Shown piece after piece: positions 1 through 64,000 of a stretch of 64,000 nucleotides of DNA. Numbering within the stretch: the first letter of the stretch is position 1; each line of letters starts with the position of its first letter. Made by a program: the position numbers and the translations under genes. The stretch comes from Dyadobacter tibetensis Y620-1. Its GTDB lineage: Bacteria > Bacteroidota > Bacteroidia > Cytophagales > Spirosomataceae. The notes below the pieces were generated by a model, which made no database searches, had not been told where the DNA came from, and saw only the letters and a list, made by a program, of their open reading frames with translations. The DNA lies in contig NZ_AZQN01000009.1 in assembly GCF_000566685.1 (NCBI RefSeq), positions 124,001 to 188,000 of the forward strand, given 5' to 3'.

Positions 1-21
1 TAGCTAAATAACAAACTAGTT

Positions 22-645
22 ATGCAAAGTAGATTTTCCGCATTTATTGCTGCTGTAGCATGGTTTGCAGTAATTACCCAGTTTATCCTTATGCTTCAAA
101 ACCGAATAGCTCCTGTACTTGAAACGACGCTACGGTTCTTTAGTTTTTTTACCATTCTAACCAATACGCTGGTAGCCATTTATTTTACTTATCAATCTTT
201 TAAGAAACCGCTTAGTCCCAACGCTGTCCTGAATAAACCTGGCACCCTAACTGCACTTACCGTCTATATTACGGTGGTAGGCATTGTTTATCAAATAGTG
301 CTTAGGCAAGTTTGGGAACCTACCGGACTCCAGAAATGGGTGGACGAATTATTACATAGCATCATCCCAATTCTGGTAGTCTCTTACTGGTATCGTTACG
401 AAAACATAGCCCAGGTATCTATGAAGCGAATTCCTTATTGGCTAGTCTTCCCTCTTGTCTACTTACTTTATATCTTATTGAGAGGGCATTTATCAGATTT
501 CTACCCCTATCCATTCGTGAATATAGTAGAAATTGGACTCCCTCAGGTTTTGATTAATTCTGCGATCCTTTTTGTCGTTTTTGCCACCCTGTCGGCCGCT
601 TTTATCGGGTTGGGCCGTTTTTTCCAGAAAAGGTCAAGCGAATAA
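22..645 (+). CDS. Pr6Pr-type integral membrane protein
   Basis: A 207-residue, strongly hydrophobic protein with about six predicted membrane segments. The pattern resembles the Pr6Pr / FAR-17a-AIG1-like family: an early FFSFFTILTNTLVA segment, a central TVVGIVYQIVLRQ segment, and an HSIIPILVVSYW helix whose histidine aligns with a conserved family position. Members are small inner-membrane proteins of unknown biochemical role; eukaryotic relatives (AIG1/ADTRP) hydrolyse certain lipid esters, but nothing here proves that activity. An in-frame stop lies just upstream of the ATG, so the start looks real. It is apparently monocistronic and convergent with the next gene. Family call moderate, function unknown. 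Confidence 0.7.
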   Translation: MQSRFSAFIAAVAWFAVITQFILMLQNRIAPVLETTLRFFSFFTILTNTLVAIYFTYQSFKKPLSPNAVLNKPGTLTALTVYITVVGIVYQIVLRQVWEPTGLQKWVDELLHSIIPILVVSYWYRYENIAQVSMKRIPYWLVFPLVYLLYILLRGHLSDFYPYPFVNIVEIGLPQVLINSAILFVVFATLSAAFIGLGRFFQKRSSE

Positions 646-720
646 TTCCAATCCAACTTTTTGGCCTACCGTCTTAAGAAGAAAACTTTTCGTTTGAGAG
701 TGAAATATCCCTTTCCTTTA

Positions 721-1296
721 TTATTTTTTATCTACTAAAACTGAAGTAATTCGGTTCAGCTCTTCTACCTTATAAGCGAAATCCCCACGCAGCATATCAC
801 GAACTGCTTTTAGTTGTTCCATAGCTGTTTCTAAGTTATCGGGCAGGGCATCATTAAGCACCTCTTTCAGGCGTTTGGCCATAGTAGGAGACATTCCATT
901 GGTTGAGATAGCCACCTTTAAATTGCCTTTTCGAACCACTGATGATAAATAAAAATCACATAATGCAGGGGTATCGGCCACATTACAAAGCAAATGTTTC
1001 TCAGCCGCCAGGGTCTTAATACGTCGATTTTCCTCCTTATCGTTTGTAGCCACCAGGATCAGATCCTTATGTTCAAAGTCCGAAGGGTCAAAACGTTTCG
1101 ATATCAGCTCTACACCAGGGTTTGCCTCTGCCAGAGCCACGATCTCGTCTCTTATTTGGGGTGCTACCAAGGTGATACGAGCGGTGGGAGCATTATCTAA
1201 TACGGCGGTAATCTTTTCAAGACCCACATAGCCCCCTCCCACGATTAGCGTATGCAGGTTCTCGAGCTTTAAAAATATAGGAAAAAGATGATTCAT
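721..1296 (-). CDS. precorrin-2 dehydrogenase / siroheme synthase N-terminal domain protein
   Basis: About 191 residues, matching the CysG N-terminal / Met8p / SirC family. A dinucleotide-binding glycine motif (IVGGGYVGLEK) lies near residue 20, followed by the DKEENRRI and CNVAD segments and the STNGMSPTMAKRLKE region typical of the family. The expected reaction is NAD-dependent oxidation of precorrin-2 to sirohydrochlorin, the step before iron insertion into siroheme. There is no fused uroporphyrinogen methyltransferase domain, so the protein is stand-alone. The open frame begins at TTG (1302), but the ATG at 1296 gives MNHLFPIFLKLE, a typical family start, and was preferred. No sulfite or nitrite reductase gene is adjacent, so its role in siroheme rests on family knowledge only. 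Confidence 0.85.
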   Translation of the reverse strand: MNHLFPIFLKLENLHTLIVGGGYVGLEKITAVLDNAPTARITLVAPQIRDEIVALAEANPGVELISKRFDPSDFEHKDLILVATNDKEENRRIKTLAAEKHLLCNVADTPALCDFYLSSVVRKGNLKVAISTNGMSPTMAKRLKEVLNDALPDNLETAMEQLKAVRDMLRGDFAYKVEELNRITSVLVDKK

Positions 1297-1502
1297 AATC
1301 AATTGCTAAAATGGTAAGGAGAGTCATCGCTGATACAGGGATCATATGTACTCCCGGTTAGAACCCATAATTTAAACAAAAAAGTGCCCATAAATAGCAA
1401 TTTATCCGCATTTGGTCCTTAATTCATCAGATCCCCTGAATGGCTGATTTACTATTATAACTATTCCAACAAGCAGTCCTTCAAATTCTGATACATTCGG
1501 TG

Positions 1503-1510
1503 TACCTTTG
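1503..1510 (+). promoter_or_regulatory. Bacteroidota -7 promoter element for the ABC-F gene
   Basis: TACCTTTG matches TAnnTTTG exactly. It ends only 4 bases before the ATG at 1515. A TTC about 20 bases upstream is a near match to the -33 TTG. If used, the transcript would start at or next to the start codon. Confidence 0.5.
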
Positions 1511-1514
1511 TGGC

Positions 1515-3458
1515 ATGATCGCGATTACGAACCTCAGTTATTTTCTCGGCGACCGAGCACTTTATGATAGTGCGTCGCTACATATTAAGCCCAAACAAAA
1601 AATAGGCCTGATTGGCCTGAATGGTACGGGCAAATCCACCCTTCTTCGGATGATCAACGGCGAGTTTCAGCCAGATGAAGGTAATATTTCTATGTCGGGA
1701 GACTGTACCATCGGTTTCCTTAACCAGGACTTATTGTCCTATCAGACAGATGATTCCATCTTATCGGTTGCCATGCAGGCCTTCGAGCGCCAGAATGAGC
1801 TACAAGCCCAGATAGACAACATCCTCCATGAAATGGAGGAAAACTATCGGGACGAACTGGTAGACCGGCTGGCACGTGTACAAGACGAATTCGATGCCTT
1901 AGATGGATATAGCGTTCAATCCAAGGCAGAAGCTATATTGGAAGGACTTGGATTTGCTACGGCAGATCTAGAGCGCCCCCTTCGCCTATTTTCCGGTGGT
2001 TGGAGAATGCGGGTGATGTTGGCAAAGCTGTTACTTCAGAAACCGTCTTTGCTGATGCTGGATGAGCCTACTAACCATTTGGATTTACCCTCGATTCAAT
2101 GGGTCGAAAAATACGTTCAATCCTACGAAGGTGCTGTCATCGTTGTTTCACACGACAGACAATTCCTGGACAACACCATTGATACCACAGTGGAAGTTTC
2201 AGGGGGAAAACTGAATTTATATTCCGGTAATTACTCATATTATCTGGAAGAAAAGGCCCTGAGAAACGAAATCCAAAAGGGTGCTTTTGAAAACCAACAG
2301 GCAAAAATCCGTCAAACCGAACGATTTATAGAACGGTTTAAAGCCAAAGCTACTAAGTCCAGACAGGTACAAAGCAGGGTAAAAGCTCTGGACCGGATGG
2401 AGGTAATCGACCAGGTAGTCGACGAGGCGGCCAAGGTTCATTTTCGTTTTCAGTTTACTACCCAGCCAGGTCGTCATGTATTCCAGTTAGAAGACGCTTC
2501 CAAGGCTTATGGTGATAAGGTGATCCTAGACGCTACCAGTGTTACCATGGAACGGGGCGATAAGATTGCCTTGATAGGTGCCAACGGTCGTGGAAAATCT
2601 ACCGTATTGCGCATCGTTTCAGGAAGTGAACCCATAGAGGGAAAGAGAAGGTTAGGACATAATGTTTCGTTTACATTCTACGCCCAGCATCAGCTCGAAT
2701 CGCTGAATGTAAAGCACAATTTGCTGGAAGAGCTTAAATATGCCAATCCAGAAAAAACGGAAACAGAACTACGGACTGTTTTGGGCTGCTTTTTGTTTTC
2801 CAGCGACGATGTCTTCAAAAAAATCAAGGTACTATCAGGAGGTGAAAAATCCAGGATAGCTTTGGCGAAAGTCCTTCTTTCTCAAGCAAATTTCCTCCTA
2901 CTCGATGAGCCTACCAACCACCTGGACATGCAGTCGGTGAATATACTTATCCAGGCCCTTCAACAGTACGAAGGAAGTTATATTGTGGTTTCCCACGATC
3001 GATATTTCGTGGAAAATATCGCCAACAAAATTTGGTATATCGAAGATCACCAGATAAAAGAATACCCTGGGACCTACGAAGAATATGAAATCTGGGTGGC
3101 AGAAAGAGGTTTGGAGTCGGCTGTAAGTGAAAACGCCACGGTCAGCAGTGCTCCTCCACAAAAACCCAAAAATACAACTGCAGCCCCGGTTGAGGCTCCT
3201 ACGAAATCTATTTCCAATGAGGACGTTCAGAAGCGTAAAAAAGCGCAAAAATTAGTAGACGAATTGGAAAACAGCATTAATACGCTCGAACAGGAGAAGA
3301 AAGTTCTGGAAATCAAACTCGCCAGCCCTGAAATCTATCAGGATCAGGAGGCACTTAACAAAACCAATCAGGCCTACGCCTCGCTCAAGAAACGCCTTGA
3401 CGATGCCACATCCCAATGGGAAGAAGCGATGATGACCGTCGAAGAATTTGCTAATTAA
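1515..3458 (+). CDS. ABC-F family ATP-binding protein (Uup/EttA-like)
   Basis: A soluble protein of 647 residues with two nucleotide-binding domains and no membrane segment. Domain 1 has Walker A GLNGTGKST, signature FSGGW and LDEPTNHLD. Domain 2 has GANGRGKST, LSGGEKS and LDEPTNHLD. Between them is the ABC-F linker rich in Lys/Arg/Gln, and the last roughly 80 residues form a coiled-coil C-terminal domain after a Pro/Ala-rich spacer. Family members bind the ribosomal E site and act in translation quality control or antibiotic protection; housekeeping Uup-like function is more likely than resistance here. A GTG at 1500 extends the frame by five codons but overlaps the -7 element, so the ATG at 1515 was chosen. 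A Rho-independent terminator follows. Confidence 0.9.
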   Translation: MIAITNLSYFLGDRALYDSASLHIKPKQKIGLIGLNGTGKSTLLRMINGEFQPDEGNISMSGDCTIGFLNQDLLSYQTDDSILSVAMQAFERQNELQAQIDNILHEMEENYRDELVDRLARVQDEFDALDGYSVQSKAEAILEGLGFATADLERPLRLFSGGWRMRVMLAKLLLQKPSLLMLDEPTNHLDLPSIQWVEKYVQSYEGAVIVVSHDRQFLDNTIDTTVEVSGGKLNLYSGNYSYYLEEKALRNEIQKGAFENQQAKIRQTERFIERFKAKATKSRQVQSRVKALDRMEVIDQVVDEAAKVHFRFQFTTQPGRHVFQLEDASKAYGDKVILDATSVTMERGDKIALIGANGRGKSTVLRIVSGSEPIEGKRRLGHNVSFTFYAQHQLESLNVKHNLLEELKYANPEKTETELRTVLGCFLFSSDDVFKKIKVLSGGEKSRIALAKVLLSQANFLLLDEPTNHLDMQSVNILIQALQQYEGSYIVVSHDRYFVENIANKIWYIEDHQIKEYPGTYEEYEIWVAERGLESAVSENATVSSAPPQKPKNTTAAPVEAPTKSISNEDVQKRKKAQKLVDELENSINTLEQEKKVLEIKLASPEIYQDQEALNKTNQAYASLKKRLDDATSQWEEAMMTVEEFAN

Positions 3459-3474
3459 TAATTTACGACCTGCA

Positions 3475-3505
3475 AAAGACCATTTCCCCGGAGATGGTCT
3501 TTTTG
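3475..3505 (+). terminator. Rho-independent terminator after the ABC-F gene
   Basis: Perfect 10-bp arms (AAAAGACCAT / ATGGTCTTTT) around a 10-base loop, ending in a T run, 17 bases after the stop codon. Confidence 0.85.
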
Positions 3506-3660
3506 TATATACTCCCAGATCCGAAAATCGAATAAATGATTACTCCAGTACGTTACCTATTCGGGAACCGGACACTGATAGCATATCATCCAGTCCTAGC
3601 ATTTAAACCGTACTCCCCTGAAGGGATTATCAGCTATAGATAACCAATCTTTTACGACGC

Positions 3661-4965
3661 ATGCTGCAAACCAAGAAACTACCAACCCTACGATTAATCT
3701 TTGTAATGCTACTGGGTATTCCAGGGTTCTCAAACGGTCAGAGTGAAGAATTGCTTCTTAATGATGCAATTTTCAACTCCAAAATAGCCACTGTTCTTCT
3801 TTACCCTGATATTGGCGAACCCGAGAATCCAAAAAGGCTCCTGAGCCCTCCAGTTACATCCCTTCAAAATCCGAACAGTCTCATGTTGGAATTTGACGAT
3901 TTATCGGGACAATATGATAGCTACCGGGCCAAAATTCTGCATTGTAACGCCGATTGGACCAAATCCAACCTGAATGAAATAGAATATACCTTCGAATATA
4001 ATGACTATCCCATTCAAGACCAGCAGCAGTCGTTCAGCACGAAGATCCCCTATTTCCATTACAACTTCTCAATTCCGCGTTTAAAACTTTCGGGCAATTA
4101 TGTGATTGTGGTATACGACCAAGACCGTAAACCAGTGCTGAGCAGGCGATTTATGCTGTATGACCTGAGACTGAATATCAGTGCAGAAGCCCGTTTTTCC
4201 CAAGGAATACAGCAACAGTTTACTGACCAACAAATTGACTTTAAAATAGACTATAAAGGTCTGAACCTTGCTGCTCCCCAGTCCGATTTAAAGGTGATTA
4301 TGCGAAAGAATTTTCGCTGGGATCAGATCCGAACCGGTTTTAAGCCTTCCAACGTCCGTCCCTTTGACAAACTACTTGAATATACTTTTTTCGAGCTGGA
4401 AAACACATTTCCAGGAGGGAATGAATTCCGTTATTTCGATAGCCGTTCGCTCACCGGTAGGGGTTATGGAATTTATGAAATTAACAGGACGGTAGATCAT
4501 ACCCAGTTAGTTTTATTCCCTGACAAACCCAGAAACGATGATAGATATATCCAAACCGATGATTTTAATGGTCAATACGTGGTCGATCAAAGGGAAAGTG
4601 GTCGGGGAAGTACGGATGCCGATTATACTCCCGTCCTGTTCCGTCTAAAAATTTCGGAAGACCCTACCCGAGATTTCTATGTAAACGGAGCCTTTAATCT
4701 ATGGAACCTCGACGACCGAAATAAAATGATCTACAACCCCCAGGCTGAAGAATATGAGGTAGAGATCTTAGTAAAGCAAGGGGTAATCAACTACAATTAT
4801 GTAGCGGTTAATCCCAGCGATCACCATCGGGATGAGACATGGATAGAGGGCGATTATGTAGCGACTGAAAACGACTACGATATTCTCGTATACTACCGCC
4901 CCCTGGGAGGCCGATCCGACCTATTGGTAGGCTATAGGACAGTAGAATGGAATAGGAGGCGATGA
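3661..4965 (+). CDS. type IX secretion system plug protein (DUF5103)
   Basis: A 434-residue protein with an N-terminal signal peptide ending near FSNGQ. It carries hallmarks of the DUF5103 family: a YRAKILHCNADW motif, a Y-HYNFSIPR segment followed by SGNYVIVVYD, and a C-terminal region (FYVNGAFNLWNLDDRNKM...YNYVAVNP) resembling a carbohydrate-binding-like beta domain. In Flavobacterium johnsoniae this family supplies the periplasmic plug that closes the SprA translocon pore. It lies convergent to the gldKLMN cluster and shares a bidirectional terminator with it, which fits a T9SS role. SprA itself is not in the window. Family call strong; the plug function follows from characterised homologues. 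Confidence 0.85.
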   Translation: MLQTKKLPTLRLIFVMLLGIPGFSNGQSEELLLNDAIFNSKIATVLLYPDIGEPENPKRLLSPPVTSLQNPNSLMLEFDDLSGQYDSYRAKILHCNADWTKSNLNEIEYTFEYNDYPIQDQQQSFSTKIPYFHYNFSIPRLKLSGNYVIVVYDQDRKPVLSRRFMLYDLRLNISAEARFSQGIQQQFTDQQIDFKIDYKGLNLAAPQSDLKVIMRKNFRWDQIRTGFKPSNVRPFDKLLEYTFFELENTFPGGNEFRYFDSRSLTGRGYGIYEINRTVDHTQLVLFPDKPRNDDRYIQTDDFNGQYVVDQRESGRGSTDADYTPVLFRLKISEDPTRDFYVNGAFNLWNLDDRNKMIYNPQAEEYEVEILVKQGVINYNYVAVNPSDHHRDETWIEGDYVATENDYDILVYYRPLGGRSDLLVGYRTVEWNRRR

Positions 4966-5173
4966 AAGTCGGTTCTCCTCTTATGGAAATTAAAATAGAT
5001 TGTAGTTAAACAGGGGGAATAATAACGTTCTAAACTATCCATTTCTCATTCGAATAAATGCAAGAGCAATGGGGACTCAGGAAGCATAATAATAAAGAAC
5101 CATAACCTTATCACTAGCAAGATAGCCAAATATTGCTGAGCAGTACTGAAAGCCATTACCCATAAACTTGATA

Positions 5174-5213
5174 AAAAAAGGGGAGTAATCGATAGCGACT
5201 ACTCCCCTTTTTT
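5174..5213. terminator. bidirectional terminator between the plug gene and gldN
   Basis: A hairpin with a GGGGAGTA / TACTCCCC core, A-rich on the left and T-rich on the right, with a four-base loop and one mismatch. It serves the rightward plug gene and the leftward gldN, whose stop codon lies 16 bases beyond. Confidence 0.85.
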
Positions 5214-5229
5214 AACTAATAAGCAGGTA

Positions 5230-6276
5230 TTAGTATTCCCAAAGTCCATGCTCCAGCTCCATCAATTCTTGCTCATAATTAAGCGATTTGATAAGGGCTT
5301 CCTTCTCTCCGCCATAGATGTCCAAGAAGGCCCGATCATTGGCGTTAGAGTACTTTATAATTCTTCCGTAAAACAATCTAAGGTCGAATGCATCCGCCAG
5401 ATTTTTATTTTGAGCCGTGTTGTGGGTATTATACCAAATGTATTTTTTAGGGTCACTTCTAAATAAACGGTCTACATCCTTATAACGGAATGATGCCACG
5501 ACCAATTCCAGACCTGTAGCCGTTTGGTCGGAAGGTAACATGATGGTAATGGTTTGGATATCGTTATACAGTCGTGAACGTTTTTTGTCAAAAACCCAGT
5601 CCTCTTTAATTTCCAGGAGGGATAGCTGCTGAGGGAAGTATTCTTCCTCAGTAACCATGTTATTTCCAAAGGAATTATCGAAGGATGCTTCTACGCTGGT
5701 AGAATCCACCTTAGCCGCTACCTCCGTTTTAGGATCGGCTTTCTTGGTGGTTTTCTTCTTTGGAGGCCCCCAGCCATCGTCTTCGATCGGTTCCTCCTTT
5801 TTTGCCGGTGCACCCCAGCCATCATCTGTTACTGCATTGGCCGATTTGGTAGGATCCGTTTTAGCATCACCCCAACCCGCATCTGCTCCTGCAGGAGCGC
5901 CAAATCCAGCGGCAAGCTCTTCTTCTGAAAGACCTGCGGCCTGGTTAGGAATGAGCAGGCGTTTATGAAGCTCCTCCTGAGTAAGCAAAGTCACACAGGA
6001 ATCGGTCCGGTAAGCATCTATCAACCCTGCCTTGGCAGCATCTATCAAGTATCTTGTAATCTCATTATTGGCAGAAAACATGGAGATATTTTGCTTCTCG
6101 TTAAGGTCCACCCTTCTCCATAATGTGCGTTTCATCATGATGTCTTCATCACCAATGGGACGCGCCGAAAATTGATTCCCTGTCGTATCTGCACGTTCCT
6201 GGGCCGAAACGGCCCCGGCTCCTAGAGTCAGAGACAACATCGTCAATACGATCGATTTTCCATTCATTCTTCTCAT
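5230..6276 (-). CDS. gldN: gliding motility / T9SS protein GldN (PorN)
   Basis: A 348-residue protein with a signal peptide (cleavage near VSAQE). The C-terminal half matches GldN/PorN: IKEDWVFDKKRS, a YKDVDRLF segment, and FDLRLFYGRIIKYSNANDRAFLDIYGG near the end. GldN and GldK form the large periplasmic ring of T9SS under the outer membrane. It is the last gene of the gldKLMN cluster, 48 bases after gldM. Between about residues 120 and 190 it has an Ala/Asp/Lys/Pro-rich insert containing three GWG-centred repeats, longer than I expect from characterised GldN proteins. The two ATGs at codons 1 and 4 cannot be separated. Identity very likely. Confidence 0.93.
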   Translation of the reverse strand: MRRMNGKSIVLTMLSLTLGAGAVSAQERADTTGNQFSARPIGDEDIMMKRTLWRRVDLNEKQNISMFSANNEITRYLIDAAKAGLIDAYRTDSCVTLLTQEELHKRLLIPNQAAGLSEEELAAGFGAPAGADAGWGDAKTDPTKSANAVTDDGWGAPAKKEEPIEDDGWGPPKKKTTKKADPKTEVAAKVDSTSVEASFDNSFGNNMVTEEEYFPQQLSLLEIKEDWVFDKKRSRLYNDIQTITIMLPSDQTATGLELVVASFRYKDVDRLFRSDPKKYIWYNTHNTAQNKNLADAFDLRLFYGRIIKYSNANDRAFLDIYGGEKEALIKSLNYEQELMELEHGLWEY

Positions 6277-6324
6277 ATCATGCTTTTATTTTTTCTTTGT
6301 TTAAGCAACGTAGAAAAGTCTTGT

Positions 6325-7917
6325 TTAGTACAAATTGATTTGACGTACCTGGCTTCCCATTTCAACACTGCTCACGGCTCCTTTAAAATTCTGTCTTTCG
6401 ACTTTCATGATCGTAACTACATAACGATCACCAGGCTGAGCTTGTTGTGCAAGAGATGAAATGGATCCGCCTCCGCTGTTCAAGGTTACCCCTGCAATAC
6501 GGCGGTTACCCCTGGCAAGTGAAATTTCAACCTGAGAAACCCTGAATCGTGCATCTTCAGGCGAAAAGGTTTTAAAGCTCTCATCAGCAACTGCCAATAC
6601 CTGTATGCTACGGGCTGCGCTGGCTGATACACCACGGCGCTCATCGAAGCCGGCACCATTGACACGAATTTCCAGTGAAGGCTTAGGCACTCTATTCACC
6701 CGGAAGGGTTCAGAACCCAATACATTTCCGCCATTGCTTACAGTAATGTTCAGCTGAGCTTTGCTCGGTACAATTGTAAATTTACCTTTAGCGCCGCTGG
6801 GGATGATCTCTCCACCATCGGTAGAAAAAGTAGGAGCCCATAAGGCACCCAATGCCGGGCTCTGAATACTTAGCTTGTTGGCACAACCCAAATATAAAGG
6901 AGGAAGTGTACCGGTTTCAATCTGGTAAGAAGGCTTCACCACGAAATATTCCTGCGTCATAGAATAGGTGGTATCACGCCCTGAAGGAGTCGGGATGGTA
7001 ATGGTACCCTTCAACTCACGACGTGCGATACCCTCCGCATTATATCCACCGCCTTGAGCAGTAAATTCGATTAGCCCTACTCCGTTCTGAACTTTTACCG
7101 GCGCACCATTCAGGCTCATCCGGGGGGTCAATCCACTCGCTGAGGCAGCGATAAACATTTGCCCTTTAAATTTGGTACCAGCCACTACAGTTTTGGCATC
7201 AGCACTCACCATAGCCAACACTCTATCAAATTTGATATCTGCAGCACCGACCTTGCTCGCCAGGTAATTCAAAGCCTCTCCTTCCATACGGCGGACATCC
7301 GTCTGCTTCTGGCTAAGCACAGCCAAGGCTGCTGCTACAGGAGTCTGGGCAAAATTGAGCTCAGCAAAATCCTTGTTTTTTTGTTCTTTATTATCTCTGG
7401 TAATGGGGTCGTCTTTACCATCCAGAGCCAGAGGTTGAAATTTATTGGGAACCATGCTGTTCAACTCAGTCACATACTGGTTCAACGTCTGCTTCAGCTT
7501 ATAGGCTTTACCATTTTTCTGGCCACCGATCATCATTTCGGCAACCTTACCTTCTTCCTGGGGATTTTTAATACTGCCCTCTTCATTAAGGCCACCACCA
7601 GCTGTTGTGATCAGCTCCTGCTTTAGGCTGTTGAGCTCATTGATCAGGGCTATGGATGTTTGACGCACCTCATCGGCTTGCTTCATCACCGCCACATCTG
7701 CCGCCCGGTTACCCGATTTTTCGACAGCGGCCTTGATTTTTAATACCGTTTCCTGGTTTAATTTATTGGCTGCTCCGGAAGACAGCTCCAGAGAATTGTT
7801 CAAGAGAATGAATTTTTCGATGATGGCTGAACTTACCTGCAATGCGAGCATTGCCATAAGTACCAGATACATCATTCCAATCATCTTTTGACGGGGAGTT
7901 TCTTTTCCACCTGCCAT
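6325..7917 (-). CDS. gldM: gliding motility / T9SS motor protein GldM (PorM)
   Basis: A 530-residue protein that begins with the conserved cytoplasmic ETPRQKMIGMMYLVL segment leading into a single membrane helix near residues 12-33. A long alpha-helical and then beta-rich periplasmic part follows. GldM dimers sit in the GldL ring; their single helix pairs with GldL helices to form the proton-driven rotary motor, and the periplasmic arm transmits force to GldKN. Length is close to the family norm. It lies 100 bases after gldL and 48 before gldN, in the conserved K-L-M-N order. No anomaly seen. Confidence 0.95.
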   Translation of the reverse strand: MAGGKETPRQKMIGMMYLVLMAMLALQVSSAIIEKFILLNNSLELSSGAANKLNQETVLKIKAAVEKSGNRAADVAVMKQADEVRQTSIALINELNSLKQELITTAGGGLNEEGSIKNPQEEGKVAEMMIGGQKNGKAYKLKQTLNQYVTELNSMVPNKFQPLALDGKDDPITRDNKEQKNKDFAELNFAQTPVAAALAVLSQKQTDVRRMEGEALNYLASKVGAADIKFDRVLAMVSADAKTVVAGTKFKGQMFIAASASGLTPRMSLNGAPVKVQNGVGLIEFTAQGGGYNAEGIARRELKGTITIPTPSGRDTTYSMTQEYFVVKPSYQIETGTLPPLYLGCANKLSIQSPALGALWAPTFSTDGGEIIPSGAKGKFTIVPSKAQLNITVSNGGNVLGSEPFRVNRVPKPSLEIRVNGAGFDERRGVSASAARSIQVLAVADESFKTFSPEDARFRVSQVEISLARGNRRIAGVTLNSGGGSISSLAQQAQPGDRYVVTIMKVERQNFKGAVSSVEMGSQVRQINLY

Positions 7918-8017
7918 ATTGTTCAGTAATCAGTTATCAGTGATTAATTAGTTTAGATAAACAAACATTTAAAAGGGATCTCAGCAGATATTACAAATGG
8001 TTGTTAGGGGTAAGTCC

Positions 8018-8830
8018 TTAGGCATTGCCGCGCATAGCCGTCAGCATATTACCATAAATACCGTTTAAGGACGATATATTGGTCGTAAGCTTGGACATTT
8101 CGTTTTTGAATACCTGCGACTCCTTGGTAGCATCAGCCATATTTTCCATTGCTGTGGTCAGATTACCATAGAAAGCATTCATGGCTTTAAGATGCTTGGT
8201 AGTATCTTGTAATTCCAGTTCGTATACCGCATTAAGGGCACCCATATTCTTGGTAATTTCCTGAAACTGTACCCGGTAACTCTGTGCATCTTTGGTAGCG
8301 TCAGCCATAGAAGACATAGCCGTAATGGCTACTCCATACGACTTATTCATTTCTCCTATTGAAGAAGATGCCGATTTTACGTTCTTGGCATATTCGTTTG
8401 TAGCAACAGTGGCATCGGTTAGATCAGAAATTTTACTTACCGTTTCCGACAGATTTCGGAATCCCTTACCCAGACTGTCAAACACTTCCGGGGAGAGCTT
8501 GGCATTATCAAGCATATTATCCAGCTTAGCCGTTACGCCACTGCTAGGTCCTGCACTACGAGAAAGAGGGGCACCGCTATAGTCATCGGCTAATTCAGGA
8601 TAAACCTTGGTCCAATCGGGATCCTTATCAACGGGCTGAACAAAGGTCTGTAAAGCATATACTAAGAAGATTACTACTTCAGTTCCAAGACCTATGGTCA
8701 ACATAGGACCACCACCGTCCCAGTGCTGGATTTTGAATAAAGCTCCTAAAATAACAACGGCAGCACCAGCGCTGTATATGGTTGGTACGAGTCTGTCCCA
8801 AAAGAAACTAGGTCCGCTTTTCTTAGCCAT
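8018..8830 (-). CDS. gldL: gliding motility / T9SS motor protein GldL (PorL)
   Basis: A 270-residue protein with two N-terminal membrane helices (about residues 14-32 and 43-63) and a long cytoplasmic tail. FKIQHW follows helix 1, and Glu51 in helix 2 (IGLGTEVVIF) corresponds to the essential membrane glutamate proposed to carry protons in F. johnsoniae GldL. The tail contains two similar units, each with (S/F)YG, TAM, MADATK and a following helix, suggesting an internal duplication that makes this protein longer than the roughly 215-residue Flavobacterium form. It forms the pentameric stator ring with GldM. It lies 108 bases after gldK. Confidence 0.95.
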   Translation of the reverse strand: MAKKSGPSFFWDRLVPTIYSAGAAVVILGALFKIQHWDGGGPMLTIGLGTEVVIFLVYALQTFVQPVDKDPDWTKVYPELADDYSGAPLSRSAGPSSGVTAKLDNMLDNAKLSPEVFDSLGKGFRNLSETVSKISDLTDATVATNEYAKNVKSASSSIGEMNKSYGVAITAMSSMADATKDAQSYRVQFQEITKNMGALNAVYELELQDTTKHLKAMNAFYGNLTTAMENMADATKESQVFKNEMSKLTTNISSLNGIYGNMLTAMRGNA

Positions 8831-8938
8831 AAATAAATGTAATCAGTTACAGTGAATAATAAGGAAAAATAGATATATAAAAACATATATTAGCCAAGGC
8901 AGTACCTTGCCAATAATTAAGATTAGGCATGCAGATGA

Positions 8939-10006
8939 TTAACGACGTCCCCGGGCACCACCTCTGTCATTGACATTATCCATTACACAACGGAAGCCAA
9001 TAAAAGCACGGGTTTCTGTTTCGAATTCATAACTTCTGGTACCAGTCTGAAGATAATAAGCAATATCTTTCCATGACCCACCTTTGATTACCTTGCGAGG
9101 TTCATCAGGGTTGTCATATCTAGGGTTCATATCCCATACTATTGCTGTAGCGTTGTCCGTGTAAGCATCCAAAGTCCATTCAGCCACGTTTCCAGCCATA
9201 TTATACAGGCCGAAGTCATTGGGATTGTAGGCATTGGCGGGGGCAGTATACGGATACCCATCGGCATCATAATTCCCTCTTTGAGGCTTGAAGTTAGCAA
9301 GGAAACAACCCTTAGCGTTCATGGTATATGGATTACCCCAAGGATATTTGGCAACAGCACGCCCTCCACGAGCCGCCCACTCCCACTCCGCCTCCGAAGG
9401 CAATCGGAAGCCTGTAGAGTTAAATTGCCCTTCCTGATTTTGAAAATCGTGTAGAAGATTGGTCCTCCATTTGCTGAAATACTGTGCTCCTAGCCAGCTT
9501 ACCCCTACCACGGGATAGGTATCGAAACCAGGATGCTGATAATAATATTCCTGAAAAGGATCACCATTTGAATATGCGAAGTCCTTTTTCCATACCGTGG
9601 TATCCGGATAATACTTTGACATAATCTCTTCTTCACCTAATACAGAGATAGAATCTACCAGAAGGGCGTCTACAAACTGTCTGTATTCATTATTTGTAAT
9701 TTCCGTATCATCCATAAAGAAGGAGCTGATGGTAACACGGCGATTCATATTGTTCATCGAAGAGGCAATGTCTTCATCAGCCTGTCCCATGATGAATGAT
9801 CCCGAGGGGATTACCACCATACCAGCAGGTGTCGATTGCTTAAAACCTTTTCTTGCTGTAGCCGTAATTTCACCATTTGAGATACCGCTTTCCTCTTTCC
9901 CTCCCCCAAACTTGTTCTTTACAAAACTACAGCTCTGCATCAGCACAATTGCAGCCAGTAAAAACAAGCCTTTGATTCCATCCCGATAGAATACTTTCAC
10001 ATTCAT
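8939..10006 (-). CDS. gldK: gliding motility / T9SS lipoprotein GldK (PorK), formylglycine-generating-enzyme fold
   Basis: A 355-residue protein with a lipoprotein-like signal ending at MQSC. The rest is an FGE-sulfatase (SUMF1-like) domain: PSGSFIMGQ, DDTEITNNEYRQF, YPVVGVSWLGAQYFSKW, FRLPSEAEWEWAARGG, YNMAGNVAEWTLDAY, KVIKGGSWKD and an RAFIGFRC terminus. GldK forms the outer-membrane-associated ring with GldN and is a structural homologue rather than a sulfatase-activating enzyme. It is the first gene of the gldKLMN unit, and a -7 promoter element lies about 80 bases upstream. The Arg/Gly-rich C-terminus (GGARGRR) is short. Identity very likely from sequence and position. Confidence 0.95.
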   Translation of the reverse strand: MNVKVFYRDGIKGLFLLAAIVLMQSCSFVKNKFGGGKEESGISNGEITATARKGFKQSTPAGMVVIPSGSFIMGQADEDIASSMNNMNRRVTISSFFMDDTEITNNEYRQFVDALLVDSISVLGEEEIMSKYYPDTTVWKKDFAYSNGDPFQEYYYQHPGFDTYPVVGVSWLGAQYFSKWRTNLLHDFQNQEGQFNSTGFRLPSEAEWEWAARGGRAVAKYPWGNPYTMNAKGCFLANFKPQRGNYDADGYPYTAPANAYNPNDFGLYNMAGNVAEWTLDAYTDNATAIVWDMNPRYDNPDEPRKVIKGGSWKDIAYYLQTGTRSYEFETETRAFIGFRCVMDNVNDRGGARGRR

Positions 10007-10334
10007 AGTGGTTCTTATATTTGAGTATTAAATGTCAGCCTAAAAACGTCGGCTAGTGTTTATATAGTATACCTTAAAAAAAACAAAAGTAACATTCTGA
10101 TTAAAAGGAACTACCATTTTATCTAAAATTAGGCTTTAAATCAGTTTTACCCCGTATTTAACAACCCTTTTGATATATGCCAAGGATAATTTTCCAAAAA
10201 CAATATCGCAAATATAAATTAAAGTTTGCCAAACTATTGCCATTACCTCCAGTCGCTGAGCAGAATTTAATTTATCATCGTTACGCTATATTACTATTTG
10301 AATATAGAATAGTAATTTAATTTAATCATCGAAT
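10007..10334. other. AT-rich intergenic region between porP/sprF and gldK
   Basis: A 328-base non-coding stretch holding the 3' flank of the PorP/SprF gene and the promoter region of gldK. Seen in it: one minus-strand -7 motif (10084-10091) and a 9-bp inverted repeat (10290-10298 / 10308-10316, ATTACTATT) just after the porP stop, with no strong T run. No small open frame with coding character was noticed. Confidence 0.6.
10084..10091 (-). promoter_or_regulatory. -7 promoter element upstream of gldK
   Basis: On the minus strand it reads TACTTTTG, an exact TAnnTTTG match. A transcript from here would have a leader of about 70 bases before the gldK ATG. No clear -33 TTG was found at the usual spacing. 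Confidence 0.45.
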
Positions 10335-11312
10335 TTAAAACCGAAATCTCGGAGTACGGATAATTGTTTTTTTGCCTGCCTTGGGGGCTGCCAATGAATA
10401 GGTTAGTAATACTTCAAAAGACGAAGGAGCCTTGGATTTATTGCCCCCCATCACCAAATCATATGCTCCAGACAATCTCAGAGACTGATCGGGCAATAAA
10501 TAAATCCCTCCCATCAAAATAATAAATGCGTCCTGCTGACGGTAAGTACCTCCTAACCAATAGCGATTGTTATAAGTTACCGTCGCACCACCTTCAACGG
10601 ACACAGTAGAAATATCTGTTTTCGCCAATACAATCGGTTGGATGTCTAATAGATATCCCATATTGATATTTAAACCGGCGTTTAGATAAATGGTTTGAGG
10701 TAGCGGGTTAGTTCCTAATTCAGAGCCTAGTTTATATTTGGGTTGAAGTAAATGATTCAGCGATACTCCTACATAATAATCATCATGTTCGAATCGGGCG
10801 CCTACGGCGAAGTCTGGATTTATTTCAGAAATTACCCCGGTTTGAATCAAAGGATCATCAGGATCGCGAGCCCTGAGCTGCCCAAAATCCAGTGACTGGC
10901 GAAAAAGCCCGGCACTAGCCCCCAGCTGTAGCTTACCCCCAGCTACCGGGAAGTGGTAGGAAGCCGAGAGATTAAAGGCCTGATCGGTTCTTGGACCACT
11001 TTTGTCATTTAATGCATAAAATCCAAACCCAAAGTTTTTATAGGGAGTGCTGGCAGAGAACATTTGAGTCGATAGCGCACCACCCATATCATTGGGGTTG
11101 CTGGCCTGATATCCGGCGTATTGAGTCCTGTGGGTTAGTTGAAAGGTTGTAAGACCACCTGCCCCTGCCGCCGCAGGATTGAGATACAGTTGATTAAGTG
11201 AAAACAGACTAAATTGAGCATCCTTCTGGGCTAAAGCCTGAAAGGAAATCATCAAACAAAAGGCCGTCAGTCCTTTCCAAACTTTTTGTCTCAGGGTAAA
11301 CGTAGGAATCAT
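10335..11312 (-). CDS. PorP/SprF family type IX secretion membrane protein
   Basis: A 325-residue outer-membrane beta-barrel protein. The signal peptide ends at ALAQKD, followed by the diagnostic AQFSLFSLNQLYLNPAAAG segment of the PorP/SprF family. The rest alternates aromatic/hydrophobic strands (FGFGFYALND, YYVGVSLNHLLQPKY, YWLGGTYRQQDAFI) and ends in a strand with a C-terminal Phe. PorP/SprF proteins partner with the GldLM-driven machinery and particular secreted adhesins or CTD proteins. It lies directly upstream of gldK on the same strand, a common arrangement, but 328 bases apart, so separate transcription is possible. Genomes usually carry many paralogues, so the substrate partner is unknown. 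Confidence 0.9.
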   Translation of the reverse strand: MIPTFTLRQKVWKGLTAFCLMISFQALAQKDAQFSLFSLNQLYLNPAAAGAGGLTTFQLTHRTQYAGYQASNPNDMGGALSTQMFSASTPYKNFGFGFYALNDKSGPRTDQAFNLSASYHFPVAGGKLQLGASAGLFRQSLDFGQLRARDPDDPLIQTGVISEINPDFAVGARFEHDDYYVGVSLNHLLQPKYKLGSELGTNPLPQTIYLNAGLNINMGYLLDIQPIVLAKTDISTVSVEGGATVTYNNRYWLGGTYRQQDAFIILMGGIYLLPDQSLRLSGAYDLVMGGNKSKAPSSFEVLLTYSLAAPKAGKKTIIRTPRFRF

Positions 11313-11392
11313 GTGGCTGAAATGGTTTACAAGAATGTTTTTGCCGCTGGTTAATCAATAACGCATATTGCCCAAAAAAATTGACATATAAT

Positions 11393-11422
11393 AAAAAATG
11401 GCCCGGAATTTTTCCAGGCCAT
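11393..11422 (-). terminator. Rho-independent terminator after hemD
   Basis: On the minus strand a GGCC-rich hairpin (about 12-bp stem with one wobble pair, short loop) is followed by a T-rich run. It lies about 30 bases past the hemD stop and separates hemD from porP/sprF. Confidence 0.75.
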
Positions 11423-11452
11423 CTGCTTTATTTTCGTAAATCTAATTAAAGA

Positions 11453-12235
11453 CTACAATGCATTTACCTTTTTTATATACAATTCCAAAGCCCCTGTCAT
11501 AGACGGTGCATTGGGCAAGGGAGCCTGAATATCCAGAATCAGTCCGGCATCTTCTACAGCCTTAGCGGTAGTAGGCCCAAAAGCGGCAATTCGTGTAGAG
11601 TTTTGCTTAAAGTCGGGGAAATTATCAAATAAGGACTTGATACCAGAGGGACTAAAAAAGGCAATGATATCATAATATACATCTTCCAAATCGCTGAGGT
11701 TCGAAGATACGGTTTGATACATGGTAGCCTCTGTGAAGTGGAAATCTCCAGTATCCATAAACTCGGGTATGTCATTTTTCCGGACATCCGAACAGGGGTA
11801 AAGGAATTTCTCCTTTTTATGCTTTTTCATCAACTCCACAAGCTCTACAGCCGTCTTCGTCCCTGTAAAGATCTTCCGTTTTCTGATGACAATATATTTC
11901 TGAAGATAGTTAGCTGTCTGTTCAGAAATACAGAAGTACTTCATGGTAGCAGGCACTTCGATACGTGCTTCAGTGCAAATTCTAAAGAAATGATCAATCG
12001 CATTCCGGCTGGTAAATATTACCGCTGTATGATCGAGGATATTGACCTTTTGCTTGCGAAAGTCCTTGTAAGACACCCCGTCAATTTGGATAAAGGGGCG
12101 AAAATCTACTTTTACCGAGTACTTATTTGCTAGTTCAAAATACGGAGAATTTTCGTCTGCCGGCCTTGACTGGCTTACCAAAAGGCTGGTTACCTTTTTT
12201 AACCGATCCTGATCAATGTTGATATTCTCACTCAT
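11453..12235 (-). CDS. hemD: uroporphyrinogen-III synthase
   Basis: About 260 residues, matching the HemD fold of two Rossmann-like lobes. Seen motifs: VSQSRPA near the N-terminus, HTAVIFTSRNAIDHFF, a central YCISEQTANYL segment, and YDIIAFFSPSGIKSLFDNFP with IAAFGPTTAKAVEDAGL in the second lobe. It catalyses D-ring inversion and cyclisation of hydroxymethylbilane to uroporphyrinogen III, feeding heme and siroheme synthesis. The frame can start at TTG 12241 but ATG 12235 (MSENINID) is preferred. It lies 44 bases after the DUF4271 gene, a pairing I recall as common in Bacteroidota, and is followed by a terminator. Sequence divergence is normal for HemD. Confidence 0.88.
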   Translation of the reverse strand: MSENINIDQDRLKKVTSLLVSQSRPADENSPYFELANKYSVKVDFRPFIQIDGVSYKDFRKQKVNILDHTAVIFTSRNAIDHFFRICTEARIEVPATMKYFCISEQTANYLQKYIVIRKRKIFTGTKTAVELVELMKKHKKEKFLYPCSDVRKNDIPEFMDTGDFHFTEATMYQTVSSNLSDLEDVYYDIIAFFSPSGIKSLFDNFPDFKQNSTRIAAFGPTTAKAVEDAGLILDIQAPLPNAPSMTGALELYIKKVNAL

Positions 12236-12279
12236 GTACAATTTTCAATTAGTTTTAAAGCTCCCACATTTTGCAACGA

Positions 12280-13461
12280 TTAAAGAGCAAATTTAATGCC
12301 AATTATAAGGGGGATTACTTCCACGACGCAAAGGTAAGAAAATAAATATAGATTAATAAACTTGCCCGCAGGGTTTGCGATCAGATAGAGTGCGACAAAT
12401 CGTACGAAATAGAAGGCTAGGAAAGGGATATGCATATATGGTTCCAGGTACTCTCCCCATCCTGGAAAGTGTAAACTTAGTACCCAGAAAATAAGAAAAA
12501 ACAAGGAATGAAATAGAAAACTGGATTGTATTATTTTCAGAAACAGGGTATCGACTAATTTGTCCAGGTTAAGCATATTCCCCACCAGCACCATCAGAAA
12601 ATACTTTAAGAAAAGTACTATAAAACAGGAGAAAGTCAGAAAGGCAAAGTCACCTATTAATTCCCCTAAAGTAGAGCCATCAGAAAGTAGCGACCCGAGC
12701 ATAATCAATTGATGATGGCTGTTATTAAGCATAATAAAAACAAATGACATCACCATCGAAAGTACGAGCACATACAATATGGAGAAGGTATTATAAGGTT
12801 TATTAACCTTCGACAGCGGGTCCCGATCCGAATACGAGAAAAAATCGTATGGGTTGATCAATCTGGTAAAATACCCTTGATTCAAATTGAAGAGTATGCC
12901 ACATATAAACGTAACCAGCAAAGCTACAATCACCAAAAAATTATGAATTGGGCTCGCAAAGATGGGTTTTATATTAATGATACTGCTGGCCCCGCCAGGC
13001 ATTTGCAGTTCATATTCAGGGCGTTTTTTATTGCAAATAAGCAAGGTCTTACCCGCCACGCCAGTGCTTCCGTAAAGGGTAATCAGGAGTTCATCTTTTC
13101 TATACTTTTGATATAGACTATCTATGTTAAGCCTTAGCCATTCCTTAGGTAATAATTTTTTCTGAAGAGCCCCTTCAATAAATAAGTAATCTTGTTTTTC
13201 TGATTGAAGGAGCAAAAAATACTTTCTATTTTTTACTAAATCGACATAAACACTCACGGAGCGAATATCATTGTCCAGATCTTTAGAAAAAGGTACAAAA
13301 TTCTCGTACTTCTCACTATATACCAGCCAGTCATGATTGAAATTATAAATGGGAAGGTAGTCCGAGGGGGGGGCTGCTTGCTCCATTCCACGACAATAGC
13401 CTGCCACTGCCCCGAAAATCAGTAGCAATGCCCAACATAATGCAAGGGAAACAAACCTCAT
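12280..13461 (-). CDS. DUF4271 domain-containing membrane protein
   Basis: A 393-residue protein with an N-terminal signal or anchor helix and about 160 extracytoplasmic residues. A C-terminal membrane domain of roughly seven helices follows (starting near FLVIVALLVTFICGILFNLNQGYF). The RLINPYDFFSYSDRDPL segment after the first of these helices and the overall layout fit DUF4271, a family confined largely to Bacteroidota and usually found next to hemD. Function unknown; the link to tetrapyrrole synthesis is positional only. The start ATG is immediately preceded by the hairpin terminator of sucD, so its promoter must lie within or upstream of that terminator, or depend on read-through. Confidence 0.75.
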   Translation of the reverse strand: MRFVSLALCWALLLIFGAVAGYCRGMEQAAPPSDYLPIYNFNHDWLVYSEKYENFVPFSKDLDNDIRSVSVYVDLVKNRKYFLLLQSEKQDYLFIEGALQKKLLPKEWLRLNIDSLYQKYRKDELLITLYGSTGVAGKTLLICNKKRPEYELQMPGGASSIINIKPIFASPIHNFLVIVALLVTFICGILFNLNQGYFTRLINPYDFFSYSDRDPLSKVNKPYNTFSILYVLVLSMVMSFVFIMLNNSHHQLIMLGSLLSDGSTLGELIGDFAFLTFSCFIVLFLKYFLMVLVGNMLNLDKLVDTLFLKIIQSSFLFHSLFFLIFWVLSLHFPGWGEYLEPYMHIPFLAFYFVRFVALYLIANPAGKFINLYLFSYLCVVEVIPLIIGIKFAL

Positions 13462-13465
13462 AGCG

Positions 13466-13497
13466 AAAAAATAGGGCCGGGTTTCCCCAGCCCTATC
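13466..13497 (-). terminator. Rho-independent terminator after sucD
   Basis: On the minus strand a stem of about 11 bp (ATAGGGC / GCCCTAT core) with a GAAA-type loop runs into six Ts. It ends only 5 bases before the ATG of the downstream DUF4271 gene. Confidence 0.8.
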
Positions 13498-13526
13498 TGA
13501 AAATTAGATATAAATAATCGGTAATT

Positions 13527-14405
13527 TTAGCGCTCTCCTAATGCAATCAGCATGGTTTCGCCAATCAGAGCCGGCGACTCAGCCACGTAGATGCCAGAAT
13601 CCTGCATGATGCGGATTTTCGCCTCAGCAGTATCATCAGCACCACCGATGATCGCTCCAGCATGGCCCATTCTCCGTCCCTTAGGAGCCGTTTTTCCGGC
13701 AATAAATCCTACAACGGGTTTAAGGTTGCCAGTCGATTTAATATAATTGGCCGCATCAGCTTCCATGCTTCCACCGATTTCACCGATCATGACGATGGCT
13801 TCAGTTTCTGGATCATTCATCAATAATTCAACCGCTTCCTTAGTGGTAGTACCAATGATTGGGTCTCCACCGATTCCAATGGCTGTAGTCTGTCCTAGTC
13901 CAGCACGTGTAAGTTGGTCTACTGCTTCATAGGTTAGCGTCCCTGATTTGGAAACTATTCCTACTGTGCCTTTTTTGAAGATAAAGCCAGGCATAATCCC
14001 TACTTTACACTCTTCGGCAGTAATGATACCTGGACAGTTTGGTCCGATCAACCGTACATTCTTGCCCTTGATATACTCCTTAGCCATTAACATATCCTTA
14101 GTAGGGATACCTTCCGTAATGGCTACAATGACACGAATTCCAGCGTCGGCTGCCTCCATGATCGCATCGGCTGCAAAAGCTGGTGGTACAAATATGATGG
14201 ACACGTCTGCACCCGTCGATCTCACGGCCTGGTCCACTGTGTTGAATACTGGTCGATCCAAATGCGAAAGCCCACCTTTGCCAGGAGTTACTCCTCCTAC
14301 TACATTGGTGCCATATTCGATCATTTGCTGGGCATGAAAAGAACCCTCAGAACCGGTAAATCCTTGAACAATAACCTTAGAATTTTTATTTACTAAAACG
14401 CTCAT
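13527..14405 (-). CDS. sucD: succinate-CoA ligase (ADP/GDP-forming) alpha subunit
   Basis: A 292-residue protein with full-length SucD features. It has a CoA-binding Rossmann domain ([33 protein letters not shown]), the [20 protein letters not shown] loop, and the ligase domain with [13 protein letters not shown], whose histidine is the phosphorylated catalytic residue. It performs the substrate-level phosphorylation step of the TCA cycle. The beta subunit gene (sucC) is not adjacent, as is often the case in Bacteroidota. It is followed by its own terminator. Confidence 0.96.
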
Positions 14406-14508
14406 GTTGGTAAATCAGTTTTTTTGGTAAAAGTAGGACGAAAAGCACGAAGTAGCAAAATGTAGGTATAATTTGTAAATTGCTTTTTTGAGAACCTGTC
14501 CAACTTTT

Positions 14509-15111
14509 ATGAAGATTATAGCCAATCCGCATTTCTTTTCAAACCTTGTACTATGTTTTTTCTGTATTTTTATCCTGTGGAAAAGATCCAAAGATCAAAG
14601 GCTATATAATTTTTTACTGCTCGGCGTATTTATCCTTTGCATATTTCTCACCGCCCTGACCGATATGCTTGCCTTCCTGGGTCTAACGGCCTTGGCAAAC
14701 AGTTATCGTTTCTTCAATGTAAGTGCCATGGTGCTGGGCCCTGTCTGTTTGGTTTCGGTTACCTGGTCTCTTATTCGTCATAAACCTGCGAGCGGCCTTC
14801 AATTCTGGACTTCCGTAAGTTTGGGCATCCTTTTGCTCACTTCCTTATACTGGTACCAGGTAAGCTACCTTGGAATTATTATTCAATCATTCTGTATTTT
14901 ATTAGTCATGCTCATTTCCATTTTGGGCCTGGCCGCCAGACAAAAAAGCGCCCTCTACCTCATTATAGCGATGGTGCTATATGCCCTGATAGCTAAGGCA
15001 GGGAAGATCCCGCTCCCGATGGTCCCCAAAGATATGGAGCATTACCTGCTTACCTTAACCCTGGTCAGTATTGGAAAGGCTTTTAACACCGAATTCCGAT
15101 ATATCTTTTGA
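14509..15111 (+). CDS. hypothetical polytopic membrane protein
   Basis: About 200 residues with six to seven hydrophobic helices spaced through the whole length and short basic loops (WKRSKDQR, IRHKPAS, ARQKSA). The frame opens at TTG 14488, but the ATG at 14509 (MKIIANPHFF) is a more plausible start. I do not recognise a family; the layout resembles the 7TM sensor-type membrane domains common in Bacteroidota, here without an attached output domain. It is divergent from sucD and about 100 bases before the azurin gene, with no obvious terminator between them. Confidence 0.6.
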   Translation: MKIIANPHFFSNLVLCFFCIFILWKRSKDQRLYNFLLLGVFILCIFLTALTDMLAFLGLTALANSYRFFNVSAMVLGPVCLVSVTWSLIRHKPASGLQFWTSVSLGILLLTSLYWYQVSYLGIIIQSFCILLVMLISILGLAARQKSALYLIIAMVLYALIAKAGKIPLPMVPKDMEHYLLTLTLVSIGKAFNTEFRYIF

Positions 15112-15207
15112 ACATTGTTTTCAAACATTTGTTAACAGACTATATTATTTGTAGACCATATAGTATCTTGCAGGCATTAAATTAACATTTAACAAGTATA
15201 TCAGAAC

Positions 15208-15696
15208 ATGAAAAAGTTGAAAACCGGGATGTTTTTGTTCGCTTCTGTTTTAGCTCTTACCAGTTTGAACACAAATGCATTCGCAGATAAGCCAGTAACT
15301 GAGATCGTTGATAGTAAGCAGGTTAAAACAATCGAGATCAAAGGGACAGATGCCATGCAGTTTGACCTTAAAGAAATCAAGGTAAAGGCTGGTCAAAAAG
15401 TTAAATTGAAGCTGACGCATGCTGGCAAGCTTGCTAAAGCCGCTATGGGGCATAACTGGGTTTTGCTTAAAGAAGGTGTGGATGTAGCCGCATTCGGCTC
15501 CAAAGCTGCCGCTGCTCGTGATAATGAGTATATTCCCAAATCGGAAGAAGCCAGCATCATTGCCCATACAAAGCTTTTAGGAGGTGGAGAAAGTGATACC
15601 ATCGAATTTACTGCTCCTAAAAAAGGAAAATATACTTATATCTGTAGCTTCCCAGGGCATTATGCACTTATGAAAGGTACCTTTATAGTGGAATAA
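15208..15696 (+). CDS. azurin (type I blue-copper protein)
   Basis: A 162-residue protein with a signal peptide (cleavage near AFADK) and a cupredoxin domain with all azurin copper ligands: His in MGHNWVLL, Cys in YICSFPGHYALMKG, and the following His and Met in the same loop. The FDLKEIKVKAGQKVKLKLTHAG strand pair is characteristic. Azurins shuttle single electrons in the periplasm, typically to cytochrome c peroxidase or terminal oxidases. It ends in a strong terminator and precedes a two-component / RND metal-efflux cluster, so a role in copper handling is possible, but the electron-carrier function is the safer reading. Confidence 0.92.
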   Translation: MKKLKTGMFLFASVLALTSLNTNAFADKPVTEIVDSKQVKTIEIKGTDAMQFDLKEIKVKAGQKVKLKLTHAGKLAKAAMGHNWVLLKEGVDVAAFGSKAAAARDNEYIPKSEEASIIAHTKLLGGGESDTIEFTAPKKGKYTYICSFPGHYALMKGTFIVE

Positions 15697-15720
15697 CTTT
15701 TTAAATACAGATTAGTACAA

Positions 15721-15754
15721 AAGCTGCTCCTTATTTCCGGAGCAGCTTTTTTTT
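15721..15754 (+). terminator. Rho-independent terminator after azurin
   Basis: Perfect 10-bp arms (AAGCTGCTCC / GGAGCAGCTT) with an 8-base loop, followed by a long T run, 24 bases after the stop codon. Confidence 0.9.
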
Positions 15755-15838
15755 GTATTGATCAGTAAAATTTCGGAGTCGGAGGCACAGGCTCCCCATG
15801 CATTTACTAAATTTGCTCATTCAATAATTACGCGGCTG

Positions 15839-16528
15839 ATGGATAAAATACTGCTCCTGGAAGATGATCCCATCCTTTCTAAAGAAATATGCGCCTTTTT
15901 AAACAGTAAGGGATTTCGATGCGAAGCGGTATATGATGGGGATTTGTTCTTCCGGGCGTTACATGCTAACACCTACTCCCTGTATCTGCTGGATATTAAT
16001 GTTCCTAAAATAAATGGTCTGGAGGTCTGTAGTATGATCCGACAGAGCGACCAGGTGACCCCTATTTTAATGCTAACCGCCTATGGAGAAATTCAAGATA
16101 AACGCGACGCCTTTCAGAATGGTGCTGACGATTATCTTGTCAAGCCCTTTCATTTGGAGGAATTATATATACGTATCCTGGCACTGCTCCGCCGGAGTTC
16201 GCGTCCCCAGGAATCAGAAGAACTCCTGCGAATTGACGATTTGGAAATTAATCTTAGTCAAATGACCGTACGCAGGAACCACATGCCCATCGAACTTACC
16301 CCCAAGGAGTATCAACTCCTAGTATTTCTGGCCCAGGCCAAGGGCCGAACGCTTTCCAAACAAACTATTGCTGAAAGAATCTGGGATATACACTTCGATA
16401 CTAATCTGAATACCATAGAGGTCTATATCAATTTTTTAAGAAAAAAGATTGACCGGGATCATACAAATAAACTAATCCACACCCGTCCCGGGTACGGCTA
16501 TTATCTGAGCAATCATCATGACGCTTAA
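15839..16528 (+). CDS. OmpR-family two-component response regulator
   Basis: About 229 residues. The receiver domain has the acidic pair EDD at residues 8-10, phospho-acceptor Asp52 (LLDINVPKING), a Thr in LTAY and Lys in YLVKPF. The C-terminal winged-helix domain has LTPKEYQLLVFLAQAKG, NTIEVYINFLRKKID and IHTRPGYGYYL, as in PhoB/CusR-type regulators. The frame is open upstream to 15758, but the ATG at 15839 (MDKILLLEDD) is the expected start. It overlaps the downstream kinase gene by 11 bases, indicating translational coupling. It probably controls the RND efflux genes downstream; phased direct repeats before the tolC-like gene are candidate binding sites. Confidence 0.92.
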   Translation: MDKILLLEDDPILSKEICAFLNSKGFRCEAVYDGDLFFRALHANTYSLYLLDINVPKINGLEVCSMIRQSDQVTPILMLTAYGEIQDKRDAFQNGADDYLVKPFHLEELYIRILALLRRSSRPQESEELLRIDDLEINLSQMTVRRNHMPIELTPKEYQLLVFLAQAKGRTLSKQTIAERIWDIHFDTNLNTIEVYINFLRKKIDRDHTNKLIHTRPGYGYYLSNHHDA

Positions 16529-17888
16529 AAGACGTATCTCTATATATATCAGTTTGGCCTTTTCTATTCTTTTTGGAATAAGCATAACGGTTGTATATAT
16601 CTTGTTTGCTTCCTTCCGCCAGACGGAGTTTGAACAAAGATTGCAGGAAAAGGCCTTGACAACGGTTAATCTGTTGCTAACGGTAAAGGAGATCGATAAA
16701 AAGCTATTGCAAGTAATAGATCAGAATAGCATTAATCAGCTATACAATGAAAAAACCTTGATCTTCGATGAGAACTACCAGTTGATATACAGTAGTATCG
16801 ACGATGCAGCTATCCACTGGAACCGTCAAGATCTGATCGATTTAAAAAAAACCAAAACTTCTTTCCGGGTAGATCAGGAGCTGGATTTAATAGGGGTATA
16901 TTTCGATTTTGAGAAAGCCGATTACTATGCATTGGTAGCGGCGGAAGATCTTTATGGAAATAGCAAACTGGAGTATCTTAAATATCTCCTACTCGTAACC
17001 TTCTTCGTGGGGAGCCTGTTGGTATCGGTAGCCACTTACTATATTGTTCGGCGCCTTACGCTTCCCTTGGACCTTTTTCAAAAGAAAATTGACCATATAT
17101 CGGCCGCCGAATTAAATACAGAACTTCCCGTTGCTGTAAACGATAAAGACGAAATATCACAACTAACCAGAACTTTTAACCGCATGTTGGTAAGGATCGA
17201 TCAATCCTTTTCTGCTCAGCGCGAATTTACAGCAAATGCCTCCCATGAGCTGAGAACGCCCATTAGCCGCATCATGCTTCAGGTCGAAAATTTACTTGAA
17301 AACGATCAGATTGATGGGGATACCAGAACCTATCTACAAAGTATTGGGGAAAATGTCAATCAATTATCGGCCCTGATCAATTCCTTACTGCTATTGGCTA
17401 AAAATAACCAAAAAGATGCCAAAGAGCGTTTCCGGCCCGAACGAATAGACGAGATTATTTTTGCTGCCTATGAGCAGGTACGCAGGACATATCCTGACTT
17501 CAAACTTCATTTTGAAATAGCAGATCAGGGTGATTTTCAGGGGGAGTTAGAAGTTAGAGCGGCACGCAGCGTACTGGAACTAGCCTTCGCCAACCTCTTC
17601 AGAAATGCCTATCAATACTCTTCTGATAGGTCAGCCACCGTATCGGTATCACAGCATACCAATGGACAAATGGTAATAGTCATTTCGAATGAAGGAGAAA
17701 GTTTAACTGTATCGGAACAGAACAAGATTTTCCAACCATTCACCAGAGGGTCCAATGCACGGCACAGCAATGGCTCCGGACTAGGCCTGGGCATGGTCAA
17801 GCGTATTCTTGACTACCATCATGCTACCATAGTTTATTCCACTCCTGGCCCCAATACCCATCAATTTGAACTTACTTTTATAGTTTAA
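16518..17888 (+). CDS. membrane sensor histidine kinase (HAMP-HisKA-HATPase)
   Basis: A 456-residue protein. TM1 spans about residues 8-30, a periplasmic sensor of about 125 residues follows, then TM2 near 157-178, a HAMP linker, a HisKA domain with phospho-acceptor His243 (ASHELRTPISR), and a HATPase domain with N (FRNAYQYS), G1 (NEGESL) and G2 (GSGLGLGMVKRIL) boxes. The periplasmic domain has no recognised metal-binding Cys/His/Met cluster. Partner of the preceding OmpR-type regulator, with which it overlaps. Together with the downstream CzcCBA-like genes it probably senses metal or envelope stress, though the signal is not determinable from sequence. Confidence 0.92.
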   Translation: MTLKRRISIYISLAFSILFGISITVVYILFASFRQTEFEQRLQEKALTTVNLLLTVKEIDKKLLQVIDQNSINQLYNEKTLIFDENYQLIYSSIDDAAIHWNRQDLIDLKKTKTSFRVDQELDLIGVYFDFEKADYYALVAAEDLYGNSKLEYLKYLLLVTFFVGSLLVSVATYYIVRRLTLPLDLFQKKIDHISAAELNTELPVAVNDKDEISQLTRTFNRMLVRIDQSFSAQREFTANASHELRTPISRIMLQVENLLENDQIDGDTRTYLQSIGENVNQLSALINSLLLLAKNNQKDAKERFRPERIDEIIFAAYEQVRRTYPDFKLHFEIADQGDFQGELEVRAARSVLELAFANLFRNAYQYSSDRSATVSVSQHTNGQMVIVISNEGESLTVSEQNKIFQPFTRGSNARHSNGSGLGLGMVKRILDYHHATIVYSTPGPNTHQFELTFIV

Positions 17889-17895
17889 GTTTTTT

Positions 17896-17923
17896 TTAAG
17901 GTTACTTAAAGGCTGTTTTAAGG
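17896..17923 (+). promoter_or_regulatory. phased direct repeats, candidate response-regulator operator
   Basis: Three related elements, TTAAGG (17896), TTAAAGG (17906) and TTAAGG (17918), lie at 10-12 base spacing. The second and third are extended by CTG. They sit just upstream of a weak -7-like CACCTTTG (17933-17940) and about 40 bases before the TolC-family start. OmpR/PhoB-type regulators bind such tandem half-sites. Confidence 0.4.
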
Positions 17924-17962
17924 CTGCTGATACACCTTTGCGAAACATCATTAAATTGTTTC

Positions 17963-19207
17963 ATGAAATCGTATTGGTTATGCCTCTCCCTTCTAATATT
18001 AAAAGCCTACTCCCTAAGGGCGCAAACGACTATTTCGGAAGCGGAGGAACTCTTTAGAAAGAATAATATTCAACTGCTTGCAGCTCATTACGACATCGAT
18101 GCCGCGGAGGCAGGGGTCATACAGGCAAAAATTTGGGAACTACCCTATCTTAGTGGTGAATTCAATGCAGTTAATCCTCAGGACAATCAACTATTTGACT
18201 TGGGAAGAGCTGGTCAAAAGGGTATTGCCGTTCAGCAATTAATCTACTTAGGTGGCAAGAAGAAAAGCGAGATAGCCCTGGCCAAATCCAATGTTGCGTT
18301 GGCCGAGCTTCAGTTCGAACAACTGCTTGTAACCTTACGCTATAGACTACGCCAACAGTTCTACGAATTGTATTTCAACCGACTAAAGATGGAGTCCGTT
18401 GAGAATCAGGCCAGACAGGTAGATACCCTCATTGCAGCCTATGCCCAACAAGTCGAGAAACGCAACCTACCACTTAAAGACTTGGTACGATTGCAATCTT
18501 TAGCTCTAAATCTTCGCCAGGAACTGGGTGCACTGAAGCAGGAGACTATCGCCCTAAGTAACGAATTAAGTCTTTTGACAGGCTCGAACCAGCCTATTAT
18601 TCCTAGTGTGGAACTTAGCCAACTTCAAGATCGGTACGCTAAAAAAATAGATATAAAGCTGGATAACCTGCTACAACTGGCCCAACAAAATAGCCCTGAA
18701 TATCGCAGCTATTTACAGTTAGCGGAAAATCAGACTTTAAATCTTAAATGGCAGGAAGCACTAAGTCGCCCCGATATAACAGCCGGTCTCGCCTATGACC
18801 AGAGCGGGGGAGCATTTAAAAATCAGATTAATATAACCTTCGGAATCCCGATACCCTTATGGAATAGGAACAAGGGGAATATCAAATTAGCTCAGGCTGA
18901 ACTGACCCAATCTGGCCTTCAGAGGGAATATAAAGCCCAGGAACTTCGGAGTCAGCTGCAGAGCCGATTCCAAACTTGGACTTACTATCAGGAACAATAT
19001 CTTCAGTTCGCCCAAAACTCTGAAAACATCGAACGGGTATACACGGCAGTGATGCAAAATTTCCAGAATCGAAATATTTCAATTTTAGAATTTACCGACT
19101 TCGTAGAAAGCTACCAGCAGAGCATGCTGCAAATTCAGGAAATGCGTAAACAGCTCATCCTATCTCAAGAAAACATCAACCAATTAGTGAACCGTACCAT
19201 TTTTTAA
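17963..19207 (+). CDS. TolC-family outer-membrane efflux protein (CzcC/CusC-like)
   Basis: A 414-residue protein with a signal peptide ending near SLRAQT. Two long helical regions and beta-strand segments give the duplicated OEP pattern: ISEAEELFRKNNIQLLAA at the N-terminus, a mid-protein FGIPIPLWNRNKGNIKLAQAEL segment typical of CzcC-type proteins, and a SILEFTDFVESYQQS C-terminal helix. It forms the trimeric outer-membrane channel of a tripartite pump. First gene of a tight set: 7 bases to the adaptor gene, which is 6 bases from the permease gene. Being metal-type rather than drug-type is inferred from its partners. Confidence 0.88.
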   Translation: MKSYWLCLSLLILKAYSLRAQTTISEAEELFRKNNIQLLAAHYDIDAAEAGVIQAKIWELPYLSGEFNAVNPQDNQLFDLGRAGQKGIAVQQLIYLGGKKKSEIALAKSNVALAELQFEQLLVTLRYRLRQQFYELYFNRLKMESVENQARQVDTLIAAYAQQVEKRNLPLKDLVRLQSLALNLRQELGALKQETIALSNELSLLTGSNQPIIPSVELSQLQDRYAKKIDIKLDNLLQLAQQNSPEYRSYLQLAENQTLNLKWQEALSRPDITAGLAYDQSGGAFKNQINITFGIPIPLWNRNKGNIKLAQAELTQSGLQREYKAQELRSQLQSRFQTWTYYQEQYLQFAQNSENIERVYTAVMQNFQNRNISILEFTDFVESYQQSMLQIQEMRKQLILSQENINQLVNRTIF

Positions 19208-19214
19208 TCTTCCT

Positions 19215-20297
19215 ATGAAGCAACTAATTATTCTCCTTGTGAGTGGCCTGTTCTTGGTCACGGCCTGCCAGCAGGAAAATGAGGCAGTCAAGACGGATCA
19301 GTCTTTTGTTCTCAGTGACAAAATGATGAGCACGACTACCTTTTCGGAAGTGACCGCTCAGCCCTTGAAAAATGAGCGTTCCTTTTATGGGAGCATATCT
19401 CCCGACCATAATAAAATGATTGAAGTCTACCCCGTGGTAGGTGGAAGTGTGACTAAGGTTTTTGTGGAGCTGGGCGATTATGTAAAAAAAGGACAACTGC
19501 TGGCCACCATCCGCAGCACGGAAGTAGCGGGTTTCGAGCAGGAACTCGACGATGCCAAAAATGATGTTATGGTGGCTAAAACCAATTTGCGGATTGCTCA
19601 AGAGCTGTATGAAGGAAAACTAAATGCAGAAAGAGACGTCCTGCAGGCCCAAAGCCAGCTAGATAAGGCTCAGGCCCAACTACAGCGAATTCAGGAGACC
19701 TTCAAAATATACAATATAAAAAAAGGAGCGATATATGAGGCCCGGTCGCCGATTAGTGGATTTGTAATTGAAAAGAATATCAACGAAAATATGCTGCTGC
19801 GGAGCGATAAAACGGATAATATTTTCGATATCGCCGAAATCGACAAGGTATGGGCCATGGCCAATATAAATGAAAGCGATATTAACCAGGTTAGGTTAGG
19901 GATGCAGGCGGAGGTTACTACACTAAGCTATCCAGATAAAGTATTTCGGGGAAAAGTGGATAAAATATTTAATTTAATAGATCCCGACACCAAAGCAATG
20001 AAAGTACGAATTGTACTTCCCAATGCTGAATACCTGTTAAAACCTGCCATGAGGGCTAATATTAAACTCTCTTATACGGAAGATCAACAGTTTCCAACCA
20101 TTCCGTCATCCGCCATCATTTTCGACAAAAGCAAGAGCTTTGTCATGGTGTTTCACGATAAAAATAATATAGAGACCAGACCTGTTGAGGTTTATCGCCA
20201 GGTGGGCGACTTTGGCTATATAGCATCAGGACTGAAAACGGGAGAAAAAGTAATCACTCGTAACCAAATGCTCATTTACGACGCTTTAAACGACTAA
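19215..20297 (+). CDS. RND efflux periplasmic adaptor (CzcB/CusB-like lipoprotein)
   Basis: A 360-residue protein with a lipoprotein signal (LFLVTACQQ). Membrane-fusion-protein features are a barrel-sandwich half (VYPVVGGSVTKVFVELGDYVKKGQLLATI), a helical hairpin with coiled coil (KNDVMVAKTNLRIAQELY...), the second lipoyl half (YEARSPISGFVIEKNI), and a beta-barrel region (VWAMANINESDINQVRLGMQAEV). It bridges the permease and outer-membrane channel. There is no extended Met- or His-rich N-terminal metal-binding segment. In operon with the flanking genes. Confidence 0.9.
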   Translation: MKQLIILLVSGLFLVTACQQENEAVKTDQSFVLSDKMMSTTTFSEVTAQPLKNERSFYGSISPDHNKMIEVYPVVGGSVTKVFVELGDYVKKGQLLATIRSTEVAGFEQELDDAKNDVMVAKTNLRIAQELYEGKLNAERDVLQAQSQLDKAQAQLQRIQETFKIYNIKKGAIYEARSPISGFVIEKNINENMLLRSDKTDNIFDIAEIDKVWAMANINESDINQVRLGMQAEVTTLSYPDKVFRGKVDKIFNLIDPDTKAMKVRIVLPNAEYLLKPAMRANIKLSYTEDQQFPTIPSSAIIFDKSKSFVMVFHDKNNIETRPVEVYRQVGDFGYIASGLKTGEKVITRNQMLIYDALND

Positions 20298-20303
20298 TTG
20301 GTT

Positions 20304-23300
20304 ATGAACAGATTCATTAGAAATATAATAAGTTTCAGTCTAAAAAATAAAGGATTCACCTTCTTTTGGGTAGGTATTTTAGCCATAGCAGGAGTTATTG
20401 CCTTTCGGAACATGCCGATCGAAGCATTCCCTGATGTCACCAATACCCAGATTATTATTGTTAGCGAATGGAATGGTCGCAGTGCCGAAGAGATAGAGCG
20501 CTTTGTTACCACCCCGGTTGAAATCGCCATGAACTCCGTTCAAAAGAAAACGAGTGTTCGCAGCATTACCATGTTTGGACTTTCGGTCATCAAAATCATC
20601 TTTGAAGACGGGGTAGACGATTTTTTCGCTCGCCAGCAGGTAAACAATCTATTGCGCAATGTTTCTCTGCCCGACGAGGTAGAACCGGATGTCCAGCCAC
20701 CCTATGGCCCTACCGGAGAAATTTTCCGCTATGTACTCCGCAGTGATACCCGAGATACTCGGGAGCTGCTTACCATACAAAACTGGACCATTGACCGGCA
20801 GTTAAGAGGTATCCCGGGAGTGGCTGACATTGTTGCTTTCGGAGGCCAGGAAAAGACCTATGAAGTCAGCGTGGACCCCAACCGTCTATCTAAATATGAC
20901 ATAACTCCATTGCAGGTTTTCGAGGCCGTCAATCAGAGTAATATTAATGTAGGGGGGGATATTATCGAAAAGAATGGTCAAGCATATGTCGTTCGCGGCG
21001 TTGGCCTGGTAAGTAGTATCGCCGACCTGGAGAATATCATCGTCGACGAGGCAGGAGGTAATCCTATTTTGGTAAGACATCTGGCCGACGTTCAGGAAAG
21101 TTCAATGCCCCGGGTCGGACAGGTTGGCCTCAACGACAACGACGATGTGGTAGAAGGAATTGTGGTCATGCGTAAGGGTGAAAATCCCAAAGAAGTTCTG
21201 GAACGTGTAAAAGCTAAAATTGCCGATCTAAATCAGAACACCTTGCCTTCCGATGTAAAAATGGAAACTTTTTATGATCGGGACAACCTAATGGACTTTA
21301 CCACCCGTACCGTAATGCATAACGTAACGGAAGGTATCGTGTTGGTCACTGTTATAGTCTTTTTGTTTATGGCCGACTGGCGCACCACCCTCACGGTGTC
21401 CATTGTGATTCCCTTATCCCTACTTTTTGCCTTCCTTTGCCTCAAACTTATGGGAATGAGTGCCAACCTCTTGTCTTTGGGAGCGGTAGACTTTGGCATT
21501 ATTATCGATGGGGCCGTGGTTATGGTAGAGGGTATTTTTGTTTCCCTGGACCACCTTGCCAGAAAAAGGGGCATGGAACGCTTTAATAAGCTGGCTCTGG
21601 GAAGTGTGATCAAAAAGACAGGAACCGAGCTGGGGAAAGCAATATTTTTCTCGAAATTGATTATAATCACTGCTCTCCTACCCATCTTCGCTTTTCAGAA
21701 AGTGGAAGGGAAAATGTTCAGCCCATTAGCCTATACGCTCGGCTTTGCCCTGCTAGGCGCTTTGCTCTTCACCCTTACCCTCGTACCCGTTCTCTGCCAT
21801 ATATTTCTAAATAAGAATGTTAAAGAAAAACATAACCCATTCGTAACCTTCTGGGATAAATGGGTAGGAAAGGGTTTCTCATGGACCTTCAATCATAAAA
21901 GAAAAACGATTACAGCCTCGCTGATCCTGATGGTAGGCACTTTTTACTCCGCCACCTTTTTAGGAACCGAATTCCTTCCTCAACTCAACGAAGGAGCCCT
22001 GTGGGTGGAGGCCAAAATGCCTATGAGCTACAGCCTCGATGAAACGGTAAAGATGACGGCTACACTCCGGGAGCAGCTAGGCAAGTTCCCAGAGGTCAAT
22101 GCCGTGCTCAGCCAGGCGGGACGTAGTAATGATGGTACCGACCCCAGCGGTTTTTACTATGTCCAGATGCAGGTGAATCTCAAACCTAAGGCAGAATGGG
22201 ACCGAAAACTTTCGATGGACGAGCTCGTGAAAGAAATGGACGACACTTTGCGACTTTATCAGGGAATAGGTTATAATTACTCCCAGCCTATTATTGATAA
22301 TGTGGCCGAAAGTGTGGCAGGAATTAATGCTTCAAATGCCGTTAAAATTTATGGAGACGACTTGGACAAATTAGACCAATTGGCCAATGAGGTAATACCA
22401 CAGATCGCAGATGTAGCCGGTATTAAAGATGTGGGCATCTTGCGGAATATAGGACAACCTGAAGTAAGCGTCTTACTCGATAGAGAAAAAATGGCAGCCT
22501 ATGGCATTAAAGTCGCCGACGCCCAGGCAGTATTAGAAATGGCATTTGGTGGTAAGACTGCCACTCAAAAATATGAAGGCGAGAAAAAATTCGATGTTCG
22601 TGTTCGATATCAAAAAGAGTATAGAAAAAATGAAGAGGACATTGCCGCGCTGAAAGTGCCAACCATCGATGGAAATAAAATACCATTGAAAGCCATCGCC
22701 AGTATCCAGAGGGTCACAGGCCCAGCATTTATTTATAGAGACAATACCAAGCGTTTTATAGGGGTCAAATTTTCAGTACGCGACCGGGATCTCGGCAGCA
22801 CCATTGCAGAAGCACAGAAAAACGTAGAGGAAAATATCAAACTGCCCCCTGGTTATAGCATTGGCTGGACAGGAGAATTCGAAAACCAGGTAAGAGCCAG
22901 TCAAAGACTAACCGAAATGGTCCCCCTCAGCCTGATCGGAATATTCGTAATTCTCTTCGTGATGTTCGGAAATATCAAAGATCCTATCATCGTTTTGGCT
23001 AATGTTCCATTTGCACTTATTGGAGGTATTCTGGCCTTACATTTAACAGGAATAAATTTCGGTATTTCGGCCGGCGTAGGTTTTATTGCCCTTTTGGGTA
23101 TATGCATCCAAAACGGAGTCATTCTGATATCAGAGTTTCATAAAAACCTTCGAGGCCATATGCCCTTGGCTTTGGCAATTCAGGAAGGAATTAAAGCCAG
23201 AACCCGCCCTGTGGTCATGACCGCCCTAATGGCCTCGTTAGGACTACTTCCTGCGGCCATTTCTACAGGAATAGGATCCGAGTCACAAAAGCCTCTAGCC

Positions 23301-23414
23301 GTAATTATCATAGGAGGACTTATTACGGCTACCCTCCTAACTTTATTAGTGTTCCCTATTATTTTCTGGCTCTCCTACCGAACGCGGCCGGAAGCTGCCG
23401 TTACAACCCCCTAG
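20304..23414 (+). CDS. heavy-metal-type RND efflux permease (CzcA-like)
   Basis: A 1036-residue protein with the RND layout: TM1, a large periplasmic loop, six helices, a second loop and five helices. The start NMPIEAFPDVTNTQIIIVSEW and the helix-4 motif DFGIIIDGA (from Asp396) are typical of the HME subgroup. This motif form is associated with divalent metal pumps (CzcA/CnrA) rather than the Cu/Ag pumps of CusA type, so Zn/Co/Cd/Ni is the more likely substrate class. It exports metal by proton antiport in complex with the two preceding gene products. ATG 20304 was chosen over TTG 20298. A strong bidirectional terminator follows. Confidence 0.92.
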   Translation: MNRFIRNIISFSLKNKGFTFFWVGILAIAGVIAFRNMPIEAFPDVTNTQIIIVSEWNGRSAEEIERFVTTPVEIAMNSVQKKTSVRSITMFGLSVIKIIFEDGVDDFFARQQVNNLLRNVSLPDEVEPDVQPPYGPTGEIFRYVLRSDTRDTRELLTIQNWTIDRQLRGIPGVADIVAFGGQEKTYEVSVDPNRLSKYDITPLQVFEAVNQSNINVGGDIIEKNGQAYVVRGVGLVSSIADLENIIVDEAGGNPILVRHLADVQESSMPRVGQVGLNDNDDVVEGIVVMRKGENPKEVLERVKAKIADLNQNTLPSDVKMETFYDRDNLMDFTTRTVMHNVTEGIVLVTVIVFLFMADWRTTLTVSIVIPLSLLFAFLCLKLMGMSANLLSLGAVDFGIIIDGAVVMVEGIFVSLDHLARKRGMERFNKLALGSVIKKTGTELGKAIFFSKLIIITALLPIFAFQKVEGKMFSPLAYTLGFALLGALLFTLTLVPVLCHIFLNKNVKEKHNPFVTFWDKWVGKGFSWTFNHKRKTITASLILMVGTFYSATFLGTEFLPQLNEGALWVEAKMPMSYSLDETVKMTATLREQLGKFPEVNAVLSQAGRSNDGTDPSGFYYVQMQVNLKPKAEWDRKLSMDELVKEMDDTLRLYQGIGYNYSQPIIDNVAESVAGINASNAVKIYGDDLDKLDQLANEVIPQIADVAGIKDVGILRNIGQPEVSVLLDREKMAAYGIKVADAQAVLEMAFGGKTATQKYEGEKKFDVRVRYQKEYRKNEEDIAALKVPTIDGNKIPLKAIASIQRVTGPAFIYRDNTKRFIGVKFSVRDRDLGSTIAEAQKNVEENIKLPPGYSIGWTGEFENQVRASQRLTEMVPLSLIGIFVILFVMFGNIKDPIIVLANVPFALIGGILALHLTGINFGISAGVGFIALLGICIQNGVILISEFHKNLRGHMPLALAIQEGIKARTRPVVMTALMASLGLLPAAISTGIGSESQKPLAVIIIGGLITATLLTLLVFPIIFWLSYRTRPEAAVTTP

Positions 23415-23431
23415 CACCTCGCTACTCCTTA

Positions 23432-23466
23432 AAAAAGCCAGCAAAAATAATTTTTGCTGGCTTTTT
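23432..23466. terminator. bidirectional terminator between the RND permease and TlpA-like genes
   Basis: Perfect 16-bp arms (AAAAAGCCAGCAAAAA and its complement) with a 3-base loop, A run on the left and T run on the right. It serves both convergent genes. Confidence 0.92.
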
Positions 23467-23489
23467 ATATGGTTAAATCCTAATCGAAT

Positions 23490-24032
23490 TTATATTTCCG
23501 CAAGTTTCTGATCGATCAGCTGATGTACTTCTGGACGGTCCCATTGAGCAGCGCCCACCTCCTGAGCCAGTACCTGACCATTATGAATAATATATGTCCT
23601 CGGAATAGCGTTGCCATCCAGTGCCGCCGGATAAGGACCGACAAACTGATAAAAAGGCAACTCGTATCCCTTGCGGGCTATAAACGGATTGACGGTAGCA
23701 GCATCTTCGTCAGAGACGATATAAAACTCAACTTTCTCGTGGTCTTTATACTTATTATATAAGGCTTGAATTCCGGGCATCTCTATATTGCATGGGCCAC
23801 ACCAGGTCGCCCAGATATTCAGGAAAACAACTTTATCCTCCGCCATGGTTACAGGATTACCCTCCAGGTCGGTAAGCCCAGTCAAATAAGTGCCTGTTGG
23901 AGCATTCTGTTGGAGTACTGCCTGATCCTCTTCCGAACCTACCTGGTTATTATCACCCGTAAAGGCATAATATAGAGCTCCGGCCAAAACCAATATTAAC
24001 AGGACCAGTGCTAGTTTCTTCATTCCCTGCAT
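23490..24032 (-). CDS. TlpA/ResA-like membrane-anchored thioredoxin
   Basis: A 180-residue protein with an N-terminal membrane anchor (LALVLLILVLAGALYYAF) and a thioredoxin fold. The active site is WATWCGPC, preceded by DLEGNPVTMAEDKVVFLNIW and followed by EMPGIQALYNKYKDH and VEFYIVSDED. The cis-proline region is GNAIPRTYII. The protein likely works in the periplasm as a thiol-disulfide reductant, for example in cytochrome c maturation or general redox repair. The gene stands alone between a bidirectional terminator and a divergent TPR gene, so no specific partner is indicated. Confidence 0.9.
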   Translation of the reverse strand: MQGMKKLALVLLILVLAGALYYAFTGDNNQVGSEEDQAVLQQNAPTGTYLTGLTDLEGNPVTMAEDKVVFLNIWATWCGPCNIEMPGIQALYNKYKDHEKVEFYIVSDEDAATVNPFIARKGYELPFYQFVGPYPAALDGNAIPRTYIIHNGQVLAQEVGAAQWDRPEVHQLIDQKLAEI

Positions 24033-24206
24033 TTCGAATTTATTTTAGTGACTAATTATGTTTAAAAACAGCGTAAATTTAAATAAATTCCCATAAAACC
24101 ATTTTGCCATAAAATTAGGCAATTCTGATTTGATGCCCATCTGGAAATTAAATACTTTTATAGCCCGTAACTATCCGCATCAGAATCGAAGAAAAGATTA
24201 CCATTC

Positions 24207-25577
24207 ATGAAATACTTCTTTTTAAGCCTTCTGGCTTCAATGACCCTCCTGACTATTACTCCTTCCAAGGCCCAACGATCGGCTGCCGATTTTTTTGAAG
24301 AAGGCAATACTAAAGCTAGAACCGGCAATTATGTAGGTGCCATTCAGGATTTCACCACCGTTCTCACCATGAGTCCCGATCATGCTCCGAGTCTTTTTAA
24401 CCGTGGACTTTCCAAAGCCAGTCTAAAAGATTATCGAGGTGCCATCGTGGATTACGATCGAGCTATAGAAATCAACCCGAAAGAGTCTCTCTATTATGAG
24501 AGTCGGGGTGTATGTAAAAGCTTACAAGAAAATTATACCGAGGCGCTACAGGATTATAGCAAGGCGATAGAATTAGACCCTTCACAAGCCAAGGCATACT
24601 ATAACCGAGGTGTGAGTCATGCCAAACTCAATCATTTACGTCAGGCCATACAGGACTTAGACAAGGCGTTATCCTTGGAGCCCGATGATGTGCCTGCTCT
24701 GTATGCCCGAGGCAATTGCCGGCAAGATATGCAGGAGTATGCGGGAAGTTTAGCCGATTTCACCCGGGTTATTGAACTAAGTCCTAAGAGAACCGGTGCC
24801 TATGGCAGCCGTGGGCTCGCCAAACTAGAACTAGGAGATTACCAGGGAGCCTCCAGCGATTTCACCAAAGCCCTGGAGCTCAGCCCCAACGAAGCCTGGT
24901 ACCATACCAACCGAGGATTTTGCAAGAATAAGCTGGAAGATTTTCAGGGCGCGTTAATGGATTATGATAAAACAATTGAACTGGACCCTTCCAATTATGA
25001 AGCATTTTACGGTCGGGGTTTCGCCAAAAGCAAATTGGGCGATCAGCTAGGCGCCATCAAAGACCTGGATGAGGCCATAACCCTCAAAAATAAGTTTGCA
25101 GGAAGTCCACCGAAGAAATTTTATCAGTTTTGGATTAAAACAGAGCATCCTTCAGGTCCCTTGGATCAGTCGACACTAGACCAATTGCGCAAACAAGTTT
25201 TGGTTTCCACTGAAATTCAAGATTTGAGCAGTGACCGTGCCGAGGCATATTTTATAAGGGGCCTGAGCAAGACAAAATCGGGTAATACCAAGTCTGCCCT
25301 GGCCGATTATACAAAGGCAATAGAAATTACACCTACCTATACAGACGCATTTTACAGCAGGGCCCTAGCCTATTCTGAACAGGGTAACCAATATCAAGCC
25401 ATCCATGATTTGACAAGCGCCCTTAAATTGAAGCCCAGCTTTACAGAAGCCTTTTATCTTCGGGGAGTTTTTAAGCTAAATCTGGGTGCTACCCAGGAAG
25501 GTTGCCTGGACTTAAGCACTGCCGGCTCCATGGGATATAAAGCCGCATATACGCTAATTGATACTTATTGCGATTAA
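24207..25577 (+). CDS. secreted TPR-repeat protein, first paralogue
   Basis: A 456-residue protein with a signal peptide (cleavage near PSKAQ). Eight successive 34-residue TPRs cover about residues 27-298 (pattern A-YFNRG-AK--L-DY-GAI-DYD-AIELDP). A roughly 46-residue non-TPR insert follows (about 299-344), then two more TPRs and a capping segment ending CLDLSTAGSMGYKAAYTLIDTYCD. TPR arrays bind peptides or proteins; the target is unknown. It is paralogous along its full length to the next gene, including the insert and cap, which points to gene duplication. Probably periplasmic. No enzymatic domain. Confidence 0.88.
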   Translation: MKYFFLSLLASMTLLTITPSKAQRSAADFFEEGNTKARTGNYVGAIQDFTTVLTMSPDHAPSLFNRGLSKASLKDYRGAIVDYDRAIEINPKESLYYESRGVCKSLQENYTEALQDYSKAIELDPSQAKAYYNRGVSHAKLNHLRQAIQDLDKALSLEPDDVPALYARGNCRQDMQEYAGSLADFTRVIELSPKRTGAYGSRGLAKLELGDYQGASSDFTKALELSPNEAWYHTNRGFCKNKLEDFQGALMDYDKTIELDPSNYEAFYGRGFAKSKLGDQLGAIKDLDEAITLKNKFAGSPPKKFYQFWIKTEHPSGPLDQSTLDQLRKQVLVSTEIQDLSSDRAEAYFIRGLSKTKSGNTKSALADYTKAIEITPTYTDAFYSRALAYSEQGNQYQAIHDLTSALKLKPSFTEAFYLRGVFKLNLGATQEGCLDLSTAGSMGYKAAYTLIDTYCD

Positions 25578-25585
25578 ATAATTTC

Positions 25586-25620
25586 GCCATGAGAAAGGAT
25601 AACATAAACTTTTTCATGGC
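25586..25620 (+). terminator. probable terminator after the first TPR gene
   Basis: A 12-bp stem (GCCATGAGAAAG paired with CTTTTTCATGGC, one wobble) and an 11-base loop, 8 bases after the stop. Only a short T run (ccattttta) follows, so efficiency is uncertain. Confidence 0.55.
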
Positions 25621-25771
25621 CCATTTTTATCCGTCTCCTCCCATTACAATATTTTTAAACTCGAATGGTTAAAAGTATGTTATGATTTAAGTGACCAAAG
25701 CTGCGAATCCAATTCCAAAGAGGAAACATTCCTAAAGCTTCCTATTTCGCAATAAATCATACTTACGTTTT

Positions 25772-27175
25772 ATGATCCATAACAATACCTACTGGAAATG
25801 TAGGATAACTTTAAATGGTCTATCCAAAGTATTCTGGACCTTAATATTGTTATCAGCTGTGCTTCCCGTGCGGGGCCAGCAAAGCGCACAGGATTTTTTC
25901 CAGGAGGGCATCGTCAAGGTGCGAAGTGCTAATTACCTTGGGGCCATTCAAGACTTCAGTAAAGTACTGGCCTTAAGTCCGAGCCATGCCCCTAGCTATT
26001 TTAATCGGGGACTGGCAAAGGCCAGTCTAAAAGATTATTCAGGGGCAATAACCGATTATGACCAAGCCATAGAACTGGATCCAGGCGTGGCCCTTTATTA
26101 CGACAGCCGTGGAGTGAGTAAGAGTCTTCGGTACGATTATAAAGGTGCAGTCCTGGATTATACCAAGGCTATTGAGCGGGATCCCGAGCAGGCTATTACC
26201 TTTTATAATCGAGCCGTAAGCTTGGTGAAACTTAATAATCTAAAGAAGGCTCTCCCCGATTTTAATACAAGTCTCGAACTTCAACCCGATTATGTCCCTG
26301 CTTTGTATGCCCGTGGTAATTGCTATCAAGATCTTGGCAATTATGCGGCCAGCTTGGCTGATTTTTCCAGAGTGATCACCCTCAGCCCCAAACGTACGGG
26401 AGCTTATGGAGGGAGAGGACTGGCAAAACTGGAATTAGGTGACTACCAGGGAGCTATAGATGACTTCACCAAAGCCTTAAGCCTGAACCCCAATGAAAGC
26501 TGGTATCATAACAACAGGGGTATGGCCCGCTTAAGATTAAAGGACTTCACTGCAGCTATAGCGGACTATAATAAGACCATCAGTCTAGATCCGGCTAATT
26601 ATCATGCATTTTATGGTCGAGGTTATGCCAGAAGTCAGCTGAATGATCAGAGCGGGGCTATTAAAGATTATAATCGGGCCATAGAAATCAAAAATAAATT
26701 CCTTAAAACGTCCCAGAATAATCATCCAGGAAAGAGCAATAAAACGGAGAGTAAAATCGATCAGGACCGTTTGAATAGTCTAAGGGATTTGGTAAAGGTA
26801 GAATTTGAAATCAAAGAGCTAAGTAATGACAGAGCCGAGGCCTATTACATGCGTGGCATAAGCCAATATCGATTAGGCAAAGAAAAAACTGCAATGACCG
26901 ACTTTACTCGTGCCATCGAGCTTGACCCCTACTTGGCACAAGCCTTCTATTATCGGGCCTTACTTCATTCCCGCAATAAAGATCAATATTCGGCCATTCA
27001 TGACCTTACCAGCGCCTTAAAAATTACCCCCTATTTCGCTGAGGCGCTCTACCTTCGGGGAATTTTTCAGCTCTATCTGGGAATGGAGGCGGAAGGCTGT
27101 TACGACCTTAGCATCTCGGGCTCTATGAACTTTGCACCCGCCTATAAGATCATCGAATCGTATTGTGACAATTAG
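25772..27175 (+). CDS. secreted TPR-repeat protein, second paralogue
   Basis: A 467-residue protein with a signal peptide (PVRGQQ). It has the same architecture as the preceding gene: eight 34-residue TPRs, an insert rich in Lys/Asn/Ser (about residues 310-355, containing DRLNSLRDLVKVEFEIKELSND), two TPRs, and the same cap ending (GCYDLSISGSMNFAPAYKIIESYCDN). The last insert residues before the next TPR are conserved between the paralogues while the first part differs in sequence and length. The separate intergenic region of about 190 bases suggests independent expression. Function unknown; likely protein binding in the periplasm. Confidence 0.88.
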   Translation: MIHNNTYWKCRITLNGLSKVFWTLILLSAVLPVRGQQSAQDFFQEGIVKVRSANYLGAIQDFSKVLALSPSHAPSYFNRGLAKASLKDYSGAITDYDQAIELDPGVALYYDSRGVSKSLRYDYKGAVLDYTKAIERDPEQAITFYNRAVSLVKLNNLKKALPDFNTSLELQPDYVPALYARGNCYQDLGNYAASLADFSRVITLSPKRTGAYGGRGLAKLELGDYQGAIDDFTKALSLNPNESWYHNNRGMARLRLKDFTAAIADYNKTISLDPANYHAFYGRGYARSQLNDQSGAIKDYNRAIEIKNKFLKTSQNNHPGKSNKTESKIDQDRLNSLRDLVKVEFEIKELSNDRAEAYYMRGISQYRLGKEKTAMTDFTRAIELDPYLAQAFYYRALLHSRNKDQYSAIHDLTSALKITPYFAEALYLRGIFQLYLGMEAEGCYDLSISGSMNFAPAYKIIESYCDN

Positions 27176-27409
27176 CACCTACAATTCAGTCTCATTTTTA
27201 GGCTGTAATTTCTACACTAATCTGCGCATTCCACAGTATTACCTAAAAATTACCCACTTCCGAACACAACATAAATCATTATATAACAATGATTTATAAA
27301 TAATAATCGAAATTTCAATTCTAAAAACATTCATTTTTTCATCTGCTGGCACGCTAATTTATTAAATGGGATCAAACGTAATGAAAAAGACCATTTAAAC
27401 TTCACAGTC

Positions 27410-27622
27410 ATGATAGCATCTATTGGAAATAACGGAATTGAAAATATTAAAGCTGGTTCGGTGATCATGGTATCTGATGTGCAGAACGGAACGGAAGCTC
27501 AACAGGAAATCAATCGTTTTTTAGCAGAACAAAATAAAGAAGATCTAGGCTACTTTGCCATCTCGGATCAGTATTTCATATTATTTCATAAATCAGCAAC
27601 AAGCACTGCAGCAGTAGCATAA
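27410..27622 (+). CDS. small hypothetical protein
   Basis: A 70-residue protein with no signal peptide or membrane segment: MIASIGNNGIENIKAGSV at the start, then QEINRFLAEQNKEDLGYFAISDQYFILF. I do not recognise a family. Its stop codon overlaps the next ATG (the A of TAA is the A of ATG), giving a one-base overlap and suggesting translational coupling. Codon use and the ordered hydrophobic pattern look coding. Functional guess withheld. Confidence 0.6.
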   Translation: MIASIGNNGIENIKAGSVIMVSDVQNGTEAQQEINRFLAEQNKEDLGYFAISDQYFILFHKSATSTAAVA

Positions 27623-27861
27623 TGGACAAAAACAGTCAATACACCGCCCCCGAAAGTAAGGGAACCTTTAAACTCCTAGGCCAAAAACTAATTCGCATTA
27701 TCATTCATCGCAAGGATGTTCTGAATATTTCCCCCATAAAAAAAGGGAAAGCATGTATCATTAGTTTGAAGAATAATGTCACTTACCCTGTGCATGCCTC
27801 TCAGGAAGAAGTATACCGAACCTTGCGGTGGGGACAGCCTCAAGAAGTAGAAGTTGCTTAA
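27622..27861 (+). CDS. small hypothetical protein, weakly LytTR-like
   Basis: A 79-residue protein coupled to the previous small gene by a one-base overlap. The segment LIRIIIHRKDVLNISPIKKGKACIISLKNNVTYPVHASQEEVYRTL has the strand / turn / strand / turn / helix order seen in the first half of LytTR DNA-binding domains (an I-x-x-I-x-x-x-G-x-x-x-I-x-L-x-x-x-x-x-Y-x-V pattern). It lacks the second half, so if related it is a minimal or degenerate version. No receiver domain. A perfect hairpin directly follows the stop. Function unknown. Confidence 0.55.
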   Translation: MDKNSQYTAPESKGTFKLLGQKLIRIIIHRKDVLNISPIKKGKACIISLKNNVTYPVHASQEEVYRTLRWGQPQEVEVA

Positions 27862-27887
27862 GCAGGGATTCGAAAACGAATCCCTGC
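27862..27887 (+). terminator. perfect hairpin directly after the small gene pair
   Basis: 11-bp arms (GCAGGGATTCG / CGAATCCCTGC) with an AAAA loop, starting at the base after the stop codon. No T run follows, so it may be an mRNA-stabilising 3' hairpin rather than a classical terminator. Confidence 0.5.
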
Positions 27888-27945
27888 ACCGTAACTCGGG
27901 GCATTCGCCGGTAATTCGGAGCCTTAATAAATGGGCAGCCCCGCT

Positions 27946-29262
27946 TTATCGTTCTACAAATAACAGTAGAGAGTCATGGGCCATACGAACCTGAAGCCAT
28001 TTCTTAATCTTAGGAAGTTCTTTCATGGTTTTTGCCGTCTTCCTAGATCCTAAAACGACCACTTCATAAGGCACCGCACTAGAGTCGGCGAAGATGGTCT
28101 GCCGTCGGGCAGAGAAATAATAGATTTCAGGAAAGAAGGTCTTCAATTCTTTATAAATGGCTGCAGATTGCATTTCCACCTTCATCACACTATCTTGGGC
28201 GGCAATATTACGAGTCAACGCGGCCTTTAACTGATTAATTTCAGCCTGGTATTTGTCATTAACACTAAGGTCCTGAATTACCTGGACCTCATCATTAATA
28301 GAAAATCCCTGTTGAATGATGATGGAGGCATCTTCTAATCCATAAATTGGGAGCCGTTTCTGCAATCGTTCCTTTTCATCTTCTCCTATCTTTCGTCCTC
28401 CATAAGTGAGCATTATCTCCCTCTTACTGTAACTGAGATCGGTTTTCAGTAGATAATCCCCCTCAATATAACTTTCATTGGTTACAAATCGATTGGCGTT
28501 TTGGGTAAACTGCTCCTGCTGAACCAGCAGATAGCCATAGTACAAACTGGGCACGGCAGTAAGTACCACTATAAATGACACCCATCTATTGGCTGCTTTC
28601 TTTTTATTCTCGTCAGTGTAAAATCGGATCGGAAAATTAAGAATACGAACCGTTAATAATGTAGCCGTTCCAATGAATACCGTATTGATCAAAAGGAGAT
28701 ATAATGCCCCGAGAAAAAAATTCCACTGCATGGTAGCTAAGCCGTATCCCGCTGTACAAAGCGGGGGCATCAGGGCTGTAGCAATGGCTACTCCGGGGAT
28801 AACATTGCCACGGTTTCGACTCGATAAGGCGACCATTCCCGCTAAACCACCCAGCAAGGCGATCAGTACATCATAAATATTAGGCTGTGTGCGCGCCAGC
28901 AACTCCGAATGAGCCTGATAAATTGGGGTTACAAAAAAGTAGATTGCTGAAGTTGCCAGTCCTGCGAAAACTGCGAAAAGGTAATGAACTATTGCTTTCC
29001 GAAGCAGTGGAAAGTCATAGGTGGCTATGCTGTAACCAATTCCCAAGATAGGCCCCATGAGTGGCGATATTAACATAGCCCCTATAATGACGGCCGTACT
29101 ATTAACGTTTAGGCCTATGGAGGCTATAAATATGGCGAAAATAAGAATCCAAAGGTTTGTCCCCTTAAATTCTATTCCCAACTCTACTGTATCATGAATT
29201 GTAGTATAATCTTCCCGCTCCGACGAAATATCGAATCGGGAAAGTATCTCTTTAAGGCCCAT
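27946..29262 (-). CDS. DUF389 domain-containing membrane protein
   Basis: A 438-residue protein. The first 220 residues hold about six membrane helices with DUF389 (TIGR00341-like) signatures: NLWILIFAIFIASIGLNVNSTAVIIGAMLISPLMGPILGIGYSI, then ALLGGLAGMVALSSRNRGNVIPGVAIATALMPPLCTAGYGLA. The C-terminal half is soluble and helical, with VQVIQDLSVNDKYQAEINQLK. The family occurs widely in bacteria and archaea without an established activity. It lies 87 bases from nhaA on the same strand, so the two could share transcription, but no ion-transport link is proven. Confidence 0.88.
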   Translation of the reverse strand: MGLKEILSRFDISSEREDYTTIHDTVELGIEFKGTNLWILIFAIFIASIGLNVNSTAVIIGAMLISPLMGPILGIGYSIATYDFPLLRKAIVHYLFAVFAGLATSAIYFFVTPIYQAHSELLARTQPNIYDVLIALLGGLAGMVALSSRNRGNVIPGVAIATALMPPLCTAGYGLATMQWNFFLGALYLLLINTVFIGTATLLTVRILNFPIRFYTDENKKKAANRWVSFIVVLTAVPSLYYGYLLVQQEQFTQNANRFVTNESYIEGDYLLKTDLSYSKREIMLTYGGRKIGEDEKERLQKRLPIYGLEDASIIIQQGFSINDEVQVIQDLSVNDKYQAEINQLKAALTRNIAAQDSVMKVEMQSAAIYKELKTFFPEIYYFSARRQTIFADSSAVPYEVVVLGSRKTAKTMKELPKIKKWLQVRMAHDSLLLFVER

Positions 29263-29349
29263 AAATCTCCCCTGATAAAATAAGGATGTTAAATTAGGTA
29301 ACAGAGGTTAATAAATTGACGAATAGTCATTAAATTTTATGGACTTCGC

Positions 29350-30567
29350 CTATCTAAGGTCCGAGGTTTCAGCTTCCTGGCGGGCTCTTCTGACGACCGC
29401 CCGTTTTTCTAACATGGAAAGCCAGAGATAGCCCATTCCTCCCGAAATAATTGAGCCGAGCAGAATGGCGAATTTTGCCTCGGCCATAATCAATTCTTCG
29501 CCGGCAAAGGAAAGAATTGCAATAAATACGGACATGGTAAAACCGATTCCACCCAGCATACCCACTCCTATCACGTGTTTCCACCCTGCTCGATTGGGCA
29601 GATTAGAAAAGCCCAGCTTCACCGAAATCCAGGAGAATAGTGCAATCCCAATAGGCTTACCCAATACCAAGCCTGCAATAATTCCCAGCCCTAAGGGAGT
29701 AGTAAGACCATCTATCATTTCAGATTGAAAGCGAATATTCGTATTCGCCAAAGCGAAAAGGGGCATAATGATAAAGTTCACCGGATTCACCAAGATATGT
29801 TCCAACTTTTCTAGTGGTGATTCTTTAGCATCAGGGGTCGTCGGAATTGCGAAAGCTGTAAGTACCCCAGCGATCGTAGCGTGTATACCTGAATGATGAA
29901 TGAAATACCAGATAAAGACGCCGGGAATCAAATAGGCCCATAGTTGTTTTACTCCTGCCTTGTTAAGGGCCAGAAGGAATAAGAATATGCCTGCGGCAAA
30001 GAATAAGTATTGAAAGTGAAGATCGGAAGAATAGAATATGGCGATAACCAAAATGGCCATCAGATCGTCTACAATAGCTAATGCAGCCAGGAAAATTTTC
30101 AGGGATGCGGGCACTTTATCGCCTAGCATATTGATAATAGCGATCGCAAATGCAATATCCGTGGCCATGGGGATTCCCCATCCACTGGCCGTATGGGTGC
30201 CCTGATTGATAAATATATAAATACTTGCGGGAAGTATTACCCCCCCTAAGGCGGCAAAAATTGGCAAGGCAGCCTTCTTTAACGAAGAAAGCTCCCCCTC
30301 AACCAGCTCCCGTTTTATTTCCAAACCGACCAATAAGAAGAAAATGGCCATTAATCCATCATTGATCCAGAGTAAAATGGGATATCGGAGATGTAAACTC
30401 TCAGTGTGAATCCCTAATTCTTTGCTCAAGAGAGCTTCGAATGCGGGACCCGCCTCAGTATTGGCGATGATCATTGATATGAAAACACAGCCAATCAAAA
30501 TAAGTCCACCGATGGACCCTGATTGGAAAAATTCCTTGAAAGGTTTGAGATTTATAAGCTTTGCCAT
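29350..30567 (-). CDS. nhaA: Na+/H+ antiporter NhaA
   Basis: About 405 residues with twelve predicted helices. Conserved NhaA features include LLWINDGLMAIFFLLVGLEIKREL near the N-terminus, GWGIPMATDIAFAIAIINMLG, and LAIVDDLMAILVIAIFY holding the paired transport aspartates. It exchanges cytoplasmic Na+ for protons, supporting pH and salt homeostasis, consistent with a saline habitat. The frame opens at TTG 30585, but that codon lies inside an exact -7 promoter element; the ATG at 30567 (MAKLINLKPFKEFFQ) is the likely start. Confidence 0.95.
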   Translation of the reverse strand: MAKLINLKPFKEFFQSGSIGGLILIGCVFISMIIANTEAGPAFEALLSKELGIHTESLHLRYPILLWINDGLMAIFFLLVGLEIKRELVEGELSSLKKAALPIFAALGGVILPASIYIFINQGTHTASGWGIPMATDIAFAIAIINMLGDKVPASLKIFLAALAIVDDLMAILVIAIFYSSDLHFQYLFFAAGIFLFLLALNKAGVKQLWAYLIPGVFIWYFIHHSGIHATIAGVLTAFAIPTTPDAKESPLEKLEHILVNPVNFIIMPLFALANTNIRFQSEMIDGLTTPLGLGIIAGLVLGKPIGIALFSWISVKLGFSNLPNRAGWKHVIGVGMLGGIGFTMSVFIAILSFAGEELIMAEAKFAILLGSIISGGMGYLWLSMLEKRAVVRRARQEAETSDLR

Positions 30568-30582
30568 GGTAGCAAAAATAGC

Positions 30583-30590
30583 CAAAATTA
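30583..30590 (-). promoter_or_regulatory. -7 promoter element for nhaA
   Basis: Reads TAATTTTG on the minus strand, matching TAnnTTTG. It ends 15 bases before the chosen ATG and overlaps the alternative TTG start, which argues against that start. No -33 TTG at ideal spacing. Confidence 0.5.
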
Positions 30591-30881
30591 TCGGCTCCCC
30601 TTAATATTTCCTCGGCTTGTTCTCCAGCAAATTGATTAAATTAAATAAAATATTAATTACATCATATTTCACAAAATTATCCAAAAACCAACGAACTATT
30701 ATATACTGAAGCAACAGACCAAATTTTTATTAATACTTTTCATAAATATCGAATTAAAACAGAAGTTTCTATTACTTTACAGCTTTAATGGCGCTTTAAT
30801 GTTCCTTAAACTAAAATTACCTTTCTTTAGAAAATTTTAAATCAGAATCGTAGTACCCTTACAGTCTACTCAATATCATTT
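30591..30881. other. divergent intergenic region between nhaA and the AGCS symporter
   Basis: AT-rich, non-coding. The notable element is an exact 9-base direct repeat GCTTTAATG at 30782-30790 and 30793-30801, an 11-base period, about 80-100 bases before the symporter start. No hairpin or reading frame of note was seen in the rest. Confidence 0.5.
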
Positions 30882-32303
30882 ATGGAAGAAATCGTTGGAA
30901 CGATCAATACAATTGTATGGAGCAATGCGCTCATTATTTTATGCTTAGGAGCGGGGATATATTTCTCGATTATAACAGGCTTTTTACAAGTTCGGTATTT
31001 AAAAGATATGATAGCCTTATTATTTGGAGGCAAATCTTCCCAACAAGGCGTGAGTTCATTTCAGGCTTTCACTATTGCTATTTCTGGACGAGTGGGTACG
31101 GGCAATATTGCTGGTGTGGCCACCGCCATTGCCATGGGAGGGCCTGGAGCAATTTTCTGGATGTGGGCCATTGCATTTCTTGGGTCTGCCTCTGCCTATA
31201 TAGAAGCTACCTTAGGGCAGATTTATAAGCAAGTAAATAACGGTCAATATCGTGGGGGCCCTGCTTTTTATATCGAAAAGGGGCTCGGTATCAAATGGTA
31301 TGCCATCCTTTTCGCTGTAGCCACTATTATTAGTACTGCATTATTTCTTCCGGGGGTACAAAGCAATAGCATTGCCTTAAGTGCCAATACCGCCTTTGGT
31401 ATACCTGTGGAGTACACCGGAGCCTTTGTGACCGTTGCTTTGGCTATGATTATTTTTGGCGGAGTCAAGCGAATTGGTAAAGTAGCAGAATTTGTTGTGC
31501 CCTTTATGGCAGGCGCCTATATGCTGATGGCCATTGTCATCATTGCCATAAATATTAAAGAGGTACCCGCTATTTTTGGCTTAATATTCCGCTCAGCTTT
31601 CGATCTGGAGGCTACCTTCTCGGGTATTTTCGGCATGGCCGTAGCTTGGGGGGTCAAACGCGGCATCTATTCTAATGAAGCGGGACAAGGTACTGCCCCC
31701 CATGCCGCCGCAGCGGCAGAGGTCGATCATCCTGCAAAACAGGGTTTGGTCCAGGCTTTTTCAGTCTATGTCGACACCTTCTTCGTATGTACGGCCACCG
31801 CCCTGATGATCCTTTTCACTGGAAAATATAACGTAGTTAATCCAGAAGGGGGATTTATTGTAGAAAATGTCCCTAGTCTTGTCATAGGTTCCGATTATAC
31901 CCAAGCCGCTATCAACACCCATTTGCCCACTGTAGGCAGCGGATTTGTTTCGGTAGCACTCCTATTTTTTGCCTTTACTACCATCATGGCCTATTATTAT
32001 ATAGCAGAGACCAATTTAAGCTATTTGCTTGGTCGCAAACAAGGCACGTTTTACATTTATGGGCTCCGACTACTGATTCTGATAGCCACTTTTTATGGCA
32101 CCATCAAAACGGCAGAGCTCGCCTGGACCATAGGGGATATAGGGGTAGGTATAATGGCTTGGCTCAATGTGATTGCCATTCTGCTGCTTAGAAAACCTGC
32201 CCTAGCGGCTTTAAAAGACTACCGACAGCAAAAAGCCGAGGGAAAAGACCCAGTGTTCAGCGCAAAGAAGCTCAACATCAAAAATGCCGATTTATGGGAC
32301 TGA
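30882..32303 (+). CDS. alanine/glycine:cation symporter family protein (AGCS)
   Basis: A 473-residue protein with about eleven helices. AGCS signatures include FQAFTIAISGRVGTGNIAGVATAIAMGGPGAIFWMW near residue 65, the following YIEATLGQIYK segment, and GIYSNEAGQGTAPHAAAAA in the middle. Members import alanine, glycine or D-amino acids with Na+ or H+. The start at ATG 30882 (MEEIVGTINTIVWSNAL) is typical. Probably Na+-coupled, in line with the neighbouring Na+/H+ antiporter, but ion and substrate cannot be fixed from sequence. Divergent from nhaA. Confidence 0.92.
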   Translation: MEEIVGTINTIVWSNALIILCLGAGIYFSIITGFLQVRYLKDMIALLFGGKSSQQGVSSFQAFTIAISGRVGTGNIAGVATAIAMGGPGAIFWMWAIAFLGSASAYIEATLGQIYKQVNNGQYRGGPAFYIEKGLGIKWYAILFAVATIISTALFLPGVQSNSIALSANTAFGIPVEYTGAFVTVALAMIIFGGVKRIGKVAEFVVPFMAGAYMLMAIVIIAINIKEVPAIFGLIFRSAFDLEATFSGIFGMAVAWGVKRGIYSNEAGQGTAPHAAAAAEVDHPAKQGLVQAFSVYVDTFFVCTATALMILFTGKYNVVNPEGGFIVENVPSLVIGSDYTQAAINTHLPTVGSGFVSVALLFFAFTTIMAYYYIAETNLSYLLGRKQGTFYIYGLRLLILIATFYGTIKTAELAWTIGDIGVGIMAWLNVIAILLLRKPALAALKDYRQQKAEGKDPVFSAKKLNIKNADLWD

Positions 32304-32477
32304 AAGTCTGATTTACGAGTGGGCCAATCAGATCCACCCTTTCACAATTGAAGACAAAAAATAATCGTTAAGGGAATAAAAAAGGATGCTGCCAGAGCCC
32401 TCAGGAATGACAAGAACCGGTTACTAACCGAAAGTCTATGCCGGCTAATCAGTACGAAAATTATCGCAATAAGCTTG

Positions 32478-32485
32478 TATTTTTG
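32478..32485 (+). promoter_or_regulatory. -7 promoter element for the 7TM sensor kinase
   Basis: TATTTTTG matches TAnnTTTG exactly and ends 11 bases before the ATG at 32497, implying a leader of only a few bases. Confidence 0.45.
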
Positions 32486-32496
32486 TACTGATCTCA

Positions 32497-34548
32497 ATGA
32501 CCTGGGACATGCTCAAACCTGTGATAAACATACTGATAATGACCTGCCTAGCTCTGCAAGCGTTAGGACAGGACACGCTAGCCTGGTCAGAAGTAAAAAA
32601 TTACGAATATCTATGGAAGCATGGCAATCTCTATCATAGTTCAGATTCGTCTCACCTGCCCGGTGAAGTGCCCAGCGCATCATGGAAACTGATAAAAGAT
32701 AGTAGCTACAGCAGTTTAACTCAAACCAATTGGCTTAAAACTCTGGTTCATAATGACCAGAAGCATCCCATTTATTTCGATTTTGATATCTGGTACGCCG
32801 ACAGTATTACCATATGGGCCATAGCCCCCGATACTATGTTCATGGCTCATGCGGGCCCTTACACCAGCATGGACACCTGGCCCTTCTACGATGACCCCAA
32901 TATCGTCCCTATCCTCTGCGCACCTGGCCAAACCCTAACTCTTTATTTCCGCTTATGGAGCGACCGTGGCCGGATGCACTCTATTCAGGATGTTTATATT
33001 CAAACCCGGGAACAAAGCCTCCTGGAAACCCTGCAGAGCTACAGAAATTTCATAGGTCAAATCGAATTTAATGGATTCTTTTTAGGAGCCGTATGCTTTG
33101 CCATGGTCTTTTTTATCTTTATTTATATAAAAGTCAGGGAGACGCTATTTTTGCTCTATTCCCTTTATTTATGTGGTGCCGCACTTTATGCGCTGATCGT
33201 AAAATCACTGCCTTATTCCTTTATTGCACGACTGGCCTACCTGGATTATCCCCTCACATATAAATTAGGAGAACCTATTCAGTACCTTTTTTTCGCCGCT
33301 TATGTAGGCTTTGGTAAGTCACTTCTGGATATTGATGATAGATACCCCAGACTCAACAAAGCCTTACAATCCTTCATCCTTTTACTGGTTAGCGGGGGAC
33401 TGACACTCCTAGCCTATAATCTCTATCAGCTGGATTTTGTCCTACAGAAAAAAGCATTTCAGATTTCAAGGCTAATCATCCTTCCCCTTTCCATTGGAGG
33501 GCTTATCTGGATAGGAATTAGTGTTAAAAATTCTTTGAAATGGTTCCTGATTACCGGGAGCTCATTTTTTGTACTGGGAGGCCTTGCAGCCATTATGGTT
33601 GATCCCAAAACAAGACATTTCTTTTTTGGAGATATTGGACTAAATCCAATTGTACTCTTTAAGTCAGGAATCCTACTGGAAAGCATCTGTTTTGCCCTCG
33701 CTTTAGGTTATAAAATTCGGCTAACTCAGGTTGCCAAGGAGCAGGCCTCCAAAGATTATATAGACCAACTGGTTCTGAACCGCCATATGGCTGCCACCGA
33801 AAACGAACGATTAGAGCGCATGGTAGCCGAAAGGACGGCAGAGGTAATTGACAAAACACGGCAGGTAGAAGTTCAGAAGCAGAAAAGGCTTCGTGCCGAC
33901 TTTGAACGACGGCTTTCTGAAATGGAAATGAAGGCCCTGAGAAGCCAGATGAACCCCCATTTTATATTTAATAGTCTAAACTCAATTCGCTATCAAATTC
34001 TTTCTGAGAATTATGAGATGGCTTCCAATTACCTTACCCGGTTTGCAAAATTGCTACGATATATATTACAAAACTCCCGGGAACATATTATCAATCTGGA
34101 CGAGGAAATTGAAATGAACCGGCTCTACCTGCAATTGGAGAGCCTACGTTTTAGCCAGGGTTTCGAATTTCATTTCAACATCCCTGAAGACATAGACCTT
34201 TCCGACATTATTGTCCCGCCTATGCTCCTTCAGCCTTATATAGAAAATGCCATCAAACATGGGCTCGGTCCTAGCCAACGTAATCCCAAACGGGTTGAAA
34301 TTTCCGTAGCTCACTGGGAAAATGGATACCTTATTACCATTGAGGATAATGGAATAGGCAGAAAAATGGCCGCTAATCATAATCGCTTCCACGAGAAACA
34401 AAGTTTAGGAATGATTATCTCCGATGAGCGCATCGCCCTTTTTAACGATCATTTCCAAACCAATATTGAAGTGTCTGTCACCGACCTATATGAAGATACG
34501 GAAGCTTCTGGCACCCGCATCAGCTTCATATACAAACCCAATCCATAA
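32497..34548 (+). CDS. 7TM-DISM sensor histidine kinase, LytS type
   Basis: A 683-residue protein. A signal peptide (LALQALGQD) precedes an extracytoplasmic beta-rich 7TMR-DISM extracellular domain (about residues 25-175), seven membrane helices (about 185-400) and a coiled-coil linker. The His_kinase domain of the LytS/YehU class follows, with SQMNPHFIFNSLNSIRYQI (phospho-acceptor His488) and a C-terminal ATPase domain with N box PYIENAIKHGL and EDNGIGRK. Its ATG is 2 bases upstream of a LytTR regulator gene, its obvious partner. Such pairs often sense carbohydrate or envelope cues; the ligand here is unknown. Confidence 0.92.
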   Translation: MTWDMLKPVINILIMTCLALQALGQDTLAWSEVKNYEYLWKHGNLYHSSDSSHLPGEVPSASWKLIKDSSYSSLTQTNWLKTLVHNDQKHPIYFDFDIWYADSITIWAIAPDTMFMAHAGPYTSMDTWPFYDDPNIVPILCAPGQTLTLYFRLWSDRGRMHSIQDVYIQTREQSLLETLQSYRNFIGQIEFNGFFLGAVCFAMVFFIFIYIKVRETLFLLYSLYLCGAALYALIVKSLPYSFIARLAYLDYPLTYKLGEPIQYLFFAAYVGFGKSLLDIDDRYPRLNKALQSFILLLVSGGLTLLAYNLYQLDFVLQKKAFQISRLIILPLSIGGLIWIGISVKNSLKWFLITGSSFFVLGGLAAIMVDPKTRHFFFGDIGLNPIVLFKSGILLESICFALALGYKIRLTQVAKEQASKDYIDQLVLNRHMAATENERLERMVAERTAEVIDKTRQVEVQKQKRLRADFERRLSEMEMKALRSQMNPHFIFNSLNSIRYQILSENYEMASNYLTRFAKLLRYILQNSREHIINLDEEIEMNRLYLQLESLRFSQGFEFHFNIPEDIDLSDIIVPPMLLQPYIENAIKHGLGPSQRNPKRVEISVAHWENGYLITIEDNGIGRKMAANHNRFHEKQSLGMIISDERIALFNDHFQTNIEVSVTDLYEDTEASGTRISFIYKPNP

Positions 34549-34550
34549 AG

Positions 34551-35309
34551 ATGTATACAACCATATTAGTAGACGACGAACTCCACTGTACCGAGAGCCT
34601 GGCATTTTTACTTACAAAAAGCCATCCGGAGCTTAAGATTCTGGCCAAGTTCAATGACGCCAGAATGGCCCTCGATTTTCTTAAAACCAATCAGGTCGAT
34701 CTGGTTTTCCTGGACATTGAAATGCCTGGCATGAATGGCTTCGAACTACTAAGTAGCGTCGAAGATCTGAACTTTGATGTCGTCTTCGTAACGGCTTATG
34801 ACCAATATGCTATTAAGGCCTTTACCTATAGCGCCATCAGCTACCTTCTCAAGCCCATTGACGATGAAGATCTTCACGACACCATTGCTCGCTGGAAGGA
34901 AAAGAAGAATAAAACGTTGGCCCTGAATCAGCTTCATATGATGCACGATCTGCTCACTAACGCCAACCGGCTGAAAACTAAGGTAGCTCTACCGACCTCT
35001 GACGGACTAGAGTTTATTGAAATCAAAACCATTATGCGCTGCGAAAGTGAGAGCAATTACACCAGGTTATACTGTATTGACAAAACTAAGCACCTGATTT
35101 GCCGGACTTTGAAAGAGGTAGAAAGAGTCCTCCAGGAAAGCGGCTTCGTTAGAGTCCACCACTCCCATCTTATTAATCCTCAGTATATCAGGAAGTTCGT
35201 CAGAAATGACGGAGGCTATATTATCATGGATGATGGGGAGCAAATCTCCGTTTCCAGAACGAAAAAGGATCGGCTCTTTGAATTATTCAATCATGTTGAA
35301 AGGTTATAA
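34551..35309 (+). CDS. LytTR-family response regulator
   Basis: A 252-residue protein. The receiver domain has DDE near residue 7, phospho-acceptor Asp in LVFLDIEMPGMNGFELL, and LKPIDDEDL. The C-terminal LytTR DNA-binding domain has the strand pattern IMRCESESNYTRLYCIDKTKHLICRTLKEVERVL and the conserved FVRVHHSHLINPQYIRKF. It begins two bases after the stop of the 7TM kinase gene, so they are co-transcribed. LytTR proteins bind short direct repeats; no clear target was picked out in the window. Confidence 0.93.
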   Translation: MYTTILVDDELHCTESLAFLLTKSHPELKILAKFNDARMALDFLKTNQVDLVFLDIEMPGMNGFELLSSVEDLNFDVVFVTAYDQYAIKAFTYSAISYLLKPIDDEDLHDTIARWKEKKNKTLALNQLHMMHDLLTNANRLKTKVALPTSDGLEFIEIKTIMRCESESNYTRLYCIDKTKHLICRTLKEVERVLQESGFVRVHHSHLINPQYIRKFVRNDGGYIIMDDGEQISVSRTKKDRLFELFNHVERL

Positions 35310-35497
35310 TGCAATAAATGAATTAAATTTTAATTGCACTTTTTTAATCTTCAAAAATTCACGTAGCAATAGACCTTAATATTGAAATAGTACAATTTAA
35401 ATTTAAAAAAGGCCGTTTTTAGCCATTTTTGAAGTTTTTAATATTTTTTCAAAATAATTTTCTTCAAATTGTTTTATAATTGTGAAACATTTTTCTG

Positions 35498-35505
35498 TAC
35501 CTTTG
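35498..35505 (+). promoter_or_regulatory. -7 promoter element for the small secreted protein gene
   Basis: TACCTTTG, exact TAnnTTTG. It lies 48 bases before the ATG at 35554, giving a leader of about 40 bases. TTG triplets at 35480 and 35469 are candidate -33 elements with non-ideal spacing. Confidence 0.5.
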
Positions 35506-35553
35506 TGTTGTAATAATAAAAGAATCAGACAACAACAGAAAAATAACATAACT

Positions 35554-35778
35554 ATGAAATATACAATAAAAAACACCGCTATTCTCGCAGCATTTAGTCT
35601 TGCTCTAGTTTCTACAGTAGAAGCATCTAACAAAGATTTGGCAAGCCACCTACCTGCGAATATCCCCGTAATGGAAAGTCCCTCACCAGAGGCACGTAAG
35701 ACCGTAGAAACGGAGAAACAATACACGCCTACTCAGAAAGCAAAAATTGTGGACCTCAAGTTGGATCACAACAAATAA
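35554..35778 (+). CDS. small secreted hypothetical protein
   Basis: 74 residues. The first 24 form a clear signal peptide (MKYTIKNTAILAAFSLALV, cleavage near VEAS), leaving a 50-residue mature peptide that is hydrophilic, contains Pro-rich stretches and ends in a Lys/Asp-rich tail (KAKIVDLKLDHNK). No cysteines in the mature part and no recognised family. The frame is open from 35482 but the ATG at 35554 with its signal peptide is the convincing start. It has its own promoter motif and a strong terminator, so it is a stand-alone unit, possibly well expressed. Confidence 0.65.
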   Translation: MKYTIKNTAILAAFSLALVSTVEASNKDLASHLPANIPVMESPSPEARKTVETEKQYTPTQKAKIVDLKLDHNK

Positions 35779-35797
35779 AACCTTCTATCAGGGATAT

Positions 35798-35836
35798 AAA
35801 AAAAGAGGCTGTCTCAATACGACAGCCTCTTTTTTT
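35798..35836. terminator. bidirectional terminator between the small secreted protein and DUF5690 genes
   Basis: Perfect 16-bp arms with a GAGGCTGTC core, flanked by seven As and seven Ts, 7-base loop. It overlaps the last bases of the DUF5690 stop codon. Confidence 0.9.
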
Positions 35837-37148
35837 ATGCCTGATTAAAAACCAACCTTTCCCGTTTTCGTCTTATTCTATGCCATTCTAAATAGGAATT
35901 GGCCAAAATTAACAACGCCAACCCGCCCCCAGCCTGTAGATAAGCGAATTGCGTAAGTACGGAAACCCAACTTAACTCCTGAAAATAAAATTCCTTAAAT
36001 AAAAGCAATACCCCACTCCCCAGATAACCTAAACTTTCGCATAGATAAATGAAATATCCAGCATTAGCTTTAAGCCTAAACAAGGCGATAAAACGTTCGA
36101 ACACGACGGTTTGAAGTGCGGTATAGGACAAAAAAGCCCCTACCCCTAGAAACAGCATCCAATAGAAGCCATTCATCCAACCGATTTCGAAGAGATAAGT
36201 AGAGAAGCCACAAAGCACCAGACCTACCAACACGATAAGATTACAAAGCCTAAAGCCCAGTAAATTGCTTTTTACAAACACCAAAAGCCCGATGATCACA
36301 AATACCACTAATCCACAAATCAACTCAGTTTGAGCCAATACTCCATTTTCCCAGGCTGCATCGATTTCATTCCAAATTTCCACTGTAAAGTTATCTCTGA
36401 AATCCCTAACAACTACAAGGCCGGAATAACAAAGCACCAAACACATAATTGGAAATCCAAACCGGGCTAATACTTCATATTTATCCCTTCTGGTCATGGG
36501 CACACGCAGAGTCCTCGATTTTATATCCGCTTCGGTAGGCCCCGGGATCATTCCTAGCATCCATACAAAAATTAAAAACATAGGAAGGAAGATAGAACCC
36601 ATCAGAAAGGGCATCCAAAACTCTCCTACCTCCGGGAAATAATCGGACAAATTCAGATAAATTGTTTTTAAAATTCCCGAGGCTACTACCACACTTACGC
36701 TTAGCCCCATCGCCAGCAACTCGGTAAGCCGCCGACCTTCGACAAAACTAAATACAACGCCATAGACCATTCCCAGGGGCAGTCCGTTTACAAAAAGAAA
36801 GATGAAATTATAAGGGAAAGGATTGACTGCAAACAATAATAATGCGAGATGGGCCAGCAAAATTAATCCTATAATGAGCGCCAGACGATGTCCTTTTTTT
36901 AGTTCTGAAATGACTTTGATCCCAATAAACTTGGAAAGGGTATAACCGGCTAGCTGGGAAATAATTAAGATAGCCTTATATCCGACACCCCATAATGTCA
37001 ATCCCTCATAAACTCCGGCACTAAAGGGCTTCCTGAACGAATACATACAAAAATAGACACCAAAAGAAGAAAATATCGTCCAGAGTATCAATAACCCCTT
37101 AGAATTTTCCAACCCAGATTTCAATTTACCAATCAATATTGTATACAT
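35835..37148 (-). CDS. DUF5690 family MFS-like permease, candidate phosphonate transporter
   Basis: A 437-residue protein with about twelve membrane helices and an MFS-like N-terminus (WTIFSSFGVYFCMYSFRKPFSAGVYEG) reminiscent of the organophosphate:phosphate antiporter (GlpT/UhpT) group, where a Y-x-x-R-x-x-F motif is also found after helix 1. It matches what I know of DUF5690, a Bacteroidota family often encoded beside phosphonate-catabolism genes. It is the last gene of the minus-strand locus, 98 bases after the PLP enzyme. A role in uptake of an aminophosphonate across the inner membrane is inferred from fold and context, not demonstrated. Confidence 0.75.
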   Translation of the reverse strand: MYTILIGKLKSGLENSKGLLILWTIFSSFGVYFCMYSFRKPFSAGVYEGLTLWGVGYKAILIISQLAGYTLSKFIGIKVISELKKGHRLALIIGLILLAHLALLLFAVNPFPYNFIFLFVNGLPLGMVYGVVFSFVEGRRLTELLAMGLSVSVVVASGILKTIYLNLSDYFPEVGEFWMPFLMGSIFLPMFLIFVWMLGMIPGPTEADIKSRTLRVPMTRRDKYEVLARFGFPIMCLVLCYSGLVVVRDFRDNFTVEIWNEIDAAWENGVLAQTELICGLVVFVIIGLLVFVKSNLLGFRLCNLIVLVGLVLCGFSTYLFEIGWMNGFYWMLFLGVGAFLSYTALQTVVFERFIALFRLKANAGYFIYLCESLGYLGSGVLLLFKEFYFQELSWVSVLTQFAYLQAGGGLALLILANSYLEWHRIRRKRERLVFNQA

Positions 37149-37246
37149 AAGTCTACCGGAAAAGACTAAAAAAAGCGTAGTTAAACATATTTATCTTCCT
37201 CCTAAAAGCTCAATTGGCCCTGCTGCGACACCCCATTCATTTTGAG

Positions 37247-38614
37247 CTAGGACTGGTCGTCGCGCACACGACCAACCATCTCTAATGCCTCTTCCAAAAT
37301 ATTCAAGGCCCTTTGCAGTTCACTTCTGCTGATATTTAAAGGTGGGGCTAATTGAATGACGTTCCCTTGCGATATTTTAAAACTCAAACCATTTGCCAAG
37401 CAGCCGTACATAATTGCCTCGGCCTCCATAATTGCTTTCTCTTTAGTAGCCGCGTCCAAAACCAGTTCAACCCCCCAGAGCAGGCCTATTCCACGAATAT
37501 CCCCAATAATCGGATATTTTTCCTTTAGGGCTAACAGAGCAGTTCGTACAAATTTCTCGTCTGCCTGCACTTTGACCAACAAATCTTCATGCTGCAAAAC
37601 CTCCAGCATAGCCAAAGCCGCCACCGCACCCAATGGGCTCTTTTCATGAGTAAAATGTCCCAAAGAAACATTGGCAGCCACATTATACTGCTCTCTCGCT
37701 ATGATACCCGCCATAGGCATGATGCCCGCACCCAGCCCCTTTCCCAAGCAAAGAATATCGGGCTCGATGTCAAAATGTTCAAAAGCAAACATTTTCCCCG
37801 TCCTTCCAAAGGCAATAGGAATTTCATCGAGTATTAACAAGACATCATGTTTGTCACAAATTTCCCGAATTCGTTTCCAATAGGCATTCGATGCGATCTG
37901 AACATCGGTATTCCGTATGGTCTCAATGAGAAATGCCCCAATATCTCCCTCTTTTTCAATTACATATTCCAGATAATCGGCATAAGGCAGATCCCCGTTT
38001 TCGGCAGATTGAAAGGGTCCTCGATAGGTAGTTGGAGGAGGTATGCGCTCTACCCCCGGCATCATCGGCCCCAGATTCTTTCTGAAGTCCAGTTCCCCAC
38101 CTGCGGCTATAGCATCCATCGATGCACCATGAAAGGAGTCCCAAACTGATACCACTTTGTGCTTCCCCGTAACAACACGAGCCAACTTTAATGCCATACT
38201 GATAGCCGAAGTCCCGCCCGGAGCAAATAATACTCTATTAAGATCCCCCGGTGTTAGCTCCGATAGTTTTTTGGCAAGATTAATGGCAGGCTCATTGGTG
38301 TAGCGCCGTGGAGAAAATGGTAATACATCCATCTGCTGTTTTACTTTTTCCAACACATAAGGATGGCGATACCCTATCTGATGCACATTATTTCCATGGA
38401 AATCCATATAACGCCTACCTTGCATATCGGTGATATAGATTCCTTCACAGGACTGTAATACGTCTAGGCAAGGGGTCGATAATGACTGATGCAAGAAAGA
38501 AGCTGCATCTTCTTTGAGCAAAGACAGAGTCTGAGCGTCATCTATCACGGCATACCACTGCGTTCGAGCCGAGGAAATATTAACATCACCTTCTGTTCTA
38601 TTCTGTTCTGACAT
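37247..38614 (-). CDS. pbfA: class-III aminotransferase-fold PLP enzyme, probable PbfA-type hydroxy-AEP ammonia-lyase
   Basis: A 455-residue protein of PLP fold type I, class III: NNVHQIGYRHPYVLEKV, FAPGGTSAISMALKLAR (cofactor phosphate binding), VSVWDSFHGASMDA, LLILDEIPIAFGRTGK, and the PLP lysine Lys292 in LGKGLGAGIMP. Neighbouring phosphonate genes point to the PbfA subgroup, which eliminates ammonia from (R)-1-hydroxy-2-aminoethylphosphonate to give phosphonoacetaldehyde, rather than a true transaminase such as PhnW (class V). The alternative is an aminotransferase acting on 2-aminoethylphosphonate or another omega-amine. Class assignment firm; exact reaction inferred from context. Confidence 0.7.
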   Translation of the reverse strand: MSEQNRTEGDVNISSARTQWYAVIDDAQTLSLLKEDAASFLHQSLSTPCLDVLQSCEGIYITDMQGRRYMDFHGNNVHQIGYRHPYVLEKVKQQMDVLPFSPRRYTNEPAINLAKKLSELTPGDLNRVLFAPGGTSAISMALKLARVVTGKHKVVSVWDSFHGASMDAIAAGGELDFRKNLGPMMPGVERIPPPTTYRGPFQSAENGDLPYADYLEYVIEKEGDIGAFLIETIRNTDVQIASNAYWKRIREICDKHDVLLILDEIPIAFGRTGKMFAFEHFDIEPDILCLGKGLGAGIMPMAGIIAREQYNVAANVSLGHFTHEKSPLGAVAALAMLEVLQHEDLLVKVQADEKFVRTALLALKEKYPIIGDIRGIGLLWGVELVLDAATKEKAIMEAEAIMYGCLANGLSFKISQGNVIQLAPPLNISRSELQRALNILEEALEMVGRVRDDQS

Positions 38615-38770
38615 ATTATTATTGGATTAAACGCCCTTTTATCGACCTTCAAATACGCAAAACAACCTATCAATACCAAAATTCGGCACCTGGAATCAAA
38701 TCCCCTACTGCCCCTAATGAGGTAAACCACTGCCATCACCCTCCTGCAGAGTAGCGGCCATAGCTATTGG

Positions 38771-39718
38771 CTAGTCTCCTATGGAAATATATTCTGGCTC
38801 AGGATGACCTTTAAATGCTGCCTTAACAGGGCGTCCGATCCAAGCATACGGCTGGGCAATACCCAGTACATAGGCGATGGTAGCCGCCAGGTCGTATGTA
38901 TTGACCTGCTGCTTTATCTCATAGGCAGGTTTCACACCGGGCCCCGAGAATATCATGGCAATCTCGGCCTCTTCAGGCGTGGCACCACCATGTCCTTTAC
39001 CCTTACCTCCATGATCTGCCGTGATAAGAACCAAGGTTTTATCCTGAAGACCAGCCTTTTGAATCCCTTGAAGCACCAAACCAATAAGTGAATCAGCCTT
39101 GGTAACGGATTCATAATAAGGCAAGGTACCATGCCCGTCGTGATGTCCCGCATGATCGACATGATCGAGGTGTAAAAAACCAAGCACTGGTTTTTTCTCC
39201 ATAAAATATCTAACAAAATCTACTGCCGACGAATCTTCTGTAGAGAAATGTCGATCGTAATTCAGAGCATTTTTCTGAAACAGCCTCCCAAAACCTCTCC
39301 AATGATAAACTGTCCCAATTTCTGCATCTGGCCGAGCCCGGTGCAGCACACTGAATATAGTAGGAAAACGTCCGTCCTTTTCGGCTACCACCGGGGGCAA
39401 AGTATGCTTATCAATTTCCCAGTCGTTATTAATGATTCCATGCTGCTCCGGGCCTGCGCCCATAATCATCGAACCCCAGTTTTGACTACTTGCTGTGGTA
39501 AGTACCGTCCTCACCTGCCATTTCACACTGCCCTGATGCAATAGCGTATCCATAACTGGAGTATGCGCCTTCCGGATACCGTCGGGGCTCATCCCGTCCA
39601 CCCCAATCACTACGACATGTTCTATTTGGTTAACTAACGTTTCCCTCTGGGCATTGGCAGCAGAACAAAAGACGGCCAATCCTGCTGATAATACGGATTT
39701 AAGAATAAGATCATTCAT
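38771..39718 (-). CDS. exported alkaline-phosphatase-superfamily hydrolase
   Basis: A 315-residue protein with a signal peptide ending near ANAQR. Nucleotide-pyrophosphatase/phosphodiesterase-like fold: metal Asp41 in VVIGVDGMSPDG, a nucleophile segment LTTASSQNWGSMIMGAGPEQHG where Ser77 takes the place usually held by Thr, LDHVDHAGHHDG, and ADHGGKGKGHGG for the second metal site. It lies in the phosphonate locus and is predicted periplasmic. It could free an aminophosphonate from an ester or lipid, or be related to phosphonoacetate hydrolase (PhnA) of the same superfamily. The substrate is not defined by sequence. Confidence 0.8.
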   Translation of the reverse strand: MNDLILKSVLSAGLAVFCSAANAQRETLVNQIEHVVVIGVDGMSPDGIRKAHTPVMDTLLHQGSVKWQVRTVLTTASSQNWGSMIMGAGPEQHGIINNDWEIDKHTLPPVVAEKDGRFPTIFSVLHRARPDAEIGTVYHWRGFGRLFQKNALNYDRHFSTEDSSAVDFVRYFMEKKPVLGFLHLDHVDHAGHHDGHGTLPYYESVTKADSLIGLVLQGIQKAGLQDKTLVLITADHGGKGKGHGGATPEEAEIAMIFSGPGVKPAYEIKQQVNTYDLAATIAYVLGIAQPYAWIGRPVKAAFKGHPEPEYISIGD

Positions 39719-39807
39719 ACTTATAAGGATTTAGGAATATATTGATTTTAGATAGCCTATACTGCTTTATGCAAATGCAAAAAACAGTGAAGAAAAATAT
39801 CGGTATA

Positions 39808-40947
39808 CTATATACGACCCTGAACATAATGGCCATTGACCACTTCTTCACAAAGTCCAAATGACAAAGTCATTCCAGCCCCTCCCAAACCATTGATGAT
39901 TGTCACCCCTTGTACAGGGGACATAACGAGTTCGGTGGCGCCGTTCGTCATTTTAGGATATATCCCGTTCCAGGTCTGCGACACCCTCGTCGATTTAAAA
40001 TGGGCAAAACTATTTAAATAGTCCAAAATAAGTCTATTTACAATTTCTCTATCGAAAGGGTCAAAAGTGAGTCCATATTCATGCGAATCTCCTATTGTAA
40101 TTTCGCCTAATCCATTTTGCGAAGCCATCACATGGATTCCCCATTGGATATGTTCAGGATATTGAGCCGCATAACGTTCTTTTAATGCCACTAGGCTGGG
40201 TGCCACTTTAAAGCCTTCATAATGGGTTAGAGACAAGCCTCCACATAGAGAAGGACCAATTTTCCAGTCATTAGGCTGAGACTCGAAGCGTAGCATTTGT
40301 AGTTTACATTTCGTGAGAGGAGCCTCAGCAAACAGCGTCGGATAAAGGGTCTCAAAATCGGCTCCGCTGCAGATATATATTTCATCAGCCGACCAACGCT
40401 TTCCCCCAGCCACAACCGCCGGGTAGTCCACCTGCGTTGCGGCCAGATCCCAATGAAATGTCACCCCATATTTTTCCGCCAAAAACAATGGTATGGTAGC
40501 GATAGCTTCTCGGGGATCGACAATCATCTCATCTGAAGAATACAAGGCCCCTAGCAACCCTTCTGCACGTACCGCCTTAGACTTAGCCAGGGTTTGTTCT
40601 TTAGACAGAATGGAAAGAGATCGAGATTGGCTGCTCGCAGCAACGAATTCTTCCATAACCATCAACTCATCGGCCTGATACGCCATATGTAAACTACCAG
40701 CCTGATGGTGCCATATCCCGGCTTCAACCAAGAGTTCCTTCCAGATGGCCTGGGCCCTTATGGCTCTGCTATAGAGCACACCTTCAGGTTGCCCTATGGG
40801 CCATAACATACCAAAATTCCGAATGGAAGCCCCTACTGCCTTACCAGACCGCTCCAGGACCTGCACCTTATAGCCTCTCTTACATAGGGCATGGGTAGCG
40901 GCTAACCCTACAATGCCCGCACCTATTACTATGGCCGATTTTGTCAT
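39808..40947 (-). CDS. FAD-dependent oxidoreductase, TIGR03364 (phosphonate-locus) type
   Basis: A 379-residue DAO-family flavoprotein: N-terminal FAD motif IVIGAGIVGLAATHALCKRGYKVQVLERS, a GASIRNFGMLWPIGQPEG segment (this NFGM/GQP pattern is what I recall of the TIGR03364 group), and a C-terminal GVTIINGLGGAGMTLSFGLCEEV loop contacting FAD. Characterised relatives in phosphonate clusters oxidise 2-aminoethylphosphonate or its N-methyl form to phosphonoacetaldehyde, releasing the amine and hydrogen peroxide. It overlaps the upstream PhnX-like gene by 4 bases (ATGA), so the two are translationally coupled, matching sequential steps. Substrate preference unknown. Confidence 0.8.
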   Translation of the reverse strand: MTKSAIVIGAGIVGLAATHALCKRGYKVQVLERSGKAVGASIRNFGMLWPIGQPEGVLYSRAIRAQAIWKELLVEAGIWHHQAGSLHMAYQADELMVMEEFVAASSQSRSLSILSKEQTLAKSKAVRAEGLLGALYSSDEMIVDPREAIATIPLFLAEKYGVTFHWDLAATQVDYPAVVAGGKRWSADEIYICSGADFETLYPTLFAEAPLTKCKLQMLRFESQPNDWKIGPSLCGGLSLTHYEGFKVAPSLVALKERYAAQYPEHIQWGIHVMASQNGLGEITIGDSHEYGLTFDPFDREIVNRLILDYLNSFAHFKSTRVSQTWNGIYPKMTNGATELVMSPVQGVTIINGLGGAGMTLSFGLCEEVVNGHYVQGRI

Positions 40948-41639
40948 TGAGATAATTTTTCCACGTTAATTTCCAGAATATCTAATAAGGCAGCCATATT
41001 GTCAATAATATGCGTGGGTTGATAGGGCAGCAAGGCCTCCCTGGTAAAAGCCCCGGTAGTTATCCCAATGGCGTAGGCGCAACCCGCATTCTTGGCTTCG
41101 TTAATATCCACTTCCGTATCCCCCACTTTGGCCACAGCACCGGGAGAACTGATATGCAGACGATGCATTAGCTCGTTGATCATATCGGGATAAGGCCTTC
41201 CATGCGCAACTTCATCACTGGCTATCAGCATATCAATCTTAGATTCCCAGCCCAATCGATTTATTATCACCAGAGCAATATCCCTTGAAAATCCGGTATT
41301 TAAAGCAATTTTTATTCCTGCTCCTCTTAGCGCCGCAAAGGTTTGTTCTACCTCAGGCAATGCCTCTATTTCCTCCGACTCCTGGTAGAACTGAAGCATA
41401 GTCCTGACAAATTCCTCATGAATCTTGGATATAAGATCCTCACTAATCTCACTAACGCCTATCTTCTCCAAGATCATCTTGATGGCCAGAGGCTTCTCAT
41501 AACCCATAATTGGATTAATTTCAGTAAGGGGCACATCATACCCCCTGCTCTTCATGGCTTGCTGAAATGCAAGCCCAACATAATTTTTGTCTTTGACGGT
41601 CGTCCCGGCCATATCAAATACCACAAGCTCTATTTCCAT
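40944..41639 (-). CDS. phosphonatase-like HAD hydrolase (PhnX-related)
   Basis: A 231-residue HAD hydrolase. The nucleophile loop is VVFDMAGTTVKD (Asp9); the cap has IMGYEKPLAIKMIL; the motif 2 region is LNTGFSRD; the acidic motif is KVGDTEVDINEAKNAGC. The DxAGTT motif is the signature of phosphonoacetaldehyde hydrolases. Lys49 in MGYEK aligns with the PhnX lysine (MGLLK) that forms the Schiff base with phosphonoacetaldehyde, so C-P bond cleavage to acetaldehyde and phosphate is plausible. It is shorter than classical PhnX and best placed in the PhnX-like TIGR03351 group. First gene of the coupled pair with the FAD enzyme. Confidence 0.82.
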   Translation of the reverse strand: MEIELVVFDMAGTTVKDKNYVGLAFQQAMKSRGYDVPLTEINPIMGYEKPLAIKMILEKIGVSEISEDLISKIHEEFVRTMLQFYQESEEIEALPEVEQTFAALRGAGIKIALNTGFSRDIALVIINRLGWESKIDMLIASDEVAHGRPYPDMINELMHRLHISSPGAVAKVGDTEVDINEAKNAGCAYAIGITTGAFTREALLPYQPTHIIDNMAALLDILEINVEKLSQ

Positions 41640-41939
41640 CTTTCAATTAGATAATTTTGGTTTTAAAAGACAGACGATCAAGTAAAATGTCCTCCAACTG
41701 GGGAATTATTTAATTTAACAAAATCGCCTTTGCTTACTCCAAGCAAAGGGTAAAGCTAATATCTGAAGATCAACTTAGCAATAGTTTTGTTCAGTAATAC
41801 TTAATCATCCCCTCCCCTCAACGTTGATATCACAAATTAAAACATAAAAAATAGAACTCAAGTTAAGTGAATGTTAATTAATACTAAACATACAAACTAA
41901 ACAGGAAAGCTATCTTCAGCAAATGGCACCCGAACGGAT
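41640..41939. other. intergenic region upstream of the phosphonatase-like gene
   Basis: 300 bases between the XRE-cupin stop and the PhnX-like start. It holds one striking inverted repeat (41727-41749), annotated separately. The rest is AT-rich with no exact -7 motif on the minus strand and no coding frame. Confidence 0.5.
41727..41749. promoter_or_regulatory. perfect inverted repeat, candidate operator of the phosphonate locus
   Basis: CCTTTGCTT and AAGCAAAGG arms (9 bp, exact) separated by ACTCC. It lies about 90 bases upstream of the PhnX-like start and about 190 bases past the regulator gene stop. There is no clean T run after it on the minus strand, so an operator for the adjacent XRE-cupin protein is more likely than a terminator, though a weak terminator is not excluded. 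Confidence 0.4.
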
Positions 41940-42518
41940 TTAAGTCATTTCATTGAAAAAATAGATTACTAACATCAACGCTTCTTCTCCATCAATGCAT
42001 TCCGGATTATGCAGCTCGTTAGCATCGAAGAACATCGAGTCCCCTTCATAAAGAATATGTTTTTCCTTACCAATGGCATATTGGACAGTACCTTGCAGGA
42101 CATATTTGAATTCGTAGGCATTGGTCCTGACCATGGGCCGTTTGGCCCCTTTTTCCAGACGAAGTAACACCACATCGATATGATTGTCTTTAAACTGCTT
42201 GCTAAATATTCTCTGGTAAAAGAATCCTTTTGCATTCTCCTTGGTAAAAGGCTGGTAGGCATCTTTCCTTTTGATGACCACACTTTCTTCAGCGGCATAC
42301 GAAATAATATCCCGAAAAAATTCATTAAGATCGACATCCAGCGCTTTGATCAACCCCAACATCACAGGAAGGGACGGTATAGTCCTACTGTTTTCAATTT
42401 GAGAAACCAGGCTCTTGGTAACCCCAGCTTCAGTTGCAATTTTCTGCAAGGTTACCCCCTTGCCTTTTCTCATTTCCTTTAGCTTATTACTAATTTGAAA
42501 TAGGATGTCGTCCTGCAT
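41940..42518 (-). CDS. XRE-family regulator with C-terminal cupin domain
   Basis: A 192-residue protein. The N-terminal helix-turn-helix (about residues 8-65) reads LKEMRKGKGVTLQKIATEAGVTKSLVSQIENSRTIPSLPVMLGLIKAL. The C-terminal cupin barrel (about 110-190) has RPMVRTNAYEFKYVLQGTVQYAIGKEKHILYEGDSMFFDANELHNPEC. Such proteins bind a small ligand in the cupin and control adjacent catabolic genes. It is transcribed toward the phosphonatase-like/FAD pair with an inverted repeat between, making it the likely local regulator. Divergent from the tandem ABC ATPase gene. Ligand unknown, possibly a phosphonate pathway intermediate. Confidence 0.88.
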   Translation of the reverse strand: MQDDILFQISNKLKEMRKGKGVTLQKIATEAGVTKSLVSQIENSRTIPSLPVMLGLIKALDVDLNEFFRDIISYAAEESVVIKRKDAYQPFTKENAKGFFYQRIFSKQFKDNHIDVVLLRLEKGAKRPMVRTNAYEFKYVLQGTVQYAIGKEKHILYEGDSMFFDANELHNPECIDGEEALMLVIYFFNEMT

Positions 42519-42701
42519 ATTAAAAGTTATAGGTGTAAAATCAATGACTCGAATAAAATGATTCTGCGGCGTATACTCCTAAAACCCTAGGATCCATCGA
42601 ATCAAGTCAAGCTTACAAAAATAGAAAGTTATCGGTGGTTGTATGAATAAAGCTTAGGATATTTGCTTGATATATTCAATACCGAATCTTTCAATCACTC
42701 T

Positions 42702-44228
42702 ATGGATCCTATTGAGCTTAAAAATATTTCTGTAAGAAAGCATGATACAATAATTTTAGAAGATATAAACTGGACACTTCTTCCCGGTGAACAATGGGCC
42801 ATAACCGGCACTAATGGATCGGGCAAATCTACCTTACTGGAGTGCTTAGCGGGGAAACGGCCTGTATGGAAAGGTATTATTCTTATGGGTAGCAGCAAAC
42901 CACAACCAGGAGAAATTGAGCTTTTGGCCAATGACTATTCCTTTAACCGAATCGTAAATGCCGGCGCAGAATATTACCAACAACGCTTCCATGCCTACGA
43001 AGCAGAAAGGGCTCCGACCGTACGGGCTATACTTACTGATCAGCTTAGACCTATTGGTACAATCGATGAAAAATCAGTCGATTTAGCCCCTACATTGATC
43101 AGCGATCAAACACTGGACGAGGTTAGCGAACTGCTTTCCATTTCTCATTTACTCGACCACCCGTTTGTAACGCTTTCTAATGGAGAAACCCGACGCATGC
43201 TCTTAGCTAAATCCCTGGTAAAAAAGCCCAAAGTACTCCTACTCGACAGCCCATTTGCCGGGCTGGATACCCACAGCAGATCGGTATTGCAGGGTGCATT
43301 GGAACAGCTCGCTCAAAAGGGCACCAGAATCGTACTGGTGACTACTCCCGGAGAAATTCCCGATAGCATGACCCATGTTTTAGAGTTGAATGAGGGTAAA
43401 ATCAGTAATCATTCTTCTCTGACCCAATTCAAGGCCAGGCCCACTCAGCCCTCGTATTTACCACTCCCTACCGCCGAAAGTTTAGCCCAATTCGGGCTTC
43501 CTCAAGCCAACAATTTCGAAGTAGCAATAGATCTTCGGAATACTCGGGTACGATATGGTGACAGTCAGATTTTAAAAGGAATAAACTGGAAAGTAAAAAA
43601 AGGAGAAAAATGGGCACTCTCAGGACCCAATGGTTCTGGAAAATCGACCTTATTGAGCATCATTACAGCCGATAACCCCCAACGATTCGCCAACGACTTC
43701 GATCTTTTCGATCAGAAACGAGGAGGAGCAGGGGCCTCCATCTGGGATATTAAGCAGAAGATAGGGCATATCTCCCCGGAGCTTCATCTTTATTTCCCGC
43801 GCAATACACCAGTCCACAAAACCATAGCTTCAGGATTTTTCGATGCAACTGGTGTTTTTTTCAAAAAACTAAGCCCGGCTCAACTCGATAAGGTTCAGGA
43901 AGTTGCGGATCTGCTCCACGTAGATGATTTATTGGAAAGGGATTTCTCAGCTCTGTCTAAGGGCCAACAGAGACTTGTTTTACTAGCTCGGGCCTTGGTG
44001 AAGAATCCTCCATTACTCATATTAGATGAACCATGCCAGGGGTTGGACCAACAAGCTACAGAAAATTTCAAGGCCATTGTTGACGCTATTTGCAATAATC
44101 AGGAGCGCACCTTAATCTATGTTTCTCACTATCCCTCAGAGATACCTTCCTGCGTTTCGCATTTTATCAGATTAGACCAGGGAAGCATCCTATCTATGGA
44201 AAGTACCCAGCCCAATACCCAAGGATAA
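42702..44228 (+). CDS. tandem ABC ATPase, ModF-like
   Basis: About 508 residues, two ABC domains, no membrane segment. Domain 1 has Walker A GTNGSGKST, signature LSNGETRR and Walker B LLLDSPFAGLD, in which the catalytic glutamate is replaced by serine. Domain 2 has GPNGSGKST, LSKGQQRL and LILDEPCQGLD with the glutamate intact. The layout resembles ModF/PhrA-type proteins, associated with molybdate transport in E. coli, but no permease or molybdenum gene is adjacent, so function is open. The frame opens at TTG 42663; the ATG at 42702 (MDPIELKNISVRK) is the usual kind of start. Confidence 0.82.
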   Translation: MDPIELKNISVRKHDTIILEDINWTLLPGEQWAITGTNGSGKSTLLECLAGKRPVWKGIILMGSSKPQPGEIELLANDYSFNRIVNAGAEYYQQRFHAYEAERAPTVRAILTDQLRPIGTIDEKSVDLAPTLISDQTLDEVSELLSISHLLDHPFVTLSNGETRRMLLAKSLVKKPKVLLLDSPFAGLDTHSRSVLQGALEQLAQKGTRIVLVTTPGEIPDSMTHVLELNEGKISNHSSLTQFKARPTQPSYLPLPTAESLAQFGLPQANNFEVAIDLRNTRVRYGDSQILKGINWKVKKGEKWALSGPNGSGKSTLLSIITADNPQRFANDFDLFDQKRGGAGASIWDIKQKIGHISPELHLYFPRNTPVHKTIASGFFDATGVFFKKLSPAQLDKVQEVADLLHVDDLLERDFSALSKGQQRLVLLARALVKNPPLLILDEPCQGLDQQATENFKAIVDAICNNQERTLIYVSHYPSEIPSCVSHFIRLDQGSILSMESTQPNTQG

Positions 44229-44324
44229 TTCATCAGCCCTGATTGATTATGGAGACTTTTTTGGCAAACTTTTTGTTACCCTTAATATCTTGAAAGCAAT
44301 TGCGGAATTAAACCCAAATTTAAT

Positions 44325-44771
44325 ATGCTCACGTGGAATGATATTATCCGCTTTACCAATAACGGAAACCCCGACCCAGACAGACGGGTTGACAAAACAG
44401 AGGAGGAGTGGAAGGAACTTTTAACTCCGGAACAATTTAGAATCGCCCGAAAAAAAGGTACAGAGCCGAGCTTTAGCGGCGCTCTTTGTAACAGCCACGA
44501 CCCCGGGATCTACAGATGTATCTGCTGCAAGACACCCTTGTTCGATTCTACAATTAAATTTGAATCAGGCACGGGATGGCCCAGTTTCACCCAGCCCATA
44601 GAAGAAAACGCCATTAAATATACCAAAGATACCTCTTATGGGATGATTCGTGTAGAGGCGGAATGCAATGTCTGTGATGCGCATTTAGGCCATATTTTTC
44701 CTGACGGCCCCGCCCCTAGCGGGCTCCGTTATTGTATTAACTCTGAGTCAATAGAATTACAAAAACAATGA
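44325..44771 (+). CDS. msrB: peptide-methionine (R)-S-oxide reductase
   Basis: A 148-residue MsrB. It has two zinc CxxC-type pairs (CICCKTPLF and CNVCDAHLGH), ESGTGWPSFTQP, and the catalytic cysteine in GLRYCINSESIEL. It repairs the R epimer of methionine sulfoxide in proteins. No signal peptide, so cytoplasmic. Its stop overlaps the msrA ATG by 4 bases, forming a coupled msrB-msrA operon that handles both epimers. Confidence 0.96.
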   Translation: MLTWNDIIRFTNNGNPDPDRRVDKTEEEWKELLTPEQFRIARKKGTEPSFSGALCNSHDPGIYRCICCKTPLFDSTIKFESGTGWPSFTQPIEENAIKYTKDTSYGMIRVEAECNVCDAHLGHIFPDGPAPSGLRYCINSESIELQKQ

Positions 44772-45310
44772 TAAATAAAGAAATAGCAACTGTTGGTGGT
44801 GGATGCTTCTGGTGCGTAGAAGCGGTCGTTCAAAGACTGAAGGGAGTAGAAAAGGTAGTCTCTGGCTATGCTGGCGGCAGTAGCAAGAATCCCAGCTACA
44901 GGGAAGTTTGTACCGGAAATACCGGCCACGCCGAAGTGGTACAAATTACATTCGACCCAAGTCAAATCTCCTATAAAGATCTTTTAACGATTTTTATGAC
45001 CACTCACGACCCTACTACCTTGAACCGACAAGGCGCCGATCGGGGTACCCAGTACCGCTCGGTCGTGTTTTACGCCAATGAAGAGCAAAAGTTGATCACC
45101 GAACAGGTAATAGCCGAACTGAAAGATACATTCGATGACCCGATTGTAACCCAGGTATTGCCACTACCTACCTTTTATGAGGCTGAGGCCGATCATCAAA
45201 ATTATTACAACCTGCATCCAGAAGCTGGGTTCTGTAGCATGGTGATAAGCCCGAAGGTTCAGAAATTACGTAAGCTATATGCTGGACATTTAAAACCATC
45301 AGAGGCTTAA
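44768..45310 (+). CDS. msrA: peptide-methionine (S)-S-oxide reductase
   Basis: A 180-residue MsrA with the active-site GGGCFWCVEA motif near residue 14, followed by GVEKVVSGYAGG, YREVCTGNTGHAEVVQI, HDPTTLNRQGADRGTQYRSVVFY and FYEAEADHQNYY. It reduces the S epimer of methionine sulfoxide using thioredoxin. Cytoplasmic, coupled to msrB through a 4-base overlap, followed by a strong hairpin terminator. Confidence 0.97.
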   Translation: MINKEIATVGGGCFWCVEAVVQRLKGVEKVVSGYAGGSSKNPSYREVCTGNTGHAEVVQITFDPSQISYKDLLTIFMTTHDPTTLNRQGADRGTQYRSVVFYANEEQKLITEQVIAELKDTFDDPIVTQVLPLPTFYEAEADHQNYYNLHPEAGFCSMVISPKVQKLRKLYAGHLKPSEA

Positions 45311-45324
45311 CCCGTATTATTCCG

Positions 45325-45366
45325 GCACGAAAGCATAGAAAAGAGGCATTTTCTATGCTTTCGTGC
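45325..45366 (+). terminator. long perfect hairpin terminator after msrBA
   Basis: 18-bp perfect arms (core AAAGCATAGAAAA) with a 6-base loop, 15 bases after the msrA stop. The following T run is short (gttta), and the next gene begins 10 bases later. Confidence 0.75.
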
Positions 45367-45376
45367 GTTTATATAC

Positions 45377-45970
45377 ATGCTTATGCAAGATCTTCATGAC
45401 CAAATTAAGGCCTGTACGGTCTGTACAGCCCATTTGCCCTTGGGACCTAATCCGGTAATTTCGGTAGGCAGTAAAAGTAAGATTCTCATTATCGGCCAGG
45501 CTCCAGGACGAATCGTACACCATACAGGACTCCCCTGGAACGATAAAAGTGGCGACAACCTGCGTCGGTGGATGGGTGTGGACCGGGAAACCTTCTATAA
45601 TACCGAATATTTCTCATTGATGCCGATGGGATTTTGCTATCCGGGAACAGGCAAATCGGGAGACCTCCCTCCCCGCAAGGAGTGCGCCCCGCTTCACCAT
45701 CAGATATTGCTGAACAGGATGGAACAGTTAGAGCTTGTTCTGTTGGTGGGCCAATACGCTCAGCGCTACTACTTACAAGATAAGGCCAAGAAGACCCTTA
45801 CCCACACGGTTCAAAGTTTTGAACAGTATCTACCTCGTTATTTCCCACTTCCCCATCCTTCACCCCGTAATAATATATGGCAAGCCAAAAACCCTTGGTT
45901 CGCCGATCAGGTACTGCCTCAACTCTTTGCAAGGGTACAATCGATCCTCTCTCTGTCAGAATCCAGATAA
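45377..45970 (+). CDS. uracil-DNA glycosylase family protein
   Basis: A 197-residue protein of the UDG superfamily: ILIIGQAPGRIVHHTGLPWNDKSGDNLRRWMG (water-activating and uracil-binding loops), LVLLVGQYAQRYY, and a PLPHPSPRNNIW motif equivalent to the DNA-intercalation loop. The N-terminal CTVC pair and a later CX15C pair could ligate an iron-sulfur cluster as in family 4/5 enzymes. It may remove uracil or another damaged base; members of this bacterial subgroup are poorly characterised, so DNA repair is a family-based inference. Two in-frame ATGs (45377, 45383) are possible starts. Confidence 0.85.
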   Translation: MLMQDLHDQIKACTVCTAHLPLGPNPVISVGSKSKILIIGQAPGRIVHHTGLPWNDKSGDNLRRWMGVDRETFYNTEYFSLMPMGFCYPGTGKSGDLPPRKECAPLHHQILLNRMEQLELVLLVGQYAQRYYLQDKAKKTLTHTVQSFEQYLPRYFPLPHPSPRNNIWQAKNPWFADQVLPQLFARVQSILSLSESR

Positions 45971-46035
45971 AAATCATAATTAAACCAAAATGGTTTCTAT
46001 ATTTAGGAATCAATCAGGACAGTCAGGATTAATTC

Positions 46036-47595
46036 ATGGAAACGAATAGCACGGGAAAGTCAAAAAAGCAAACCCTAGACCAAAAAAATAGCGAAGCCAT
46101 GCTGGGTGGCGGCCAGAAACGCATAGAGGCGCAGCATAAAAAAGGCAAGCTTACAGCAAGAGAACGGATAGGCCTTTTAATGGATCCCGGTAGTTTCGAA
46201 GAAATCGGAAGGTTTGTCCTCCATCGAAGCAAGGACTTTGGTCTCGACAAAGAGCACTATTTAGGCGATGGCGTGGTGACGGGATATGGTAAAATCAATG
46301 GACGCCTCACCTATATTTTCGCCCAAGATTTCACCGTTTTTGGCGGTTCACTTTCGGAGACCCACGCTGAAAAAATCTGTAAAATCATGGATATGGCCAT
46401 GAAAAATGGCGCCCCTATTGTAGGACTCAACGATTCGGGAGGGGCCCGGATACAGGAAGGCGTACTCTCCCTGGCCGGATACGCTGATATTTTTTATAAA
46501 AACACGCTGGCCTCTGGAGTGATCCCCCAGATTTCGGCCATTATGGGCCCTTGTGCCGGCGGGGCAGTATACTCACCGGCTATAACCGATTTTATACTGA
46601 TGGTAGAAAATACCAGCTATATGTTCGTTACGGGGCCTAATGTGGTCAAAACAGTAACCCATGAAGAGATCAGTTCCGAAGAATTGGGGGGAGCCATGAC
46701 CCATGCCAGCAAGTCTGGAGTCACCCATTTCGTTTCTGAAAATGAAATAGACTGCCTACTTTCAATAAAAAAGTTGTTGAGTTATATGCCTCAGAACTGT
46801 GAGGATGAGCCCTTTTCTCTACATTATCAGTCGGGAGATGAAACTAGGCCCGAGCTGGATAATCTAATTCCTGAGAACCCCAATCAACCCTACGATATAC
46901 GTGAGGCCATCGACTTAATCGTTGATGAAGGGAGTTTTTATGAGGCACATAAATATTTTGCAGAAAATATTGTGGTAGGCTTCGCCCGTCTGGCGGGCAG
47001 AAGTATTGGAATAGTTGCCAACCAACCCGCAGTGCTCGCAGGGGTTCTGGATATTCATGCCAGCCAAAAAGCGGCCCGATTCGTCCGATTCTGCGATAGT
47101 TTCAATATCCCCCTTCTGGTATTAGAAGACGTCCCGGGATTCCTTCCCGGAAGCGATCAGGAATGGAACGCCATTATCACGAATGGAGCTAAATTATTAT
47201 ATGCGTTCTGCGAGGCAACTGTCCCTCGTATTACCGTTATTACCCGCAAAGCCTATGGGGGAGCCTACGATGTAATGAACTCTAAACACATAGGAGCGGA
47301 CCTAAACTACGCCTGGCCATCGGCAGAAATTGCCGTGATGGGAGCCAGTGGGGCCGCTGAAATCATCTTTAAAAAAGAAATAGCCGAGGCTGAAAACCCT
47401 GGCGAAAAACTGGCAGAAAAAGTAGAAGAGTATACCCGCAAATTTGCTAACCCTTTCCGTGCCGCGCACCGTGGTTATATAGATGAGGTAATCTACCCCA
47501 ATGAAACCCGTCATAAACTCATCCGGGCCTTTGAAATGCTGGAGAACAAGGTGGCTCAACTGCCGCGAAAAAAACATGGAAACATTCCACTCTAA
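46036..47595 (+). CDS. acyl-CoA carboxylase carboxyltransferase (beta) subunit, propionyl-CoA type
   Basis: A 519-residue protein with the carboxyltransferase crotonase-like double domain: [60 protein letters not shown], and in the second half [23 protein letters not shown] [49 protein letters not shown]. It transfers carboxyl from carboxybiotin to propionyl-CoA (or acts in methylmalonyl-CoA decarboxylation). No biotin carboxylase, biotin carrier or mutase gene lies next to it, so its partners are encoded elsewhere. It is apparently monocistronic. Confidence 0.9.
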
Positions 47596-47827
47596 AAAAA
47601 GTGCTTAAAAATATATTTATTGAAGATACTTATTCCGGAACTATATAAGTGATTTGTGCAAATAGTGAATATCTGATGACTTAAGCTCATCATTCTTTTC
47701 AGTTGTCTATTTTTTATCTAGTTACCAATTCAGGTTTTATACAAAATTTCCCCCAAATCGCAATAGTTAACTAAGCCCGACCTGACAAGTTTGGCCTAGT
47801 AGTATCTATCACTAAAGCGATTCAGAA

Positions 47828-48772
47828 ATGTTTAAAGCACCTGTTCTTTTTTTCCTGGCGGCGGCCTATTTTTCCTGTAAAACCAACCCGGTTTCAACAT
47901 CGTCAACGGATAACGAAATAGATTCAATACGATATGATTGGAGCGACATACCTGTGCCGGCACAGCCGGGCCCAGGCATGAAATGGGAACTTCAACACCC
48001 GTCTGACGATTTTAACTATCTGGCAGAAGCCTCTGATAAAGGAACCGAATTTTCTAAAAAATGGACCGATTTTTATCATAATAACTGGACTGGCCCGGGC
48101 CTCACCATCTGGGATAGAGCACATTCTTTGGTGGCCGACGGTCGTCTGCAGATTCCAGCAAGCCGTGTTCCGGGTACGAATAAGGTACACACCGGGTGCA
48201 TCACCTCCAAGGAGCGCATTGTATATCCAGTATATGTTGAAGCTTATGCCAAAATCAGTAATTCTACTTTGGCTTCCGATGTCTGGCTATTGAGCCCCGA
48301 CGATACTCAGGAGATTGACATCCTGGAAGCTTATGGCAGCAGCTATTCCGAAAATACTAAAAAAGACTTAAGCTGGTTTGCACAAAGAATTCACATTAGC
48401 CATCATGTATTTATACGCTCCCCTTTTCAGGACTACCAACCCACCGACCCTGGAAGTTGGTATTATGATGGTACCTTATGGAGAGAGCAATACCACCGGT
48501 TTGGCATGTACTGGAAAGATCCACTGCATTTGGAATACTATATCGACGGAAAATTAGTCCGAACCGTTTCTGGCCTGGATATCATCGATCCTAAAAATTA
48601 TACCGGTGGGACAGGGCTCAACAAAGCCATGGATATTATCATCAATGTGGAAGACCAAACCTGGCGCTCCGACCAAGGTCTCACTCCCACAGATAATGAA
48701 CTGGCGAATCGAGATGACCAAACCTTTAAAGTCGACTGGATCAGAGTTTATAAACCCGTCAAAAATCAATAA
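47828..48772 (+). CDS. GH16 family glycoside hydrolase lipoprotein, agarase-like
   Basis: A 314-residue protein with a lipoprotein signal (AAYFSC, Cys17). The GH16 jelly-roll carries the catalytic ExDxxE motif QEIDILEAYG (Glu162 nucleophile, Asp164, Glu167 acid/base), flanked by SDVWLLSPDDTQ, a phrase characteristic of beta-agarases and porphyranases. WELQHPSDDFNY at the N-terminus and NKAMDIIINVEDQTWR near the C-terminus also fit agarases. It probably cleaves agar-type galactans at the cell surface. No SusC/SusD pair or sulfatase is nearby, so it is outside a standard polysaccharide utilisation locus. Agar specificity is likely but not certain. Confidence 0.87.
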   Translation: MFKAPVLFFLAAAYFSCKTNPVSTSSTDNEIDSIRYDWSDIPVPAQPGPGMKWELQHPSDDFNYLAEASDKGTEFSKKWTDFYHNNWTGPGLTIWDRAHSLVADGRLQIPASRVPGTNKVHTGCITSKERIVYPVYVEAYAKISNSTLASDVWLLSPDDTQEIDILEAYGSSYSENTKKDLSWFAQRIHISHHVFIRSPFQDYQPTDPGSWYYDGTLWREQYHRFGMYWKDPLHLEYYIDGKLVRTVSGLDIIDPKNYTGGTGLNKAMDIIINVEDQTWRSDQGLTPTDNELANRDDQTFKVDWIRVYKPVKNQ

Positions 48773-48814
48773 AGCAAGCAAAGAATAACTGCAAAGACAG
48801 GCATTCTTTAGATG

Positions 48815-48855
48815 GTGGAAAGGGGATTGGCAAGGTCCCCTTTCCACTTTTTTTT
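48815..48855 (+). terminator. Rho-independent terminator after the GH16 gene
   Basis: 12-bp perfect arms (GTGGAAAGGGGA / TCCCCTTTCCAC), 9-base loop, followed by eight or more Ts. Confidence 0.93.
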
Positions 48856-48989
48856 AGTCCATCCAATCAACTACCGGCCTTAGCTTTCAGACTGATTAAG
48901 AACTATAAAACATTGCAACTTTCTAAAATTTGTCATAATTTCAAGGTTATTTTTTAATAAAAATTACGATTATTCCAAACCCCTAGAAA

Positions 48990-50267
48990 ATGAACGAAAA
49001 GTCTAATCATGCCGCTTCCAGAAGGAAGTTTATTAAAGGGTCCCTGGCTACATTAGCCACCTTTTCTATTGTGCCCAGGCACGTGTTGGGAAAGGGCTTT
49101 CTGGCACCCAGCGACACCCTGACCAAGGCCATCGTAGGCGTAGGAAGCATGGGAAGAGGCCATATCCCCTATGCAGGCACCAAAGTGGTAGCCCTTTGCG
49201 ACGTGGATAAAAAACATTTGCAGCTCGCCATGGATATCGTGGGCGATAAAACTGTAAAAACTTTCTCTGACTACCGTGAGTTAATTCAGCTACCTGAAGT
49301 AGATATCGTGCATGTGGCCACCCCACCCCATTGGCATGGAATCATTGCGGCCGATGCTGCCCGGGCTGGCAAAGATGTATGGTGTGAAAAACCTATGACC
49401 CGCACGATTGGAGAGGGAAAGAGACTAATGGAAGCCGTTCAGCAACATGGACGTGTATTCCGTTTAAATACCTGGTTTCGCTTCGATTCCAATTTTTATG
49501 GCATGAATTCGACTGTAAAACCCATTAAAAAATTAGTACAAAGCGGGATGCTGGGCTGGCCTTTAAAGGTAACTGTCAGCAAGCATACAGGATTCGACTG
49601 GAAATTTTACTGGGTGGGCAAGACCGACAATAAGCCCGAGCAAGTTCCTACGGAACTGGATTATGACATGTGGCTAGGGCCAGCACCTTATAAACCTTAT
49701 TCCGCACACCGGGTACATGGTACTTTTAGAGGCTATTGGGATTATGATGGCGGTGGACTCGGAGATATGGGTCAGCACTATATCGATCCTATACAGTATT
49801 TTCTAGGCAAAGACGACACCAGTCCGGTAAGCGTGGAAATAGATGCGCCCCAACAACATCCCGAAGCTGTGGGTACATGGAGACGCATCACTTACACCTA
49901 TGCTGATGGCTGCCAGATCGTGTTGGATGGAGAAGGCAAAGATAAGGATGTGGCCTATATAGAAGGACCGAAGGGAAAGTTATACCCGAATTTCGAGTCG
50001 GACATACCAGATCTTAAAAAGAAATTAGCGGCTTTTCCAGATCCAGAACCTCAGGTTACCGATTTTGTAGATGCAGTAAAGAACAGGAGAAAATTTGCTT
50101 TAAATGAAGAAAATGGACATCGTTCCTGCACGATCGTTAATATGGGGTTGATCGCTTTGCGACTGGGGCGATCACTCAAATTTGACCCTGTACATCAGGT
50201 GTTCATTGATGATGAGGGAGCAAATCGGCTTATAGATCAGCCCATGCGCGGACCATGGACCATATAG
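48990..50267 (+). CDS. Tat-exported Gfo/Idh/MocA family oxidoreductase
   Basis: A 425-residue protein with a twin-arginine signal (SRRKFIKGSLATLATFSIV). The NAD(P)-binding domain has VGVGSMGRGHIP-like glycines, VALCDVDKKHL, VHVATPPHWHGIIAADAARAGKDVWCEKPMTRTIGEG, whose EKP motif is catalytic in this family, and the C-terminal domain has YDGGGLGDMGQHYIDPIQYFLG. Exported members act on sugars or glycosides with tightly bound cofactor. It is followed after 80 bases by a double DUF1080 protein, the pairing known from 3-keto-glycoside pathways, so oxidation of a glycan hydroxyl is a reasonable but inferred role. Confidence 0.88.
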   Translation: MNEKSNHAASRRKFIKGSLATLATFSIVPRHVLGKGFLAPSDTLTKAIVGVGSMGRGHIPYAGTKVVALCDVDKKHLQLAMDIVGDKTVKTFSDYRELIQLPEVDIVHVATPPHWHGIIAADAARAGKDVWCEKPMTRTIGEGKRLMEAVQQHGRVFRLNTWFRFDSNFYGMNSTVKPIKKLVQSGMLGWPLKVTVSKHTGFDWKFYWVGKTDNKPEQVPTELDYDMWLGPAPYKPYSAHRVHGTFRGYWDYDGGGLGDMGQHYIDPIQYFLGKDDTSPVSVEIDAPQQHPEAVGTWRRITYTYADGCQIVLDGEGKDKDVAYIEGPKGKLYPNFESDIPDLKKKLAAFPDPEPQVTDFVDAVKNRRKFALNEENGHRSCTIVNMGLIALRLGRSLKFDPVHQVFIDDEGANRLIDQPMRGPWTI

Positions 50268-50347
50268 GCAGAAATCACCTCTGAATCCCTTCTATAATTT
50301 TATCCTAAACGAATATTCCGTTCTGGTCAACCAGACATTCAATATTT

Positions 50348-53300
50348 ATGAAAAAACAATATAACCTAATCGTTATCCTCTGTCTAATGGCTCTTCAGTC
50401 CTGGTCGCAAACCGATGCAGGCCGGACCCTCTCGACCAAGGTAGCGGATGTGCTGGCGCAGGTCCCTGCCGAGCACGCAGCCAAACTGCAAAAGAATAAT
50501 GAAAATATTGCTTCCTTAGGAAAGGAAGGCTTAATGCAAATTGCGACGATGCTGGTCCCTGCCGAAAAGGGAGACAACAGTAAAGTTAAATATGCGCTGG
50601 CCGGTTTCAGCTTTGCCGCAACGAAAGCCGGCAACGAGGCATGGAGAAAAATGGCTGCTTTGGCATACCTGGAAGCCCTGCCTAAGGTTAATGACACTTA
50701 TAATAAGGTCTTTTTGATTTATCAGCTACAACAAGTAGGCAAGGACGAATCGGTAGACCACCTAAGGACCTACCTGACCGACGAAGCATTGGCTGGCCCA
50801 GCAGCTAGAGCCCTTGCCAGAATCGGAACTGAGAAGGCAGGTTCAGCCCTATTATCGGCACTTCCCTCAGCTAAAGGATCGGCTTTGATTTCGATCACAG
50901 AGGCTCTCGGCGAAGCCCGATTCAAAGCGGCCCATGTTGCCATCGAGAAAAACGTGAATAGTAGCGATGCTGCGCTCCAGAAGGTGAGTCTGTATGCCCT
51001 TGCCGAAATGGCCACACCTAGCTCGCTAATGCTACTCCAAAATGCTGCCAAAGCATTGAATTATAGCTATGATGAGTCAGATGCCACCGCCGTTTATCTT
51101 AAATATCTGGCTAGATTATCCCAAACTGGCGATCAGGAAATAGCTGAGAACGCCGCCATAGCCATTATTAAGGGTCGCTCGGCAATCAATAGCGCTACAC
51201 GATCGGCTGCGCTAAAAATATATACTGATAGCAAAAAGCGAGAAGCCGTGCCGGTTCTTGTGTCCGCTATGAAAAGCAAGGATGCCGCCTATCGGGCAGC
51301 AGCATTAAAATTGGGGCAGAAGTACACCATGGCAGATGGCAGTAAACCCTGGCTGAAGGCTTTAAAGAAGGCCAAACCGGAAGTACAGGCTGAAATTATT
51401 GGTATGCTGGGGCAAGCAGGCTCTCAAGATGCCCTTCCTCAAATACTTCAGCTGCTTAGTTCCAAAAGCCCGACTACTAAATTAGCAGCCATTTGGGCAG
51501 CGGGAAAAATTGGTGGCGAATCGGTAGTGGGTAAGTTAATCTCCTTGCTCAAGACCACTGATGAAGCCGAAGTTAAAGCTATCAAAAGTGCCTTACAGAC
51601 TATCCCTGGAAACGGCATGGTGGATCAATTAGCCCTGGCCCTACCCCAGCTTCCTGCTACGGCCCAACCGGCGGCCATAGAAGTATTAGCGGGAAGAGGC
51701 GCTAGTGCCAGCCTTCCAGTTGTAAGCAAACTGCTAACCAGCAATTCTCCAGCGGTACGCACCTCCGCTTTCGCTTCCCTACCCGCTCTTGCCACTAAGT
51801 CTGACTTGCCACAACTCTATCTTCTGGCCAATTCAGAGAGCCAGCCGGAGGAACTAAAATACGTACAAGAAGCCATTGGCAGCACGATAAAAAGGGAAGG
51901 GAATGCCACCGAGCAGACAGCCAAAATCCTTCAGCAAATGGAGGCAGCTCCCAAAGGCGCTCAAAGCAACTATCTGGAGATTTTAGCAGCTATTGGTGGT
52001 AAAGAGGCTCTTCATTCGGTGGTTAAAGCTTATACAAACGGGGCCGCCTCTGACAAGAAAACCGCCATTCAGGCCTTAGCCAACTGGACCGATGGCAGTG
52101 CCGCTCCCGCACTATTTAATATTGGTAAAAATACCACAGACGCTCAGGAGCTTCAAGCGGCAATGGACGGATATCTGGCGGCCATCAAAAAATCTTCAGG
52201 AACTGCAGTCAATAAGGTGATTATGTTGCGTGAAGCGATGACCATTGCCAGGACTAAGCCCCAACAACTGATGATCCTGAAAGAACTAGCACGGCAGAAA
52301 ACCTTCAATGCCATGCTCTTTGCCGGACAATTCCTGAACGATGAAGCCTTGCAACAAGCGGCTGCTCAGGTAGTTATCAGCGCAGCCTTAGCCAATCCGG
52401 AATTCTATGGGACAGAGATCAGGGCCTTACTCAGCCAATCGCTGGATTTACTGAAAGGCAATGAGAGTGAATACCAAAAAGCTCAGCTCCGTAAGCACCT
52501 TGCTGAAATGCCCAAAGAGGAAGGCTTCATTTCCCTTTTCAATGGGAAAGACCTTAGCGGTTGGAAAGGGCTTGTAGCTAATCCTATTAAACGCAAGCAG
52601 ATGTCGGCGGACTCCCTGGCTTACAAGCAAAAAATTGCTGATTCCAAGGCGATAAAAGACTGGATAGCAAGAGATGGAGAGCTGGTATTTACCGGCCACG
52701 GGGACAATCTTTGTACGGTGCAACAATATGGTGATTTCGAAATGTTTGTGGATTGGAAAATTCAGAAAGAGGGCGACGCTGGAATCTATTTAAGAGGCAC
52801 ACCTCAGGTGCAAATCTGGGATACTTCGCGTGTATCGGTAGGGGCACAGGTAGGTTCGGGTGGACTTTATAATAATCAAAAGCACCCTAGCAAACCCTCA
52901 CAAGTAGCCGATAATGCCATTGGGGAATGGAATACTTTTCACATCACGATGGTGGGTGACCGCGTTTCGGTAGACCTTAATGGAGTGAATGTAGTAAAGA
53001 ACGTTACTTTGGAAAACTATTGGGATCGGAACCTACCCATTTTCGCCCGTGAACAAATCGAATTGCAGGCCCATGGTACGGAGGTAGCTTATCGCGATAT
53101 CTATATCCGGGAAATCCACCGTCCGGAACCCTATCAGCTCACCACCCAGGAAAAGCAAGCGGGTTATAAAATCCTCTTTGACGGCACCAATATGCATGAG
53201 TGGATCGGTAATAAAACAGATTATTTCATTGAAAACGGAGAGTTGGTAATCGATCCTACCCGAGGTGGAAGTGGTAATTTGTATACCAAGGATGAGTACA

Positions 53301-53794
53301 GCGACTTTATTTACAGGTTTGAATTCCAACTCACTCCTGGAGCCAATAATGGTTTGGGAATCCGCGCTCCCCTTACCGGAGATGCTGCTTACGAGGGCAC
53401 TGAGTTGCAGATTCTGGACAACGATGCCGATATTTACAAAAACCTGAAAGAGTACCAATACCATGGCTCTGCATACGGAATTATTCCCGCTAAAAGAGGC
53501 TTCCTAAAACCTGTCGGAGAATGGAACTATCAGGAGGTGGAAGTGGTGGGGTCAAAGGTAAAAGTCACCTTAAATGGCACCGTTATCCTGGATGGTGACC
53601 TGGCAGAAGCCAGCAAAAATGGCACTGCCGATCACCGGGAGCATCCCGGCCTGAAGCGTAGCAGTGGCCATATAGGCTATCTAGGTCACGGAAACCCACT
53701 ACGTTTTAAAAACATCAGGATTCTGGATCTATCCAAAGTGCCGGCACCGGCAGAAAGTTCAAAAAAACCAAAAGTAGGAAAAGCCAAGAAGTAA
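50348..53794 (+). CDS. large secreted protein with HEAT repeats and two DUF1080 domains
   Basis: A 1148-residue protein with a signal peptide (LQSWSQT). Residues about 40-715 are alpha-helical HEAT-like repeats, Ala/Ser/Lys-rich, with units such as ALPQILQLLSSKSPTTKLAAIWAAGKIGGE. Two DUF1080 (3-keto-disaccharide hydrolase) beta-sandwich domains follow: about 725-925 (FISLFNGKDLSGWKG, DAGIYLRGTPQVQIWD) and about 937-1130 (YKILFDGTNMHEWIG, GLGIRAPLTG, HIGYLGHGNPLRFKNIRIL). A Lys-rich tail ends it. Neighbouring Gfo/Idh/MocA and SMP-30 genes suggest processing of oxidised glycosides; the HEAT part may scaffold partners. A terminator follows. Confidence 0.85.
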   Translation: MKKQYNLIVILCLMALQSWSQTDAGRTLSTKVADVLAQVPAEHAAKLQKNNENIASLGKEGLMQIATMLVPAEKGDNSKVKYALAGFSFAATKAGNEAWRKMAALAYLEALPKVNDTYNKVFLIYQLQQVGKDESVDHLRTYLTDEALAGPAARALARIGTEKAGSALLSALPSAKGSALISITEALGEARFKAAHVAIEKNVNSSDAALQKVSLYALAEMATPSSLMLLQNAAKALNYSYDESDATAVYLKYLARLSQTGDQEIAENAAIAIIKGRSAINSATRSAALKIYTDSKKREAVPVLVSAMKSKDAAYRAAALKLGQKYTMADGSKPWLKALKKAKPEVQAEIIGMLGQAGSQDALPQILQLLSSKSPTTKLAAIWAAGKIGGESVVGKLISLLKTTDEAEVKAIKSALQTIPGNGMVDQLALALPQLPATAQPAAIEVLAGRGASASLPVVSKLLTSNSPAVRTSAFASLPALATKSDLPQLYLLANSESQPEELKYVQEAIGSTIKREGNATEQTAKILQQMEAAPKGAQSNYLEILAAIGGKEALHSVVKAYTNGAASDKKTAIQALANWTDGSAAPALFNIGKNTTDAQELQAAMDGYLAAIKKSSGTAVNKVIMLREAMTIARTKPQQLMILKELARQKTFNAMLFAGQFLNDEALQQAAAQVVISAALANPEFYGTEIRALLSQSLDLLKGNESEYQKAQLRKHLAEMPKEEGFISLFNGKDLSGWKGLVANPIKRKQMSADSLAYKQKIADSKAIKDWIARDGELVFTGHGDNLCTVQQYGDFEMFVDWKIQKEGDAGIYLRGTPQVQIWDTSRVSVGAQVGSGGLYNNQKHPSKPSQVADNAIGEWNTFHITMVGDRVSVDLNGVNVVKNVTLENYWDRNLPIFAREQIELQAHGTEVAYRDIYIREIHRPEPYQLTTQEKQAGYKILFDGTNMHEWIGNKTDYFIENGELVIDPTRGGSGNLYTKDEYSDFIYRFEFQLTPGANNGLGIRAPLTGDAAYEGTELQILDNDADIYKNLKEYQYHGSAYGIIPAKRGFLKPVGEWNYQEVEVVGSKVKVTLNGTVILDGDLAEASKNGTADHREHPGLKRSSGHIGYLGHGNPLRFKNIRILDLSKVPAPAESSKKPKVGKAKK

Positions 53795-53815
53795 CAGATC
53801 AACATTCGTTATAGG

Positions 53816-53861
53816 TGCCCGAAGAACCTTCGCAACAGGAAGGGTATCTTCGGGCATTTTT
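53816..53861 (+). terminator. Rho-independent terminator after the HEAT-DUF1080 gene
   Basis: 9-bp outer arms (TGCCCGAAG / CTTCGGGCA) with an inner CCTTC/GAAGG stem, then five Ts. Confidence 0.85.
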
Positions 53862-53991
53862 CTGTTATCCTGACAAAACAGACCGCTCACTTACTAGATT
53901 TATTACTAAGCACAGACCTGAGTATTACTTCTACTTGATTATTTAAAAATTTTAAAATATAAACCTTCCAAAATTTGGCATTTATTTTAAT

Positions 53992-53999
53992 TAAATTTG
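53992..53999 (+). promoter_or_regulatory. -7 promoter element for the SMP-30-like gene
   Basis: TAAATTTG, exact TAnnTTTG match, 45 bases before the chosen ATG at 54045. A TTTG at 53974 is a possible but close-spaced -33 element. Confidence 0.5.
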
Positions 54000-54044
54000 G
54001 GTATAAATCAGTTCGATAAACAACCATTTAGAGCAAAATCTCCA

Positions 54045-54878
54045 ATGAAAAAACGATATTCCGGCCTAGCTGCCGCTGCCATACTCTTTTTAGGCACCCT
54101 AGCTCAGGCCCAACCCAACTTGACAAAAATATGGGAAACAAAGGCAGAGTTACCCGTACCCGAGTCTGTACTTTACAGTGCAAAAGACAAACTATTGTAT
54201 GTATCCAATATTGACGGCCAGGCAGGAGAAAAGGATGGAAAAGGAAGTATCGCAAAGGTAGGCCTGGATGGGAAGATCATTGATAGCAACTGGGTCTCGG
54301 GGCTAAATGCTCCTAAAGGTATGGGTAAAATGGGCTATAGCCTATACGTAACCGATATCGATCACATCGTTGAGATCCACACCAAAACAGGAAAAATACT
54401 GAATAAATATCCAGTAGAAGGTGCCAAGTTCCTCAATGATCTAACCATCGACGCCAAGGGGAACATCTTTTTTACGGATATGCAAACTAAAAAAATCCAT
54501 AAACTTTATAAGGGGCAAGTAAGTACTTATCATGAGAATCTGACAAGGCCTAATGGTATCCTTGCCTTGGGCACCGATTTGCTCATCGCCGACAATGGGG
54601 TACTCAAACGCCTGTCGGGCCCCGATAAGTTAACAGTGGTGGCCGAAGGTATGGACCCAAGCAGCGACGGAATAGAAGAAATTAGACCCGGAGAATATCT
54701 AGTTTCCTGCTGGGCAGGGCTTATTTATCTGGTAAAATCTGACGGTAGTGTAGAAAAGCTTCTGGACACAAGTGCCCAAAAGATCAATTCCGCCGATATT
54801 GGTTATGATAATAGAAAAAAAATAGTCTATGTACCCACATTTCTAAAAAACAGTGTGGTGGCTTACCAGCTTAAATAA
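54045..54878 (+). CDS. SMP-30/gluconolactonase-like beta-propeller protein
   Basis: About 277 residues with a signal peptide (TLAQAQP). Repeating blades of a six-bladed propeller: LPVPESVLYSAKDKLLYVSNIDG, NAPKGMGKMGYSLYVTDIDHIVEI, KFLNDLTIDAKGNIFFTDMQTKKIHKL, RPNGILALGTDLLIADNG, SDGIEEIRPGEYLVSCWAGLIYLV. Asn/Asp residues in the NDLT and RPNG loops match calcium-binding sites of this superfamily. Probably a periplasmic lactonase or sugar-binding propeller. The frame opens at TTG 53997, within the -7 element; ATG 54045 with the signal peptide is preferred. Substrate unknown. Confidence 0.82.
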   Translation: MKKRYSGLAAAAILFLGTLAQAQPNLTKIWETKAELPVPESVLYSAKDKLLYVSNIDGQAGEKDGKGSIAKVGLDGKIIDSNWVSGLNAPKGMGKMGYSLYVTDIDHIVEIHTKTGKILNKYPVEGAKFLNDLTIDAKGNIFFTDMQTKKIHKLYKGQVSTYHENLTRPNGILALGTDLLIADNGVLKRLSGPDKLTVVAEGMDPSSDGIEEIRPGEYLVSCWAGLIYLVKSDGSVEKLLDTSAQKINSADIGYDNRKKIVYVPTFLKNSVVAYQLK

Positions 54879-54879
54879 A

Positions 54880-54887
54880 TATCTTTG
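54880..54887 (+). promoter_or_regulatory. -7 promoter element for the RRM protein gene
   Basis: TATCTTTG, exact TAnnTTTG, immediately after the stop codon of the SMP-30-like gene and 35 bases before the RRM protein ATG. No convincing -33 TTG. Confidence 0.45.
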
Positions 54888-54922
54888 TAACTCAAATCAA
54901 AACAATCAAACTGGCGTTTAGT

Positions 54923-55450
54923 ATGGACATTTTTGTAGGGAGTCTTTCTTTTAAACTGAAAGAAAGTGAGCTGCGGGAAGCTTTTGAAAAGTACGGAGAG
55001 GTAAACTCCGCAAAAATTATAATCGATAAGATTACCCGCCAAAGCAAAGGCTTTGGTTTCGTAGAAATGCCCGATGAGGAACAGGCACGCTTGGCCATTA
55101 GTCAACTTAATGGTGCTGAGATGCATGGACGTCCCTTGGTAGTAAACGAAGCTCAGAAAAAAGATGCAGGAGCCCCTCGTCCGGCACGTCCTGGATCTGG
55201 CAGGCCTGCCCCTACAGACCGATATATCCCTTCTAACACAGAAAGAAATACAGACTTTAGCCAAGGCTATTCTGCAGGTTCCGGTGAAGAGAAGCGCGGT
55301 GAGCGTGTCTTCCGGGATGCGGATAAACCCGCCGGAGGCAGCCGGTATAAGGACTATGGAAAAGGACGCGGAGACAATAAAAGGGGAGCCAGTTCCAAAC
55401 GTGGTGACAGCCGCCGCGGAAGAGGGAATGACTACGGCGACGATTGGTAG
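54923..55450 (+). CDS. RRM-domain RNA-binding protein with Gly/Arg-rich tail
   Basis: A 175-residue protein. A single RNA recognition motif covers residues 1-80, with RNP2 DIFVGSLSF and RNP1 KGFGFVEM. The remainder is low-complexity, rich in Gly, Arg, Asp, Lys, Pro and Ser (for example RGDSRRGRGNDYGDDW at the end), resembling disordered RGG-type tails. Bacterial RRM proteins of this kind are often cold-induced RNA chaperones or mRNA regulators. It has its own promoter motif and an exceptionally long perfect terminator hairpin, so it is an independent and probably well expressed unit. Confidence 0.92.
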   Translation: MDIFVGSLSFKLKESELREAFEKYGEVNSAKIIIDKITRQSKGFGFVEMPDEEQARLAISQLNGAEMHGRPLVVNEAQKKDAGAPRPARPGSGRPAPTDRYIPSNTERNTDFSQGYSAGSGEEKRGERVFRDADKPAGGSRYKDYGKGRGDNKRGASSKRGDSRRGRGNDYGDDW

Positions 55451-55463
55451 GAGTGAACTTCAG

Positions 55464-55519
55464 TTCCCATAAAAAAACAGCCGATAAGGGATGCCTTATC
55501 GGCTGTTTTTTTATGGGAA
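55464..55519. terminator. bidirectional terminator with 26-bp perfect arms
   Basis: Arms at 55464-55489 and 55494-55519 are exact reverse complements with a 4-base loop (GATG). The GC core is CAGCCGATAAGG, flanked by seven As and seven Ts. It serves the RRM gene and the convergent phosphoethanolamine transferase-like gene. Confidence 0.95.
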
Positions 55520-55534
55520 TCCTTTCATTTGATT

Positions 55535-57265
55535 TTATCGATCAAAAAGAATTTTATTTCCCACCACCCTACGTTTCTTCACCTTGTAGTCCTTCATAAG
55601 AAACGAAGCTGAAGGGTCGAATAGGGTCGATTCAAAACCGGATAACACCTGTATATCATGAAAGAAATTATCGGTCATAGCCGGAATACGGCCAGCCCGA
55701 ACCAGCTGCCGGGCCAAAGTAGGCTGTCGGTCCATGTAACCAGGGGAAAGGTATACCAAAAAAGGGATGGTGGACATTCCTCTGCGATAATTTTCCTGGT
55801 TATGCTGATATTTCATGTCTTCTCCATGGTCTGATAAATAGCAGATCAAATCGAAACCTCGTTCCCTAGCCGTTTTAATTAATTGACTCACTACAAAGTC
55901 ATTATAGGCTACCGTATTTAAATAGCTATTAAGATCGTTAACCTTATTAGACTTAAATGCTTCAAAATCCTTGGGGTACCGATCATTATAAAACCAATGA
56001 GAACCCATGAGATGCACAAAAAATACCTGCTTCTCCTGATCGGAACTATCCGTATAAGCTTTAAATATATCAATCAATTCATGGTCATAATAATTCCCGG
56101 AAGCCGACTCTGCATTCTTTAGACTATTGCGGGAGGCAGTGAAATAGCGATGGTCTGCCGTCGCCGATATCACGGCATTGGGGGTATCATATTTCCCCAG
56201 CGGAGCCTGATTAGATAGCCAGAAGGAAGTATATTCCCCCTTATTGAACAGGTCCAAAATGGTGACAGAATTCTGGAATGCTATATTGTTTTCATTATTT
56301 ATATTGGTAAGGACTTTCTTGAGAGCGGGCACTGTATTTGCCTCGGGAGAAATCATATCCCATAACTTGAAAAGCCGACCCTGACTGGTATCTGCTTCCA
56401 AGGCCCGTAGATGCGGACTAGTCTCTCTAGGATATCCATAAATCCCCATATATTCCCGGTTGAGAGATTCCCCCAGAATGATCATAACCTTCCTGGCTGC
56501 CCCCTGGTGGTCCTGAATCTGAAAGGGATTCTGGCTTAAACCCTTGGTCCTGTCCTCTACCATCTTCTTTAAAGTTGCCTTGGACTTAAGATGTAGTAAA
56601 TACTCGGTGGTGAGTGCACCCACAGGTCCAGAGAAGGTCGATAAAGCGAATCCTAATAACATTACCGGCAATACAAACTTATTGACCCCGGGCCCTCTGG
56701 TTACCCTGTTTTTAGGATTCAACAGGACATATATCCCCCCTACAAGTATCAGTACAACGAATAAGTGACCATATCCCAGCTTTCCACTGAGGTATTCTTT
56801 TGACTCATTATCATTGGTAATGAATAAGGTGTTGATAATTGCACGGGAAATTTTGGAGTGTTCTGCTATGAAATACAATAGAGAAACTATATTGATACTA
56901 CTGAAAATCAGGAGGGGAACAAATAGCCAGCGCTGTATTTTATTATCGCTGTTATAAAGTACTAATCCAGCATACAGATAAGATAAGGTGGCAAATAGAA
57001 ACACCCCAAATCTTAAAAAATGAGGAATGATATACCAGGAGAAGAAATAGGCCGCAATGATAATAGAGAGCATAATAGCCTGTGACCTGCCAATAGGTTG
57101 AAGATATATCCTGGACACGACAAACAGGATTCCCAGAAGACCACAAAATATCCAATAAACGAATTGATAAGCAGAATAATAATATTGGTCGATGCTGATA
57201 TAAAGGCCAAAAATTATGCTGGCAATGAATATCAGAAGTAGACCGTACTTTTTAAAAAATTGCAT
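55535..57265 (-). CDS. phosphoethanolamine transferase-like membrane sulfatase-fold protein
   Basis: A 576-residue protein. The N-terminal part has about six to seven membrane helices (residues 5-220). The C-terminal catalytic domain has VMIILGESLNREYMGIYGYPRETSPHL (metal-binding Glu and substrate loop), SPEANTVPALKKVLT whose Thr is the likely nucleophile, VFFVHLMGSHWFYNDRYP and CYLSDHGEDM for the metal site, as in EptA/OpgE-type enzymes. These transfer phosphoethanolamine to lipid A or glycans on the periplasmic face, often altering resistance to cationic peptides. The acceptor is not determinable. Convergent with the RRM gene. Confidence 0.85.
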   Translation of the reverse strand: MQFFKKYGLLLIFIASIIFGLYISIDQYYYSAYQFVYWIFCGLLGILFVVSRIYLQPIGRSQAIMLSIIIAAYFFSWYIIPHFLRFGVFLFATLSYLYAGLVLYNSDNKIQRWLFVPLLIFSSINIVSLLYFIAEHSKISRAIINTLFITNDNESKEYLSGKLGYGHLFVVLILVGGIYVLLNPKNRVTRGPGVNKFVLPVMLLGFALSTFSGPVGALTTEYLLHLKSKATLKKMVEDRTKGLSQNPFQIQDHQGAARKVMIILGESLNREYMGIYGYPRETSPHLRALEADTSQGRLFKLWDMISPEANTVPALKKVLTNINNENNIAFQNSVTILDLFNKGEYTSFWLSNQAPLGKYDTPNAVISATADHRYFTASRNSLKNAESASGNYYDHELIDIFKAYTDSSDQEKQVFFVHLMGSHWFYNDRYPKDFEAFKSNKVNDLNSYLNTVAYNDFVVSQLIKTARERGFDLICYLSDHGEDMKYQHNQENYRRGMSTIPFLVYLSPGYMDRQPTLARQLVRAGRIPAMTDNFFHDIQVLSGFESTLFDPSASFLMKDYKVKKRRVVGNKILFDR

Positions 57266-57430
57266 TTATACTAACGTTGAGTTCCCTTGTTAACGACTGG
57301 GGAAACGCTTATCGGGAAATTTGGCGTTCCTAACTGCTAAGATAAAAACTAACTCTACAAAACATACGAAATCGGTCTAGATTCCCTACAAAAGTCCCTG
57401 GATATTGCATTTTCATTCAACATTTATACA

Positions 57431-57465
57431 AAAAGCCTGGAAGTACGGTGTACCTCCAGGCTTTT
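57431..57465 (-). terminator. Rho-independent terminator after the MFS gene
   Basis: On the minus strand a stem with an AAAAGCCTGGA / TCCAGGCTTTT core plus a GTAC inner stem (one mismatch) ends in five Ts, 31 bases beyond the MFS stop. Confidence 0.85.
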
Positions 57466-57495
57466 CACTTTAACTTTAACCTTCAATAGGAGCGG

Positions 57496-58689
57496 TTAAT
57501 TGGCTGCCTTAATCTTATTGTCCTTAAAGAATAACACAAAAAGCACCAATACTACCGCCGTGATACCCGCCGGCACCATCCATATACTCGTCCAGTTCTT
57601 CACTCCGTCGATGGTATACATATCAGCAACTAGGCCAGCCATCCAGGAACCAATCCCCATCCCGATACCATATGTAGCGATCGAAATAAGTCCCTGAGCC
57701 GACGATCTATATTTTTCTCCCGCTTTGCTATCGGTATAAATCTGACCGGTAACAAAGAAGAAATCGTAACACACACCATGTAGGATAATGGCCAGATACA
57801 ATAACCATTCGCTGTTAACGTCCCCATATCCAAAACCGATAAATCGAATGACCCAGGCGATCAGCCCAACAATTAACATCCATTTAACTCCCCACTTGCG
57901 GAAAGCTAAAGGAATAAGGAGCATAAAAACGACTTCGGAAGCCTGACCTAACGACATTTTATTCTCAACATTGGTCATGCCCGCGTCGGTAAGAGACGGG
58001 TTGGCCATAGCGTAATAGAAAGAGAGCGGAATACAAATCAGCAGGGAAGAGATAAAGAAAATCGTGAAAGACCGGTCTCTGAAAAGTGTGAAAGCATCCA
58101 ACCCTAGGATATCAGAAAATGAGTTACCCCTGGCGCTGGGTTTGGGAGGCGTATTGGGTAAGAAGAAGGAATAGACCCCTAATAAAGCCGAAGTCACCAT
58201 CGAAATTTTAAAGATCATAACATTATCCCCAAATCCGTAGAAGCCAATAATGTTAGAAACTACAATCCAGGCTACCGTGCCCATTACGCGTATGGCAGGA
58301 AAATCTTTTTCCGAATCTTGCACCTGCTGCATAGCAATGGAGGTAGTCAGAGCCATGGTTGGAGCGAAAGTGATGCAATATACGAGGATGCCCCAAAAGA
58401 AAATATTGGCATCGGTGACACTGGTAAGGTAAAATAGAACTGCAGACCCGGCCAGGCTTAGCACTCCGAGGACTTTCTGAGCGGCGAAATACCGATCGGC
58501 AATCATACCCACAAAAAAGGGTGCGATGATCATGGCTATCGAGAATGCGGCATAGGCATTTCCCACTTGCTGACCCGTAGCATCTAGCTGGGTAAACATG
58601 TATTTACTCATTTGGCCGTACCATGAGCCCCATACGAAATAGAGGAGAAACATCATGGCCATTAATTGAAATCTCGTCGAATTTTTCAT
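57496..58689 (-). CDS. MFS transporter, nucleoside permease (NupG)-like
   Basis: A 397-residue protein with twelve predicted helices. N-terminal MAMMFLLYFVWGSWYGQM with GNAYAAFSIAMIIAPFFVGMIADRYFAAQKVLG is typical of the nucleoside:H+ symporter group, as are the mid-protein FAPTMALTTSIAMQQV and HGVCYDFFFVTGQIYTDSKAG segments. It probably imports nucleosides or a sugar derivative. It lies 42 bases downstream of mutS on the same strand. In Bacteroidota many members of this group sit in sugar-catabolism loci, so nucleoside specificity is not assured. Confidence 0.85.
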   Translation of the reverse strand: MKNSTRFQLMAMMFLLYFVWGSWYGQMSKYMFTQLDATGQQVGNAYAAFSIAMIIAPFFVGMIADRYFAAQKVLGVLSLAGSAVLFYLTSVTDANIFFWGILVYCITFAPTMALTTSIAMQQVQDSEKDFPAIRVMGTVAWIVVSNIIGFYGFGDNVMIFKISMVTSALLGVYSFFLPNTPPKPSARGNSFSDILGLDAFTLFRDRSFTIFFISSLLICIPLSFYYAMANPSLTDAGMTNVENKMSLGQASEVVFMLLIPLAFRKWGVKWMLIVGLIAWVIRFIGFGYGDVNSEWLLYLAIILHGVCYDFFFVTGQIYTDSKAGEKYRSSAQGLISIATYGIGMGIGSWMAGLVADMYTIDGVKNWTSIWMVPAGITAVVLVLFVLFFKDNKIKAAN

Positions 58690-58731
58690 TTACTGGATAA
58701 AAAAATATAGGTTAAGGAATTGTTTAGGAAT

Positions 58732-61368
58732 TTACTTTTTCATTATCTTCTGAAGCTCATTAAGCTTCAAAAGGGCTTCTATGGGGGATAGGGTATTAAC
58801 ATCTATCTGGCCCAATTTTTCTTTGAGCTCCTCTATACGCGGGTCTGCTGGCTCAAAAATACTCAGTTGATAATTGTTCTTAGGTACCTCTTTAATTTTC
58901 TTTTTATGATGCTCAGCCTTATGATCCTTTTCAAGATGCTGCATAATCTCGCTAGCTCTCAGCACAATAGGCTGCGGCATGCCTGCAATCTGGGCTACGT
59001 GAATACCGAAACTATGGGCACTCCCGCCGGGTTTTAGCTTCCTAAGAAAAATTACTTTATTATCCACTTCCTTTACGGCCACATTGAAATTTTTGATGCG
59101 GGGAAAGTCCTCTGCGAGTTGGTTTAGCTCGTGGTAATGGGTGGCAAAAAGGGTTTTGGGCTTTATTTTTTTCTGGCTATGCAAATATTCTGTAATGGCC
59201 CAAGCGATAGACACGCCGTCATAAGTGCTGGTTCCACGACCAATTTCATCCATTAAGACCAGGCTTCTATCACTTAGATTATTAAGAATACTAGCCGTTT
59301 CGGTCATTTCCACCATGAAAGTACTCTCTCCACGGCTAAGGTTGTCACTGGCTCCAACCCGGGTAAAAATCTTGTCAACAATTCCCAGTGTAGCTGCATT
59401 GGCCGGAACAAAAGATCCCATTTGTGCCATCAGAACGATCAGCGCAGTTTGTCGTAGCAGCGCAGACTTCCCCGCCATATTGGGACCGGTAATGATAATA
59501 ATCTGCTGGGTACTATCGTCCAGATACAGATCATTGGGAATATAGGACTCCCCTACTGGGAGCTGTTGCTCAATTACCGGATGTCGGCCGGCTTTGATAT
59601 CGAGTTCTTTCCCATCGCTCATCATGGGTTTGGTATAATTATTCTTTCGCGCTACGCTAGCAAATGAGCTCAGAGCGTCCAGGGTAGATATCACCAGAGC
59701 ATTTTGCTGGATAGTACCTACATATTCCATGGCCGTGAGCACCATTTCATTGAAAATGCGAAACTCTATAGCCCCAATACGGTCCTCTGCATTTAAGATT
59801 TTCTCTTCATATTCTTTTAACTCTGGAGTAATATACCGTTCCGCATTCACCAGAGTCTGTTTACGAATCCAGTCGGCAGGTACCTTGTCCTTATGCGAAT
59901 GAGTCACCTCCAGATAGTAGCCAAATACCCGGTTATAGGCAATTTTTAGAGAGCCTATTCCGGTTCGTTCCATTTCTCTATTTTGTAGTTTTACCAGATA
60001 ATCCTTTCCCTCATAGGAAATGGCATGTAGCTCGTCCAACTCTTCATCCACACCTGAACGGATCATTTTACCCTGATTAGCCAGAACCGGAGCATCTTCT
60101 CGAAGCTGAGTCTCTATACGTTCTACCAGGAAGCTGCAGGCATTAAGCTGGTCGATATACCTGTTTAATGTGGCCCGCACCGTACTTGATTTTTCGGTTT
60201 GATTGCTATCACGGAGCTTACCCAGTAACTCCTTAATGGGACCAATCTGCTTTAAGGATTTTTTAAGTTGCACCATTTCCCTGGGACTGATCCTGCGCAC
60301 AGCTACCTTCGATATCAGGCGTTCCAAATCCCCGATCTGCTTCATAGCATGTATCAAATCCTCATGCAGGTCGGCATTGCCTAAGAAATAAGCGACCGTG
60401 TTGAGGCGTTCCTCTATGGGTGCGCGTTCTTTCAATGGAAGCACCATCCATTTGCGCATCATGCGAGCCCCCATGGGCGTTACCGTCTGATCCATGATCT
60501 GGATCAGTGCTACTCCTCCTTCCTGTTGCGGATAAACCAGTTCCAGGTTTCGAATAGTAAAGCGATCGAGCCATACATAACGCTCCTCTTCCAGCCTTGT
60601 TACGTTTCCGATATGGCTGACCTCACGATGCTCCGTTTCTTTCAGATAGTGAAGGATAACTCCAGCGGCCACAATCCCCAGTGGAAGGCTTTCAATTCCA
60701 TACCCCTTGAGCGTGGTGGTCTGAAAATGGGTGGTAAGTTGCTCATAGGCATAGTCATAACCAAAACACCAGTCTTCCAGCATATAGGTATGAAACTTCC
60801 CTCCAAACAGCGTATTAAATTCACTTTTATGTTTTTTGCAATAAAGCACCTCCGAAGGTGAAAAGCCCTGAAGCATTTTATCGACATAAGCCGCGTTTCC
60901 CTGAGAAGTCATAAACTCTCCAGTGGATATATCCAGAAAAGCGACGCCGTAGAGATCCTCATTCGTAAGGTGTACCGCAGCTAAGTAGTTGTTTTTGCGT
61001 ATATCCAGAACATTATCGTTCATGGACACACCGGGTGTTACCAGTTCAGTTACGCCTCGTTTGACTATCCCCTTCGCTGTAGAAGGGTCTTCTAATTGGT
61101 CACAGATAGCCACACGCTCCCCAGCCCGAACCAATTTGGGAAGATAGTTATCCAGTGAATGGTGTGGAAAACCTGCCAACTCCTCATGAGCTCCCCCATT
61201 ATTCCGCTTCGTGAGTACAATACCTAGGATCTTAGAGGCCCTGATGGCATCCTCACCAAAGGTTTCGTAAAAGTCGCCTACCCTGAACAAAAGTAATGCT
61301 CCTGGATACTTGGCCTTTATCTGATTGTACTGCTTACTGAGTGGAGTCTCCTTCTTTGCCTTTGCCAA
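58732..61368 (-). CDS. mutS: DNA mismatch repair protein MutS
   Basis: An 878-residue full-length MutS. The mismatch-binding N-terminus has [33 protein letters not shown], containing the family GDFYE motif. Connector, core and clamp domains follow, then the ATPase with Walker [14 protein letters not shown], the ST motif [15 protein letters not shown], Walker [16 protein letters not shown], and ATHYHEL. A C-terminal helix-turn-helix region and a short C-terminal tail complete it. It recognises base mismatches and small loops. It has a well-formed promoter upstream (-33 TTG, 19-base spacer, -7 TAATTTTG). MutL is not adjacent. Confidence 0.98.
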
Positions 61369-61399
61369 TGAATCGATATTTATGAAAAATGTGTAACTA

Positions 61400-61429
61400 C
61401 AAAATTAACGCTTCTATCTGGTTAGGCAA
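61400..61429 (-). promoter_or_regulatory. mutS promoter (-33 and -7 elements)
   Basis: On the minus strand TTG (61429-61427), a 19-base spacer, then TAATTTTG (61407-61400), an exact TAnnTTTG. This is the best-formed Bacteroidota promoter found in the window and gives a leader of about 25 bases. Confidence 0.7.
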
Positions 61430-61463
61430 GGCATATTAAGTCGAAAACCTGTCAAATATCCAA

Positions 61464-62054
61464 TTATCGATACAGTTTAGGAAGATCCTCTTTTGGAAGC
61501 TCCAGCACTTGACCTGGCAGGCTTATTCTATAGTCAGCCAGGTTGACCGAGCCTATAGCCTGCCTTACAAGCCGCAAGGTAGGAAGGCCCGCCGCCGCCG
61601 TCATTTTACGCACCTGCCTGTTCTTACCTTCATGAATGATCAGTTCCAGCCAGGAAGTAGGAACTGTTTTACGAAAGCGCACTGGCGGAGTCCTTTCCGG
61701 CAGTTGCGGCTCTTCAATAGCTCTGGCTCGTGCGGGTAAGGTTTTGTATTGTTTCCCATTGATAGAAATCATAACCCCCTTTCGAAGCTGGGCACAAGCC
61801 TCCGGGTCTACCATACCCTCGACCTGAGCGATATAGGTTTTGGAATGTTTATTTTTGGGATCCAAAAGCTTTGTCTTCAAAAAATTATCATTGGTCAGTA
61901 GTAACAGCCCTTCACTGTCGGCATCCAATCGTCCTACAGGATAAATATCTTTGTCAAAGGAATAATCCAAATCGGCCAACGTAGCATGCTCCCCTTCCCG
62001 GCTAAACTGCGACAACATGCCAAAAGGCTTATAGATAATATAATACTGGTACAT
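61464..62054 (-). CDS. rRNA pseudouridine synthase, RluE/RsuA group
   Basis: A 196-residue protein that starts directly in the catalytic domain (MYQYYIIYKPFGMLSQFS), without an S4 domain, as in RluE. Catalytic motif GRLDADSEGLLLLTND (Asp nucleophile), then ISKTYIAQVEG-like HSKTYIAQVEG, and the ending HEGKNRQVRKMTAAAGLPTLRLVRQAIGSV. RluE modifies U2457 of 23S rRNA in E. coli; the precise target here is by homology. A -7 promoter element lies 7 bases upstream of the ATG. Confidence 0.9.
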   Translation of the reverse strand: MYQYYIIYKPFGMLSQFSREGEHATLADLDYSFDKDIYPVGRLDADSEGLLLLTNDNFLKTKLLDPKNKHSKTYIAQVEGMVDPEACAQLRKGVMISINGKQYKTLPARARAIEEPQLPERTPPVRFRKTVPTSWLELIIHEGKNRQVRKMTAAAGLPTLRLVRQAIGSVNLADYRISLPGQVLELPKEDLPKLYR

Positions 62055-62061
62055 TAAATTA

Positions 62062-62069
62062 CAAATTTA
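62062..62069 (-). promoter_or_regulatory. -7 promoter element for the RluE-like gene
   Basis: Reads TAAATTTG on the minus strand, an exact match, with its 3' end only 7 bases from the ATG. A transcript starting at the usual distance would be leaderless or nearly so. Confidence 0.45.
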
Positions 62070-62173
62070 TAAATCATCATATTATGTCGGTGGCTTGCTC
62101 CCAACCTAGCCCCATATTCAAAAGACAGCCGACCTGAGTATATGCCAATCAGGTCTTATTCCCCATTCCTGAA

Positions 62174-62740
62174 TTAGGAATTAAGCTGTAAATGTTCCAT
62201 CATCTTCCCCATTAACGGCTTTTCTTTTTTTACCTCAAAACCCAAATTTAAATATAAACGCCTGGCTCTGGAGTTCTCCATATCTACTAACAGGCCGAGC
62301 GTCCCCTTTTGCCGGACTACATACCGGTCAATCAGCGTCTTCAACAAAGTGGATCCGAGTCCTTGGCCCTGATAATTAGGGTCAACGCCTAAGGTATCGA
62401 TATACCATTCTCCCACCTCCGATTCGTCTTCAGGAGTGAATGGTAAATGTAGTTGCTGGTTAATATATTCAGCAATCGGACGGCGTAAGTGCGGCAGGTA
62501 AGCCCCGTTATATACATTGACCACTGCGATTACCCTACCCTTATGTTCCGCCACCAAACAATTTTCATAGGAATATTGATTGGCAGGCAATGCAGTAAAA
62601 TAATTTAAGAACGCCAGAGCCTTAGCCTCATTTTGATCATGAATAAATGCGGATACAATTTCTCGCATAGCCAAAAGTAGGAGCCGGGCAATGGACCCTG
62701 CATCTGCTGCCTGGGCATCTCTTATGATAATATCTTTCAT
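62174..62740 (-). CDS. GNAT family N-acetyltransferase
   Basis: A 188-residue protein with a single GNAT domain: IRDAQAADAGSIARLLLLAM at the start, WYIDTLGVDPNYQGQGLGSTLLKTLIDRY carrying the acetyl-CoA pyrophosphate loop (QGQGLG), and the terminal ENSRARRLYLNLGFEVKKE segment. The substrate cannot be inferred. It lies between exonuclease III and the RluE-like gene on the same strand, 41 bases after the exonuclease gene. Confidence 0.9.
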   Translation of the reverse strand: MKDIIIRDAQAADAGSIARLLLLAMREIVSAFIHDQNEAKALAFLNYFTALPANQYSYENCLVAEHKGRVIAVVNVYNGAYLPHLRRPIAEYINQQLHLPFTPEDESEVGEWYIDTLGVDPNYQGQGLGSTLLKTLIDRYVVRQKGTLGLLVDMENSRARRLYLNLGFEVKKEKPLMGKMMEHLQLNS

Positions 62741-62781
62741 GGATCAGAAAAAAGGGCAGTCACCCATTCAGGTTACGTACT

Positions 62782-63552
62782 TTAAAGTACCTCTATATCG
62801 ACCCATACCGGGCAGTGGTCGGAATGAACGGCATCGTTAAACTGACGGCTGCCTCGAATTCGGTCTTTAAGGGGTTCAGATACGGAGATATAATCGATAC
62901 GCCAGCCTTTATTATTAGCCCGGGCCCCCGCCCGGTAAGTCCACCAACTATATTCGGTAAGGTCCGGATTAAGATAACGAAAAGAATCCAGCTGACCACT
63001 TTCAAACCACCGGGTCATCCAGGCTCTCTCTTCCGGCAAAAAGCCCGAGGACTTCTGATTTCCTTTCGGATTGTGGATATCCATTTCCGTATGGGCGATA
63101 TTATAATCCCCACAAATAATCAGATTAGGTCTTTCTTTCTTAAGGGCTTCTACCCAGATAAAAAAGTCATCTAAAAATTGCATTTTCAAGGTTTGCCTCA
63201 CATCCCCCGTTGTCCCGGATGGAAAGTAACAGTTCAAAACAGTGATGTCTCCGAAATCGGCTCGAAGAATGCGCCCCTCACTATCAAATACGGGAATCTG
63301 CATACCCATCGCAATAAAATCGGCAGGTATTTTTGAAAATATTGCTACCCCACTATAACCTTTTTTCTCGGCCGCATACCAGCCCACCAGCTGATATCCC
63401 AAGCCTTCGAATAGAGTTAAATCTACCTGGTCGGCTGTCGCTTTAACCTCTTGGAAACACAGCAGGTCAAAATTTTTGTCTCGAAGCCAATCGATCAGTC
63501 CATTTTTGATTGCAGCACGAATGCCGTTCACATTATAGGTTAGTATTTCCAT
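62782..63552 (-). CDS. xth: exodeoxyribonuclease III
   Basis: A 256-residue member of the EEP/AP-endonuclease family: MEILTYNVNGIRAAIKNGLIDWL, CFQEVKATADQVDL (metal Glu), YPSGTTG-like CYFPSGTTGDVRQ, ICGDYNIAHTEMDIHNPKGN, SWWTYRAGARANNKGWRIDYISVSE and the terminal SDHCPVWVDI catalytic His. It excises abasic sites and 3' blocking groups in base excision repair. Full length, cytoplasmic, probably co-transcribed with its neighbours. Confidence 0.95.
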   Translation of the reverse strand: MEILTYNVNGIRAAIKNGLIDWLRDKNFDLLCFQEVKATADQVDLTLFEGLGYQLVGWYAAEKKGYSGVAIFSKIPADFIAMGMQIPVFDSEGRILRADFGDITVLNCYFPSGTTGDVRQTLKMQFLDDFFIWVEALKKERPNLIICGDYNIAHTEMDIHNPKGNQKSSGFLPEERAWMTRWFESGQLDSFRYLNPDLTEYSWWTYRAGARANNKGWRIDYISVSEPLKDRIRGSRQFNDAVHSDHCPVWVDIEVL

Positions 63553-63574
63553 GGTCTCTAATTTGTGGTGGGTG

Positions 63575-64000
63575 TTATTTAAGCTCTAATCGTTTGTTTG
63601 TATTCCAATAGGTCTGGGCACCATCATGCTCAGTAACCAGCCAAACCTGATAGCTCTGGCTACCTTTTGGTAGTTTGATTCGAAACAGGCCATAGCTATA
63701 TGCTTCACTATAATAATTCTGACTGGACAACATGGTCACCCAATTATTTGGCACTGGAATTGCAGGTAACAGAAGCATCTGTTTCCCATTTTTCAATACA
63801 AAATACTGTAGTCGCTCCTTATTTAATGGTTGGGCCTCCAGGGTTAGATATAAGTCAGGCTGATTGTCCCAGCTCGTTCGCATGGTCGAGCGCACCTGAA
63901 ACTGTCCAGGAAAAGGGCGGGTGGCGTTTTTGGTCTGGGCAAAACGAAGTAAAGCCTCTATTTCCTCAGGAACCTTCACCTTACTCACCCCATCCGCTTC
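63575..64000 (-). CDS. C-terminal part of an unknown protein, cut by the window end
   Basis: At least 141 residues, ending LELK. The frame begins with GTG at 63988 in one reading, but remains open without a stop to the last base (upstream codons read E-A-D-G), so the gene very likely continues beyond the window. The visible part (ATRPFPGQFQVRSTMRTSWDNQPDLYLTLEA..., GLFRIKLPKGSQSYQVWLVTEHDGAQTYWN) looks like a mixed alpha/beta or beta-sandwich domain. I do not recognise the family. It is 22 bases upstream of the exonuclease III gene, so probably the same transcript. Confidence 0.55.
   Translation of the reverse strand, partial: EADGVSKVKVPEEIEALLRFAQTKNATRPFPGQFQVRSTMRTSWDNQPDLYLTLEAQPLNKERLQYFVLKNGKQMLLLPAIPVPNNWVTMLSSQNYYSEAYSYGLFRIKLPKGSQSYQVWLVTEHDGAQTYWNTNKRLELK

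Follow-up and report, generated by a model that had tools for sequence, protein, structure and literature searches.

A predicted aminophosphonate catabolic operon in Dyadobacter, with DUF5690 as a candidate importer

Introduction

Breakdown of 2-aminoethylphosphonate (AEP) and its relatives without the transaminase PhnW has already been described. Zangelmi et al. (2023) reported clusters, for example in M. fucicola, in which the FAD oxidase PbfD2 and the phosphonatase PhnX lead from AEP or N-methyl-AEP to phosphate without PhnW, and PbfD was also reported in the FCB group (PMC10590968). In other clusters, PbfA accompanies phnWX and supplies phosphonoacetaldehyde to the phosphonatase (PMC8154272). 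The PUS loci of Flavobacterium are reported to combine phosphonate enzymes with an exported phosphoesterase and with a carrier for organophosphorus compounds in the inner membrane, and plant-associated Bacteroidota are reported to lack the common organic-phosphorus transporters (PMC8115612). AepP, a relative of GlpT, is a proven 2AEP permease, a single MFS-type protein encoded next to aminophosphonate catabolic genes (PMC8316502).

Here we describe a six-gene locus in a window of 64 kb, the whole stretch of DNA analysed, from Dyadobacter tibetensis Y620-1. Compared with the PbfD2 and PhnX clusters, the locus additionally contains PbfA, an exported NPP-like hydrolase, DUF5690 and an XRE-cupin regulator; in contrast to the PbfA-containing phnWX clusters, its genome is without PhnW. 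It differs from the PUS loci in having no neighbouring SusC/SusD pair: no SusC-sized ORF lies between positions 28000 and 50000 of the window (among 80 related loci, SusC is present in 29 and SusD in 30). The earlier note had regarded the locus as an unusual complete pathway. This view is not supported: the pathway is not new because its PhnW-free equivalent appeared in 2023 (PMC10590968), and the locus is not rare because an identical six-gene order is found in 6 of 10 Dyadobacter loci, while DUF5690/TIGR03364 clusters recur across Bacteroidota. The catabolic chemistry is already known, and the new part is DUF5690, which the literature searched does not mention.

Methods

Co-occurrence was counted in 296 Bacteroidota genomes, of which 29 encode DUF5690 and 26 encode TIGR03364 or PhnW. 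Neighbourhoods were compared within a 10-kb radius of 80 named DUF5690 loci, using family profiles that were built from the sequence clusters of this analysis and are not curated models. The PbfA profile left out two class-III cluster sequences (L043:3936-5339 and L061:14147-15463). For PhnX-like proteins a floor of 150 bits was applied, which set aside another group scoring near 100 bits (L140, L146, L148 and L152). The structure alignment of the exported hydrolase family, f10, was made without L067 and L068 on account of their length.

Results and discussion

All six ORFs of the earlier note are present at the positions it gave, on the minus strand throughout (35835-42518; Table 1), confirming that the gene set is real. 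The HAD and FAD enzyme genes overlap by 4 bases, and the gene order shared by 6 of the 10 Dyadobacter loci indicates that the arrangement is more than chance. No ABC importer is found among the six genes; a divergently transcribed ModF-like ABC ATPase (42663-44228) adjoins the set and scores 361.3 bits, below the cut-off of 459. Scans of the window for tRNA genes and Rfam families found none.

Table 1. Features of the six-gene locus, with positions in the 64-kb window.
Feature	Position	Strand	Basis
XRE-cupin transcriptional regulator	41940..42518	-	HTH_3 47.8 bits; Cupin_2 43 bits
Candidate operator/promoter element (GTTTAGTATTAATTAACATTC)	41869..41889	-	230 bases upstream of HAD start
Phosphonatase-like HAD hydrolase (PhnX-like)	40944..41639	-	TIGR03351 196.9 bits (cut-off 218.9)
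PbfD-type FAD amine oxidase, TIGR03364	39808..40947	-	418.6 bits (cut-off 285.1)
Exported NPP-like alkaline-phosphatase-superfamily hydrolase, family f10, short 315-aa form	38771..39718	-	PF01663 88.4 bits (gathering cut-off 23)
Class-III PLP enzyme, PbfA	37247..38614	-	NF049939 728.8 bits (cut-off 525)
DUF5690 MFS-fold membrane protein, candidate aminophosphonate importer	35835..37148	-	PF18943 457.8 bits (Pfam gathering cut-off 25)

The claim that PhnW and C-P lyase are missing from the locus extends to the genome. Profile searches of the whole 5.3 Mb assembly found no PhnW over the cut-off (best score 45.2 bits against 400.8) and no match to PhnJ or PEP mutase. Of the profile assignments that had been proposed, those to TIGR03364, PbfA and DUF5690 hold by the cut-offs, and the one to TIGR03351 misses its curated cut-off. 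The same shortfall is seen in 14 of the 21 TIGR03351 matches in Bacteroidota, and the HAD protein also lies below the cut-off of the PhnX model TIGR01422 (120.9 against 220 bits). The protein aligns to 1rql, and the phosphonatase active-site residues D9, K49 and R148 are kept in all 61 relatives; we take them to be the nucleophilic Asp, the Schiff-base Lys and the substrate-binding Arg, respectively. Furthermore, PhnX-like proteins (42 of the 80 named DUF5690 loci) and the pair PhnY and PhnA (14 of 80) are mutually exclusive, with no overlap. Because the active-site residues are kept and the enzyme exchanges with PhnY and PhnA, we infer that the HAD protein cleaves phosphonoacetaldehyde. PbfD and PhnW likewise share only one locus, being present in 47 and 17 of the 80, and are thus nearly mutually exclusive.

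The exported hydrolase has a signal peptide, spotted by eye, and its predicted model (pLDDT 89.2) gives Xac NPP as the best Foldseek matches. D41, S77, N80, D185, D188, H192, D235, H236 and H243 are kept in 33 of 33 relatives, and presumably correspond to the two-metal ligands of NPP phosphodiesterases. An assignment as the phosphonoacetate hydrolase PhnA (TIGR02335) was rejected at 22.8 bits against 407.55. PbfA is a near neighbour of this family in 31 of 33 relatives, a count that restores L087 and L099, which a 400-bit floor had dropped from the 80-locus count; conversely, the hydrolase is not nearby in 9 of 30 PbfA loci. This association suggests that the putative function is probably to liberate hydroxy-AEP from conjugates, i.e. 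from larger molecules. It is also conceivable, though unlikely, that the enzyme scavenges phosphorus as a general phosphodiesterase and stands in the operon by happenstance, as its nearest folds are nucleotide pyrophosphatases/phosphodiesterases and other families of the superfamily (f9, f16 and f18) lie beside DUF5690 without PbfA. Such close tracking of the PbfA lyase, however, is not expected of a scavenger.

Of the 26 Bacteroidota genomes that encode TIGR03364 or PhnW, 23 also have DUF5690 (Fisher p 1e-25, with kinship ignored), and DUF5690 lies within 10 kb of TIGR03364 in 17 of the 21 genomes having both. At least one core phosphonate gene is found within 10 kb in 71 of the 80 named loci and none in the other 9. 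In 6 of the 29 genomes with DUF5690, TIGR03364, PhnW, TIGR03351 and PbfA are all missing, and in three of these six (L040, L056 and L058) nothing phosphonate-like was found among the DUF5690 neighbours. Across the 80 loci, DUF5690 is accompanied by varying combinations of enzymes that make and cleave phosphonoacetaldehyde, which suggests a role in transport.

The predicted structure of DUF5690 (pLDDT 92.1) has 12 long helices in an MFS fold. Its first three Foldseek matches are SLC37A4, with TM scores (query) of 0.63-0.68, and other, unrelated MFS proteins follow close behind. Homology to the OPA family by sequence profile is weak or none: comparison with OPA-like MFS proteins gave 0.3% for two sequences and 26-30% for a set of 16 sequences, none of which reaches the TIGR00881 cut-off. 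The DUF5690 profile found no match among PDB sequences to E 10. DUF5690 resembles AepP in being a single MFS-type protein encoded next to aminophosphonate catabolic genes; AepP, however, is related to GlpT by sequence (PMC8316502), and for DUF5690 no clear match to OPA-like MFS sequences is seen.

The direction of transport is not readable from sequence or model, and the protein might instead be a product exporter, for phosphate or for an intermediate that is toxic, with the substrate entering via another carrier. Relatives of the SLC37/OPA fold exchange phosphate, which would suit such a role. We nevertheless consider export improbable, since the operon has no other inner-membrane carrier, the three phosphonate genomes of the 26 without DUF5690 have instead, close to their phosphonate genes, an MFS protein with distant similarity to PgtP/GlpT, and the GlpT-related AepP imports AEP (PMC8316502). 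Import of the aminophosphonate by DUF5690 is the preferred reading.

The PLP enzyme is the only protein of the genome over the PbfA equivalog cut-off of NF049939, and thus does not fall in a non-phosphonate aminotransferase clade, one of two outcomes that the earlier note had named as refuting its proposal. That it is an AEP transaminase in place of the missing PhnW is very improbable: its class-III aminotransferase fold and slightly higher score to the vaguely named aminotransferase model NF004755 (773.5 bits, cut-off 467) would fit, but it exceeds the PbfA cut-off by about 200 bits, PbfA stands alongside PhnW in 3 of the 80 loci, and the FAD oxidase is able to fill the role of PhnW (PMC10590968).

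In 36 of the 80 loci, an XRE-cupin relative is encoded no more than 10 kb from DUF5690, and the regulator is likely to control the operon. The element GTTTAGTATTAATTAACATTC is the sole match within 3 mismatches in the 64 kb and recurs with at most 2 mismatches in all 9 of the Dyadobacter loci that were scanned (L107 left out), although any chance figure is circular because the pattern was derived from the same sequences. A Bacteroidota promoter consensus matched once in the 64 kb, at 2345, which is chance level. In other loci, the motif TATTTGTAAA occurs upstream of DUF5690, SusC, TonB, PhnX-like and XRE-cupin genes (48 matches in 21.7 kb, whereas the upstream regions of other genes gave 5 in 50.0 kb), an enrichment inflated because the motif was chosen from the same upstream regions. 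It was not found in the gaps of the window, where scores are within shuffled values.

Taken together, we think it fairly probable that the six genes form a catabolic operon for the uptake and breakdown of AEP-type phosphonates with release of phosphate. Lipid or glycan esters would be opened by the exported hydrolase, which would release their aminophosphonate head groups, chiefly (R)-1-hydroxy-AEP. Judging from its context, fold and conserved arginines, DUF5690 would bring the released aminophosphonate through the inner membrane, possibly exchanging it for phosphate. In the cytoplasm, by the published chemistry of their families, (R)-hydroxy-AEP would lose ammonia through the action of PbfA, and N-methyl-AEP and/or AEP would undergo oxidative deamination by the PbfD-type oxidase, both reactions giving phosphonoacetaldehyde, which the HAD enzyme would split into acetaldehyde and phosphate. 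Substrate sensing is probably the task of the XRE-cupin protein. The gene identities and this route from hydroxylated or N-methylated AEP, as the earlier note proposed them, agree with the profiles, conserved residues and neighbourhoods.

The wider prediction, that DUF5690 represents a new importer family for aminophosphonates and the usual inner-membrane entry for AEP-type compounds in Bacteroidota, together with an exported hydrolase dedicated to (R)-hydroxy-AEP release from lipids or glycans and XRE-cupin control, has in our judgement about an even chance of being right. Esters cleaved by a dedicated secreted enzyme are suggested as the source of hydroxy-AEP. If the prediction is true, DUF5690, a membrane family of unknown function, would gain a specific class of substrates, and its gene could mark the capacity of Bacteroidota to take up aminophosphonates.

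Gene content of the cluster and published chemistry of its enzyme families

The six genes that the earlier note had placed on one strand, for the XRE-cupin regulator, the PhnX-like HAD hydrolase, the TIGR03364/PbfD-type FAD enzyme, the exported alkaline-phosphatase-superfamily (AP) hydrolase, PbfA and DUF5690, are all present and collinear on the minus strand in the ORF map of the window. Four bases are shared by the HAD and FAD genes, and the remaining intergenic gaps are 300, 89, 156 and 98 bases. NCBIfam and Pfam profiles bear out five of the six labels; the exception is TIGR03351, whose cut-off of 218.9 the HAD protein misses with 196.9 bits. Of the 21 Bacteroidota matches to this model, 14 likewise fall short of it. 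The best PhnW match in the genome reaches 45.2 bits (cut-off 400.8) and the PhnJ profile finds zero matches genome-wide. Therefore, the cluster is not backed by PhnW or C-P lyase, in agreement with the earlier note. A whole-genome profile search for PEP mutase also yields zero matches, so that PEP-mutase synthesis is not seen. A divergent double-ATPase ABC protein, nearest to ModF (361.3, cut-off 459), probably lies outside the operon.

In an alignment with phosphonoacetaldehyde hydrolase 1rql, the HAD protein matches the nucleophile Asp, the Schiff-base Lys (K49, paired with K53) and the arginine of GRPYP. All three residues are invariant in 61/61 relatives.

The proposed route from hydroxy- or N-methyl-2-aminoethylphosphonate (AEP) had been regarded as unusual, yet it is already in print. 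In Zangelmi et al. 2023 (PMC10590968), the FAD enzymes PbfB, PbfC and PbfD convert N-methyl-AEP to phosphonoacetaldehyde, PbfD2 also takes AEP to this product, phnX clusters lacking phnW are on record, A. baumannii PbfD1 is assigned to TIGR03364, and the FCB group contains PbfD. Together with the description of PbfA in PMC8154272, this makes the route a published one.

Neighborhoods of DUF5690

The species-genome scan gave at least 595 DUF5690 stretches, of which the 80 nearest to the window were retained, so that the set leans to relatives. At least one core phosphonate gene lies within 10 kb in 71 of these 80 loci. The neighbors within this distance are PbfD (47), PhnX-like (42), PbfA (18), PhnW (17), PhnY (15) and PhnA (14), in addition to AP-superfamily hydrolases (38), XRE-cupin (36), SusD (30) and SusC (29). 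Six of the nine loci without a core gene (L094, L121, L127, L129, L135, L158) end at contig edges, and three (L120, L126, L136) have full flanks; a neighbor in L120 matches TIGR03366 at 311.5 bits, below the cut-off of 328.1. Of six genomes searched among these nine, only that of L158 contains PbfA. The complete window order, running from XRE-cupin through HAD, FAD, AP and PbfA to DUF5690, is found in six of ten Dyadobacter loci (L079, L080, L083, L085, L108, L112), while L081, L082 and L084 have one called gene fewer each and L107 differs in layout.

Several further arrangements were observed. L091 and L094 carry a tandem pair of DUF5690 genes. An HD-domain protein of L054 narrowly passes the phosphonate-oxygenase model TIGR03276 (215.4, cut-off 214.6), and its ORF cluster recurs near DUF5690 in 8 further loci; such clusters may have an oxidative side branch. 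In L043, a second class-III PLP enzyme adjoins the PbfD gene and is not PbfA (252.2 bits, cut-off 525). PbfA, PhnY and PhnA co-occur in Bacteroidota loci L103, L067 and L068, contrary to PMC12366243, which states the pbfA-phnY-phnA combination to be Proteobacteria-only; the L068 PhnY is slightly under its cut-off (632.6, 635.65) and the L103 case relies on custom-built profiles.

Coordinates of features in the window and in named DUF5690 loci
Feature	Location	Positions	Strand	Remark
Inverted-repeat element, 21 bases	window	41869-41889		upstream of HAD gene
Double-ATPase ABC protein	window	42663-44228	+	
Second class-III PLP enzyme	L043	3936-5339		
PhoR/PhoB-like two-component pair	L045	4756-7153		near DUF5690
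HD-domain protein	L054	5542-6123		
Very long f10 hydrolase	L067	6886-9351		821 aa
Very long f10 hydrolase	L068	1039-3495		818 aa

Regulation

The inverted-repeat element is found in 9/9 scanned Dyadobacter loci with at most 2 mismatches, the pattern being derived from the same sequences; our guess is that the XRE-cupin protein binds it. Within the paper library searched, the terms phosphonate, cupin and XRE family do not occur jointly in any paper. In loci other than the window's, the motif TATTTGTAAA, frequently paired, lies upstream of genes for DUF5690, SusC/TonB and XRE-cupin proteins (L037, L130, L131, L147 and others; 24 of the 49 loci having an XRE-cupin gene), and may be an operator there.

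Exported hydrolase

The exported hydrolase is NPP-like by profile, by PDB sequence matches and by Foldseek comparison of its predicted model (pLDDT 89.2), and the residues proposed as its metal ligands and nucleophile are the same in 33/33 relatives of its family, f10. PbfA is within the same fetched locus in 21 of these 33 cases, 0 to 5.9 kb away. In 10 more it lies beyond the locus edge, 48-1378 bases past the hydrolase, as calculated by hand assuming that contig and record coordinates coincide, and for two, L087 and L099, which score lowest, it was not seen. The converse is looser, f10 being not seen in 9 of 30 PbfA loci. In the two longer homologues inspected, CHB_HEX_C and PA14 domains are present; the L067 protein combines these with two AP-type stretches. 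We suppose that the f10 hydrolase would free hydroxy-AEP from glycan or lipid esters. PMC8154272 names an Acanthamoeba polysaccharide as a source of (R)-hydroxy-AEP and a Bdellovibrio lipid containing hydroxy-AEP of unspecified stereochemistry, and AP-like enzymes were earlier proposed to act on phosphonate esters of marine polysaccharides (PMC5649143).

DUF5690 as a candidate transporter

Near DUF5690, phosphonoacetaldehyde would be made by PbfD, PhnW or PbfA and removed by PhnX-like or PhnY+PhnA. PbfD and PhnW share only one of the 80 loci (p 6e-7), and PhnX-like and PhnY+PhnA (14/80) share none (p 6e-6), kinship being ignored in both values. Because the latter two replace each other across loci, their exchange supports phosphonoacetaldehyde as the putative substrate of the PhnX-like enzyme. 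Since DUF5690 stays while the surrounding chemistry varies, gene context and the predicted fold suggest a transport role for it. Its sequence-profile matches are weak. The predicted model (pLDDT 92.1) has 12 long helices, and its top three Foldseek matches, with query TM values of 0.68, 0.66 and 0.63, are SLC37A4, a transporter of glucose-6-phosphate; other MFS families are close behind. Two arginines, R39 where the first long helix ends and R248 within the seventh, do not vary in 109/109 sequences and may resemble the phosphate-binding arginines of GlpT. A GlpT-related MFS protein, AepP, is a proven 2AEP permease according to PMC8316502; a full-text search of one paper library found no paper on DUF5690.

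Among 296 Bacteroidota genomes, DUF5690 is present in 29, TIGR03364 (E 1e-40) in 23 (22 above cut-off), TIGR03351 (E 1e-35) in 21, and PbfA and PhnW above cut-off in 12 and 7, respectively. Counting related genomes as independent, 23 of the 26 with TIGR03364 or PhnW have DUF5690, and it lies within 10 kb of TIGR03364 in 17 of the 21 genomes having both, and within 500 bases in 11. In all three phosphonate genomes without DUF5690, an MFS gene is near the phosphonate genes, adjoining the FAD gene in G215 and G258 and about 5 kb from PhnW in G179. The top NCBIfam match of the G215 protein is PgtP-type TIGR00881 (170.1 bits), followed by GlpT (110.9); being below the TIGR00881 cut-off of 407.75, it is only distantly OPA-like.

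Beyond Bacteroidota, DUF5690 occurs in a MAG labelled Lysobacterales (L126) and, above cut-off, in the control genome of Caulobacter vibrioides. The L045 genome, which lacks TIGR03364, PhnW, TIGR03351 and PbfA, has a PhoR/PhoB-like pair scoring below cut-offs. These four markers are missing from 6 of the 29 DUF5690 genomes; therefore, the DUF5690 family may include other substrates too.
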